A stretch of 64,000 bases of DNA from Polytrichum commune (lineage: Eukaryota; Streptophyta; Polytrichopsida; Polytrichales; Polytrichaceae), in the NCBI GenBank assembly GCA_950295325.1, contig OX485803.1:59599554-59663553 (forward strand). The letters run 5' to 3'. Shown here piece by piece: positions 1 through 64,000 of the stretch. Numbering within the stretch: the stretch's first letter is position 1; each line of letters starts with the position of its first letter. The notes beneath the pieces are model-generated. The model did no database searches and was not told where the DNA came from. It saw only the letters and a program-made list of their open reading frames with translations. The translations under genes and the position numbers were made by a program.

Positions 1-126
1 CGCCTTTGATGTTTGGCCATCAGATCCCAAAGAATTAAATCCACCGCCTCATGTTGATTGCGTCTCTAGGCCACAACTCCTCATTTTCCATTTGGGCAGG
101 CACAAGATGATGAAAACCACACAGGA

Positions 127-396
127 TCATTGAGTACGATTGGTGGAAGCACCAAGTACCGAAGATCCTCGACAGCGAGGACAACTCCACTGTCCAGATG
201 GTAGAGAAGTCAAGGGTGGCCGCAAGCATGCCATGTGCCAACCGCGTTGACACTGATCACACAAGAGCATAGTAGCCGCTCCCTTCTTCTCTCCACACAC
301 AAAACATGGAAAACCTTCTGGTACGACGGCCAGTTCAGGATGAACTGTACCCTCAATAGGTAGATGACATGGGGCACAGTTTTTGGAATGCTCGCA
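127..396 (-). pseudogene. PHD finger at the C-terminus of the retrotransposon integrase
   Basis: Reading past the TGA at 397-399 in the pol frame gives about 90 more residues before a final TGA at 127-129. They contain a Cys4-His-Cys3 pattern: CFVC, then CDQC about 12 residues on, then GWHMAC, then CPRC, with the Trp before the last CxxC that is typical of PHD fingers. The first Cys codon is at 304-306 and the last at 172-174. PHD fingers commonly bind the histone H3 tail. Many Ty3 elements instead carry a chromodomain here to steer integration, so a targeting role is a reasonable inference. All eight zinc ligands are intact although the frame upstream is broken. Confidence 0.8.
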
Positions 397-399
397 TCA

Positions 400-1122
400 T
401 TCCCTGCCATCCTTGCCTTCCAACAACAACAAACCACTCGGCAACATCTCCTTCACCCGAAGGATAGTGCGCCCCGCCTTGACATCCAATGTCGTAGGCG
501 CCTCACGTTGAAGATAAACATAATCCCCTTGCCGAAATCTCTGCAACTGAGGTCGGTAAGCACCACTACGAATGCGTGCATAACACAATGTGTCACGGTG
601 CTGAGCAATGGACAAATTCTCCATGGCCATAGGCATGACCCTCTGGAAGAATTGAGCCCGCTCCTGCAAACACTCTGCCCAAAGGTCTGGGTCATCCAAG
701 TTCACAACAGGAGCTAGTTTTTCCCGAATAGAACTCGGGAGTATAGGCTCACGTCTATACAATAATTGATACGGGCTGTAGGATGCCAGAGAGGCATGCC
801 TACTAAATCGATAGCCCATAGCAATCTAAGGCAACATAAGGTCCCAATCCCGGTGGCTTCCCCGAAGTAATCCATACTTCCTCAAGCCACGCTTGGTTGT
901 CTGAACAACTCGTTCAGCCAAGCCATCTGCCTCCGGATGATCCCGAGAGGTGGTACGGTGATCTATGAGCGCCTTAGTGCATAATTCCTCAAAAGCACCA
1001 AGGAACTCCCTCCCTTGGTCCGTCAACACCTCAGCCGGTGCTCCAAAACGTGCTAACACATGATCCAAAAAAGCGGCCGCGGCCAACTCTGCAGAGTTTT
1101 GGGGTAGAGCAACAAGCTCAAT
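400..1122 (-). pseudogene. integrase catalytic core and C-terminal part (broken by TAG at 826)
   Basis: This is the DDE integrase core of the Ty3-like element. The first catalytic Asp is in the SLDFAGP segment just upstream, near 1200. The second is in LTDQG (about 1020), and the Glu is in GLAERV (about 915). The SRDHPEADGLAERV stretch is highly characteristic of Ty3/gypsy integrases. The C-terminal part (825-400) contains QGDYVYLQ, the small beta-barrel region found in these proteins. A TAG at 826-828 splits it. Another TAG at 1123-1125 separates it from the zinc-binding N-terminus, at a position where relatives often have Trp. Confidence 0.85.
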
Positions 1123-1125
1123 CTA

Positions 1126-2232
1126 CTTGCTAAAATGCTCCACCATCACCAAAACGTACTTTACTCCACGTGACGTAACCACCAACGGCCCTGCAAAGTC
1201 CAGCGACCAACGGTAGCCCAATCCCATGATAGGTAAGGGCTGTAACTGAGGTGATAAGGTGTTAAAGCTAGACCTAACCCGGTCACAAACTTCACACCTC
1301 CCGACATAGGCAGCCACCTGCTGATACATGCCAGTCCACCAATATTGGCCACGCAACATCGAATGTGTCCTGCGTATGCCAAAGTGGCCAAGTTCCTCGT
1401 GCACTTGTCGCACCAAGGAGGCCCTCTGATCCGGCCTAGGAACAATATGCCTTGTCCCATCCGGCCACAATCGAAATAACAAACCGTTCTCCCAACAAAA
1501 CCTTGTTATTCGATGTCCAATCCTATCCCTTTCCATTGCCGAAATAGACAAAGGAAAGGTACCCTGTTGAAGCTTATGCAATACGGGAAGATCCTCCCAT
1601 ATATCCACAATAGCTTGAGGCCGATCAGTCTCATCATCCGAACCCTGTATCGGAATCCCAACAAATGCACCAGAAAATAAAGTGAGGTAGGCAGCCGCGT
1701 GCCAACCTGGAACCGCCTCTCGATCACAATCTCCATGCCATCTGGCCCCGGTCAAATCCTCATCTGAAGGACTTGGATTGCGTGAGAGTCCATCTGCATC
1801 TATGTTGGTAATCCCAGCACAGTGTACCACCTCAAAGTCATACTCCTGAAGCAATAAAGCCCACCTGGCAAGCTTGCCAGTAAGCTTATCCGACTCCATG
1901 AGCCACCGTAACGGTTGATGGTCAATCACTAAAGTAAAGTGCTGACCATAAAGATACGGCCGAAAATGGGCAATAGCCCATACCGCCGCCAATGCTTTTC
2001 CCTCGTAGGATGAATAATTAGCCTCCGCTGTGTTATTGCTTCGTGAAGCGTAAGCAACAACATACTCCCAACTAAAATCATCCTTCTGAGTGAAAATTGC
2101 TCCCAAATCCAATGAACTCCAATCTGTATGCAACTGGAAAGATTTGGAGACATCTGGACGTCGAAGCACTGGAGCCGTACCCAGGATCTGCTTCAATGTC
2201 TCAAACGCATGTTGTTGCTCACGACCCCAAGT
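1126..2232 (-). pseudogene. RNase H domain and integrase zinc-binding domain
   Basis: The first part is a Ty3-type RNase H: LHTDWSSLDLGAIF carries the first Asp, followed by YASRS and NYSSYEGKALAAVWA, then HQPLRWL and DADGLSR near its end. The integrase N-terminus follows, with an HHCC zinc site: HEELGHFGIRRTH, then CEVCDRV. After that comes WSLDFAGPLV, which carries the first catalytic Asp of the integrase core. The segment is open for 357 codons between the TGA at 2233 and the TAG at 1123. Its order places the element in Ty3/gypsy rather than Ty1/copia. Confidence 0.88.
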
Positions 2233-2235
2233 TCA

Positions 2236-3432
2236 CGGTTGGTCCTTGCTCGTGAGAATGGTGAGAGGCTTGGCGATCAAGCTAAAGTTCTTGACGAATC
2301 GCCGATAGCAATTCGCCAAGCCCAAGAAAGCACGAAGTCTCGGCACATCAACCGGTGCCGGAATCTTCTGCAAGGCGTCCACCTTAGCTTGTTGTACCCC
2401 AAGACCTCCTGGAACAATCATATGCCCTAGATATGCCAACCGGTCATGGAAAAACTTGCACTTGCCGTGATGCAAGCGCAATCCCCACCGCTGCAACCGC
2501 TCAAAAACGGCTTGAAGATGCCTTACGTGCTCATGTGGTGTTATACTGAAAATAATAACGTCATCAATGTAACACCGAGCAAAGGGTAAGCCAGAGAGAA
2601 CTTGGTCCATCACTCTCTGAAACTCCGCAGGTGCATTCTTCAAGCCAAACGGAAGAAACTTCCAATGGTAAAGTTGATCCTTCCCATCTTGATCAACTCC
2701 CCAGAATGCGGTTTTCATTCAGTCTCCCACAAGTAATGGGAGTTGGTGATAGCCGGATCTCAAGTCCAACGTGCTAAATACTCGAGCAAATCCGAGGGCA
2801 TCGAACAACTCCTCCGGGATTGGCATGGGATATCGATCCGACTTGGTCTTCCGATTAACTGGACGGTAATCCCCGCACATCCGCTTCTCTGTCCAATTGC
2901 CAAAGATATCATTTTTCGATGGCATAACCGTAGCACAAGCATACTCCCCGTTGGAAAGTTTGATTAGTCTTGCTGCCAAAAGCTCTCGGCAACGAACCTG
3001 AACGCCGCTCCGCTCGGAAACACTGAGCCTATAAGGTCTCCGAAAAATGGGATGGTCGTCCTCCAACTGAATGTGGATGGGTTTTCCTTTATAAACTTCA
3101 AAATCTTGAAGGCTAAAAGCAAAACACCTACGGTACGAGCGAATAAATGCTCGTACTTTCCGTGCCTCAGCACCAGTGAGATGAGGGCCTAATTCCAATG
3201 GCCAATCATCAAACTCTGTGGTCTCCCTCTCCACTAGAAGAGAGCCACCTAGTGTAGGCACGGACTCTAACTGCTAATGGGAGGAGGGGGCATTAACCAT
3301 GCCCCCAACTTCCGTGCTAGCAATAGAGTCCATCCCCTCTTCATCACCAACAATATGTGATGATGAAGCCACCACCGAAGGTGAAGAAGCCAAAGCAGTA
3401 TAAATCCGTTGAACTTGAAGCTCCTCCATCAC
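2236..3432 (-). pseudogene. Ty3-type reverse transcriptase (broken by stops at 2719 and 3274)
   Basis: Polymerase motifs are readable in order: RPYRLSVSE; NGEYACATVMPSKND; MCGDYRPVNRKT; FSTLDLRSGYHQ (motif A, catalytic Asp); FLPFGLKNAPAEFQ (motif B); and CYIDDVIIFS (motif C, catalytic Asp pair). The connection region has YLGHMI and FLGLANCYRRFV. A TGA at 2719-2721 falls between motifs A and B, in a position where relatives usually continue. A TAG at 3274-3276 lies in the linker between methyltransferase and reverse transcriptase. The enzyme would copy the element's RNA into DNA, but this copy cannot make it in one piece. Confidence 0.9.
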
Positions 3433-4929
3433 CTACTGCTCGAATCGACAGATTCGTTCGGCTTCTCCAACCATGACCTCAATTTCTTCCTCCATGGATG
3501 TGGACCATTGTGCCCCCTGACCAGAATCCTCTGTCCCCAGAGAGAACAACTGGTCACCATCATGCCGTTGCAATGCAAGGCATAAACCAACAGTCCACAC
3601 CATGGTATGAAGATCCATGGCTTGGCCCAACACGAAGCGTCGTTGGCCCTCAGAAAGGTTAGGAGCTGTGGTGGTGCCAGTGCGGAATCCCATGGCCCTC
3701 TCCCGTTCGTCAGCCAACGGTTCGGTGTGGATTTTGGTGTTAGCATCCCACACCATACCCGGCCCCCGATCGCGGAAGGCGAATGACTGTGGAAACGTCA
3801 TAAAGGTGGGAAAGGCCTTCCGTGGTGCCCCCCCTTTGTTGACCAATGCCAACGGGGGTAAACCATCTCGAACAACCGGCAAAGAGGTCCGGTTTGGATC
3901 CAAGATGTCATCCACCTTCTGATCCAAAGGTGGAGACACTGCAAAAAATGCTGCAGCTAAAGTAGATGACGGTGCGAGGTTGGTGCAAATCCACCGAGGC
4001 CGGTGGGCATAAGAACCAATGCTCGCAGCATCCACAAAAATGGGATCTCCAAGGTGTTGACGGACATAATGACCACCTTCCAACACCTTGTCCCGAGAGT
4101 CTCCCAACAAAGGTACATTCTCGAAGATATACCCTGGAGGGGAAGGTTGGTGGGTAAACCACCACTGCATAAGCCGGATGAGGTCCCAGAAAAGGCTAGA
4201 CCTGGGATCCTCTAAACCTCGGCCTGCTCCAGCACGTGAGTGGCCTTGGCATGGCCATCCCGCAATCACCATATCCACCGGGCCCAAGTGTCGTAAGTCG
4301 GCCTCACCGATGAGTGTAACATCACGAGGGAGACGTGAAAAACACCCACGAATGGCAGTTGGGTGTAACTGCTGGGGGTACAATACCATCAACTGGTGAA
4401 GATGGCGACGAGCCACACGGGTGGACACTGGAGAGTTGTCCACATAGACATACCGTTTGACCGTGAGGCCAGCCTCCAATACGGCTGCTAAGCCCGTGCC
4501 GATGCCCCCAAATAGTTCCACCAAAGTAATCCCCGCGTCTGGCGGCTGCCATAAAATAGGATGTGCCAATGCCGAGAGGACACCCGGTATGACCGGTGTC
4601 CTAGGAGTGAGAGAGTGAACAATATCCTCGCACCTCCGAAATAACTCGGCGGAATCACGCCAAGGAGGAAGGGGATCCTTGGGATGGCGCACCAATGCAC
4701 CCTTAGGTGCCATATCCCGTTGATCGTCTGTACTCCCCATGAATGCCAATGACTCCTCCAACAATGCGGAACCATAAGGCAATGTGTCCACCATAGCACC
4801 ACATCCAAAAACCATAGATAATGGTGTTGTGGTTGCGGCCGCCGCAAAAGTCACGGAAATAAGTTCCATGCGGCCATCCCCAGCCGACCAACCTGGTCGG
4901 ATCCACGCCTCCTCAGTCCAGTTATCCAA
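3433..4929 (-). CDS. cytosine-5 DNA methyltransferase domain carried by the retrotransposon
   Basis: This is an uninterrupted frame of about 498 codons. Conserved C5-methyltransferase motifs appear in linear order: motif I ELFGGIGTGL (about 138-147, AdoMet binding), motif IV WPCQGHS (about 225-231, catalytic Cys 227), motif VI FENVP (about 269-273), motif VIII as HRPRW (about 309-313), motif IX PLADERERAMGF (about 404-415), and a motif X-like LSEGQRRFVLGQAMD (about 425-439). Linear order excludes the rearranged plant DRM type. Motif I and its surroundings look nearer Dnmt3-like enzymes, but I cannot place the family firmly. The given start is the first in-frame TTG; the same frame is open back to a TGA near 5008, so the protein is probably made as part of the polyprotein. 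It ends at a TAG (3433-3435) in frame with the reverse transcriptase. Target sequence and activity are unknown. Confidence 0.9.
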   Translation of the reverse strand: MDNWTEEAWIRPGWSAGDGRMELISVTFAAAATTTPLSMVFGCGAMVDTLPYGSALLEESLAFMGSTDDQRDMAPKGALVRHPKDPLPPWRDSAELFRRCEDIVHSLTPRTPVIPGVLSALAHPILWQPPDAGITLVELFGGIGTGLAAVLEAGLTVKRYVYVDNSPVSTRVARRHLHQLMVLYPQQLHPTAIRGCFSRLPRDVTLIGEADLRHLGPVDMVIAGWPCQGHSRAGAGRGLEDPRSSLFWDLIRLMQWWFTHQPSPPGYIFENVPLLGDSRDKVLEGGHYVRQHLGDPIFVDAASIGSYAHRPRWICTNLAPSSTLAAAFFAVSPPLDQKVDDILDPNRTSLPVVRDGLPPLALVNKGGAPRKAFPTFMTFPQSFAFRDRGPGMVWDANTKIHTEPLADERERAMGFRTGTTTAPNLSEGQRRFVLGQAMDLHTMVWTVGLCLALQRHDGDQLFSLGTEDSGQGAQWSTSMEEEIEVMVGEAERICRFEQ

Positions 4930-5537
4930 ACCAAAATCAAGAGGGTAAAGTGCTTGCTGACCCGAGTAGCATTGCTCCCAGTGCGACTGACCACCAAAAT
5001 TCCAGTATCATTCACCATACGCACAACGCCGGGTCGAATGCCGCGGCGCTCGCGGATAGGTCTAGCAGCGACATCAGACAGATAGGCTGCACCCGCGGAT
5101 ACTGGTGAGTCATAAGACGTGGTCGGTGCCTTGTCATCTGAGGCATGTGCGTCAAAAGACGCAATGGTCTCTGCCGCAAGTCTCGCTTGCCGTTTGGCCA
5201 CATCCTCAGGATCTTCAGGAGCAGGGATGTCCGTAGTGGCTTGAGCCACGGTTAGAGAAGGTAAGGATGCCTTCCCTTCCAAAATCCTACCTGCTAAGTG
5301 AAAAACCTTAGCAGGTTGGAACTCAGGCGATGACCACTCCATGGCCGTGAACAAAGGTGTGTGCAATACCTTGGATGCCAACGTATGCGCCACATCGGTC
5401 GCTGAATGTGAAACTTCATCGTTCGGATGACGACCACTGATAAATTGGACGGCATCGGCCAATCCAAAAGATAATGGTAGTCGTGCCTGACCAATTTGGT
5501 CCGCAGGCGCATTGTCCCGAGCTCCCGAGATTGCCAC
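4851..5537 (-). CDS. unassigned ORF between gag and methyltransferase
   Basis: This 228-codon frame is in phase with gag and separated from it only by the TGA at 5568-5570. It lies where a protease would be expected, but I see no convincing DTGA or DSGA active site. The nearest candidate is NDTGILVVS near the C-terminus, which lacks the usual context. The last part overlaps the methyltransferase frame, which is one position back (-1) and reads QALYPLDFGLDNW there. The frame change could be a one-base deletion in this copy or a programmed -1 shift; the sequence alone does not decide. No function is assigned. Confidence 0.5.
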   Translation of the reverse strand: MAISGARDNAPADQIGQARLPLSFGLADAVQFISGRHPNDEVSHSATDVAHTLASKVLHTPLFTAMEWSSPEFQPAKVFHLAGRILEGKASLPSLTVAQATTDIPAPEDPEDVAKRQARLAAETIASFDAHASDDKAPTTSYDSPVSAGAAYLSDVAARPIRERRGIRPGVVRMVNDTGILVVSRTGSNATRVSKHFTLLILVWITGLRRRGSDQVGRLGMAAWNLFP

Positions 5538-5567
5538 ATATTCATTTGTGGTCGAAGATATGGATTG

Positions 5568-7130
5568 TCACATAGCTTGAGCACGTGTCACGGCCGCGGA
5601 ACTCACCACCTCGCCCGAGGCTCCGAACATATAGTAATCCGGAGTGAAAGAACTAGGCTGAGCTCCGAAGGAAGACGGTGAGGCCAAGATTTGGCCGGAT
5701 AACGCCAAGCTTTTGAACCTCTCCTCCATGGCTCCAATCTTCGCCTCCAACGTCTTCTTCCGGTCGGAAGAAGGACGTTTCTTAGGATGGAGAGCAAAGC
5801 AATTCTCTACCGCGTGATTGTTCTGCCCATAATGGGAACACTTCAACTGCTTGGGTAACTGATTACCCGTCGTCCCCTTCGCCGAGCCCTTAGCGGGAAC
5901 AAATGGTTTCCGCTTCGGAGTAGTGACGGTCTGGGCTTGCCTTTGCTTCGAAGGACAGTCTTTCTTAGCGTGGCCGGCCTGCCCACAACACCAACAATAT
6001 ATGGTCTTGTCCACCTCGGCCTCCGCCAATCCCGCAGCCGCAACCGGAACTCTTCGGGATTTGCTAGAATCTACTAGCAATGATACCAAATCAGTGGCAT
6101 CGTGTTGACAAAATGCACGATCACACTGCTCCACAATGGCGAATGCCTCTGCGAGTGTCGCCCGACCACCATAATCCATGATGATCCTGGGCAGCGCAAA
6201 GTCAAGGAGGCGTTTGTCAATCTTGGACAAAAACACCTTCACCAATTGACTTTCCGCAAACACACCTCCAGATTCTTTGGCAAACCTCGCCAACCTCGTA
6301 TACATGGTACGAGGTGTATCGTCCTTCTCCCGTCTAAAATCTTGTATCCGCTGCATCTGGTCCCGACGGAAACCTCCGTACTCCTCATGTAGATGCAGCT
6401 CAAATGCCCGCAACGGCTCAAAAACTGGCGGAACCCCCAAAGAGGCTAAAGCCGTCTGGGTAGCCTGGGCATAACGGGAGAGTGGAAGAATGGGGCTCGA
6501 CGTACTCGCCACAGCGGGAGCAGAACCCTTATCCTTGGGTTCACCAGGAGAAGCTCCCTCCATGTCCACCACAAATACTCCCTCCGGCACCTCCGATTTA
6601 ACCTCAGGGACGGCCATGAAACTGGAAGCTGCGCCTTCCTTCAATGCGGATACCAACTCAATCCGAGTCTCCCAGTACCGCTCCACCTGGCGCAGCTCCA
6701 TCCAATGAGCCTCCGTCCACTGCTCATAAGTTTGGAGAGCTTCATGCTCCAAATGCTGAGGCAGAAGCTCGAACGCATACCAATCGTTGAAATTGGTATT
6801 GCGTTGGCGTTTCTCTCGCATCCACGTACGAAACCGGATTTTCCAGTCTTGCAGAGAAATGGTCCATGCTCGACCGGAAAACCGGTCCCGTATCCCTCCC
6901 CTAGTCTCCTCTTCCATATCGTCAAAGATTCCCACCCACAGGACGTGAGACCGAGTGATAGTCCCCCACGCCGAAGTAGGCTGAAAAGCCTCGTTGGGTG
7001 CTACCACTGGTTCAACGTCCGAGAGGTCCGAGGAATGAGCTTCCGATGCTCCTGGGGACGGAGAACGATAGTGTTGAGTACGAGTTGTAACCATAAACCC
7101 ACATGAATTAGTATCCAGGTACAAAGACAA
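5568..7130 (-). CDS. gag: Gag polyprotein with zinc knuckle
   Basis: A 520-codon frame that would form the capsid and nucleocapsid of the Ty3-like element. The central region (roughly residues 225-340) has the usual retrotransposon Gag layout, including a Phe/Leu-rich stretch around FRRDQMQRIQDFRREK. A zinc knuckle CWCCGQAGHAKKDC (C-x2-C-x4-H-x4-C) follows near residues 380-395. A second knuckle-like site, CSHYGQNNHAVENC, has Tyr where the second Cys should be, which is explained by one G-to-A change. The ATG at 7130 follows about 400 bases without a long frame, which fits a leader. The frame ends at a TGA followed by CAA, and the same frame reopens after it. Confidence 0.82.
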   Translation of the reverse strand: MSLYLDTNSCGFMVTTRTQHYRSPSPGASEAHSSDLSDVEPVVAPNEAFQPTSAWGTITRSHVLWVGIFDDMEEETRGGIRDRFSGRAWTISLQDWKIRFRTWMREKRQRNTNFNDWYAFELLPQHLEHEALQTYEQWTEAHWMELRQVERYWETRIELVSALKEGAASSFMAVPEVKSEVPEGVFVVDMEGASPGEPKDKGSAPAVASTSSPILPLSRYAQATQTALASLGVPPVFEPLRAFELHLHEEYGGFRRDQMQRIQDFRREKDDTPRTMYTRLARFAKESGGVFAESQLVKVFLSKIDKRLLDFALPRIIMDYGGRATLAEAFAIVEQCDRAFCQHDATDLVSLLVDSSKSRRVPVAAAGLAEAEVDKTIYCWCCGQAGHAKKDCPSKQRQAQTVTTPKRKPFVPAKGSAKGTTGNQLPKQLKCSHYGQNNHAVENCFALHPKKRPSSDRKKTLEAKIGAMEERFKSLALSGQILASPSSFGAQPSSFTPDYYMFGASGEVVSSAAVTRAQAM

Positions 7131-7181
7131 AAAGGGTCAAAGGCAACCTGCACCTGCAACCACCACCAAAACTTATGGTAT

Positions 7182-7270
7182 GCTGGTCATTAACCCAGCC
7201 TCACCACAAGTGAAAACAAGCACCGCCCACTTGATGCACAAACAAAGGTCCCGTCGGTCATTAATCCGAC
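7182..7270 (-). promoter_or_regulatory. paired leader hairpins with conserved palindromic loop (candidate dimerisation/packaging signal)
   Basis: Two small perfect hairpins lie 52-88 and more bases upstream of gag. The first pairs GCTGG (7182-7186) with CCAGC (7195-7199) around the loop TCATTAAC. The second pairs GTCGG (7253-7257) with CCGAC (7266-7270) around TCATTAAT. Stems differ but the eight-base loop is nearly constant, and the second loop contains the self-complementary ATTAAT. Loops of this kind in retroelement leaders can form kissing contacts for RNA dimerisation; applying that here is inference. A related pair exists near 49.57-49.63 kb. Confidence 0.4.
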
Positions 7271-7399
7271 CTCACCTCCATAGTACCCTGTCACAATCTA
7301 GGACTATACAAAATGGGGCAGTGCTAGAACACCCCAGCACTACAGCCCGCCACATGGGAAGGTACCAAAACAAAATACAAGGAACAATGTAAAAACAAC

Positions 7400-8867
7400 A
7401 CTGGATCCTCCTCCCCAAAACAACACTTAAACAAAATTGAAAGCAACCGCGACCAACCGGCACCCGCCTGCGGTTGGTGGTCAAAAATCAAAGGCCATGT
7501 TGCTTAGGAAAAGAAATTGCATAAGCACATCTCTCATCTCCCCACTACCACCTAAAAATCCCTCCATACAAGAATGTCAAGAATATGTGTTGACAAACAC
7601 AATTCGACCCTAATAATAATTTATTTGGGGCCGAATAAAAAATTCATATGCCATTCAATCTTCAATGACACTCCCCTCGGAAATTTCGTACAACACAACC
7701 CCTAAAAAGAAATCTCAAGTATTTCTAATAGTTCATAAGAGCTTAGGTTTTCCTCCTTGTGTCCTTGATTAATGAGCCCAAAAAATCAACCTTTTAGAGA
7801 GAAAAGAAAAATTAGAAGTTGAAAGGAAACATAAACTATTTAATTTATTTATATTTAAATTAAATTAAATCCGGTTTTTAATTCATTAACGCATTGATGA
7901 ATTAAAACAAAAACAAAAACAAAAACAAAAACAAAAAAATAAACAACCAGTTGGACTTGCAAGCACTCAAAATCTTGGCTATCAAGCACTTAAGTCTGCA
8001 GGCAGCAGACAGCAGAAGCCTGCAGCCGCAGGAAGGTAAGCATTCGCAGGTCAGCAGACAGTCAGGGTTCAGCACACGCCGGTAGCCGCAAGTTGACGCC
8101 GACCGACGCCGTCAGCCGCAAACTGACGCCCGCAGCCACAGACAGTCTCCTGGCCAGGGGCCAAGGGCCGGCTGCAGAGGGAGGCAGGCTGCCTCCCTCT
8201 TCCAATTTTGTTTTTTTTTTTTTTGTTTTTTTTTTTTTGTCAAAAATTTGATCCCTATTGAGGATCAAGAATGCCTCCTTCACCTCCTACTTCACAAAAT
8301 CATGCTTGTAGGCAACTCATAACAAGCAATTCCGTGTAATATTGAGAAATTTCTCACCACAATTCAAAATGATGTGTAAACTTCACAAGCAACATTTTCT
8401 TCTTGTTGCTCCGCTAACCCGCGATGTTTTTCGTTCTCCACTCCGCAATCCCGCCACCACTTGTCCTCACACTCTTGCTTAAATGTTGTAGCTCAAGATT
8501 TGAAGAAAAAAGAAGGAATCAAGCATTCTTGCCAGGTGAGAAGGAAGAGAGTAGACTACTCATAAGAGCTCTAATTTCTCTCCAAATGCACACAACTAGT
8601 CAAGCTATCTCTCATTCCACCAAGGGAGAATCCAAAAGTGTAAGTAGGGGAAGAAGAACTCAAGATTTATTGCAAAATCATGCAATCTACACCTCACACA
8701 AGCTCTCTTCACACACTAACTCACAAGACTTGACTTGGCAAGAATGCCAAGCCAAGGAGGAGGCTCCTCACTTAGGAGCCTTCCTCTCCACATCTAGATT
8801 CATCCATCCAAATCTAGATGGATGAAACCCAATGGATAAGGTGCGGCCATCGATGCCGCATACCGTG
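7400..8867. other. AT-rich stretch likely holding the LTR of the Ty3-like element
   Basis: No gene is visible. The stretch includes an (AAAAAC)n run near 7906-7940, interrupted T runs at about 8208-8240, a segment of repeated GCAG-type words at 7990-8130, and a purine/pyrimidine-rich tract. It lies where the upstream LTR of the minus-strand element should be. A TGTGTTGACAAACACA inverted repeat near 7589 resembles a TGTGTTAATAAACACACA word near 50.92 kb. I could not establish LTR ends, because the second LTR is outside the window. The right limit is where non-LTR coding similarity begins. Confidence 0.35.
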
Positions 8868-8870
8868 ACA

Positions 8871-9700
8871 CACATGTATATACCATCACACGAAGAAGAC
8901 ATAGGATCCATACCGCTAATTAAACAAAACATAACACAACAACCATTGACCACCCAAACTATATACACATACTATGCAGAGACTTTAACATGGACATAGC
9001 CCTAATTGGAAAACAAAACGACTACATCACAACACCAACACAAGCAGAAGATACAGAATGGCGCACATTTACAGACAATCTACAACTTACATATATCCAA
9101 ACAAACAGCCTATACTCTAGACAAGGAGGCCAAAACTATAACCAAACCAACCTAATAGATGGATATTACATCAAAACACCCAATAACAACCTATACACAT
9201 CAACCATAAACAATGACCACAACCTCAACTCAGACCACTCCTCAGTAACACTACACATCCCACCAAATACACTACTAGCCCGCTGTCCACCACCAACTAC
9301 AGACAAACCCCCAAGGATCCTAAACCCCATCCCACAGATAAACATTGAAAAATTCAAAACATAATTCTTTGAAGAAAATGCACCACAGCTAAATGAACTC
9401 ACGAACACCCTTATACAAGACCAACTAACAAATGAACAATGGCAAACAACATGCACAAAATTTGACCATATCATACAAAAAATCTCCGACAACATCCAAG
9501 ATACATGCAGTGCACCACCTCTCCCAGACCTCACAAACCGTACATCACAACAAGGAGGCTTTCTACCAAGAAAACTCCAAAAGAAATGGAAAAACTATCT
9601 TTCCGCCTACCACCTAATTAGGAAAGCAATTTACTTGATAAAAAACGCACCAAATTGGCAAACACACCCCATAATCGAAGAACTAAGGAACCATACCCAA
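8871..9700 (+). pseudogene. AP-type endonuclease, C-terminal part, and linker
   Basis: Two frames carry the remains. 8871-8960 reads YIPSHEED and onwards. From about 8975 the frame changes to LCRDFNMDIALIG, the GDFN motif of AP-type endonucleases with Gly changed to Arg. NSDHSSVTL near 9230 is the SDH motif, which holds the last catalytic Asp-His. The N-terminal half is missing here, but a related fragment at 53.6-53.95 kb seems to cover it. A TAA at 9362-9364 and a C-run frameshift near 9710-9722 break the linker towards the reverse transcriptase. Confidence 0.72.
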
Positions 9701-10079
9701 ACCCCCATCCCACCCCCCCCCCCAATCAAGAACCTAATCAGCCTGAATGGATAGCAACACTAGCCCAAATCGCCAAAACCGCACATATACATGCCCGAAA
9801 AATTACCACAAAATACACCCAAGAATTCATTAAAAAAACCATATCCAAATACAGACTACTATACGACAAAAGCCCAAGAAAATCAACAAAAGAGTCTTCA
9901 CAAACCAAGAAACGCCCCCATTAGACTGCATTACAGATGTAAACAACAACGTACTTACAAACCCCACAGACATAGCCAATGAAATACACAACCAACAATC
10001 TATTAGCAATAGACCCACCGTACCAACATGCTACCACCATCCAGAACACACACCAAAGTGCACATGTGGTGTTAGACAA

Positions 10080-11000
10080 TACCCATGGCACGACCTAGAC
10101 GGATTTGTCATCGAAAAAAGAGGAAACTCTAAAGCTCCACTACATAAATACTTTGACAGAGTAACATACGATATGTGTTTAAAGAATCTAGCAAATAACA
10201 AAACACCCGGCCCCGACAAAATTCCCAACATAATCTTAAAAAACATGCCCGAAAGCTTCCACAACATACTTTTTTTATTATTCTCCCACTGTTACAGACG
10301 AAAATAAATACCAACTTCATAGAAAATAAGTCTAACAATATTACTATACAAAAAAGGAGATCCATCAAAATTAACAAACCACAGACCAATCGCACTTACA
10401 AACACAATATACAAATTCTTTACGAGCTCCCTTAAATCCATACTATCAGCATATGGAGAAAATACCAAATCCTCCACGACAGCCAAGAAGGATTCAGAGC
10501 AGAAAAAAACACATCCAGACAACTCCAACTCCTCATAGCAGCACTAGAAGACGCAAGATTTACAAACCAAGACATCTATCTACTATATATCGATTTCAAA
10601 AACGCATTCGGATCTCTTGGTCATGCACGACTATTAGCAGTTACTAAGGACTTAGGATATCCAAAAGATGCCGTGTCTTTGATAGGAAATATTTATTCAA
10701 ACTTCAATATCATATTTACAGGAGAACACTTCAGAAAAACAAACTCATACCAATACAAAGAGGCACAATACAAGGTGACACACTCAGTCCATACTTCTTC
10801 CTAATATTCTTAGAACCACTGCTACGTTGGCTACAACGAGGGAATAATGGGTACACATTCGGTACATCCAAAATAACGATCAGCTTTGCAGCATACGCAG
10901 ATGATCTAGCAGCCATAATCAATACAGATCCAATTACACAAACTAGACAAATACTGCGAATGGGCCGGAATGGACACGGGAGTTCCAAAATGCACCATCA
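10080..11000 (+). pseudogene. non-LTR reverse transcriptase (frameshifted)
   Basis: The fingers/palm start is readable as NNKTPGPDKIPN (about 10195-10230), followed by KKGDPSKLTNHRPIAL in another frame, LLYIDFKNAFGSL (motif A, about 10580-10617), GTIQGDTLSPYFF and the catalytic AYADDLAA (YADD at 10894-10905). At least four frame changes are needed to read these in order, so no functional enzyme is made. The KKGD...N.RPI and QGD..SP..F signatures are typical of LINE-type rather than LTR-type enzymes. Confidence 0.85.
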
Positions 11001-14000
11001 CGGCATGCCCAAACAAATCAAAAATAAAACCTGAAATATTCAAAACCAAAATCCAAGCCCAAAACATCCACTACAGAAACCAACCACTACCCGTCCTATA
11101 CCAAAATGAACCATACGTATATTTAGGCATACAATTAGTACCATCATTAAAATGGAAATTCCAAACACACATCACCACAACCAAAATGATAAACCAATGC
11201 AAACTACTAACAAACTGCCCAGCTACAATCAAACAAAAAATAAGTATGGTAGACACTGTCATAAGAGCCGGTATACCATATAGCTTTGATGCAGTCCCAT
11301 ACTCAATGCAAGCTATCAAAAAATTAGACAAAAAAATTATAAGAATCCAAAAAGTTATATGTGGTCTACCTAAATGTACAGCAATCATAATAACCCAACT
11401 ACCACACGACTTGTTTGAACTAGAAGCCTTCTCATTAAAAAATGCCTACCTAAGATGTATTAGCGAATAACTCAGAAATGCACTTAATGATCCCGGCAGA
11501 CTTGGCATAATCTACAAAGGACTTATACAACATATTCTTGCAAAATATAGAGGCGCAGAAGACATACAAAGAATCAAATACCACGACTGCATAAGATCAC
11601 CTACAACACGAACACTATTTCTTATTAAAAGAGAAGGAGAAGCTCACCTCAAAAGCATAGAAACAAATTTCCAGCTCCATGCAACTAAACTTGAAACAGA
11701 ATGGAAATCCCAGGCCACAATCGTACTACCACAACTAAACAAAGAACTATCTCTTAAACTACTATATAAACTCCTAACACTAAACATACAAAAAATAAAA
11801 CGTATTTCCCTTCCCAATGGCACACACTTAATGTCACCAACAGACTTTCAAACCTACTATAAAACCCCGACAAAACTAATAAAAAATGCACTACACATAG
11901 CAGAACAACTTTTCTGCCAACAAAATTGTAACCAAAACTGTCCAATCCAATGTAATAGACACCTACAAGCCCGCACACTCCAAGAAAAATACATATCAGA
12001 TAATAGAGAATTACTACCCAGAATCTTGGACAACCCCTTACACCCGCCACCAACACAACAACCCCAACAACCAAACCCACCCCCCAACATAATAAATAAC
12101 CCAATCAAATTCCCCATATACAACATACTAAATCACAAAGCAAACATAACGAAAGACAAATATAAAATAACAAAAAAATTTAACACATACCTATGCCAAT
12201 GGTCACTCCAAAACAACGCGACATACTACAAGTGGATATCACAAAAAGAACTATTCCCACCAAACCATCCCTCAGTAATCGAACACAACATAAACCTACT
12301 AAAAGAATATTATACAAGACAACAACACAACCACTACAACAAACTAATTCATACACATATAACCCCCATACAAACCAAAGACCCAAGATTCATACCACCA
12401 CCTACAATAACACCACACACCCAAATATCAATAATAGAATGCAACCCAGAAAGAGACATTAATACAACGAAACATACTATACAAATACAAAACGAAATAA
12501 CACACATATACGAAGACATAGGAAGATATCTCATAACCATCCCAACCACCAAACTAAATTGGCTATGGCAGCAATACAACAAAGACACCTACAGGACATA
12601 CGGCCTAATACCACCCCCACAACCATTCGAAACTGAGGTAGTCTGGCTATACCAAAGATATAACTCTAAAATACCAAAAAAAAATCCACTTAAAACATCT
12701 CCATACACTCTCCCACATAACCTCCTTGACTCCATTACAAAAGCATTTAACATTTCACACTCCTACTTCTCTTCACCAATAACATGCTCTACACATATTA
12801 CAAAATATTTCTCACCATTCACAAGAGATAAAAATTTTGGATCATTAGGCACCGCTTTCCAATACAAATGGCACGGAATTGGCTATGCCCACCCACAAAA
12901 CGAAGAAATGACTCAACAAGCAATACATTGGGCACGCCTAGCAGCCAGAAATGACCCAGATACCGTCACACTAATAGTCACACCAGACACAAATTGGTAC
13001 CAAAACTACTTACTACATACAGGACCGTTCCCAGACACACATGTCCTAGCCCATTTCGCCGCAGATACCATTACATACGACGTACCAACAAACCCTCAAA
13101 ACCTCAATAAACCACAAATAGAACCATTAGCAATACATATACTCTGCATCCACCACCAACACAATAATTTTGGCACTCCCAATCAAATAGACACAATCAA
13201 AACAACAATAGAAAACCTACAAATAGCACAATACCATATACAAACAACCCCACCCACACCAAACAATACACCCGTAAACAAAAACACTAAATGGAACAAA
13301 CTACTCTACCCACCACATAATAACCCATCAATTACACCCATACCACCAATACCAAACTACGAAATCCAACACACATTAAAATTCCTACCACAATATAGCT
13401 ATTACACCGACGGTTCATTTATCCCACCCATGAAAGCTAATGACGGGCACTGGAAGAAAGAAAAAGCTGGATATGGTATCTATAACCCAACGAAAATAGA
13501 CATACGTATATCAAAAAGACTGCCCGGCCTAGAAACCAACTTTAGAGCCGAATTAATGGCCATACACAAAACCCTCAAAATAATCACAACCAAATACCCG
13601 AACGAACCTGCACACATATTTAAAAACTGTCTAAACTGCCTATATGTAATCAACACACGAATAAAACACCCAACTCATCATAATAACCATGCTGACAAAA
13701 TCATACTGACATCTATGGTTGAAATGTTAAAAAACCAAACACAACCCACTACGATATATAAAGTAAAAACACACATAAACATTGACGGAAATGAACAAGC
13801 TGACCAACTTGCAAAGCAAGGCACTAAAAAACAATATAGATTTGTTGCCAAAACATATGAATTTGCATATACCACACCATACTACTTCCAAAAAAACACA
13901 TGGTCGGGACCCAACAAAAGACCTGACAAAGGCCCAGTCCGATACCTTGAAACATACCTCACTAAACACGATAGAGATAACAACCTAAAAAGATTGGCAA

Positions 14001-14155
14001 TACAATTCCCCAACATTAACAAATGGACAACAAACCCAGACATAGACAACGAAATATCTAATCACTTCTGGTCCAACCCCATAATAACAGATTCACAAAA
14101 GACTAGTATCCTAAAATTCCGTACCGGACAAAATATGGGTAACACTAGAAAATAA
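10970..14155 (+). pseudogene. LINE C-terminal linker and RNase H domain
   Basis: One frame runs from 10970 to 14155, interrupted only by a TAA at 11468-11470. The first part includes YVYLGIQL, the thumb-like segment after the polymerase. The RNase H domain starts at YYTDGSF (about 13400) with the first Asp, has RAELMAIHK (about 13545) with the Glu, and ends with GNEQADQLAKQG (about 13790) containing the last Asp. The expected second Asp seems replaced in the KNCLNCLYVIN segment, where relatives usually have TD, consistent with a G-to-A change. About 450 residues between polymerase and RNase H remain unexplained. Confidence 0.8.
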
Positions 14156-14857
14156 CTATTCTTTGGCAGAGAAAGATTCCCATCCATAACATGCCCAATC
14201 TGTAACTCACCAGATGAAGACACATGACTACACATACTATTAAAATGCAACCAACATCACATACACGCCCTCAGAACCAAACGACATAACAAAGCAGTAT
14301 GGGAATTAAGAAAACTAATCCTATCATCACAAAAGTCAGGATGCTACACCCTCATGAACGCAGGAACATTTAACAACAACCCACAAGAAAATACAGTCCC
14401 AACATGGCTTCTAAGATATACATGTACACAACAAAGATGCCACTGCAACGCTAGACTCAAACCTGACCTTCTATGTATAAAAGAACTCCCGCACCAAAGC
14501 ACCCCACCACCACACCCAACCAACAACCTAACGGTACAATTCATCGAATTTACATACACTAATGATAGATTCTCACAAGATACAATCAACAACAAAATCC
14601 AAAAATACCAACCATTAATTAACGACATCACCCAACAAGGATGGAAAGTAGACCCACTTATAGTCATAACAGCAGGAGCTAGAGGAACCACGCACATCCC
14701 ATCAATGAAACAACTTGAACAAACATTTAAAATCCCCGAAAATAATGTTAAAAATACATTCAAAGCAATAAACACTATTGCCATACAAATCGCTAGCTCA
14801 ATCCTCCTACACAAGAGACGTATAGAAAACAATCAAGTAATCCCCACAGAATAAATG
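14156..14857 (+). pseudogene. zinc knuckle and PD-(D/E)XK-like nuclease domain at the LINE C-terminus
   Basis: In the same frame after the TAA at 14153, CPICNSP and then LHILLKCNQHHIH give a CCHC-like knuckle interrupted by a TGA near 14225. The 166-codon frame from 14354 follows, with KPDLL (PD at about residues 37-38), FIEFTY (Glu at about 65) and NKIQKY (Lys at about 81-84). This spacing matches the PD...(D/E)xT...K arrangement of restriction-like endonucleases in R2-type and Dualen-type elements. Assignment is by pattern only. With the AP-type domain upstream, the ancestor may have carried two endonucleases. Confidence 0.6.
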
Positions 14858-14879
14858 AGCCAAGACAAAGAAAACAAAT

Positions 14880-15225
14880 AAAGACATAAATAGCGGTTTT
14901 TGCAAAAAACATACTCAGAGGTAAAATGTTTTTACATAAATAGCCGTTTTTACAAAAAAACATACTCAGAGGTAAAACGTTTTTACATAAATAGTGGTTT
15001 TTGCAAAAAACATACTTAGAGGTAAAATGTTTTACATAAATAGCGGTTTTTGCAAAAAACATACTTAGAGGTAAAATGTTTTTACATAAATAGCAGTTTT
15101 TGCAAAAAACATACTTAGAGGTAAAATATTTTACATAAATAGCGGTTTTTGCAAAAAAAATACTTAGAGGTAAAACATTTTTACATAAATAGCGGTTTTT
15201 GCAAAAAAACATACTTAGAGGTAAT
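14880..15225 (+). repeat. seven tandem copies of a ~50-bp unit at the LINE 3' end
   Basis: Copies of ATAAATAG begin near 14886, 14937, 14987, 15036, 15086, 15135 and 15186. Each unit holds a near-palindrome, GTTTTTGCAAAAAAC, followed by CATACT(C/T)AGAGGTAAAA. Differences between units are single bases and one- to two-base indels in A or T runs. The array starts 26 bases after the final LINE stop codon, so it may be the element's 3' untranslated tail. It opens a long antisense frame that is only a by-product of the repeat. Confidence 0.9.
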
Positions 15226-15419
15226 TTACAACAGATTACAAAAGCAAAAAAACAGTAATGGAGTAGACACAAGAGCAAAAGATGCGAAGGCAAATATCAC
15301 AATAATGAGGTTGAAGAGGCATGTTCCACCCAACCCTAGGGCTTATATACTACATACAACTATGAGTCAAGACTCCTTTCAACTGGTAGTTCCAAATATC
15401 TTAACCATAGTGGTTTAAA

Positions 15420-16120
15420 TTTGGTTTGCTAAAATATTTAATTAATTATAATTATAATTAATTAATTAAAAGTTGAACGCAACATGTTCATAACTATATA
15501 TATAATTAAAAAAATTCAATAATATAGCTCTCAAGCAACTTGGACATCTTTTTTACCTAATAATTAGTAATTAAAGTGTAAAAAGAAGTTACGTAACCCA
15601 AAAAATAATAAATTTAAAAATTGGCTAGTGATTAAAGAAGTCATTTAAGAAACAAACATACTTGACTAGATACATATAATATATGTAACTATATATGTGT
15701 AACTATAGTTAACATCCACATTAACTTCGAATGGATAACATCCACATTAAAATGGAATGGACCAAAAATTAAAAGGACCAAATAGACCAAAACCTAGTAA
15801 TGTATAACTATAGTTAACATCCACATTAAAATAGAATAGAGCAAAAATAGAAAAGACCAAATAGACCAATAACTAGTAACGCATAACTACAGTTAACATC
15901 CACATTAACATAGAATGGACCAAAGATAGAACCAAATACACCTAAGAACTAGTAACGTTCAAGTGTGAACACAAAGTGGTTAGGAAATTTGCTCTTGAAA
16001 CAACGAACTTGATGCATAGTCTCTGATAACATCCTCCCTCAACCAACCGAAGAAACATGACTTGGCAAACACCAACGCCACAAAATCACACCTTATAACA
16101 CCAACAAAACAACAGTAAAC
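15420..16120. repeat. ~80-bp tandem repeats and a dispersed repeat
   Basis: Three to four diverged copies of a unit with AACTATAGTTAACATCCACATT start near 15701, 15806 and 15886; a partial copy lies near 15730. The following sequence (about 15955-16030, with GTGTGAACACAAAGTGGTTAGGA) recurs near 32800-32880 and 53500-53590. Upstream, 15420-15690 is AT-rich with no gene. I see no transposase. Confidence 0.75.
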
Positions 16121-16124
16121 GGCT

Positions 16125-16140
16125 GCTAGCTGCAGCTAGC
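16125..16140. repeat. perfect 16-bp palindrome
   Basis: GCTAGCTGCAGCTAGC reads the same on both strands. It lies in sequence without a recognisable gene, and no function is evident. Confidence 0.6.
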
Positions 16141-17544
16141 TTTCTTTATTCGATTTCTGACTACTATAGTGTCCATCCTCGAAAGGGGAGAGTAGTATAG
16201 CCCCAATTTCCTTTTGTCTTGTGGGCATCGGGTTATTGGCATTACGAACAGACACTTTATTCACGCCGGCCCCTACCCCAGGGACCGGAGTTTCTATCTA
16301 TCTATCTGGCAACAACAAACTCAATGTTAGTTTTGGCATTGGCAAGTAATACTTGCTCCTTCACCTTCATGTTGAGGTGGTCAGCCTTGGCAACCTTGCT
16401 GCTAGGAGGTTGTGATTTGGTAGCAGCTTGGTTGCTTGCAACAACTGCACCATTAGGAGTAACTCTAGCGCATTGATAAACATGCAAGGCATTTGGAGTA
16501 GGCATGTAAAACCCTTCAAGCTTCCATTTCTCCATGAAGATGGCACCAAATGTTGGAAAAAAAAATGAATTTTGCAATGCAATATTGCACGACCTTGCTC
16601 ACACCATCATCCATATATCTTTCTATCGGGAATACATCAATCGTGGACACAAAAAGGGCCATGACTAACTAAAGATGTTGCTTTGTGCGGCTCGTTGTTA
16701 AGGGTCCCCTAGCAATCTTGTAGAAATCGTTGACAAATACGTGTTACTTTTAACAATAGACTTCTTCACTTCGAAAGTGATCAATGATTTAGTAGCACGT
16801 AACGCATATTGTTTGACAACTTGGGGGTTCTGCCAACAAATTTCACCATCTTGACCATGTCAACTTTAGCACACCAAAAATCCCTAGGACTCTACTATGT
16901 TGGGTGCCTTCGAGCCCCCGTGTTGGACAAGTGATCGAAACAAAGGTTGTTAACATGTCTTGGCATATAGCCAACACTTGTCCAAAATCAAGAGTAGTGT
17001 CTTGTGCCTTGTGGAATTTCATGCATGCAAAGTGCACCTCCAAAATAGGACCCAACACATCAAAACCATGCTTCAAGAGTCTTTTTTAAGAACACTCACC
17101 CAATATTCAACATCAAGAGGCCTCCCGATGCCAATGTGCTTACTAAACAACTTTGGAAATTCTAAAATCTACTCACCCCATTAACCTCTTCATGTACCTT
17201 CTCCCATGTGAGAGGAGCTAGGAGAACCTTCTGAACATCATGATGTCCATTTCAAGTGCCTTTCATTTGATGGGGCATCGGATCAACATTCATTTGTCCT
17301 TTGTGCCTAGATCGTTCTTGCCATGGGTTTCCGCATTCCCTTGTTGGTGTGATTTGATGAATGCTTGCCATTTTTGTACCTTTGCTTATAGCCATGAAAG
17401 TGGCTCGAGAGATTCCATGAATTCTCCATCAAGCACAAAGACAAGTAATTTTATCTTCCAATATTATTTCTTATCTAGATCCTAAACTATGCATCCTACT
17501 AAAAATCTCGGTACCCCATTCCCTCTTTTCATCAAAGGACTTGG
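16141..17544. other. no recognisable gene
   Basis: Intergenic, moderately AT-rich. Short open frames occur on both strands, but none shows a known motif. One copy of the recurring inverted-repeat word (AGAGGCCTCCCGATGC, near 17117) is present. Confidence 0.5.
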
Positions 17545-17555
17545 GCCAATAACCA

Positions 17556-17975
17556 CGGGGAGGTCACTCCATTGTAAAGTTGAACAACCAAGTGCGAACA
17601 CTTTACATGTAAAAATTCTTATTTTTTACATAAAGCATCACCAAATGGGTCAAAATTTTCTCATTCTTTTTTCATGAGTAGATATACACAATTCCTATTA
17701 CATAATAAAAATTGGTAACTAAATTTGATGATTTGATTTTTTTTTATAAAACATATTGTTTCTAACTATAATGATGCATAATTGAACTAAAACAATTACT
17801 ACAAAAACGAAGATGACTAAAAACTTCAAAAAATATATACAAAAGGTATTATCAATGGTTACGTATATGTAGAAAAAAAATCATAAATTTTAAAATTATC
17901 TATGGCATGTAATATAGGGGTAACAAACTTTGTTCGCACGTGGTGTTCAACTTGACAACGGAGTGACCTCCCCAT
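17556..17975. mobile_element. 420-bp MITE with long terminal inverted repeats and 11-bp target duplication
   Basis: The left arm begins at 17556 (GGGGAGGTCACTCC...) and its near-complement ends at 17975. The arms are about 45 bp with a few mismatches. GCCAATAACCA stands directly outside at 17545-17555 and again at 17976-17986, an 11-bp direct repeat. Long inverted repeats with a 9-11-bp target duplication fit a Mutator-like (MULE) or foldback non-autonomous element. The interior is AT-rich and codes for nothing. It interrupts an older repeat that continues on both sides. Confidence 0.82.
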
Positions 17976-18588
17976 GCCAATAACCAACAATTTACTCTAA
18001 CAAGTTGGGTGGATGCCCATGGAAACAACTGACAACAATTCTTTGAACAACATTCATCATCACCAATAGCACGAATGGATCCTACATCAAGGAGACGGCT
18101 AATCTCGGGGACCTTATCTTATATCAAATCTTCCTAATAGAATTATGATAGGGAGTTTTCATCACCCCACTAAAGAAATCTTCTTTGCTCACACTTGAAG
18201 AATTTCAAATAGAAATTCCTCAACCTCTGAGAGTAGAAAATCGTTATTAAGTCGTGTTTTTGTAAGAGGCCACAATCTTGTGAACATTATTTGGTCACTA
18301 TGTCTAGCCATCACATTGACAATCATCACGCCCACGTGATTGGGACCTATTTTGTTGGTCACAAAAATCTCATTTGGTAAGGAAGTCCAGATGAAACCTA
18401 CAGCCAACACATTACCTAAATTATCATCTAAGTTGAAAATTCTATGATGCCATTATAGTCTAGAAGGGTAAGGATTTGCATGGGAGTCCTTTGGGATTAC
18501 AAATCCAAAATGCAGTCCAATGGCATTCGATGATATCGGCATTTCAACTTCAAAATTTAACACCTCGGTCGTTTCTTTTTCATTGCAT

Positions 18589-18915
18589 TCAAAAATTTGT
18601 CCTCTCATCTAATGAGTTAATAGATGTCTCAAAAATCTCATTGCCACATATCACCAAGTTCTCTATGGCCCACGGAATTGGCGACCCTACACTATCGCTA
18701 GTACAATTTCCAATGTGTGGATAGTCAATAACAAGTTGGTTGAGACCATGATCAACCCTCAAAACTCTAACAAATACTTGACCAAGGTGTGGAGATCCAC
18801 GATTTGTACTCCTCAAAACAACCTTCCCAATCCATACATGGAGGTCATTCACTTTTAATATGACCTTTTGACCCACAACAAAGGTCATGCTACCAAACCA
18901 ATTTTTCCAAATCAT
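18589..18915 (-). pseudogene. possible CACTA (Ptta/En/Spm) transposase fragment
   Basis: A 108-codon minus-strand frame reads VGQKVILK, GKVVLRSTN, HLGQVFVRVLRVDHG and VGSPIPWAIENLV. The layout (G.V.LK, then A/GxVxS, then WxxVxV, then GxPIxWP near the end) resembles the plant Ptta/En/Spm transposase domain as I remember it. Neighbouring minus-strand frames (18189-18410 and 19034-19294) could be further scraps. No CACTA ends were located. The call rests on a loose pattern. Confidence 0.3.
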
Positions 18916-21900
18916 GGTCTATGATTGGTAGACCTCTTGATGCAAGCTCCGCTCTTCCAAACTTCTTGGACTCTAGTGTTTGGCATATGCATCGAGAGAC
19001 CTCCAGTCAAATGTTTGATTTTACGACGAGGATTTAAATTGTACCTTGCACTAAATATACTACAAGGATCGGGAACCCACATGATCCTAAGCAATAATCG
19101 ACTTCGAGACTTTTGACACCACAATGCATCGGAAGACCACCCGATCTTGCGTCAACTATAGAGATAACGATGTCATTTTGGATGACAAATGGATGAACAA
19201 ATGTTGACATGATGGATGAACATATGAATGATCCAAATTGAAATAACTGCAAACATATCAATATGCAAGGATGAAGACTAAAGGACATACACACTATTAT
19301 TGTGGACGGACCTACAAACTACATAGTAGTGTGAAGCGACACAAAAGCACTGAGGAGAGTGAGATTCTAGAGGTCGCAACTTCAAAATGAATTGGTCTGT
19401 AAGGACTTCCTTAGAGGTCATTCGCATATCAACCTCATCCTATTCAAACCTTTAGTGCTCTTCCATTGGCCTCATAGGGTTTCCTCCAATCACTTAGATA
19501 TCCTAGGATTCTTATCTCTCTTGCGAATCTTTGACAATGGTACCAATTTTGTCATGAAACCCATGTTAAGCAGGAAAATTGTCATCATGAATGTCTTTAA
19601 TCCTAAACGTCATTAAGTCTCTGCCAATTTTGTCCCTCCGAATGCGACAAAAAAAATGACAACTCAAAATCAAAGGTAAGTACATCCATTTCTCAATCAT
19701 TTTTTATATTTGTTAGATGGAACTGCATTTTGGGGAGTAGGTACACCTCAAATTTCTAAAGTAATAAATTTAATTTTGCACGCATTAATGCTAATCTTGA
19801 GTTCTTTTGTAGCATACCAAAAAGCTTGAAATGTGTAAGCATCGGGAGGGCTCCTGATATTGTTGGAAGCATCAATATAGGGGTAAAACCTTCATTGTAA
19901 TAATGATTCACTCACATAGTTACAACATGTATTTTCTACGAAGGTGATAAAATATGTCTATATTTAGGTCACCTATAAAAATCACATTTATACCACGTAT
20001 TTGGACCTTGTAGACTAAGAATGACATTTTGAGGTACATGACATGACATATTGATACATGTTAGAGAAAGTCATGGAGGGAGTGAGGATTTGATTTCGTG
20101 TTGCAAATGTAATACTCACAATGCACATTTTGGAAGAGGCAAGCTCTTAGCACCATCATAACATCCGCAACGTGATCATAATGAAATGCCCATGCCAAAT
20201 TAACAATTCCATATTTTACAACGGTGACAAACAACTTCAATAGCAACCATTAATAACACAATTTAGTCTACACATTATCTATTTGGAGTTGTGATTTGTT
20301 AGGGTGGTGTAATCGTGTTGAGAGTAGTATGGGGAGCTCTCCCACAACCTTTTTCATTTATGCTTCCACAATGAAGTCCTATTGCATTACGAAGCGAACA
20401 TAAATCCCTCACGGCTTGCAACATGGTTTGGTTAACTATCCTCTCTCCTATTCCCATCTTATTGTCATCCATCATTTGCCCACTTTGCATCCCATGTCTC
20501 ATCCATTCTAATTTATTTTTTGCCCTTCTCAATCCATACTCATGTAGAGCATTTCATGGTGTGAAATCGATGAGTTGCTTAAACAAACATGAGTTGTTGC
20601 ACATTTCTAGCGCAAGTAAACTCAAGTCTCAAACATTTTTATTTTTTTGAATCTTACAAGAATTGAATTGGGAGCCCTAGCAATGCAAACGCTTTGGGTT
20701 GTTGCATTGTGTTTGAGCTTTTTGCATCAAGATCAATCATGATGTAAGTGTTTTCATGATTAAGGGTTTGAGTGCTTTACTACATTGTGTTTGAGTTTCT
20801 TGCATTGGAAGCACTCCCGATGCAAATGCTTTCAGGGTTTATGCTTAGGTCTGCTTCAATTGCGTAGAGCAATATGCATGAAGAGGTTTCCCATTACTAA
20901 ATGATCTTGTTAGCCCAATCAATGTGCTGCATTTGGAAATCGTACATATGCCCTTTTTGTTATGTTCGCAATTTTTTTTAAGCATATAATATTCTCATAA
21001 TCGTTTGTCATGTTTACAATGTTGTTTTGCGCAGTGGGTTCATGTGCTAAATTGTAGAGGATATCAAGAGGTCTCCTAATCTATATAATTATAATATATA
21101 ATTACTAAGGAATTAAACCGCACCATCTTTCATTGAGGTGGCCGACATCAACAAATAGTATTTTCGCAAATCCTCCACCACTAGTGATGTCAATTATGTT
21201 GGGCTAGTGATCCCTACCACGAATCTAGACATTTGTGGGAGATCAATGAAATTTGGTTTCATGTGGTTTGCTGGGGACAAAAAGTTGCCAAATGATATTT
21301 TAAACATATTTCGTTCCATGGTTGCTAATATGAAGGAAAAGAAATTGCCATGCGATAACACAAAAACACAAGAAAAAGATCCAAGCAAGGATTGGGAGAC
21401 TTCCCAATCTTAGGTGGTAGTACACCTAGGGGAACTTCTTTAGAAACACCTCAAGGGACACCTAAGAGACAAGGGAAGGGATCAACCAAGGATATGAAGC
21501 CCTCCCCCCCCCCCAAAAAAAAAAAAAAAACTACCTTGCAAGATTTATTGCGCATGTAAAAAGAAACTCAAGGATGGATCTTAAAAATTGGAGACTATCA
21601 ACCATGCCATCCACAATCATTTGAAGCCATTGAACATTTGAGGGTTCAAACCTTTGGACGACGTTGAAGGACATAGTGTGAAGGTGGCATTGGAATGTGT
21701 ACACCACGCACCACCTACATGGGTATATAGGCAAGTTACAAAGTGTCATTGTCAACGATTGATGGATGAGGTAATAACGCTATATAGTCCTGAGCTAGAG
21801 GTCTGGACATTGTGATGCATGTTGATTTAAATGAGAACAAGGAAATACAGACCTTTGTCCAACATACCATAATCCAAATAAGTTATGTTGGAAAGCAATT

Positions 21901-22530
21901 TATGGACTATTGGAGGTCAACATATAGTAGAGGCAATGAGGAAAGTGATGAACGGCCCAAATTTTGCTAGCCAAGAAGATGTCAAGGCTTATGGTACTTT
22001 CAATGAAATTGTTGTTGTGTGGTCATCGGACAAAGGTGATGTGCATGTCCAAAGCGTTGAATTTGAAAATCCATGACAAAGATGCAAAACCTACTTTCTT
22101 CGAGGATGTCACACAAGGAAAAGTAGTTTAGGTCAATTGTGAAAACCGCATTGTGTAAAATTAGGTGGCTTACATTCAACAAAATGGAATGTAAGTTCTA
22201 TCACCTTCAATTTATTTGTGGATTATTTTATTCTAGATGTCTTCTTTTGGGAGGTATTCCAATGCAAATGCCTCCACATTCTTGTCTAGGCATTTGGTTT
22301 TGTCTTGGCATCGGGAGGTCTCCCGATGCATATGCCCGCACATTTGTCATTTGTGTAGAATATGTAATATGACTATGTTTTTGAACTTGTTTAGAAACTT
22401 AAAATAGAAATGACAACAACCTTTCATGACACGTTGTCGTGCAAGAAATGGTTTAATAAGTAAATATAATGTGAAATGTTTTGAGAGTAGGGTTTAAAAC
22501 AAATAAAACTAAAACTAAGAAAAATAAAGG
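18916..22530. other. gene-poor repeat region with recurring GGGAG-CTCCC words
   Basis: No gene is recognised. A short inverted-repeat word of the form ATCGGGAG-N-CTCCCGATGC recurs, for example near 19128, 19838, 20812, 21391 and 22312, with diverged edges. A C10A16 run lies near 21505-21530. The open frames are short and unrelated to families I know. Confidence 0.5.
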
Positions 22531-22539
22531 TATAGACAA

Positions 22540-22775
22540 AAAGAAGGGGGGAGATCAGAGGAATGAGGGGGGAAGAGAAAGAACCGTGGTTATAACCACG
22601 AAACTTAGAGTCGCATGCTCAGGGGGTAGGTGGCGCCAACTGGTAGTTACTTGCCTAGTTTTCACAAGCAGTGCCAAGCCACGTGGCCATTCGCCTGCTC
22701 ATACGGGTCCAGAGGGTTTCGAACCCGGACCAGTGCTATGACGCTTGAAGCACTTTACCAGTTGGGCTTCCGCGG
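22540..22775 (-). mobile_element. tRNA-derived SINE
   Basis: On the minus strand the sequence starts at about 22771 with GGAAGCCCAACTGGTAAAG, an A box-like segment. A perfect B box, GGGTTCGAAACCC, follows about 45 bases later (22714-22726). That is tRNA spacing for an internal RNA polymerase III promoter. The stems of a real tRNA do not pair well, and about 150 more bases follow before a T- and C-rich end, so a SINE head is more likely than a working tRNA gene. A second copy would settle it. Confidence 0.6.
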
Positions 22776-24290
22776 CTTAGCGTTTATCAGAGCATGCTGA
22801 AGGAATTTATATCCCTATCCATTGTTTATACGTTTTATATTTATATTTATTTGAGTGGATTTTGAGTGGAAGAAAGAATCATATCTTTTGCGGAAACTTT
22901 AGAATGACGCCTTCTTATTAGAAAATATTTAGGTTACAAGAAGAAGGACCATTTTAGAGCTTCACCAGTTTCATGTGGTTATTTTGATTTTTTTTCTTTT
23001 TTTTGAACATGTCAAATTAGAGAGTTTTACATGAGTCTCAAGATGAAGAACTTCAACCAGAACTTGAGCTGGATTTTTTTTTATCTTAACTGCCGACTCA
23101 TACTTTTCTGCTACTTAGTCTTTCACCACTACATGAGCGTTCACAAGAAGAAGCTAGGTCTTATCGGCGTTGAAGCAACCTCGTGTGGAGCAACGGTGGC
23201 ATGAAAACCTTTAACAAGATGCTCGTGCATTGGTAATTTTGTTGCAGGCTGGGTGTGTTGAACCTGACACTCGGGATATGACATTTGGAGGAATTTTTGA
23301 AAGTTTAAATGATGATTAATATTTTTGTTGTCTTAAGCATGCGAAAGGAAGTTGCGGCCATCAACGTTGGCTACAAGGTCCAGTTAATCCATTGACTAAG
23401 GCTGATCGTGCAGACTACGTTGCACTTATTTTTTGACGCGTCCTCAAGTTCTTGCAGTTGGAGTAAAATTCCTCTTGGAATTCTTTTTAACATTTTTTAG
23501 ATATACATTGATGTTATACGTTTAGTTTTAATATTTACAAACTTCATCTTGTGTGTTTGAAGTTTGGTAAAAAAAAAAATAGAGATAGTTTACTATTTCG
23601 GTTGAAATTTTGATGAGTAAGCTAAGATTATGAATAGATGAATAAACTAAGACAAGGGTTAGATAAGTAAGTTAAGATAATGATGAGTAAGCTAATGGAG
23701 GGGGATTAGCCAATGATTAGTCGAGGCCCATGTGACATAGGTGTGGGCTAGTGTTGACTTTGAGAGGTGGTTAGGGGGTCGGACCCTTCTCTCCTTCAAA
23801 GGGGGGATTAGAGTTTGGAGGTGTAGTGTGTGGAGAAGGAAAAAAAATGTGGATGTACTTGGAGGTTTTTTCTATGAAAATTTTGGAATTGATACATCTT
23901 GTCGGTGTGGTTCCGAAATGAGATAAGCACACTCTATTTGGATTTGTATGCGATTTTTATGAGGTTTAGAGGGGAACAATGTTTGTTGCAATGAAATTTA
24001 GAAAACTGTGGTACAATTTTTTGGTCTCAGAATAGTCATTTTAGGATTTTGATAGGATGTGAATTCATATCGACACTTGCAATGTGAAATGGACACTAAA
24101 GTAAGTTATTAGTGATCAATTATCCGAAATGAGCTAAGGGTGAGACATTTAGTTCATATGAAACAGTTCCAAGAGGAAGAGTCTTTTGGGCAGGGCAATA
24201 GACATGTGACCAAGTCGAAGAGACTTATGAAATCTGGCCCCAAGAGGCAAGGAAGCTAGTTCAGGGGATATAGAGGAGAAGAAGGGGAGG
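22776..24290. other. no recognisable gene
   Basis: AT-rich. Around 23611-23695 the words GATGAGTAAGCTAAGAT and variants recur about four times. A short frame near 23240-23330 (AGCVEPDTRDMTFGGIFESLND) looks protein-like but matches nothing I recognise. Confidence 0.4.
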
Positions 24291-24302
24291 AGAAGTTAGT
24301 TC

Positions 24303-25449
24303 CTCTCGAGAAGAGAGCCTCCCTCGTCTTGCAGTTTTTTGAGCAAGTCTAGCTTGGGTGTGAAGCCCTTTTTTATTGTACATTTTACTCTACATAATAT
24401 AATAGTGTGAAGCTATTTTATCAATGATAAGTGTGAGAATTGAATCTGTTGTGTTGGTGTTTGCTGTGAATCAATTAAGTCCAAATTGTACTTTCCTGGT
24501 TCGGGAAGAATCTAGAGAGAAATTGTGATACACTACTCTCGTGAAGAGAGTAAGTGATTTATTGTGAGGTCTTAAACTCATGTGAGTAATCAAGTCATAG
24601 AACTTGAATGTGGAACTCTTGGTTGAATGGGAAGTCTTTGAGGAAGTCCATCTTTGTAGGAACCGGTACAGCTTTAACTATCTAATTGTGTCTTGACTGT
24701 TGTAAGTGTGGAATAGAAGTGAAACTGCGTGAAGCAGTTTCTCTGTCTCAAAACCAATACTCTTATTTACGTTCATAACTTAACAATGGAATGTGAAATT
24801 CCACTGTGAGTAAGTATATAATTCAATCTTGACAACTCAGTAAAAGAAGTTGTGGCAATCCTCTTGGGAAGAGAGGAAGAATTATTTATGTATTAAAGTG
24901 GACTCACATGGTAATCATGAGGGACTCTGAAGTGTAAAAGATTAAAGTCTGAGCGAATCCGAGTGGGAGTGTAGAATCCAATATAAAGTTCCTGTGAAAG
25001 GGTCAAATTGATTTTTCTCGGTGTTATGAAATGTCTCCAAACCTTAATGATGGTTGTTGCGGGGAAAAGCAAGAATGTGTAGGCACAGTGAGGACCCTGA
25101 ATGTATGACATAACTTTAGGATCTGACTTTTGAGTCACGAACCATAGAACCGAATAGAGATCTTATTCAGGCCACGAGCAACTTAGTTGTTAGTGAATCC
25201 TTCAAGCAATGTTTGATTGAGAGATAAAAATCCCATCCCCTGGGAAGGGATTAAATTGTGCTTAGTCGCACCTAAAATTCCTGTGAAGGGCAGACAAGTG
25301 GTTCATGTGACTTTCCTGTGAAAGGAATGAATCACCTTCACCCTCGTCTTGTGTGCGAACGAGGTGGAACTGCGTGAAGCAGTTTAACCATCTTTAAGCC
25401 CTTGGGCTCATTTATGTTCTTGAGTGGAACGAGGAATGCGAAATTCCTC
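24303..25449 (+). repeat. cluster of short hairpins with a shared GNGAA loop
   Basis: Perfect or wobble-paired inverted repeats around a five-base loop occur at 24303-24317 (stem CTCTC, loop GAGAA), 24401-24417 (AATAGT, GTGAA), 24534-24552 (TACTCTC, GTGAA), 24721-24741 (GAAACTGC, GTGAA), 24787-24803 (TGGAAT, GTGAA), 24859-24877 (TCCTCTT, GGGAA), 25313-25327 (TTCCT, GTGAA), 25368-25384 (AACTGC, GTGAA) and 25431-25449 (GAGGAAT, GCGAA). Weaker ones lie near 24354, 24990, 25230 and 25280. Stems vary while the loop stays G-N-G-A-A. The 24.72-24.80 and 25.37-25.45 kb pairs look like diverged copies of each other. Confidence 0.6.
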
Positions 25450-26700
25450 ACAGTCAAGCTTATGTATGAGTTCTACAAATTTAATCAGGGGATTCCAAGC
25501 CGATAAGTAAGCTTGTATGATTGGTTTATGCGAAAAACGTTTAAGTCGAGGGAAGAATGACATTCAAGTAATTTAATTGAGTACTGAAAAATCACCGTAA
25601 TTTTCTCCTGTCTGTCGTGCCCTTTGCAATAGTTCTGTAAAGTAGTTGAGGGTAAGAATTTATTTCGGAAAGCGATTCCTCTTTCTCTCATGATTGTGAT
25701 GGTCGTAGTTACTTCTCATTGAGTGATTAAAGCAAGATTCTCAGTCGCAGTGAGGGTACAATGTTGAAATTCCTCAGTGTAGAGAGAGAAGGGGAGAGTA
25801 AACCAAATTTATCAGGACCTGAACCATTATCGAAATCAGGAAATATGATTTGGGATTAGCCTCTCGTCATTGTGATGCTTGAGGGAATTCGATCCGTGTT
25901 GAAATCGACTACTGCAACTATAATACTTTGCGGATGCGAAGAGGCTGGGTGAGATGGCCAGGTAGCAACTTAATCTTGTGAGTCTTGAGTTTAGTTAAAG
26001 AAGAAGATGGAGGAATGGTGAGAAAAAAAAGGAGCAGCCACTGTTGATTGGAGACGAGGAATGTGCCGCGCGGGCGTGGAGTCTGCTAAAGAAGGAGTCG
26101 CATAAGAGGAGGAAGCAGTCGGGCGCGAAGAGTCGACGGAGTAGCTAAAGGAAGCGCGTGCATTTAACCCATAAGGTTTGGGTGAGAAGAGGGAGGCAAG
26201 CATATAAGGAAAAGCAGCCACCTCCAAGTCCGAGAACAAGACGCTGACTGGTTACTGGCTACTGTTACTGGTTACTAGTTATTAAGACCATGGTTACTGG
26301 TTACTCAGACTATGGCCCTACCTTTCAGACGTGACTTGACACTTGTGACTGTTACTGGTGACTAGACTATGGCCGTGCTGTGTAGACTATGGTCCTGCGA
26401 TTAGACTCTTACGGTCCTGGCTCTGTTCGGTTCGGTCACTAGGTTACTGTCACACGTTAGACTTTTGTTAATTTTAATAATTTATTTTAATGCATTCAAT
26501 TCCACTGAGATAGTGTTAAGTCTAAAACTGACTAAGGAAATAATTCATTACTGTGGTCTATATCTAATTTAATTAAATCCATCACTTAACCATAGGAGGA
26601 GTCAATTGTGAACATGATATCCTTACTAACTGTGGTGTGGTTTTTTGATACTTGGCTACTTTACTGAAGAGACTATGGTTCACCTCAAGGAGTTTTTGCC
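25450..26700. repeat. low-complexity GGTTACTG and AGACTATGG repeats
   Basis: From about 26245 to 26460, GGTTACTG-type words recur. AGACTATGG appears near 26308, 26362, 26387, 26667 and 26710. The preceding 25990-26240 is GC-richer than its surroundings and opens an antisense frame without a known motif. It could be LTR material, but no direct-repeat partner was found. Confidence 0.4.
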
Positions 26701-29700
26701 TTGGGTTTCTGAGACTATGGCGTACTCAAATGTCTATGGCTGAGCTGTGACTCCCTGAATTGCAAAACACACTATAAGAGTGATGTTACTGATGAGAGTG
26801 GGTTGTGAGGGAGTGACTGATCAATTGCATGTACTGCTGTGAGTGACCCTCAACCTTAATTAAATCAATCCTAAAACTCACTCTAGAAGTTTTTTTCCCT
26901 GTGTTTGTTGTCCTAAATACATCTTAATTCTCTTGTAATCTATCAATTAACTCAATGGTGATCCCTAGATGCAACACCTGACACTCATTTGGCCTTCCCT
27001 GTGTGGTTTTCTTAATTGGAACCCAATCTAAAAACCTATCTACAAAGACCATGATTTTAAAGGCTTGTAGAAATCGTGTATAGTGTTTTGTTTATGAAAC
27101 TCGAGCAAGTGAAGTGGTATTGTGTCATCTCTCTATGAAACTTTATACTTCTTAATTTAGAGTGTTGAAGAAAGAATTATGGCTTTCAAGGCGAGAGGGT
27201 AATGAGTTGCCAACTAGATTCAAGAATAAAAAATATCTATCAACTTCAATAGAGCATAGAAACGTTTGTAAGGGTTTTGAGGATGAATATTTCTTGCATT
27301 TTTCTAGTCTCCCATGTCTTAAGCCAAAACTAATTGCAGCCAGAAATCCAGTATTTTCCCAAAGTAAAGACTTCTCTACCCGACAACGTGTAGCATCAAA
27401 TAGTGTTTTCCTTTGGTTATTTGTAATGTCAAATCCCTTACAACTTATGGGTTAGTGTTTCAACATTGGATGGATGGGATGATTCCGGACGGCCATGGGG
27501 TTTCATAGTTGGGAACATCCAGACGACCTCTTATGATGAAGTCCAATATGAGTTGCATTTAGGGTCTTCCAAATGGCATGCGTCAATAGGATTGGCACTT
27601 TAATTCTTTGAGAAGAAAATGTGTTGCAAAGTTGTATTGCCTAGCGTGGAATCTTTTGTATACTTTGTTGATATGTGTGGACAAAATAAAAATGAAAATT
27701 TTATCATGCAAATGCTCATGACACAACATGGTTGGAAATGTCCCCACAAGGGGAAAGGTTACAAGGCATGGACTTGGCAAGATTGGGTAGACGTATCCAA
27801 CAAACACAAATTTGACGCTTCCTTCATGACCATGATGCAAAAGCTCGCGAGGGGAATTGACACAAAGAAGGCATGGTTGAAAAAAAAAAACTGAATGAAA
27901 ATTCTCCCAAAAACCAATTCTTTGAGGTTGTTGGTCAACAATTGAATTTTATGTGCGTGGGCTGCAGCCTAGGGAAGATTCAAATGGTAGTTTGAGGAAA
28001 AAACACATTGCCATCAAGACAAAGGGCTTGAATGACATCATGGGGGCTCTAAAGGACTGGATGTTTGTGTTCCACCGGATATAGTATCCGCATCAAATTT
28101 CTTCACTCTCGCTAGTGTGGCTCTTATGCTCCCAATCCAACACAAATTTGTGCATATTTTAGAGACGCGGCTATGAAAAAATCTACACCATTGGGTATAC
28201 ACTATTTTTTTAGCTCCTTGTAGATTGTATTAGGACGTTTCATATGGTTTTGTGAGATTAACATTTGGGATTCTCATGTTGTGGTTATGTCGCTTAATAC
28301 GGAGTTGGAGACATTTGATGTACATTCTTGGGAGACCTAACTCCTTGTGTATGTTCTGATGATTTCCCCAAAAACTCTCACAAAAACTGAAACCGTAAAA
28401 CATTTGAAGATATTGTTCGGTGTTAGCAAATTGGTGAATTTTGTTGATATGAGAATGCTAAAGTAATATTCTTTAGGGAATTGATTAACCATTGGTGCTC
28501 AGTTCAACATTTTATCTCTTGGTGGCCTTGTAGGGAAAGCACTTAAACCCGATAGAATTCTTCTCAACATTCATTGTGGCAGATTTGACGTTATTGGGTC
28601 TCCATAAATGAGTTCCTATTATCGCCATTGTCACCAAAAAAAACCTCAATACACATATTGCCAAGAATTAGTAGCTAGAATCATAAATTTTTGGCATAGT
28701 TCAACATTGGAGCAAATTGTTGATGCAACACAAAGGGCTAATGACAAATAAAATAATGTTGCAATGGAGGTAATTGAAGATGAGACACCATATGCATAAC
28801 AAAAACTAAAGGATGTTGCCATGGAGGATGTAGAAGACGCGCATGCTCAATATTTCAACGGATATGATGATGAAATGAACATTTTCAATTTTGCCAATAT
28901 AGAGGACATAGGAGAGAGAAACATTTATGAGGCATTAGGAGAGCTCCAACTGCCCCAAGCTAGATCCAAAACCCTAGTCACTCTCCACCTCACTCAACTT
29001 TTGTTCATGCCCATGTTGCAGGTACACCTACTTATGACATTGCATTTTCTATGCCCTTGCCTCCACCTCGTGCACCTAATGTAATAGAAAATATTATTCG
29101 CCTCAAATATAAGGAAAACAACTTTATGGGTATTATTGCTCCAATGCCTGAACCTCTTCAATTTGAGCATACCCCCTCTCGACCACATGCCCGTCCAGTG
29201 GTTGGGGGTCCATTTCCAAAGGTTAGTTCAACATCAAAGGTTTTGAGCACAAGGTCAACACGTGGCAACATGAAGGACAAGAAATAAAAGACTATTGATA
29301 TTATTGCAGCAGAGGCAACAATTATACATGAAACGCCAACCATACAAATATCTATGGGTGGTGGATTTATTATTTCTTTTTATAATTGAATTCTTAGTTA
29401 TATTTGATATTTGAGGACCGGGAGGCCTCTCGATACTCATTCTTCACAATAGTATATTAAATGGAAGAAATCTATATACCCATTATATGAAATTATGTTT
29501 TATTTTCTTGCAACATCGATTGACTTGCCTCCCCAATCCATTAGTGTGTCATCAATAAGATATTTACCAGTGTTTGATCTAAATGGATTTTTGTGCTATA
29601 AATTGGTTAATAGAAAAGAAAGGTTTTATTGCACCCCACGAGTTTCTAGACTGATGCCACAATATGGTTGACATTTTGTTCATGATTTACTCAAAAGCTA

Positions 29701-32700
29701 AAAGTCAAGTAGATAATTGATGCCCTAATGGAAGAACGAAGATCCTTCAAGTTTGAGAAAGAAGTTGGATTCCTTTATAAGGATCATTCCATTGTTTCCA
29801 AACACCATGATAAACCAAATCAACCAATCTTGATGAAAGATCTTCAATTCAGGGTTTTTTAAAAGTTGAACAATGCCATGTTGCATAATGTTTTGCTTAT
29901 AGATCATGAATCTCTAGATGAAAATTGCCCTAATTATTGAAGTCAAGCAATCCATCCTTTCATTGACAAACATGAATATTTGACAACAAATTTCTTCTTG
30001 GTCCATTGTTTGAGTGGTTGCAATGCCTTGTGGTCTCAAACATAGATATCAAGAAGTTTGTAGAAATAAACCCACTCCCATCTGGGAAATCCCAACTTCG
30101 TAAGTTCGATGCTCATTGGCTTTTACTAATGCACCGGTACTTGAGGAGGTTTGCCTTCCATGTGTGGATAGAGCAAAGGAGTTCCAAACAAAGCAATAAC
30201 ATTGGGAAATCGCCTGATGCAATCTCCAAGGTCTCGTGTTGCTATGCTATTTTATCAAGTTTCAAGGGGAAGAAGTTCACTAAAAACAATGGAAATAAGT
30301 GACTCTCCTTTCCCAAAATGTTGTTGTGGAAAATATCCCATTTCCTTGCTCCAAATTTGAAGGACATTATTCAATCAACTTGACAAATTTTTGGGTACTA
30401 TAGAAATATCCAAATGGGCCTATTACTTTTGAAATGCAGTTTGGCACATCTTCACCAAATGTCGTGTTCTCACGTTCCCTTGAGAGTGTCATGGAGATGG
30501 GTTTGGGTTTACAAAAAAAAAAAACTTTATTTGGGAATCCTTTATTTTCTTTTCTTGTGAAATGGAAATTTGATCTACGACTTTGACATCTTATAATGTT
30601 TTGATATCCATAAAGGAAACATGGATTGTAAGTTGTATTTGTAAATACTTTAAAGTCCCTCTAAATTTTATTTTATTTTTTGTATATTATCTACAGTGTT
30701 TAGAGCCTCCATGAATGAATATGTATAAATGTATTTTATTGTTTGTTCCACATTCTCGTAACACATGTGTTTCTTGGTACTAAGATCAAGAGCACTCCCG
30801 ATGCATCTTCTTTGAAAGAATTTGAGGTTTCTAATACCCTTGTGCGGGCTAAATACCAACCCCAACAAAAGCCCTTGAAGTTGTTCATTCTCTATGTCAA
30901 TGGTCTACTTTGTAGTCGTTCTTTGCCAAGGGTAAGACATAAGGCCAATATGTATTGTAATGGACACAATAATCTTGGAAGGGGTAAGTTGTGGGACTTC
31001 AAAGTATGTCCAGGGTTACTGGAATTTATGTAGCTACTCGTACAAAATTTCCATGTCATTTTGTGATCATGCATGGAAGATGTTGTCCTTCACAATGTGC
31101 TTCGATGCCTATTTCTAGAGAACGTCATTTTGGACTGGCATTTGTGTGGGGCATATCAAAGTTTATGAATACGAATGGTTTCATTAGTAGACATGTATCT
31201 TTCATTCTTTGAGAGAAAGAAATCCTCTCTAGGCACCACAAAAAGATGTTTGGTTGCGGTGAGGGCAATATCTCGTTTGTCAATGATCAACCTAGCAAAC
31301 ACATGAAGAACAAGGCCTCAAAGTGCTACTACTTCCTATGCATTTGGCCAGGTTCTAGAGTATAGATAATATCACTACTGCTTGTTACATCTACATTGAA
31401 TAACTTATACACGTACCAAATGTTCATCTGTAGTTGGGGAATCATATCACATATGGACAAACCCCAATTTCACGTTACCATAAATGGTTTGGGCTGTTTG
31501 TGATTGGCAATTGCTTGTTGAACTCAACAAAATCTTGGAATACATTAAGTGAGTACTTCCCAATCTCTCTTCATTCAAATTTTTTATAATTTTTTTGAAA
31601 CTAACATGAACTGAGAGGTCTCCCGACCCATCAATTCTATGATATTTTTTTTTCTCTCTATTCAATTGCATTGACACACTCTAATCTTTGTATTCCTTTT
31701 GTATCAAATGTCTACGAGTGTGGCATTGTTAGGCACCACGTTTTTTAATCCCAAGAAATCTCCAAAGAAACGCATGGACTTGTGACCCACTAAGTTATTG
31801 AAGTGTAATTCCTATGTTGCTTACTGCATAAGACAAGTCAGTGCATTTGATTCTTCCTCGCTACAATGTAGGACGTTATGTGTTAGACAATGTCTACAAC
31901 TTTTGAGAGGTACTTTTCATTTAGTAAATCTATACTTTATAATTTTATTGGCTTCATAGTTATATTGTTAGAAGCTCACATCTTTTGTTTCTCTCTTTTG
32001 CAAGTTCAACCAACTCATCTCCTTCCGGTTCTCATTTGCTTCCCACACCTCAAGGTTTTGTCTAGACAATAATTAACCAACTCTATAGAGGAGTCACTAA
32101 CGACTACAAAGACACCAAGAGTTCTTTTGGTCCTATGATTCTTCTACAAAGAAGTCTACAAAAAGGCAAGAAACTTGTCAGGAGGCTTTAGAGATTGTGG
32201 CCGTTCCATGTTACTTAACCATTGGGAGACCTCCCAATCTTCTTATGAACTAGTAGAAGCATGTAGTCTAGGTGGTATGTATGTTTTTGGATTGTGGTTT
32301 ATTTTTTAGTTTATTGTACATTGCAATTTTGTGTTGAAATGCCCCCTAGATATAAGTTTCCATCACTTTTTGAGAACGTAGTTCCAAGGAGCCTCAAGTA
32401 TTTCCTTCAATTAGACCAACAAGTTAACATTAGGCTCTATCTCATGGAGGCTACCACACTTCGTCACTCTAGGGAATTAACTACTTTGAAACCATCATGA
32501 TGTACTTTCAGTCCCATTAGCCTTTTTGGCTTCCCATACTTTAAAATCAATTTCATTTCACAATACACAACTTGTGTTTGAAATTTTATGAATAAAGTTG
32601 TATTTCAAAAATCCCATTTTTACTATCCACACGTGCTTCATTTTATACATTTTTGTTAAGTTTGTTTTATTTCCAATGATATAGATGGGGAGACTTCCCA

Positions 32701-33190
32701 ATGCGCTTGCTAATAAAGCTTGTTCTAATAATCTATTGAGAAATTTGTAGTATACTTTCCACATTAAATAAACTAGACCAAAAATAATAGGAACAAGTAA
32801 CGTCCAAGTGTGAACGCAAAGTGGTTAGGAACTTTGCTCATGAAACATAGAAGTTAATGGTCTTTGTCCTATAGACGATGCCAATAAGTTAGGCAAGGAA
32901 ACATGTCAGTGGCTAGGCCCAATTGGTATCCCATGTGTGAAACCACAACAATAGTACCTTGCATTTGGATTAAGGCAAAAATGCCCTGACATGATATTTG
33001 AGCATCTCTCCCTTGGGTCCACCGGTCCCATAGAAGAAAGTCAACACTTTGAGAAATATTATTTGCATGTGAATAGGATTCAACCAAATAAATTTTTGTC
33101 TTCACCCCTAAATCCATTTCATAATGTGGTCCAAGGGCTGCACCAATGTTTCTAGCTAGATCATGGCTATTGTCATGGAACATGTTTATA
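26701..33190. other. gene-poor repeat region, scattered frames of unknown origin
   Basis: No gene is recognised over 6.5 kb. Short plus-strand frames (27162-27455, 27619-27894, 28821-29084, 30006-30302, 30743-31033) have plausible protein composition but no motif I can name, and may be debris of one old transposon. The GGGAG-CTCCC word recurs near 29408, 30790, 31609, 32221 and 32690. At about 32757-32880 lies a copy of the dispersed repeat seen at 15.9 and 53.5 kb. Confidence 0.45.
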
Positions 33191-33224
33191 GGCCCTAAGC
33201 TATGTCAATTGCCATCATCATAGA

Positions 33225-33603
33225 CTACACTAAATACTGTATCTAGTGTCACTATGGTATTTTATGTCACTATGGTGGTAACTTATCTAATGACACTTCT
33301 TATGAATAAATTTACAAATATTGTCATCCTAATTTATGTGTAGTTCACCCACTTTGGGTATAATTTGCATCCTAGCATTTATGGAACGAAACATTGTCAT
33401 GCATGATTGAAATTTGGATGAAAAACCACTTAGTAAAGTGACGATAATTGCAATATTGTAAATCTATAATGTCCAATTTTTTAAAGGAGTGAAAAATAAT
33501 GTTAGGTTTATATCTAGTGTTGGTGACACTACATGGGCGGTTTACAATTAGTATGGAGCATGACAAATATAATTGGTGACACTAAATAGACTATTTAGTG
33601 TAG
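33225..33603 (+). mobile_element. 379-bp MITE, copy 1 (family with CTACACTAAATA ends)
   Basis: The left end is CTACACTAAATA and the right end TATTTAGTGTAG. Just inside each end the same word recurs inverted (TCTAGTGTCAC on the left, GTGACACTAAAT on the right), so each terminus can fold on itself. Two relatives are at 39888-40266 (inverted) and 60931-61307. No clear target duplication is visible. This copy ends 297 bases before the ILP1-like start codon. Confidence 0.8.
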
Positions 33604-33797
33604 CATTTGACCTCCATCACACTTCCGGACATTGCCATCACCATAACGTAGTTATAACTTCGTTGTTTCAAGTTCCCCATGGATGAATAACCATGAGGAG
33701 CGTGCCTGGATGACAATTGCCAGGAAGGTGTGGCCTCATCCGTCCATCGTCTGGATGAGAAGTGGAAGTGAAGCCCAAAGAAGGGGACTTGGGAGCC

Positions 33798-33806
33798 AAA
33801 CCCTAA
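33798..33806 (+). promoter_or_regulatory. telo box
   Basis: AAACCCTAA lies 94 bases before the chosen start codon of the ILP1-like gene. In plants this motif is common near the transcription start of growth-related housekeeping genes. Function here is inferred from position. Confidence 0.5.
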
Positions 33807-33900
33807 TTCGTATCATTCGTGAAACCGCTCTCCCGTCACTCGCTCCCAGAATCGATTGAAGAATGCCATTCACTCGCATCATCGCAATCGCACTCGCACC

Positions 33901-36900
33901 ATGACGAAGGTCAAGAATTGGAGACGTCGCGCGGATGACGATGACGAGGAGGAGGCCGCCAAGCCTCTGCATGTTGAGAAGGAGTCGAAAGGCGCGAGCA
34001 AGCGAAAGGAGGCGAAGAAACCAGCACAGGCGCTGAAACCCTCAGGGTCGAAGCTCTTGAGTTTCGCAGGTGACGAGGAGGAGGACGACGGCGATGGAAA
34101 TGGTGCCAGGGCAACAACAACGGTCTCGGTCGCCAGGAAAGAGCGGGGTAATAAGGCGTTATCGACTATGGAGAAGGTGAATTTAAAGCAGGGGGCTAGC
34201 GGGGTTTTTAGGTTTGGCGATGACGGGCAGGACGGGGGAATGGTGCTGCTGCCACCAAGCGGAGGGCAACAGCAGCAGCAACAGACAAAGAAGAAGAGTG
34301 GATATGGCGTAGGGGTGCAATCCTCGCAGAAAATTGAGCTTGGGAAGGTTGAGAAGTCTGCCCCAGTGAAGGTTGCGTCCAATGTGCAGGCATTAGCCGG
34401 GGAGTATACAAAGGAGAAGCTTCTAGAGTTGCAGAGAAATACCAAGTCATTGGGAGCACCGAAGCCAGCGATAGAGAGCAAGCCGTCGACGACGGAGCCT
34501 GTTGTGATTCTCAAGGGGTTAGTGAAGCCTGTGGGAGAGCAGAAAGACGACGTGGCTGATGTTGATAGGAAGAAGATTAGTCATGGGAGAATTCATCATG
34601 TGGAGGGTCATGAAGCACAGGCTGCTGGGATTAGGAAAGCAGGGGAGGACGACGCGGAGAAGAGATTAGGGTTAATGGGAATTGGAAGCGGGGCGGACGG
34701 AGGCGGAATCACCCACATTCCTGACGCGGCAGTGATCGCGGCAGCGAAGGCAAGGAGGAATCAGTTGCGTCAAGCACAGGCTGCGCCCGATTACATTCCT
34801 TTGAACGAGTCTGAGGCGAGAGGAGGTGGTGGTGCAGTAGTGCGTGGAGATGGAGGAGAAGGGGAGAAAGATGGTGGGGATTCAAGTGAAGATGAAGCTG
34901 AAGTGCATGGGCGGATGTCATTTTTAGGGGAGAACGTTCCAGGCAAGGGGCAGAAAGGCAAAGGGGCTGCTGTATTTGAGAGTGTGGGCAAGGAGAATGA
35001 ATTAGGTCTCCAAGAGGACGAGGAAGCAGATGGCGAGAGATGCTGGGAAGAGGAGCAGCTCAGAAAAGGATTTGGAAAGAGAGTGGACGAGGTTGTGCAT
35101 AGAGTGGGTGTTGGAGCCCCACCTGCTGCTGCTGTACATGGGGGTTTTGCCCCTGGAATGCCTCCTATGTCTGTTGGAAGTGCAGGATATGGCTACGGGA
35201 GGAGTCCCATGGAATCTCTTTCAATACCACAGCAAGCAGAAGCTGCTTGGAAAACCTTGCAAGAAAACGTTAAGAGACTGCGGGTACAATTCTGTTTTTC
35301 TTCCTATGGGCATATGACTCATAATTCACATGAAAGACTGAACCCATTTTGAGAAGTATATGAGAGGGCAACATTATATGGAGGATCGATATACTAACTT
35401 TGTGATACTACAGCAAACATAATCTGCTCGGTAGCTTTTGCAAAAAGTCATGAAGACAATGATGATGCATATTTGAATGACTATTGTCATGGACTGAAGT
35501 AGTTTTGAAAATTATGGAGGCTGATAGTATGCGAACTAGGATAAAACACCTCTCATCCTGAGAATTTTGGGAAGACCCTTGAAATTGGAAGCTTTGTTGC
35601 TGGTATTGGGATTTTAAAAGGTGAATTGATGTCCATCCTCTTGTCTTGCAGGAGGGGAACGGGAGGGCAAAGTCTGAGCTCCACAGGACGGAGGAGATGC
35701 TGACTTCATCACTTTCAGGAGTGGCCTCGCTGGAACAATCACTGGCTAGCGCAAGTGAGAAGTATCTCTATATGCAGGAACTTCGTAGTTACGTTTCTAT
35801 TTTATGTGATTTCTTGCAGGTAAAGGCAATCTGTTCTTTGACCGAGCACCTCCTATGTATCTCTATATAAGGGATCTAACTGAGTTTCATTGGTGATCAC
35901 AGTCCCCCAAAAAACTCTCTTCGAACATGACAGCCTCTATTGGGACTGTGATCGCTGCAAGAAGCGAACTATATTCTGCACTAAAGTTTTTCAAGAGCCA
36001 TATATGGCTCATAGTTGCATGTTATATCAATATCAGGGTTTTTTACTAACTTGCCACAACTTTGTCAATGTTTATTATGGCTATCGGCTCTAATTCTGTG
36101 TGTATGTATGCAGGATAAGGGCCCTATCATTGAGGAACTGGAAGAAGCAATGCAACGGCTACATGAAGAGCGTGCCAGTGCTCTACTGGAGCGACGGATT
36201 GCTGACAATGCAGATGAGATGGCTGAAATTGAGGTCGCAGTAAATGCTGCCAAGGCAGCACTTGCAAAGGGAGGGGGAACTGCAAGTGCGATGGCTGCTG
36301 CCTCAGCTGCAAGCGCCAGGGATGGGCGGAACAACACTGCTCCCCAACTTGATGAGTTTGGAAGGGATGTGAACCTCCAGAAGCGCTTGGAAAGCAAACG
36401 TAGAGCGCAGGCACGAGAACGGCGAGCAAAAATGACAGCTGAACGAAGAATGAACCTGATAAAAAATTCAAACGGAGATTCTGCACGGACAGTGGTGAGT
36501 AGTCATAGAATAAGCCTGAGAGTAGTTCAATGCAAAGTCTTGGTGTGTCATTGCAACAAATTGGGTTTGCCCACACTGAGGAAGAACGAATTGTATGTAG
36601 GGTGAACCGGCCCATTGCTGTATCAGAGATTTGTAGCATAGTCATCTACACACCCTGGTGTTGGAGTTATCCACCTTTTTATTATTAGGACGCCTACAGA
36701 ACATCTTGGATTTTCATCAAAGCTCTATTTGATTGTCTTCTCCTAGGTTGCAGTTGTTGATTAGTTAAACAAACATTTGAATCCTGCACTAGGATGTAAG
36801 AGGCATTTTATGCATGTTGAAAGTGTTAATGCATGAGGAGTTTGTTTGAGATATGTTGACATGGGGATTTATTTCTCCTGTATTTATACTTTTGTCTGTT

Positions 36901-38306
36901 TGCAGAGAATGGAAGGAGAGTCGAGCAGTGAGGAGAGTGAGAGTGAAGAGAGAGCTTATAAGTCTGGCAGGCAAGAAATTCTTCAGACAGCTGAAAGTGT
37001 ATATGGGGATGCAGCAGAAGAGTATTCCCAGCTAGGAAAGGTCAAACAGCGATTGGAGCAATGGAAGCGGCAATATAAAGCAGCCTATTCTGATGCCTAC
37101 ATGCAACTCAGTGCTCCTTCTATTTTTGCTCCCTATGTTCGTCTTGAGCTCTTACACTGGGATCCACTTTATGGTAGTGCTGGCTTTGACAGCATGCGTT
37201 GGTACAACCTTCTCTTTGACTATGGAGTCCAAGGGGATGGGAACACAGTGGATGAAGATGATGCTGATGTAAATTTGATACCCAGGTTGGTTGAAAAAGT
37301 TGCCCTGCCAGTGCTTCACCATGAACTTGCGCATTGCTGGGATGTGTTAAGTACTGAAGGGAGTAAACGGGCAGTTAAAGCTGTTCAAGAGATGCTTATC
37401 TACATTGATGCTGCCACAAGTCAACCTTTGCAAGAATTGCTCAGTGCAGTCCATACACGCATGGCAAATGCAGTGACAGCCATTGAGGTGATATATCTCG
37501 AACTGCTATTAGATTTGACAGAGCAACAATGCAATATGTTTCTTTTCCAATTTTGATATATCTCTATTGGACCTATGAAGGGGTAGAGTGTATAATTACT
37601 ACTCTGACGAGGTTGGAGTCTATTGTATTTGTGAGTTGGAAGGTTCCCTTTTAATAAGGGCACCTTCTGACAGGTTTTTCTCTGACTTGGACTGTTAGAA
37701 ATATATTTGAAGATGAGCATTATAGCATGCCTTACTTCTGCTGGTTGCAAGTACATAGCATGATCAAGTATGTGTCTTTGAGCAATTTAACTGAATGCTA
37801 ACATTCCGACTTCCTGATCTTTTGAGCAGGTTCCATCATGGTCTCACCAGGTGACAGCAGCAGTTCCAGCTGCAATTCCTTACTCCAGCCGGCAATTTGG
37901 GGTCGCAGTTAGGTTGCTTCGTAATCTGGGACTATGGAAGGACATACTGGCGTTGCCTCAACTGGAACATTTGGCTCTTGATCAGCTACTATCAGGGAAA
38001 ATGCTGGTGCACTTGAGAGCTGGGGCTCCTGCAATTCATGATGCTGTCACTCGTATTGAGCGGGTGGTAGCTGCCCTCACAGGTGTGTGGGTAGGAACAA
38101 GTTTTGCAGAAATCAGTCCCAAGCTTGCTCCCTTGATTGAGTACATGTTGACAATTACCCGAGCTGTGGAGAAACGAAAGGATGCGGAGATGGGCGAGAG
38201 TACTATAGGGCTTGCTCGCCGCATGAAGAGAGTGCTTGTGGAGGTTAATGAGTACGATCGAGCCCGGAGCCTTAACAAGGCATTCCAGTTAAAGGAAGCC
38301 TTGTGA
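33901..38306 (+). CDS. ILP1: ILP1/PAXBP1-like GCF-domain protein (spliceosome disassembly/splicing factor)
   Basis: Five exons, all phase 0: 33901-35283, 35652-35819, 36114-36494, 36906-37487, 37830-38306; introns are GT-AG. The product is about 996 residues, close to the roughly 900 of plant ILP1. The start ATG sits in ACCATGA and gives MTKVKNWRRRADDDDEEE, the family's typical N-terminus; an upstream in-frame ATG at 33856 is less likely. The N-terminal 460 residues are charged and disordered. Exons 2-3 hold a coiled-coil segment (EKYLYMQELRSYVSILCDFLQ, IIEELEEAMQRLHEERASALLERR). Exons 4-5 form the C-terminal GCF domain, with FAPYVRLELLHWDPL and a VRLLRNLGLWKDIL segment. Arabidopsis ILP1 acts with NTR1 in splicing and spliceosome disassembly and was first described as a regulator of endoreduplication. 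The nucleus is the expected location. Confidence 0.92.
35895..35953 (+). repeat. perfect 12-bp hairpin in ILP1-like intron 2
   Basis: GATCACAGTCCC (35895-35906) is exactly complementary to GGGACTGTGATC (35942-35953) across a 35-base loop. It lies inside the intron between the CDFLQ and DKGPIIEELEE exons, so it could fold in the pre-mRNA. No further meaning is visible. Confidence 0.6.
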
Positions 38307-39887
38307 TTGTACCCGCCCATTGAAAATTGTGTAAAGAGGCCTAACCTGCGGCTGCACAAGTAAATACTTATTTGCTCACACCCATGTCTTATTATGTAGT
38401 TGTTTTTGGACCATCCAGTTTTCAGATGCAGTCTAATTCTCCTTCGTTAAAATACTATGTGGAATGCGAGTTGTTCCTTTGGATTATGTTTCTAGCAGAT
38501 GTCTTCTCATGTAATCTAATATCATTCTACATGCCTTCTAGCCACATCTATGTTTTGGCTGGTCACTGCCATAGTGCTGCTGTTGTTTTTTAGGGGTGCT
38601 TGTCATAGGCTTGAATGAACTCTTATCTATAGAATATGTTGATATATTGGAGACATTTGTCTCAAATTCTGCTGTGTTGTGTGCTGTATTGGAGAGACCA
38701 TATCTAATAGATTGCTCCTGGATTCAGATTGCTTCTGACAACACTCATCTCAAATTTAGTACTAGGACTTGGAGGAGAGCACAGTAGTAAGAGCGGTGGA
38801 GATTTTTGAGACTGGTGGCATTATGAAGTAAACATTATGCCAGCCATTCTCCCGACAACCTGTGAACAAGTAATGGTGGCAAGGGACCAATGTGCTCTGA
38901 GCATAAGTTGGCTGGGAAGTTCCCTCCTTGGAGATTAGATAGACCAACAAAGGAGCACTCAAGGTATGTATTATAATGAACTTGAGGGTAGAGGTCAGCT
39001 GCTATATTGGGGCCGTCATACAAATTCTTTAAAGTTGACCTTATGAGCAGGATGATTTTATATTTTAGTACCATTGGATGAACAAAGGATGGTTTCTTGG
39101 TTGATGCATCAGAAGGATGGGAAGATGAGGTCCTTAGAGGTTAATCAATGTGGCTGCTCATTTTCTAATAAAGTTTCTGAGTGAATTGATTACTTGTGCT
39201 CAAAAGCTATGGTGGTGGTGGTCAGAGCATGAAAGCTCCTTTGTAGTGCCAGTGTGAAGTAGACACATGGTTCAAATTATATGGGAGGGTGGTCGGATTG
39301 ACCTTGGTGAGTGTTAGTATTCAAGGTAGCTTACAGAATTGACTGAACAAGATACTGCCATTCTTTCGTGTCAATTTCCTTGTTCAATCTGGCAACAATC
39401 TGTATAAATTGCAGGAGTTTCATGTTGATTCTTTAATGCTCAGTCTTCTCTTTCATGGCCAAATGCCAGCACTCAAAATAATAATGGGTTTGTTTGAGCG
39501 ATTAAAGTTGTTGATTCAAACTAGAGGTGGCAATAGGAAAATTGTATAGAATTTATGGATACAACATCTCAAATAGTGTGATCCACACTAATTTAAAGCA
39601 TACATGCTTTTAGATTATTGTGGACCACTTTAACTCTGCAAGTGACAGTTATTTTGACTTATAAAGTAGTTATGTGTGCAGGTGAGTACCACATGAGACA
39701 TGTCAATGTTCAAAATAGAGTGTATTGGAAAAGCAATTAATGTAAATAATGTTGTCATTGTATCATGTGGCACCACTGTGGTCATTGGTGTGGATCACAA
39801 GTTTATATACACACCTATCTCATACCATTTACAGTCTCAGTAGCCAGAATGGGCTCCTTCCATGTTGGAAATGATTGATTGGTAGAA
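38307..39887. other. 3' region of ILP1-like gene and intergenic sequence
   Basis: The first few hundred bases after the stop codon are probably the 3' untranslated region. Beyond that no gene or repeat is recognised, and the open frames are short. Confidence 0.5.
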
Positions 39888-40266
39888 CTACACTAATATG
39901 ATATTTAGTGTCACCGAGTCTCATTGTCTTGTTCAATACTAATTGTAAACTGCAGTGTAGTGTCACCAACACTAAATGTTAACCTAATAGTATTTGTCAT
40001 CCCTTGTAAAAAAATTTGGGACTAAAGATTTACAGTGTTGCAAATTTTGTTGCTTACTATGTGATTTCTCATCCATGACAATATTTCATCATAGATTTGT
40101 TAGGAAGCAAATTCTACAAAACTTTGTTTCAATAATTGGCATTTGAATGAACTGAAAGTAAGTTGGGATGACAATAGTTGTAAATTTATTCATAGAAAGT
40201 GCCACTAAAAAAGTTACCATAGTGACATAAAATGCCATATGTCACTAAATACCATATTTATTGTAG
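39888..40266 (-). mobile_element. 379-bp MITE, copy 2 (inverted)
   Basis: Same family as 33225-33603 but inverted: the internal segment with GTTTACAATTAG-type and GGATGAAA-type words reads on the minus strand. Ends are CTACACTAA and TATTTATTGTAG, slightly diverged. It lies 1.6 kb downstream of the ILP1-like gene, so that gene is flanked by inverted copies. Confidence 0.78.
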
Positions 40267-41852
40267 TATGCCTCACCTATTTGAACCTTAAGCGTCCAAG
40301 AGGCCCAGACTGGGCCTCTCTATGCACAAAAACATGGTTTTTAATTACATAGCTTCATTTTAATCTAATATGTCACAAATGATCCTATCAAAAATTAACT
40401 TCAAAGTAGACTTTTTATATCAGTTGATTACCTTGATGTCATTTAAGAATAAAGTTTCAAATAGGCAGCCTGGGTGCCCTTGGATGGAAATACATATGTT
40501 GTATTTTATCATTAATCTCAAGTATGAGTATTTTATTTTATTTTTCACTTTGACATAAGACAATGTATGAAATAAAATTTCAACTCTTACATATAGATAA
40601 TACAATTACCAAACCTAGTGAGGACCGTGTAAATTATGCATATCACCAATATATCTTGTGTCCTTCAAAGGTTGATGCAATCTATCTTTGTGTTTGCCTA
40701 ACATTACCTCCCAAGCCTTTTGGTCCCTAACCATTCTAAATAAATGTCATGTTCCATGGGGACCTTGTTGCAGCACCAAGACTGAAGTTCACAACATGTT
40801 TGCTCCTAGTCTTTGGCCAATTCAAACTCCTATGTAGGGTAAGTGGGCATGTGGAGGTTAGCAATCTTATGTGTATAACCATTCAAATGAGTTGAAATGT
40901 AGAGTTGCCTTGGAGTTGTTAATGTAAGGTAGAGGTGCTAAAACCAACACCCTAAATTCTTGCATAATAAGTACAATGATTATGAGAATGTTCACACTGT
41001 GAACATTATGCCCCCTAACGGTTTTGGGTGACAACACAGTTTTCAGTGCAAAAACATTATATTTATTTCAATATTACAGGTGGGGGGGAAATTGCAGTAC
41101 ACCTGGTCGCTCTATTTCTACCTGGGAATTAATTTTTCAGTTCAAATGGCTACCACATGTATGCCACATACCTTAGGTTAAGGTGCTGTTACCTTACCTT
41201 GAATTTGAAAAACTCAAGACTGAATGAAGTGATTTGCAACATATTTGCACATGAGCTCTGCACCGTCATCTTGTCCCACACAACCTGGTCAGGACTAAAA
41301 AGCATCTTCACCCATAGATGGAACAAACAGTCCATGGGAGATAATTGGCTGAAGAGTATCGTGGTGGACATCCACAACCACCATATCCCTTGCAGAGGAA
41401 ACAACGTTATCTGTTGAGTGACCCAGACATGATGGCCATCCTGTGGACAACATGAGAACCCAAAAGAAAGAAACTCTTGTATGTTCAAATGGTCATCAAA
41501 TGAATTTGTCATGTTACATCACCTCTTCTTGAGGTGTTTACCACTACAATTGTGCATGTCTACATTTGTTCCTCAAATTTCTCTCAAAAGGCTGAAAATC
41601 CAGCTATCTTCAAATCCAACAAGATGGAACATCCAACCATGAAGCTCACGATTCTCATATGAGAATTTCCAGGTTTCATACGCCTCACCTATCTAACACC
41701 CAGCATAATCTAATACTAAGCTAATGTTTTGGTGCAAACAGTACAAGAAATGCCAACATGAAATGGAATCATTTCATGAATGGCTGGAGGAAGTATATGG
41801 GGTGACAGTTGATTCAGAGCAAAAACGTCCTAAATGTATAGGTAGTCAACTT
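40267..41852. other. intergenic, no gene seen
   Basis: AT-rich sequence with short frames only. The last part lies beyond the stop codon of the minus-strand DnaJ gene and may include its 3' untranslated region. Confidence 0.5.
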
Positions 41853-44800
41853 TCAGAGCCTATCCTTCAGCCACCTGAGGGCGCTTGATGCAGCTGCCCT
41901 GTTCTCCACACATCACAAAAGACAAGAAAACCACTCAGTATCACCGGCCTCTACCGCACACAAACATGTTTTTCCATCATGTAAAAGCATTCCAACACTC
42001 ACGCCCCATTCCTTGATGGCACAAAGGAACAGCAACCTAACTTGCTCATCCTAGTTAGCACATGCCAAAGGTACTTTGTGATTGTTTAACCTATTTAGAA
42101 ACATGGCTGATTCAGTTCAAAAGCACAACCTTCCAACATAAGCAACTTGCTATTGCCGGCCACTAACCAAACACAAACATGTTTCTTCATCATGTAGAAC
42201 CATTCCGACAACCCATGTCCAGACCCAAAGTTCTTTGACCGCCCAGAATTTTGTGCTCTTGGACTATTTACTTCATGATGTACAAGAACTGCACTGAACT
42301 TGCTGTTCCTAGTTATTCAAACAACTCGGACTAGCCCTCATGGAACCTCACAAAATAGTGCACAAACATTCATGAGGCAACAATTGACAAGTGGATACTC
42401 ACCCAACAGCATTCTTGACAGCTCCTACTATGCCTTCGTCTTCGGTCTCCTCTGCCGATGATGTAACCTCAGTTTTCTCTTTCTCAAGAACTGTGGTTCT
42501 GCTATCTTGACTCCCTGCTAAGAGACAATCAAAAGTGACCATCAGCCCTATGACAAAATTTATGTAGCCAAATTTCCAAATAAGATCCTTCTGCTCTAAA
42601 ATTAATGGCTTGATGGCCAACTATGTGATACATGGCAAGCACTGAACAGTTACAAAGCTTGGCCCTAAATAGGACAATGGTAGTGGATCAAAACAAAATC
42701 TTGTGCAACATCCATGAGGATATCTGACAATATGAATCATATGTGCTTAGAAAAACTAGGATGCACAGGTCTGTTCTGATGACTTCAGGGTGCTTCTCTA
42801 TGCAGATTATCAAAGGAAGGACGTCCTGGGTAACATAACATCTTACATTTAAATAAACCTGTAAATAAAAACTTGGGTTTCCCTGTTCGTAACAAGTTAG
42901 AATATAAGGGGACATTGAGACTTTCAGCTCTTGCTGTCTTAGGGAATTTGGCTATCTGTGCATGCTCATCTCTAGATACACACACCAGGCCAGATGTGCC
43001 ACAAAAATCAAAACTTTTACACCTGTTATGGGCTCCTTAGTGGCTAGCCTTTGTAACCAGTAACTTCTTACGTTGAGGCCTGCTGTTGCTGTTGGATGAT
43101 TTTAATTTGACTGAACCACTGCGACCCTTTGTCTTCTGAAGCAATGCCAGATTCTCCACCAGCTCTCGCTCAGCTTCACTGCCAAGCAGTCAAACAATAA
43201 ATCAGAAATTTCCCCATTCTCAAATCATTCTTAGCATGGTTTTAGACTCCTGGAGCATTGTGAACATAATCAACGATGCATTGCATTTCAGAGCATCAGA
43301 ACGCACCTCAATCTTGTGGGGATGGTGACCTTTATTGTGAAGAAGTGATCACCCCTCACATTGGGTTTGTTCAGTTTCGGTGCCCCTAGTTTGGACATAA
43401 CTAGTACATCTCCAGGTTGTGTTCCAGAAGGAACCTGAAGGTCAGTCTGTCCATCCACTGTCTTCACCTGTTATGTAGAAAATAACAACAATTTCAGTCC
43501 CCCATAACCCAAATATCCACTTCATATAATAGATGCCAAATGACACCACAGTTTCTTTCCAACCAAAAGAACACATTCCCATTCATTTAAGACAAAGAAT
43601 GAAGAGGTTTTGCAATAAAGACCTGTTTTATAGTGCCCAAGATTGCTTCTGTGTAAGTGACAGGCACAGTGGAGTACAGATTAATCCCTTCCCTTTGTAT
43701 GCCAGCCATTTCCTTCACATTCAAAAGAACATACAGATCTCCAGCAGGACCCCTGTGAGACAATCCATTAACAATTAGCCTTAAACATCATCCTATCTTA
43801 ACTGAAAGGTTTCCTGAATGACATCATCCTATTGTTCCTAAAATATTTCCTTCTCTCCTTTTAGCAAACGAGTGCAGCCCATCAATTTAGTGACTATCAA
43901 ATCCAGGTGTATGAAAGGATCATACCCTCTAGGACCAACATCACCCTCCCCACGGACACGTAGTGTGCTACCACTATTGACTCCAGCAGGGATCTTCACT
44001 TTGATGTTCTTCTTCAGTCGTATCCGCCCTTCGCCACCACATTTGCGGCAGTAATCACTGATTACTTCCCCTTCACCACCACAGGTAGTGCATGAGGTAA
44101 CCTGCAATTAGGTTTCGGAATAAGTGAGAGCTGGCTGCTATTGACTCCCACAGATCAGAGATTGCCTGCAACTTAATCAGATGTGACAAGTTGCATTTTA
44201 GAGTAGAGGTCAAAGCAGATATAAGTGTATCAGGGTACAACTTTGCACTTCATTCTATAGGAGACCCCCTCTTCATGCACTTAAAGGCTTACTTTGAGAG
44301 TACTCTTAAGGGATGACTATATTCAGAAAGATCAAAAAAGCAATCAGCTTGCTATCTTGGTTGCCGACACCTTAGATACATCAAAATCAGTTCTGGTAGA
44401 ACTTTAAGAACCTGGGAGAAAGTGCCAAATGGTGTGTCTTGTGTTCGCATCACTTGGCCCATGCCACCACATGTGGGGCAGGATTTTCGACTTGTGCCAG
44501 ACCTTGCACCACTCCCAGAGCAAGTTCCACATGTCTCCAAGTGAGCAGCCTCAAACTCTTTCTCTGCACCGAATATAGCCTCCGTAAACTCCAATGTCAT
44601 ATTATACCTGAGATGCAAGTAGCAACGTGAATCTCATTACTCGGGAACAAACTGGTATCACTTCTCAAGACACCTTAGTTGAGCAACTTCCCTGCTCATG
44701 TTAGCACAAACATGAAAAGCTGTCCTAGGTGCAAACACCGTCCTCCTCCATACACCAATCGGGAATTGGTCAACAATCTATCTGCACATGTGATGATATG

Positions 44801-47800
44801 CAGGATTCTCATCCCTGTTCACTTCTCTCAAAAAGGTTATTAAAACCTCGTCCTCTCTGTTTCTCTGGTATTAGGATAGAGTCAATCAGAAGTAAACCAC
44901 AGTAACAAATTACCTGACATCATCACCTTGAACAACCGTAGGCCGCCGTTGAGTCCCAAAACCAGAGCCCATGCCTCCCATACCACCCATTCCTCCCATG
45001 CCTCCCATGCTGCCTCCAAAGAATGACTCAAATAGATCAAATGGATTCGTCTGCACCATCAGAGTATGCGATGGTGAGGCCCTATTTTAACCTCTTAATT
45101 TTCACAGAATAACAGCAAAAGACACTACAAACTCTTCTATAATATAGCAGCATGCAGCAACTATTCCCAAAACATGTACCAAGCGACAAGCAATCCTTCT
45201 TGTCTACAAATTTGTCTATATGAAAATTCAGGGTACATGCTGTCCTCTTAAAGGGGAAGGAACAGAACAAGGAGACAGAGACTGCTCCTACCGTGTAAGC
45301 TCCAGCTCCTCCACCAGCGCCTCCCTTTACCCCAGCTTCTCCAAATTGGTCATACAAAGATTTCTTCTCATCATCCGAGAGTATCTAGACAGTGCACGAA
45401 ATTTATAAGATACACAGTTTGAAAATACAGAATCCCAGGAGTCCATGTGCCTCTGGTATGCGCAAAGTCTACATGTCAGAAGTTCAAGTGGAAAACTAAA
45501 TATAACAAGCAGATACATACATCACATCAATGCCTGACCTTAAAACTATAACCTAGGACTCAAGAATGTCATTATCTTGCACAACTAAACAACAGGGATT
45601 TGAAACCCTACCTCATATGCACTACTGATTTCCTTGAACTTATCCTCAGCTCCTGGCTGTTTGTTGACATCTGGATGATACTGCACATGAGAGTACAATT
45701 GGCTTACTACATACAGGTTACAATCTCAGCCTTCTTACAGTTCAAGGATGAACCTACTAGTCACAGGTATCAGCCTCCTGGACTGAAGTAGGGCTTAACA
45801 CCTCAACTCTGCACGACAAGAGGGACTAGCAATTAATGGCCATCATCACTGATGCTAACATATCTCTCCCTTAAAGTGGACCTGTGATATTCATGAGGAC
45901 AAATAAGAAGGCAAGCGTGCAACAAGTATATGGTGCAGGATGTAGCCCAGTACAAACACAAGCCACAAATCAGAATTACATTGCTAAATAAGAGATGAAA
46001 TGGACGGACAATTAAAAGTTATCAAACTTGTGACTCGTTTAATTGACTCAACTGTCAACCTCGCTCAAAGTAGTCTACACTTTTATAATGTAAGTACTAG
46101 GTTGTTACTCTCCAGCTACAGATGCACACTATTTAGTGACAATGCCCAAGTAGACCTGCTTACACTTGTTCAACTAATGCACCTTTGTCCTACCTTTTTT
46201 CCAATTGAAATTGCGAAATCGCAAAAGAACGTAATCAATCTATCTGTTGTACATGGAAGGAGGACATTCCAACTTTGAGACTAAATTGATAACCGTGACT
46301 CACTACTCGTGCAATTTAGAAACTACACATGTTTCTTGATTCTGCATCCCGACAACACCTTTAGCACTTTCCACAAGATAATTGCATTCCCTAACACAAC
46401 AGTCCCCACTGGAACAGCTGCAAATTGTTTTTCAAAAATCCGTTTCCTGATAAGAATCAAGAAGGGTTGATTCTTGACAAGAGCAAATCTGCAGATGAAG
46501 AATCAACCCTTCTTGATTTCTTGATTCTTCGTCTTCAAATTCGCAGGTAAACCCAATAGGGTTGTGGACCATTCCAGTGCGTGGCAATGTGAACCCAGGC
46601 TACCTCTGCTGCATTTACGAAGCTTGCATTGTGACACCAATACATGCAACTACGGAGGTTAAATGAGTAACAGGACCATGATACCTAAAAGATAGAATTG
46701 TAAATTTGGTGCAGAATTTTAATATCTAATCCTTGCACACCTACACCTAACTCCAGCCCAATTTCTGAAAGGGTTTGGGAAATTGGACAGGGGACCACAT
46801 GAAGTGCATCTAATGTCGCCAAGAAACAAAAGACCCAAAACACAAATCAGTCCAACCTCAGATGCATTTAAAAACCTCGCACCGTGAGACCTAAGAGGTA
46901 GAATCCCAAATTTGGTGCAAATTTTCAAAATCTGATATACCCCTGGACACCTCCACCCAACTCCAACCCAATTTCTGAAAGGGAATTGTGAAATTGGATA
47001 GAGGGACACATAAAATGCATCTAATGCCGCCAAGAAACAAGAGCCAAAACTCAATTCGAGCCAAACTCAGCTACATTTAAGAACCTCGCACCCCGTGAGA
47101 CCTAAGAGGTAGAATCCCAAATTAGGTGCAGAATTTCGAAATCCAATCTACCCTTACATACCTACACCAACTCCAACCCAAATTTTGAAAGGGAATTGCC
47201 AAATTGGATAGGAGACCGCATGAAATGCATCCAATGTCGCCAAGAAACCAAAAACCCACACCATAAAATCGCCATGACGACCCCCATTTCGCAGGGATGA
47301 TGACCAACTTCGCACCCAACCGAATCCAATTGGAAGTGCTACCCCTCTCCCAAATGCTCAATTCCAGACTCGGGTGAGCTGAACCCCCCACTCATTACCT
47401 GACGTGCCAGCTTTCGATAAGCACTTTTGATATCCTGCTTGGTGGCTGATTTCGGGACACCCAGAACAGAGTAATAATCCGCCGCCATGCGAGCACACAT
47501 CCTCCCTCTTCCTCCTCTCCTCGTTCGACCATCTCCTCGAGGCAGCCCCAACTCGCCACTGAAAAACGCCCTTCCTCCCTCCCCTTGCAGAAACCGCCCC
47601 TGCTCTTCCCGCAATCCAACCACAGCCCTCTGTTGTTGCTGATGTTTTCCTGCTCGCAGAAATCCAGCTCTCCATCCCCCTCGTCTGTTGTGGTGGCCCC
47701 CGGTAGCGGCGAGTTGTACAAGCAGCACTCCCCTGTCTCGCCTGCCAACAAGCGCTCCGCGGAACTTGGTGGCTTTCCTGCCCCGTGATGAGCTCGTAAT

Positions 47801-47839
47801 TGCGGGAGTCGGGGTCGCATGGGCCAACGCGGTGGCCAT
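41853..47839 (-). CDS. DJA6: chloroplast-type DnaJ (Hsp40, type I) co-chaperone, DJA5/DJA6-like
   Basis: Eleven exons from right to left: 47839-47399, 45680-45612, 45384-45292, 45050-44914, 44607-44412, 44101-43926, 43752-43623, 43467-43307, 43178-43072, 42514-42403, 41898-41853. All junctions are GT-AG and the frame closes exactly, giving about 555 residues. The ATG at 47839 follows GCC and opens a Ser/Ala/Arg-rich transit-like leader. The J domain starts at [13 protein letters not shown] and has HPD at the start of exon 2. A Gly-Met-rich linker is followed by four CxxCxGxG zinc repeats: [32 protein letters not shown]. The C-terminal substrate-binding domain includes GDLYVLLNV and GDHFFTIKV. 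The tail ends ALRWLKDRL, as in chloroplast DJA proteins, which assist plastid Hsp70 and have been linked to iron-sulfur cluster supply. If the exon 9 donor is skipped, translation stops at 43037. Confidence 0.92.
46455..46518. repeat. perfect 21-bp inverted repeat in DnaJ intron 1
   Basis: Positions 46455-46475 are exactly complementary to 46498-46518, with a 22-base loop. The arms include AAGGGTTGATTC. The whole would form a microRNA-precursor-sized hairpin in the pre-mRNA, but such perfect arms also fit a recent foldback insertion. Short AAGAATCA words repeat just beyond the right arm. Confidence 0.75.
46675..47280. repeat. ~210-bp tandem repeat, about three copies, in DnaJ intron 1
   Basis: Recurring landmarks are GACCTAAGAGGTAGAATCCC (near 46889 and 47100, diverged near 46682) and AATTTCTGAAAGGG followed by GTCGCCAAGAAAC. 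Spacing is about 207-211 bases. Copies differ by scattered substitutions and small indels, so the triplication is not recent. It accounts for about a third of the 1.7-kb intron. Confidence 0.85.
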
Positions 47840-47959
47840 GGCGAGCGCGCGAGAGAGATCAGAAGTGAGCTTCAATGTTGATGTGATTGAATGCGAGGGC
47901 GAGTTAATCCATAGCCATGGCCACCGCGGGGAGCAGGCCGCACAGCAGCCAAGCTTCAC

Positions 47960-48390
47960 GCCCAGCCTCCTCCAAAAGGGACCATCTGGATGGATGAAGT
48001 GGATGAATGGAATGAGGGAAGGATCTCTGTGCCTGAACCTTCCGTCTTCAACACCAAGGTAGACGTGCCCAAAACTCTCAGCTCTGTACCCACATCACAT
48101 GGCTTGGGTTTCGCGACGTCTGAGGTAGAGGGTGCTTAAACCAACACTTTAAGCTATTGCACATGCATATGGCTAGTATGTGGTTGACATACATAAATAT
48201 TTATTTATTTATATTTATATTTTCATTTATAAAGAATAGGAATAAACATAGGTATAGTCTCTTCCAAAAGAGAGCATGCGGATGGATGAAGTGGATGGAT
48301 GGATCTTCAAACGCCAAGGTAGATGCACCTCAAACCCTCAACTCTGCACCCACATCTCATGGCTTGGATTTCTCTACGTCTAAGGGGTTG
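47960..48390. repeat. diverged direct duplication upstream of the DnaJ gene
   Basis: A segment with GGATGGATGAAGTGGATG, then CCAAGGTAGA, then CCCACATC and CATGGCTTGG at about 47975-48125 recurs at about 48265-48390, with an AT-rich 48155-48250 stretch between. It lies in the likely promoter of the minus-strand DnaJ gene. Confidence 0.7.
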
Positions 48391-51300
48391 TTTACACCAT
48401 GGACCATGAAGTCGTCCCAAACTCCAGTAGAATTTGTGATTGGTTGTTGAATTCGATTCGGGATCGCTTCGGTTTACACCGAGGAAAGAATGGCAGGGAG
48501 ACCATGGAGTTCAAGGTTCCCAAGAGACATATTTTAAGGCCTACATTATACACTGGCATGGTCTAATGGGTTTTATGGTGGAAGAGGCAAAAGATGTACT
48601 CTAGTAGAAGTAGTAAAGTGGAAAGATTTTGTAGTGCATCACCTAATTGTTATTTGAGGCAAGATAGACGAGAAATTTGCAAAAATAATAAAAAGACAGG
48701 GTAAAAACATGAATCAATTTCTTTCACCAAAAAATGAATGTGGTGAATGAAGTTGTATGAGGGCTCTAGAAGGCCTTAGCATTAAGCCCTTGTGTTCATC
48801 GTCCTCCAAAAACGTGAGCAGTGTGGTACTTTTGGGCCACCCCCTTTCGAGGGAGCCTAAAAGTATCACACAAGCCCTTCGGTGAAGGTGGCCTGCATTT
48901 GCAGGCGCCCAAGCCGAACCCGGATGATAGGTGTATAACGTGAGTAGTTAGATTTTTAAGGGAGATTAAATATGCGTCGTAGTACCTCCGGAGGTTAGGC
49001 CTTAGTTTTTTACTAGTGTGGCTTTAAACTCCACTAACCAATTTCATATCTAGTTCTAACCTTAACCTACAACCTATTCTACGCGCAGACGCACCAGCCT
49101 TGAAACCAAAGCAATCCTAATTTGTGAATTGGGATGGTTCTGATACACCCAACCGGGTGTGACTCATACCACCCTAACTCAACGAACGGAATAACGACAA
49201 TTTGATGGACCATTCAATTCTTCCTATTTCTTTATTTAGTTCTATTTAGTTTTCTAAGCGGGGGAACTTGGCCTAAGTCCCACCCTTCACACAAACTCCT
49301 TCTTAATTACTTACTTTTGTTTGCACGTCCTAACTCACTACATTAACATATTAGGCATCACCCCTTACCTCGGGTCTCTTGCCAACAAGGGTTTACGATT
49401 TATTTTGTATGTTTTGATTGTTAAATGTGTTTACACTGGATAGACCACGAAATGCAACTTAATGGGACCAGGGTGACGGGCGACCTGTAGGTTCAACCTG
49501 TTGCGCAATCTTCATAAATTGGGGCCATTACTTCCAATCTATGGGGCCAACAACATAATAGTGGATTCGCGGGTCATTAACCCCACCTTTCCACCAACAA
49601 CATTCAGAGTGGTCGTGTCGGTGATTAATCCGACTTACCACACACGAAACTTGCTAATAAATGAAGCTACTACCACAAAACATACCAAGGGCCCCGAAAA
49701 CAATGGAATTGGGTACTCCCTTGGCGGTCAAGTGGTCAAGCCACTTGACCTTACGAGATAGGTGAGTGGGTTTAGAAATGCGTACCTTAGCCGTGCTCCC
49801 TCCAATCCTAAATGGAAGGCTTAAGGTTAGTTAATTTACCTCAATTTTCCTCGGTTGATTTGGGCTTGATGTAGGCCGAGCCGCTACCTCCTTCCTTGCT
49901 CCACTTTCCGAGCGTCGACCTTGCCTCCTTCTTTGTAACTAGTTTGGTAGTAAGCGTACCTTAGTTAACAATTAAAATATAAAGTGTTATTTTGCCCTGT
50001 AATTTAATCCTAAGCATAATATTTATACTTAGTGCACCAAATTATCTTTCCAATGATCTAAAAATCACTCTAATCGGATAAGAAATGCAAAAGTTATGAG
50101 GGTTGGAAGTGTGAGGTCGATTCAACTGACCCTTCCAACCCACCTATCTACCTTCTAACTTCAAAAATTCATAGCACATTCCTTACTACTTGGATCTAGG
50201 CTTTCCTTATACCATTGGAAAGCTATGAACAAGCTCTAACTAGAAAAATTATGACATCAGCAGGTTAAGCTAATAGAAATTCAGCGGACTCCTTGTAACA
50301 CAACAGTCAATCAAGAAGGCTTAAACTATGTATCTCGCCTTCAACAATTCATATCTAATTCAAATCTTAGTCAAATCAAACGTTCTATATGACCCTGGAG
50401 AGATATTAAAAATATGTATTTGATAAAAATATGTGATTAGAAAGGTAAGCCGAAGTGAACCCAGCAGGTCCTCTGTAATGCAGCAGTCAACCAAAAGTTC
50501 TCAAACTATGTGTCCCATCTTGCACAATTCATATCTAATTCAAATCATGCTCAAATCAAATGTTCTAAGCCATTTTGGAAAGCTACACAAAAGTTCTACT
50601 TGGAAAAAATATAATTTCTTGGAATTAAAATTCCTATTGGGCTCGCAGGTCTGATCCAGCAGCCGCTACCCACAAGACCACCCAGTTTTTCTACTCCATC
50701 TTTGAAAATCCATAACTAATTGTCATCTCAACCAAATCACAAATGGGAAACGGCTATGGATAGCTATATGAAATCTCTCTAAGAGAAAAATGATAAGTAT
50801 CTTGTTCTAGCTTTTGAACTAAGCCTTCAGGGCATTGGCAGATGAGGTCTATAATGCCTCTACTCAAAACTCTACCATCCAACCTACCTCTACAAAAGAA
50901 GGAATAATTTTGTTGGTGTGTTAATAAACACACAACCTAACTAGGAGAGAGAGAGTAGAGGAGGTTCTCAAGCCTTTCTTCTAGACCATTGAGAATACAT
51001 GCTAAAGGATTTTTTCCTAACTACATTGAAGCAGGGCTTCGCCCAAAAACTAGAGAAAGAGAGAGAGTTACAAGGTGGAAGGAGGGGTTTTTAAACCCTC
51101 TCACAAAAGGGTTGGACCCCTCCTCCACCGGATCCATTTTTCAACCCTTTCCCGAAATTTTGGCTCGGGGGTTTTCCCGGTTGAGGTTGCCACCCTCTCG
51201 CCGAGGTGGCTCCGACAAAAAACCTTTAGAAATCTTTCTAATTTTTCCGCCATCGAGTTGGCAAGGGGGCAAGTGGGCAAGTATCCCCCTTGCTCTCTTT

Positions 51301-51900
51301 CTTTTTTGTCTTCAAAATTCTTCACGCCGATTTTATCTTCTTACGTAAAACACCTCCAATAGTCTTGTGTGCCTCACACTAACTAATAAACTAACACTTG
51401 CTTAGCTAGCATCTACTAACATTTGCTTAATAACTAGCATCTACTAATATTTGCTTAGCTAGTTGTTTTTACTAGCTAGCACATTTTTTCTACTTTGCTA
51501 TCTTCTAGCACTACTTAGTTTCATTTTGACCTTCCTTCTTCTAGGCTAAATGCTAAATGAACTAATTTTTCCTAAATTCCCTATCAATTCTAACTTTTAA
51601 TGCTAACATTCTAACTAAAAGTGATCCCGCAGAGTGGTGGACCACTCAAAGGGTTCACAAGCAGTCACTCCCACAGAGGCTTCAAGTTTAATTATTATAT
51701 TGATATTTGTTTGCACACGAGAGGATTTGAATCCTCCTCTCTTTTGTCCAAATTTTCTCCTCCCCCTTCTTCCAACCACTAGCCCATCTCATTTTTCGCC
51801 CCTACCTACTCACATTGCTCTCCTATACAACATTTTTTTAATTTGTTTGTTTTGATTTTTCTTTACAATCACCATTTTTTTTTAAATGTTTTTTTGTTTC
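48391..51900 (-). mobile_element. relic related to the Ty3-like element's leader/LTR
   Basis: No coding remains are seen. The 49566-49634 stretch repeats the hairpin pair found upstream of gag: GGG around TCATTAAC (49571-49584), then GTCGG around TGATTAAT with CCGAC (49617-49634), same order and orientation. A TGTGTTAATAAACACACA word near 50.92 kb resembles one near 7.59 kb. At 48821-48871 a separate inverted repeat pairs GTGTGGTACTTTTGGG with CCTAAAAGTATCACAC, using two G-T wobbles. The block may be a non-autonomous LTR element or a decayed leader and LTR. Confidence 0.35.
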
Positions 51901-53390
51901 ATGTAAGTGTTAACTCTTGAATTAAAATATATACTTACTTGATGGCTGCAATCAAGAATTTCAATTGTTATGTTTATCATGCAAAAGGAAATATAAATCC
52001 ATTATCAAAGAATATAGGACTGACAAGAGGGCTAATGAGATTTCATGAATCGATAGGAAATAAGAATGTAAGTGGTTTATTGAAATGAATGAATGACATG
52101 GCAACATTACAAGTGTGTACAATCTAATCACTGCAAGTGCTATAACATCATGGAAAAAACATGTCATTCCATCTACACGTACTTCATATCAAAAACTACT
52201 TCTACACCACCAACTACCACGTCATCAACTACTGCAATATAAAAGAAAATTGGAATTATGGTAGAGATTTATTCTCATTTAACATATTCAAAATTTTAAA
52301 TTATTATAGCAACCTATATTAGGATACAACAACTAACCGTATTCAAAATATAATTCATTTCTTATCATCTATTCCTAATAAATTGTGAAGACATTCAAGC
52401 AAATGATGGTCCAATGCCCCATCTTCTAGAACCACAATTGGTTGTGCACAAAAGATGAAATTAAATATATTTTTTACTGATCATTATAAATTTTCATCCA
52501 TATTACCATATTCTTAGGATTTCACTCCTAAACTTGCAAATCTACATACACCAAGATGTCAACTATCCTTTCCGAAGTTTCACATATGCACTAATTGTTA
52601 TGATTAGTAATTCCAAAAAAATGCATACCTCACGATTGCAACTACAACCAACTCCCAATTACATACTAAACTCTTTGATGAAATGGCCATACTACCTAAT
52701 CCACCAAAAATACACATAGAATTTGCATATGCACATATGTACAATTTCACAATATACACCTTGACAAAATCGATCTCTAAATATTTATACGATGATATGT
52801 ATCTTAACCTGTAACTATCAAACATCCATGAACCTCACCAAACAACTTCTTGTTGAAGCACTTAGATGTAACAAATCTATATATATATATATATATATAC
52901 CCTCTCCTGATAATAAACATCATGAAACAACCACAAAGTCTCATGACAATCATAAAATACGAATTATTCCTCGTGACATAGAATGCTTCATCACTAAAGT
53001 CAGCCCTACTATGCATCCAGAATCTAATCACATATTCCCCAACACCTCGAACAATTATCGCTATCCAAAAGACCAAAATCCATAAATCCATAAAATACAT
53101 ACAAACATTGTTTACAAACTATAAATTATTTTTCAACTACACACATAATTTCACACAACTATGCACCCAAGACTAACAAGAAAACGGTAGAACCGCGAGG
53201 CTCTGTCCTTTATTATGAAAGACTACAATTGTAGTTGTCCACTTTGCTCATGCCAATTCATGGCTATTCACTATACCAAACCTTTCTTGGATTTTGTGCA
53301 CCTTCTTCTCAAATACAGGTCAAGGATCGAAGCTACTCATTTATCACCCAAAATTTTAAAATAAATAATCAAGAACTACCGAGATAACTA
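51901..53390. other. AT-rich intergenic sequence
   Basis: No gene is recognised. A (TA)n microsatellite lies at about 52880-52900. Confidence 0.5.
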
Positions 53391-53394
53391 TAGT

Positions 53395-53590
53395 TAACTA
53401 GATTTCTTTCAATGCATTTTAGGGAGCACATATATATATAAACTATAGTTAACATCCACATTACATAAAGTGGACCAAAAATAACAAGAACAAGTAACGT
53501 CCAAGTGTGAACACAAAGTGGTTAGGAAATTTGCTCTTGAAACGAAGAAGTTGATGCATAGTCTTTGTCCTATAGACAGAGCCAACAAAT
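53395..53590. repeat. dispersed repeat, third copy
   Basis: Shares CTATAGTTAACATCCACATT, then AACAAGTAACGTCCAAGTGTGAAC and CAAAGTGGTTAGGAA, then TCTTTGTCCTATAGAC, with copies near 15.7-16.03 kb and 32.76-32.88 kb. Its nature is unknown. Confidence 0.7.
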
Positions 53591-53594
53591 GAAG

Positions 53595-53960
53595 GCCATA
53601 AAGGAGGATTACCCACTCTTATTCATAACAAATACACATTTCTAGGTTATATTTCAAAAATACTCATATCCACAATAATATCATCATTTCTCCAAATAAT
53701 CTATATAGTAACCCAATCAATCGATATATTATTTTTGATAAACATGTACATGCCATCACATGTGAGAAACCTACAACTCATTTCTACATGTACAAACTGT
53801 CACAATAGACTGATTAAGCAACCATCCCAACCATATACATACAATGCGGATGCTTTAACCAAGATATAATCTTGATTGGACGACAAAATTACCAACAACT
53901 AACATCACCACAAGCATAAGATTGCTAATCATACACATACATCGTTTATAGCACGAGGTT
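53595..53960 (+). pseudogene. fragment of the same non-LTR family (AP-endonuclease N-terminal part)
   Basis: The sequence around 53745-53950 aligns by eye with 8871-9060 of the large LINE copy: both have ACATGTA(C/T)AT(G/A)CCATCACA, then CATAC(A/T)ATGC(G/A)GA, then CTTTAAC, then TTGATTGGA/AATTGGAAAACAAAA. Translation upstream (KGGLPTLIHNKYTFLGYISK) looks like the earlier part of the endonuclease that is missing at 8.87 kb. Stops and frameshifts are present. Confidence 0.6.
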
Positions 53961-55918
53961 AAATAAAATCGCTCATGTGTTGTTAAACTCTACCTCGTCG
54001 AGTGACTTGGCTATGGGCTTGAACATAATTTTTGGGAGTGCGAATTCAGTTTGAGTCTTGAAGTATTAGAAGAATATTTCATTTTGCAAGCGACTATTGT
54101 AGCATGATATTCTGTACTGAAGTGTTGAATGTGAAAAAACACATGATATTCCAACTTAATGAAAGAGGCTAAGGAGAATTTGGGTTCTACAATCTTTACT
54201 AAGTTAGATCTTTGAACAAATTATACCTTAGATAATGGATTTTACTTGTGTGTTGCAAAGACGGTCAAATGCATAGGGGGTATGTAATCTAATGATAGTG
54301 TGAACAAGGTTGTCAAGGAGCCTTAGCCATCATGAAGATTGGTGGTAATCCAACTAGTGAGAGCTAATTGGTGAGAACTTCTATTGATTCAAAAAAATTA
54401 CATAGGAGTGAGGAACATAATATAATTTATTTGGCAAAAAATGATACCAAGAGTAAAAGAAACTATAGCAATAAGTAGCTTCACATGATAAACCATAGTA
54501 ACATGTGTAAAAGATGTACGCGTAAACATGTCTAGATCAATGTGCATTAATACTACAACAAAAGGTTGTGGTGTGAGATTAGACAAACTCTCTTTCAATT
54601 AATGAAGTAATTATCTAACACATAGAATTTTTTGTAGATGTCTCACTAATGTAGGCATAACACATTGTACAAGATTCATAGCGAGGTGCACATGATATAC
54701 TAAACATATGATTTTAGTGTGGCATGAAAATTGGTTTGCAATGTATATTGGAGTGTTTTTGTGACTTGTTATGTGCCAACCTTTCCAAGATAAAGAATAA
54801 GGAATTCATTTAATTGAACACATGCATTTTAGTGGTGGTTGGTGAGGTGCGACTTCAAGATTGGACACCAAAAAGACAATTCTAGGCTCAACAATCAACA
54901 TAATTTGAGGGGGGGGGGGCTAGGGATACATGACCTACTTATAGCTCAATAAATCATTTAATAATTTTACGTTAACTCCAAAATCTTATAAAATTAATCA
55001 TGCTTCTTTATATACACTCGTGGATGCACACAAATTTCAACCTCATGAATCTGTGTGGTACAAGGCATCAAACAACAAAAGGAGATGAAAAGTAACCAAT
55101 AAGGCCCATGTACCTTAAGTTGCCACCCATAGAGACAATCAATGTAGGTTGACGATGAATTGTGTGGGTCATACTAAGGGGTGCTTTAGATGGGGTTCAT
55201 GATCCAAGAACATAGGGACCAATTTGAAGCAATTTGAGGTAAATTGAGCCCTTGAACCAAACCCTCCCTTGGATTCTACCTTCCAAAACAATTTTCCAAA
55301 GCATGAGCTCTCCTTTGAGCTTCATTCTTTTGGGTTGGGCCATTAGTGTTCCCCAAAAAAACGATGCCATGTAGAGTAGACAAACCCATTTTCCAATACC
55401 CTCCCCAAACTTAATACATAGAGCCACCTAAAGTCATGAAGTCCCACGCATGTAGCCATCATTTTCTAACTTGATGGGAAAAACAAGTTAAAAGTGCATG
55501 GATTTGGGTTCCTTGAATGGGGCACTAATTGTACTCCAGTTTTTGTCCCCTAGTTTTTGGAGATAGGTCGACCTATGTTGTGAATATGGGTTGGGAGAGA
55601 AATTTTCTATTGAAAAATTACAATGATTTTAAAACTTGGAGATAAATTGTGGATTTTTTTGTTAAACATTGTGATATTAATTTCCAAACATGTGAAAAAT
55701 CACCCCAATATCACACATGTACCATAGTTATGCAAAATTGCTTAAGTTAACGGAAATAGGTTCATCTACTTTAGGAGACACCTAATCCTAAGGCCCTTGT
55801 CCAATTTAACTCACACCTTTCAGCCAGTAGGTTTACTCCATTTTGTTGGACCCCTCTCAAGCGCCCCTAAATAATAAGTTATTTTGTGTAGTCATCCTTT
55901 TTGGAGACTATTTCATAG
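53961..55918. other. intergenic, no gene seen
   Basis: AT-rich. A run of ten G is at about 54909-54918. Short frames on both strands show no recognised motif. Confidence 0.45.
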
Positions 55919-55921
55919 TAA

Positions 55922-57250
55922 GGGTCCAAACCGCACATCCCGGTTAAGGCTTTGGTTAGAGTAAGTTTCCACTCGAATTAGTTATATTGTGCCCGCACTG
56001 CCCAATTAAGAGAGTTAGCAAACATATGAGATAACTGACCTTTGTGAGAGCTAATTTATCTTGCGGCCACACCACCTAATAAAACTACGGTTTGAAGAAA
56101 AGTTATCAAGATAGAAGTTAGCTAACTTTGGAGACCCTTGCTTTTGTGAAGAAATCTTAACTCATACATACCCCTAATGCTAAGTAACTTTTACAAATGA
56201 TTAGCCCAAGTATTTGTCTCGAATGCTCGCCTTTCTTTTTCCCCTTCTCTTCTCCATTCTACTATAACCACACTATTTCTTAAATCATCCTAAATCAACA
56301 TACATTTTAAATTATACAAGAATATTAAAATATCATTTAAATGTTCAAAATTATATTTTAAAATAAGATATACTTGTATTATTTTTAACTCATTATAATC
56401 AAATGAAACACAAATGCTATGAATTACATAATTATAATGTATCATAATTAGTGTCATGTTCAAAACTTTGGTTGGTCAACCTTAACTCCTCTTTCAAATT
56501 GATCAACCTTTGGTTAGTGCTAACCGCGATGAGCATCCATAAGATTGGTTAGCTTGCATACAAGTTACGGTAGAGGGCTCCCTATTTCATCTTGACATGT
56601 GCCCGAATATAGTTTCCATGTGGGATACAAGTGGTTGTGGCAAATGTGAACATGACACTTGGCAAATGTTGAGAAAAAAACAATTTTTTTTTGTTTGGAA
56701 TAGAGAGCCCTCTACAATAGTTGATCCCACCAACTCATATTGTTAAGTAATTCTCCTAGCTAAGGGCCGGTTCACACTATGGCCAAACTTCGAGAGGAGA
56801 AGCGTTTGGACCAATGAAAATGCAGAAATGTCCAAAGTCCGTCCTCTCGGCCTTCACACTAGAGGCTGAAGTCCAAAGGACGTCGCCTCCAAAAGAGCCT
56901 AGGTGGCAACACTTTTAGGAAGTTATGGCGCCAAGAGTTTGGCCTCTCGAGCAAAGTTTGGGTCGAGCAAAATGCTCGACCCAAACTTTCATCGAGAGGC
57001 CAAACTTTTTTTTCATTAAAATATTCAAAATCTAACAGTGGATTATTTTAATATACTTTTTCAGCCCAAAGGCTTCTCCTCTCGACATAGTTTGGTCCAG
57101 AAAAGTGACGCTTCTCCTCTCGACTTGGGCATAGTGTGAACCGGCCCTAAGTAGTGCGGTCATGATTTTAGTTAGCTTCAATTTTGGTTGGGTAATCTCA
57201 TTAACTCGTAAGTTAGTTAATTCTCTTAACTAGGCGGTGTGGCTGGACCC
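55922..57250. mobile_element. PIF/Harbinger-type non-autonomous element (outer)
   Basis: The left end GGGTCCAAACCGCAC and right end GTGTGGCTGGACCC are inverted relatives, and TAA flanks both sides (55919-55921 and 57251-57253). A three-base TAA/TTA duplication and GGG-starting ends are the Tourist/PIF-Harbinger hallmark. Words like the right end (CCACACCACCTAATA near 56066, GCCCAATTAAGAGAGTTAGC near 56000) recur inside as subterminal repeats. A second MITE is nested within it. No transposase is encoded. The right end lies 137 bases before the mago start codon. Confidence 0.6.
56764..57147. mobile_element. 384-bp Tourist-like MITE nested in the outer element
   Basis: Ends are GGGCCGGTTCACACTATG and CATAGTGTGAACCGGCCC, with extended complementary stretches built from CGAGAGGAGAAGC words. 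TAA stands at both sides (56761-56763, 57148-57150). The middle (about 56938-57004) holds a near-perfect hairpin with CTCGACCCAAACTTT arms around a three- to four-base loop. The well-matched ends suggest recent insertion. Its right edge is 240 bases upstream of the mago start codon. Confidence 0.88.
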
Positions 57251-57386
57251 TAATAGCACTACCTACCCTTTTTTGGGAGTGTCATACTTCGAGGTTGTTC
57301 GGCTTCAGTTAGGGCAAACTCCGGAGGGAGCGAAAGACAAGAGAAGGGAAGAGAAGAGTGCAGAGAAGAGAGGAGAGATTGCAGCG

Positions 57387-59417
57387 ATGGCGGTGGCGGA
57401 GGATGTCGGGGAGTTCTACGTCCGTTACTACGTTGGCCACAAGGGCAAGTTCGGCCATGAGTTTCTGGAGTTTGAGTTCAGGCCTGACGGGAAGCTGCGC
57501 TACGCCAACAACTCCAACTACAAGAATGATACCATGATCCGGAAGGAGGTGTTCCTCACGCCGGCTGCTCTGCGTGAATGTCGCCGCATCATTACCGATA
57601 GCGAGGTATGTAGATACTTTCTGTTCCCGGTGATCGAATTCAGTCGGAGTGTACTAAGAGTGATTTGGGTATGCTAGGGTTTTATGCGAAGCATCGGTAC
57701 CGTGTTTTGGGGCTCCACAATGGACTTAATGACTTCGTTTTGAGGGGAATTAATTCCTAGGTCCTGGATCAGTTTGTAACAATTAAACAAATTTCATCTA
57801 GTCGAGGAGGACTGTGTCGTTTGACCTTCTCGCTTGTCGGAGGTGATGCTTTGTGTTCGCTATGGACACAATTTTAGGGTTTCGCTCACAATCCCAGTTT
57901 GGTTCTCGATAGAACTATATAAGTTATTTCTGGTCATCTCGAGGTGCCAAGGAATATATATACATATATGTTTTATTTAGGTCACGGTATTGAGCTTGGT
58001 GAATGGTCCACATGAATTGCTCTCATTTTTCCTGATAGTGACTGCGGTTGGTCTCTTCAATGAATCTAGGGACGTTTAGCATAAAGTATCAAATGGGAGA
58101 GAAAGGTTGAGTAAGTCCTGATTCTTGGCCACACTATATCATGGCAGTTTAGCGTACAGCCCATCCCTTTACACTAAGAGCTCGAGTTGAGAGCTCCAAC
58201 TTGCAATTTTCGGGAGTTTGATACTTGGAGTTGACAAGCTTTCATGCACATGTCGCCAATTTTCACGCTCTCAGTAGTTCGAGCAAGTGTAAAGTAGCCA
58301 TGCTCAAAGTGAGATATTAAGAAGGGAATGATACTAAACAAAGAAGCATACATGACAAGCGAAAGAATGCTTGAAAAAGGCTCCTCTCAATAGGAAGGTT
58401 CCTGTATTTGACCTCATCCTCGCTGATGTAAAGGGGGCTCAAGTCATGTTCTTCTAGAACCGCGGTTACCTAAGTGCCGTAGGTACTCATGCTGCAGCTG
58501 CTTGGCCTTGAGGTGATAAGGAATATATGCAGTTATTTCAGTTTAGGTTACAGGTTGAGTGCAGTGCAATGACCGGCATGAAGTATACCCACTCCTTTCT
58601 ACCATGAGTCGGGCTGGCCTCCTCAATTGTAGTCCGGAAGGATAGTAATAATATTTCTGAATGGGGAGATAAAGGACGAGAAGTTCTTCTATTACCTAGA
58701 GTTCATTGTGTAAGTTATTGTATCCTGACATCAGGTTTACCTACTGTCTTGGTAGTAGATAGGGGGGAGTTGATGAAGGTTCTCCAGTTTAGGATTTCAA
58801 TCTCTTAATTGGTCCTGGTGAGGGTGGTTGGCGCAGATTCTGAAGGAAGATGATAACAACTGGCCAGAGCCTGACAGAATTGGACGACAAGAGCTGGAGA
58901 TTGTGATGGGAAATGAGCACATCTCATTCACAACTTCCAAAATTGGGTCTCTTCTTGATGTACAGAGCAGCAAAGATCCTGAGGGTCTTCGAATTTTCTA
59001 CTATCTTGTCCAGGTACAACTTATGAAAGCTTGAATGTGATAAGTTTGAGCATACGTGATTAGGCAGCAAGATTTTCTCATTTTTTTTTAAGACTAGGGC
59101 TCCTTACAAACTCATTTAATAAGATTGAAGCAGTGATATGATGTATTTGCCTGCATGTAACTGTAAATTCTTGTGCTGCAACCTTCTTAGAATATTATGT
59201 ATTAGAGGGATGAAAATTTTAAAATAAAAGTTACACACACACACACACACACACACATACATATATATGATCATAGCAGCCTGATTTGATCAAATAACCT
59301 GTCAACTGTGTTGGCAATTCTGGTAGTTTGGTGCTGATGCCAATTTGTAACTTGCAGGACCTGAAGTGCTTTGTGTTCTCCCTTATTGGTCTGCATTTCA
59401 AGATCAAGCCAATTTAG
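57387..59417 (+). CDS. MAGO: MAGO NASHI, exon-junction complex subunit
   Basis: Three exons: 57387-57605, 58837-59013, 59358-59417, all phase 0 with GT-AG introns of 1231 and 344 bases. The product is 151 residues, the normal length for the family. It opens with [20 protein letters not shown] and continues through [54 protein letters not shown] and FYYLVQ, ending GLHFKIKPI, all nearly invariant in eukaryotes. Mago binds Y14 and eIF4A3 on spliced mRNA in the nucleus and cytoplasm and supports mRNA localisation and decay. The start codon is fixed by homology; an in-frame ATG at 57237 lies in transposon sequence and is rejected. Confidence 0.97.
59232..59272. repeat. CA/TA microsatellite in mago intron 2
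   Basis: About twelve CA units followed by CATACATATATATGA, inside the second intron about 85 bases before exon 3. Confidence 0.9.
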
Positions 59418-60930
59418 GTCTAAAGGCAAGCTTTAGGAGGTGCTATCTTGTTAAAGAGCTTTTCCTGGTGGTGACTGGAGTAGAATGTGCAAGCAGTGGC
59501 AGTTCTGAAGATCCAGAGGTGGGAGCTAACATATGAAGACATAATTGTAATATTTACACCTCCACCCTGAGAGATTACAAACTGGGCTTTAACTGAGTCA
59601 CTTCCTGGTCATGCACTTTGATCAGAACTGCAATTTCTGAAAGAGTTTAGAGTTGGAAATGACCCTGAAAGGTTGGAGAGGTTACTTGTGATTTGGGTTC
59701 TACTTCATGAGAGTCGTCCGATTTTGAGTTTCTGTCTTTCAGTTGTTTTGGCGTGCTCCTTTTCTCCAGGACAGTTTAAGCACGGTAGACTGTTCGAACA
59801 ATTGCAACACCTACTCCTGATTGTTCATGTAGAGGCTACCTTTATTGCCTTGGGGATCTGGAAAGGCATGGTTCTCACCAGGTTCCCTCTGCTTGGAATA
59901 CATATAATCTCTAAATTTTACCGGCAGCAAGTACTCTGGATTTTGTTACCTACCTCTGGCAGATTAGTGGACGAGGAAGTCTCTTCAACCCCTGTGGCCA
60001 ACAGAAAGCATAAACTATGTACAGGAGCCATGACTTTGCATTTGGATGGGTGTAAGTTGATTGATATTTCTGTTTCAGTGTACGTGTCAAATTCCTGTTC
60101 TCAACTTGACACAAGTTGTCAACATAATTTACTCTGCATCTCAACGAATACCAGCACAAATTTTTTATTTGTGGCAGCAATAAGCTTAGAGGGAAGCATC
60201 ATGATTGTAGGTGAGTAATCATTGCGATTGTGTGGTGTTTTCACTGCTCCTCTGGACTTGGTGCAAAAGAGACAATTCTTTAGACTGCAGCTACATAACA
60301 ATAATTATTTTAATTCCATGAGTGTAGATAAGGGAACAATATTAGAGCCTTGGTCCATCTAAGGTGTATGGTCCAAACAATAACCCTAAATATTCTAACA
60401 TTAGGCACATTCACAAGATTGAAATATACATATTTGGAAGAAAACCATTTCATGAAATCCATGATGTGCATGTAAGCAATTTGGAAGATGTTCACTTTGA
60501 CTTCAAGGATAGCCATTCCAAATCCCATGTTCTCAATTTGGATTTACTAACCTTCAAGAGCAGATAGTTGGACGTAAGCAAATCAACAAAGGATTCATTC
60601 AAGTCTAGTCCACCTGGAGGTCATCTTGCCAACACAAAAGTCTCATTGGGTGAAAGTACCTATAGTGTGCTAGCCAAATAAAAACTAGAGAACATCAGAT
60701 GACCATGTAAAGTTTACTTTGTTTCATTCAACAAGAGTGTATTGGAAGATGAAAGCTATGGCCAAAGCATGTGGCTCCACTTAGTGGATCTTACTTTTGG
60801 ACTCAAGATTGGTTTCTCAAATTAGGAGGAGTAATATCCTTGAGTTGGGACTAACATTATTTGGCACGAAAGTGGTGTTATGTTAGTTCCACTCCATTAA
60901 TTCATTCTTGGACTTGGACACTAGTGTATA
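59418..60930. other. 3' region of mago and intergenic sequence
   Basis: The first several hundred bases are likely 3' untranslated. A 181-codon frame (59673-60218) lies here but has no recognised domain and is probably chance. No other gene is seen. Confidence 0.45.
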
Positions 60931-61307
60931 CTACACTAAATATGATGTATAGTATCATATCTTATTTAGTGTCACTATGGTAACTTTTTGGATGACACGT
61001 CTTATGAATAAGTGAACTAACACTGTCATGGATGATGGATGAGTTCAACCATTGGCCAAAACCCTACCTTCTCTCGTCAACAACTTGTGATGATATATTG
61101 TCATGGATGATTGAAATTTGGATGAAAAAACACCTGGTAAGTGACAATAATTGCAACACTGTAAATCTATAATCCCAATTAAATTTTTACAAGGAATGAT
61201 AAATGGTTGGGTTAACATTCAGTATTGGTGGTACTATATCGTAATTTACAATTAGTATTGAGTAAGACAATTAGAATTGGTGACACTAAATATCATATTT
61301 AGTGTAG
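60931..61307 (+). mobile_element. 377-bp MITE, copy 3
   Basis: Same orientation and length class as 33225-33603, with ends CTACACTAAATA and TATTTAGTGTAG and the same internal words (CATGGATGATTGAAATTTGGATGAAAAA, shortened here to its start CATGGATGATTG). A central part differs from copy 1. Confidence 0.8.
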
Positions 61308-63060
61308 TTGGGTCCAAATTTTGCCATCGATCAATAAGATCGCCTGATTTTGAATTTTTTTTGGTCTTGGACCCTAGTGTTAATCCACCCTAATATACAA
61401 ACTTAGAATTTGAGTGACACCATACCGCCTATCAACTAATATAATGAACTAAGAGCCACAATTGCAATGACAGTGACCACCAACTCCCCTTGTTAGATAC
61501 TCAAAAGACACAACTCTTTGCACATGAAACTCACCTATGAAACATGTCCCTAATTGTGTCGTACAAAGAGGACACATACAACCCCCTCACATAGAAACTG
61601 AAATCCACAAGGTGGAAAGTTAATCCACTTATAATTATAACCGCTAGTGTTAAAGGCACCCATACACACACCACCTATACAACAACTACTGACCTAGACC
61701 TCACCAAGACCATCATTAAAATCCAAGTGGAAAATTTTAACCGCATCACCATCAAATTCCTCACATACCTCATAATGAATAAAAGCAAATTGCACTACAA
61801 GGATCATGGGTTGTTGCCACTGGTTCTTTGCCACTTTAAGGTAGAATTTAGGTATCCAAATATGGTAATGCTTAAAATTTGGACACTTGAAATCTACCTC
61901 ATAATGACAAAGAACTAGTGGCAACAACATGTGATCCTTGTAGTGCTCAAAAAACACCGTGCCCCTTCGTAATTCTCTCCCTTAAATAGCATTGACACAC
62001 AATCCCCCTCGACTACACAACTTGTGCACGGGCGGTTCGCCTACCAAAAGTGGGCACTACATTCATGTCTTGCTTCATAAGGTAGATGGGTCTTAAATGA
62101 CTTGTTTTCTTAATCAAAACTCTATATTTGATTGGTATGTGCTTCGGTGAGATCAAAGAGCAAACATCATAAAGACACATGTTTAAAAGAGATTGGACTA
62201 CGTCTTCAAATATCAATAACTACTCTACACTCAATTGGGAGGACCTATGTAATCTAGTTAAGAAATCAACAAACATGCACTTTTGATAACTGTAACTAAA
62301 TGAGGGGAGGTTTGATTTTAAATCCGGTTTTTGTAGACGTTTCATCGTAGATTGCTAATTCAACATGAGTATTGTTGTGTAAATCTAATATGTAGTAAGT
62401 TGGAGAACATGAAAAACGAACCAAATAACACCCACATACCTTATTGGCGACCATGACCAAAATAGACCATAACAAAAGCTGAGGGTCGTGATGAGAAAGT
62501 AGCAAAGAAGACAGCCAGCCGCAGCCGCAAGCACCAGTTGCCGCAGGCCGAAAAGGTTGCAAAACCCCTAAACCCCACTCGGCTACTACGATCGCAGTTG
62601 CAATGGGGCGCCTCTTCTTCTTCTTCGTCTTCTGCCGTCTTTCGCCTTTCCGCAACTTATCATCATAGCTAAGCTACAGATTCTCACTGCTCCTCCAATT
62701 TGCTCCAACTCATTCCTACAATGCAGCCCCGTTTACCGGGCTCCATTATTTGGACCTCTATGATCTTTTACGGTGTTTCCATCGACTCCCACAGGATGCT
62801 CTGCACCTTTTGATAATCGATCTCGATCCTCACATGTTGCTCGCACTGCAGAAGTAGCGGTGCATTGAACAAGAGCAGAGAAGGCCGGAGGCGCAAGTCG
62901 GGGTGCATGTTGGATCGCGGCTCGTTGGAGCCTACTATTGGAGGCCGGTTTCAAAATTCCTGGTAATTCTGTGGGCCTGGATGTCTGAATATCTGAGAGG
63001 ATTCTTTTGCTCGTTCGCTGATCCATCGGTAAAGTGTAGAGTGCCATTTAGTGAGAGCCA
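61308..63060. other. intergenic; possible promoter of the right-hand gene at its end
   Basis: No gene is recognised in 61308-62500. An inverted repeat around 61795-61960 (CACTACAAGGATCATG against CATGTGATCCTTGTAGTG) may be a small foldback element. From about 62560 the sequence becomes GC-richer, as expected near a gene start. The open frame on the minus strand at 62733-63047 has no recognised motif. Confidence 0.45.
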
Positions 63061-63074
63061 TTGCTGTCACCGGG

Positions 63075-63096
63075 TTTAGGGTTTAGGGTTTAAGGG
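63075..63096 (+). promoter_or_regulatory. short telomere-like repeat (TTTAGGG) in front of the right-hand gene
   Basis: Two exact TTTAGGG units and a third with one extra A. The complement contains the telo box AAACCCTAA. It stands about 90 bases before a possible start at 63167. Confidence 0.6.
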
Positions 63097-63166
63097 TGAA
63101 GTGTAGAAAAGTTTAACGGGCTCTGTTTTTTTTACAATTATTTTCTATGAAGAATAAGTAGAATGG

Positions 63167-64000
63167 ATGCAGGTCGTGGCAGATTTTTGTGAAGTTCCTG
63201 CCCCGGAATTGAAGCCATGTCTCGAGCTAGAGCAGTGCGAGCTGCTCATCTACAATGGTGAGAATGTCTTTTCCACGCATGCCAATCGAATTTTAGTTTT
63301 TTTCAATACTTCTGTACGTGTGTTCAAGTCTTCAGTTTTGATCATATGAGGGTGGTGAAAACATTCATCGGTCATCCTCAACAACTTAATTTTTTTTAAC
63401 CTTCATCGGGAATGCATTTCTACGCACCATGTATGCATCGAAAGCGCTGTACAAATTGCGCTTAGGGTTGACAAAAATGACTAGGAACTAACTCGACTAT
63501 GTATTGAAACCCATGTGTCTTCTTCATGGTAAGTGGTTTAACAAGGGTCGCTTCATATTGATAGTGTCACGTTTGTCCTTATGAATGCAGTTTGATGCGA
63601 CATAGTGGACTCTTAGTGGAGAATGGAGCTACGGGTAAATTTTCAACAACTTCTTCCTCACAATCTTGCCTTCAACTCTCTAGATTAGTACCCAACTCCA
63701 CATCTCCCGGAGAAAGCAGACAAGAATTTTTTTCAGAGGATGGGCCACAAAGAGGCATCCTGAGTAATTCTCAGCTTGCCTCGAAGTCAAGATCTACATA
63801 TTCCTCGCAATTACAAGGAATTATTTTCACTCGCTCATTTTCACAAGTACTGCCAGAGAAAGAAATGGAACCAGGCAGGACGGAAGAGGCTTCTTCTGTG
63901 TTGCAAACTTCAGAGGAGGTGACATCCACAGATGTTGAAGTAAACACAGATCCTTCAAAGGACACAAATGTGTTGGTATCAGGGTTGCAGCAGGAGACAA
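63167..64000 (+). CDS. partial unidentified gene running off the right edge
   Basis: Two pieces look coding. 63167-63257 reads VVADFCEVPAPELKPCLELEQCELLIYN and ends at a good donor (G|GTGAGAAT). From 63595 to the window end about 135 codons stay open, with a Ser/Gln/Glu-rich, probably disordered product (including GIIFTRSFSQVLPEKE and EEVTSTDVEVNTD), preceded by a good acceptor (AATGCAG, 63590). Joining the two directly gives a stop, so another exon or a separate start at 63595 is needed. I do not recognise the protein. Confidence 0.4.

Follow-up and report, generated by a model that had tools for sequence, protein, structure and literature searches.

A retrotransposon family of the moss Polytrichum commune with Ty3/gypsy-like domains, split repeats and a DNMT3-like methyltransferase

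Retrotransposons that carry a cytosine-5 DNA methyltransferase (MTase) have been described in algae. KnitGypsy-Dnmt3 of Klebsormidium nitens combines, according to the Fig. 4 legend of PMC5890265, DIRS-like repeats with Gypsy-like domains, and the same paper presents SymbioDIRS-Dnmt3 and SymbioLINE-Dnmt of Symbiodinium as retrotransposons that also bear a C5-MTase. The SymbioDIRS-Dnmt3 enzymes are there stated to carry out de novo CpG methylation in yeast, and the KnitGypsy-Dnmt3 enzyme to have produced no methylation in the yeast assay, a result that its authors call inconclusive (PMC5890265). DNMT3 members inside retrotransposons of streptophytes and dinoflagellates are mentioned again, with a citation of 2018 work, in PMC12344493. 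A search of titles and abstracts, with most subscription papers, preprints and supplements outside its reach, found no report of retrotransposons carrying an MTase in either mosses or liverworts.

Chromoviruses are Ty3/gypsy elements with a chromodomain linked to the integrase, and some retroelements use stop-codon readthrough between gag and pol, the TMV-type context being UAG-CAR-YYA. Elements of the DIRS type possess a tyrosine recombinase and insert without target-site duplication, and the junction of their split repeats has been proposed as the template that restores the element ends.

The element described here lies in a 64,000-nucleotide stretch of the Polytrichum commune genome (hereafter, the window). 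The family to which it belongs resembles KnitGypsy-Dnmt3, as portrayed in PMC5890265, in its Gypsy-type domains, a non-rearranged MTase apparently of DNMT3 class, DIRS-like repeats and purifying selection. That paper describes the Klebsormidium MTase as lying within the Pol ORF, whereas the moss enzyme lies upstream of a stop codon in a leaky context, on the gag-protease side; the 4-bp target duplications of the moss family are another point of difference, and the words PHD and Gag are absent from the main text of that paper (PMC5890265). SymbioDIRS-Dnmt3 is like the moss family in joining a DNMT3-class enzyme to split repeats, but the two Symbiodinium elements rely on a tyrosine recombinase or a LINE endonuclease where the moss family has a DDE integrase (PMC5890265).

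With the chromoviruses, the moss family has in common that the integrase ORF ends in a domain that reads chromatin, but this is a PHD finger instead of a chromodomain, an MTase has been added and split repeats take the place of LTRs. In the manner of the gag-pol readthrough retroelements, its Gag part and reverse transcriptase (RT) are separated by a TAG in the CAR-YYA context, with the difference that protease and MTase are also upstream of the stop, at which readthrough is predicted. While a retrotransposon-borne MTase of DNMT3 class was already known from algae, the land-plant host is new, as are the PHD finger and the placement of the enzyme before a leaky-stop context, together with Gag.

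The window copy and its methyltransferase

The window element is a Ty3/gypsy-type retrotransposon of 9,134 nt that runs on the minus strand from position 8870 to 264 nt beyond the first base of the window and interrupts a LINE (Table 1). A TGTG target-site duplication is present at each end, immediately before TGTCACGG and immediately after TTTACACGATA. No primer-binding site was identified in the leader (7137..8539). The gag reading remained under the Pfam cut-off with PF00098 (E 0.079), its counterpart being ORF1 of two other copies, L011 and L029 (copies are designated by locus number).

Table 1. Features of the window copy (window positions).
Feature	Position	Strand	Remarks
Target-site duplication TGTG	8871..8874	-	left end; partner outside the window (locus L010)
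Repeat A, left copy	8540..8870	-	starts TGTCACGG; inner end (~8540) an estimate modelled on L031 and L052
Untranslated leader, repeat A to gag	7137..8539	-	resembles the corresponding upstream sequence in L029 (85% over 430 nt)
gag reading, 522 codons	5568..7136	-	CCHC zinc-knuckle-like motif, residues 380-396
Linker and start of protease region	4851..5567	-	compared with L029
Cytosine-5 MTase, DNMT3-like, non-rearranged, putative catalytic PCQ	3433..4965	-	own stop 3433-3435
Conserved stop TAG, then CAG TTA (STOP-CAR-YYA)	3268..3276	-	stop itself 3274-3276
RT, N-terminal part	2719..3273	-	PF00078 E 0.093; stop 2719-2721
RT, C-terminal part with YIDD	2233..2718	-	PF00078 E 1.3e-22
RNase H and integrase zinc-binding domain	1123..2232	-	PF17917 E 7.8e-33, PF17921 E 7e-18
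Integrase core and C-terminal part, broken readings	397..1122	-	intact counterpart in L011, PF00665 E 1.4e-13
PHD finger, end of integrase ORF	172..306	-	sequence; PF00628 E 2.4e-10 in L011 ORF2

On the minus strand, 524 codons are open over 3433-5007, and this reading matches PF00145 with 45.9 bits (cut-off 22). Homology with relatives starts at its residue 15 (~4965), and the MTase domain proper extends over approximately residues 150-490 (~4560-3540). Motif I (VELFGGIGTGLAAV, at residue ~160), motif IV (AGWPCQG, with PCQ at residues 252-254), motif VI (FENVP, with EN at residues 296-297), motif VIII (SIGSYAHRPR) and a C-terminal block (ERERAMGF...LGQAMDL, beyond residue 430) are arranged in the non-rearranged order I to X, unlike that of DRM. 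A preliminary description of the window had placed an MTase at 3433..4929, between gag and RT, and had listed motifs I, IV, VI, VIII and IX and a motif X-like end; its limits were essentially right, motifs I, IV, VI and VIII and a C-terminal block are present, and the position between gag and RT is borne out by the window readings and by Pfam. It had also stated that the MTase shares the pol frame. The reading frame is indeed the same, but the conserved TAG parts the MTase from RT, and the idea of an MTase belonging to the pol ORF had to be abandoned, as intact copies have it in a gag-protease-MTase ORF.

In an alignment of 36 sequences (the window MTase plus 35 of 63 matches of the protein search), the catalytic C253 and Q254 were unvarying. 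The profile of this alignment, when compared with the PDB, matched DNMT3A, DNMT3B and DNMT3C best (E 1e-21 to 1e-26), followed by DRM (1e-9 to 1e-11, including the tobacco-type 4onj/4onq), HhaI (~1e-8) and DNMT2-type enzymes (1e-5), and DNMT1 was not among its 52 matches at E 1e-3 or better. NCBIfam yielded the broad dcm superfamily alone, under its cut-off. We class the element MTase as DNMT3-like, this being the nearest class by profile, and consider it likely that intact copies encode a catalytically competent DNA methyltransferase.

The window copy itself is decayed. The protease active-site stretch (DSGAQP in relatives) is absent by comparison with L029, a TGA occurs at 5568-5570, a frameshift is found upstream of the MTase, and RT and integrase contain more stops; moreover, the MTase ends at its own TAG 53 codons short of the conserved stop. 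The copy is thus defective at several places, yet its MTase domain is still open, so that of the complete methyltransferase previously proposed the open domain stands, in a copy that is itself defective.

Elsewhere in the window, a GCFC/ILP1-like host gene occupies ~33.8-38.3 kb (four readings joined; residues 470-900 searched). Among the best 120 of its 251 matches, Ceratodon purpureus stood first with 78% identity, followed at 75% by an unnamed protein and at 74% by Sphagnum; Marchantia reached 62% and Calypogeia 60%, and no vascular plant exceeded 62%. These values identify the host as a true moss that is distinct from both Ceratodon and Sphagnum. The tRNA and Rfam scans of the 64-kb window gave nothing, and no relative of the element was found in a viral sequence collection.

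Copies in the genome, gene order and split repeats

The genome searched comprised 407.8 Mb in 64 contigs. PF00145 passed its cut-off at no fewer than 123 places (123 of 352 candidates scored), a count of domain matches and not of elements. The window MTase gave at least 83 close rows with 78-100% identity (82 of 761 candidates scored), in a land plant, whereas the host of KnitGypsy-Dnmt3 is Klebsormidium. With ORF2 of L011 as the query, at least 44 RT places were obtained (44 of 3,879 candidates scored). A PF00145 match lay at the expected distance in 22 of them (compared by eye), and for 20 of the other 22 the upstream 1.4 kb was read, C7:28457590 and C3:30064163 being left out. A full-length MTase was found in 17 of these 20 regions, two of these MTases being split into two pieces; PCQ was seen in 16 of the 17 but not in L035. 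The remaining three (L044, L045 and L047) matched ORF1 of L011 at its 3' end or less and had nothing further upstream in the 1.4 kb; since the match was confined to the 3' part of ORF1, we consider these copies truncated or interrupted.

The MTase is therefore present in 39 of the 42 close RT copies examined, with no MTase-free close relative among them, and hence it is not a local capture. The preliminary description had anticipated that the domain might be missing from all other copies or be a host fragment captured only here, and neither is the case. Although the defective state of the window copy would agree with a chance capture of a piece of a host methyltransferase gene by a single element, such an event is hardly credible: the gene order is identical in dozens of copies that belong to two subfamilies, and also in L009, and in proteins of other sources the MTase is joined to protease, RT or integrase. 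A one-off host capture was rejected on these grounds.

Further full-length copies with the same gene order, which the preliminary description had recommended looking for, were found. Gag, protease and MTase form a single ORF1 in all nine copies with a frame of 1386 codons, and ORF1 is open in both subfamilies, with 1372 codons in L029 and 1366 in L030. ORF2 measures 1047 codons and includes RT and PHD finger in six of the nine copies, being broken in the other three; in L029, a member of the window's subfamily, the two pieces that were read contain no stop up to and including the PHD finger, and in L030 it is open over 452 codons only. L009 likewise has both ORFs, of which ORF1 is cut off where the contig ends and ORF2 again measures 1047 codons; its MTase identity is 62%, and its contig, assigned to a Synechococcales bin, is probably a eukaryotic contaminant. 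The Pfam matches of L011 were PF00145, PF13650, PF00078, PF17917, PF17921, PF00665 and PF00628; its protease scored 22.8 bits against PF13650, under the cut-off of 24.3, and its whole RT matched PF00078 with E 1.2e-30. Protease (at that sub-cut-off score), RT, RNase H and DDE integrase follow one another in L011 as in Ty3/gypsy elements, and by this domain order the element appears to be of Ty3/gypsy type, RT having been compared by Pfam and pairwise identity only. The PDB matches of the L011 PHD finger include CHD4, PHF12, PHF21A, Lid/KDM5, ATXR5 and UHRF1.

Between MTase and RT, a TAG followed by CAR-YYA was found in all 22 copies read for this context (L001-L008, the nine 1386-codon copies, L029-L031, L009 and the window copy). 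The six letters after TAG were CAA TCA, CAA CCA, CAA TTA or CAG TTA, the variation of the motif among the 22 copies being restricted to degenerate positions. In several decayed copies, such as L031, an upstream frameshift shifts the stop out of the MTase frame and the nine letters are kept. The stop codon alone was read in 20 further copies and was TAG in 19 and TAA in L051. We take this STOP-CAR-YYA to be a TMV-type leaky context which, by analogy, should yield RT-integrase in smaller amounts and the MTase in Gag-like amounts, the latter because the MTase lies on the gag-protease side of the TAG. RNA folding 3' of the stop gave z values of -0.52 (L029), -0.51 (L015) and -3.41 (L009), and beat the shuffles in one of the three.

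The element had been called Ty3-like in the preliminary description, which agrees with its domains but not with its ends, as these are split direct repeats and not LTRs. The layout is A-coding-B-GC-A-B in seven of the nine 1386-codon copies and in L029. The window copy, L011 and L013 have the shorter form A-coding-B, which would result if the two B copies recombined with each other or if a single-unit form were integrated. Repeat A starts with TGTCACG and is ~440 nt long in most 1386-codon copies, longer in L017, and by estimate ~330 nt in the window's subfamily, while repeat B is 107 nt in L016 and ends with TTACACGACA. A search pattern allowing 0-6 nt between B and A disclosed 10 junctions, including those of the window's subfamily (L031, L029/L052) and of L009, and all 10 were identical (GACA-GC-TGTC). 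The outer ends are TG...CA, and exact 4-bp target duplications flank all 11 copies with both ends read. Within seven copies, the first and second repeat A are 98.8-99.8% identical, and therefore these insertions are recent. In L009, repeat A continues into leader-like sequence instead of B, which would correspond either to a circular or tandem form or to a short-read misassembly. A primer-binding site was sought in L015 and L027 with an iMet-like 12-mer, and none was found with up to three mismatches.

Ordinary LTRs were considered and rejected. The blastn pairs of ~400-570 nt correspond to repeat A followed by differing sequence at its two places, and the second repeat B was also found, an arrangement other than the LTRs of Ty3/gypsy elements. 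The split repeats are those of DIRS elements; L011 has integrase domains, 4-bp duplications are present, and no tyrosine recombinase was found among the Pfam matches of L011. Since the B-GC-A junction is palindromic and resembles joined element ends, we infer that it is the template restoring both ends, and the DDE integrase would take the place of the tyrosine recombinase in the split-repeat cycle.

Relatives, origin and selection

The protein search disclosed at least 63 relatives at E 1e-3 and the search with the family profile at least 321 at E 1e-8 (best 120 of the 321 listed), with ~8,000 candidates scored in each. Named relatives are P0097 of Klebsormidium nitens (290 aa), P0015 and P0085 of the liverwort Calypogeia fissa and P0124 of Sphagnum compactum (a 205-aa fragment), and those of Closterium strains include P0047, P0068, P0074, P0084 and P0106. 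P0085 contains protease plus MTase in one protein, and the MTase is fused to RT without a stop in P0042, which is close to the Sphagnum fragment, and in P0068 and P0074. The land-plant extension of the Klebsormidium case, already suggested in the preliminary description, is thus borne out by dozens of moss copies with one gene order and by the related K. nitens protein.

A tree of 41 MTase sequences was built, with a DNMT3A fragment on a very long branch as the single outgroup row; the program flagged the meeting of long branches. In this tree, the MTases of the window copy and L011, which are from one genome, are split apart by those of L009, P0001, P0003 and P0005, and hence the split between the two moss subfamilies is probably older than that among the elements represented by the latter. 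P0015 and P0085, both from one liverwort, fall in different groups, and the Klebsormidium and Closterium groups were each supported 100/100. The moss family may point to one old streptophyte lineage and not to a Klebsormidium oddity.

It could be argued that moss and Klebsormidium elements acquired DNMT3 independently and that their likeness is convergence, since the Klebsormidium uptake is described as independent and lineage-specific in PMC5890265. Identity between lineages is low, falling roughly in parallel for MTase (29-39%) and RT (41-50%), and P0045 and P0089 have the MTase in a second position, adjoining integrase or RNase H. We nevertheless hold an independent uptake to be rather doubtful, as the element MTases of Klebsormidium, Closterium, Calypogeia, Sphagnum and the moss find each other by sequence, the MTase comes after the protease wherever both are in one protein (e.g. 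P0009, P0046, P0085 and P0106), and the odd split-repeat layout is common to moss and Klebsormidium elements (PMC5890265, Fig. 4 legend).

The dN/dS of the MTase was 0.19 for the pair L029/L030 (dS 0.23, unsaturated), 0.12 for L029/L009 (dS 2.4) and 0.16 for L029/L011 (dS 1.8). Elsewhere in L029/L030, the values were 0.08 for gag, 0.05 for RT, 0.33 for the linker, 0.53 for the protease and 0.67 for the C-tail, and L029 compared with L011 and L009 gave 0.05 in both cases for RT, and 0.03 and 0.02, respectively, for the integrase. Pairs of young copies yielded MTase values of 0.36, 0.63 and 0.83, which are uninformative alone. The ORF2 rows of L011/L025 and of the pairs with L031 were left out as frame artefacts, and only the RT value was used from those of L030, in which ORF2 is partly open. 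These results show that the MTase is under purifying selection, weaker than that acting on RT and integrase. As to a mutational trace of its activity, the observed/expected CpG ratio was 0.67-0.71 for the coding sequence of nine copies, as compared with 0.61 for the window LINE and 0.46 for the remainder of the window. CpG depletion was not found in the nine copies; their CpG is higher, not lower, and therefore provides no mutational trace of heavy self-methylation.

Possible role of the element-borne methyltransferase

We believe that the most plausible account, and a reasonably probable one, is that in this moss family of split-repeat Ty3/gypsy elements the DNMT3-class MTase is a regular and selected part of a Gag-protease-MTase polyprotein and serves in self-methylation. 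By analogy with known families, most ribosomes would stop at the UAG and produce Gag-protease-MTase, a minority would read through and add RT, RNase H, integrase and PHD finger, and the protease would free the MTase inside the particle. The enzyme would then methylate cytosines, most likely at CpG, of the new element DNA around reverse transcription and integration, so that new copies would enter the genome pre-methylated and resembling the methylated host DNA nearby, and the PHD finger may help the integrase to choose chromatin. That the MTase acts mainly on the DNA of its own element is, in our estimate, an evenly balanced proposition. Concealment from a host sensing of unmethylated DNA, as the benefit obtained, is put forward only tentatively. 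The preliminary description had likewise surmised that the enzyme may mark the element's DNA, perhaps protecting or hiding it from the host, a proposal to which the CpG values lent no support.

The enzyme might instead work in trans and perturb or restrain host methylation, or silence rival transposons or, as a form of self-limitation, surplus members of its own family. DNMT3-class enzymes are established to methylate many sites de novo, expression at the Gag level would supply much enzyme, and slowed retrotransposition is among the options discussed in PMC5890265. We regard an action in trans as unlikely, however, because purifying selection within the element is more easily explained by a benefit in cis. 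Less likely still is that the MTase has been kept for a role other than on DNA, such as the binding or methylation of element RNA or a structural part in the Gag polyprotein. Its location in the Gag-protease part would suit such a role, and RNA methylation has been suggested for LINE-borne enzymes (PMC5890265), but the nearest profile is DNMT3 and not DNMT2, and neither the catalytic C nor the Q varies in the 36-sequence alignment.

Returning to self-methylation, a broader and more speculative possibility, to which we give little more credit than to an action in trans, is that of a very old, streptophyte-wide lineage in which a DNMT3-class "writer" and, in the moss, a PHD "reader" serve as epigenetic camouflage, the enzyme predating land plants. 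Such a lineage would span Klebsormidium, Closterium, a liverwort, Sphagnum and the moss, with the writer made at the Gag level in the moss and a PHD finger that resembles those binding the histone H3 tail. Were this true, new copies would be born methylated and placed in matching silent chromatin.

Where DNA methylation silences transposons, this is commonly viewed as the host acting on the element; in the moss it is the element family itself that carries an enzyme of this type and keeps it under selection. Earlier literature held that such elements were absent from land plants, which the family described here contradicts for mosses; the liverwort protein P0085 and the Sphagnum fragment P0124, close to the MTase-RT fusion P0042, are also contrary to that absence. 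Because mosses can be cultured, the role of an element-borne methyltransferase is directly testable in a plant.

The LINE that hosts the insertion

The retrotransposon copy in the window lies within a LINE that carries, at residues 384-506, a Pfam match to PF12237 (PCIF1-like; 37.7 bits vs. a cut-off of 31.1), with the RNase H of the LINE located downstream. The catalytic motif of PCIF1 is NPPF and, in a weak alignment with a PDB entry (E 0.0092), the LINE displays HPQN at this place. The PF12237 domain is cap-methyltransferase-like, and it is probably inactive in this LINE copy. One reading of the left part of the LINE includes GDIETNPGP, a 2A-like motif for ribosome skipping. Directly after the LINE, units of 49-51 bp are repeated in tandem.

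Coordinates of the LINE and of other features
Feature	Location	Strand	ORF
LINE carrying the element insertion	window 8924-14854, left part in L010	+	11471-14155
Reading with GDIETNPGP, left part of the LINE	L010:7857-9470	+
Tandem 49-51-bp units	window 14844-15241
Repeat A continuing into leader-like sequence	L009:6635-8290

Arrangement of the repeats

The window copy and the family copies L011 and L013 are A-coding-B insertions, without terminal redundancy yet with 4-bp target duplications, and should be unable to regenerate the full template. In L009, a contig filed under a Synechococcales bin, repeat A continues into leader-like sequence and B is not in that place, an arrangement that would fit either an element in circular or tandem form or a misassembly. 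This contig suggests eukaryotic contamination of the bacterial bin.

The methyltransferase in related proteins

The methyltransferase proteins P0055 and P0057 were placed on one long branch of the tree, and the latter shows, as judged by eye, a protease-like sequence upstream of the methyltransferase. In the Ty3-like proteins P0045 and P0089, the methyltransferase adjoins integrase or RNase H instead of following the protease. This site represents a second position and, perhaps, a second uptake of the methyltransferase.
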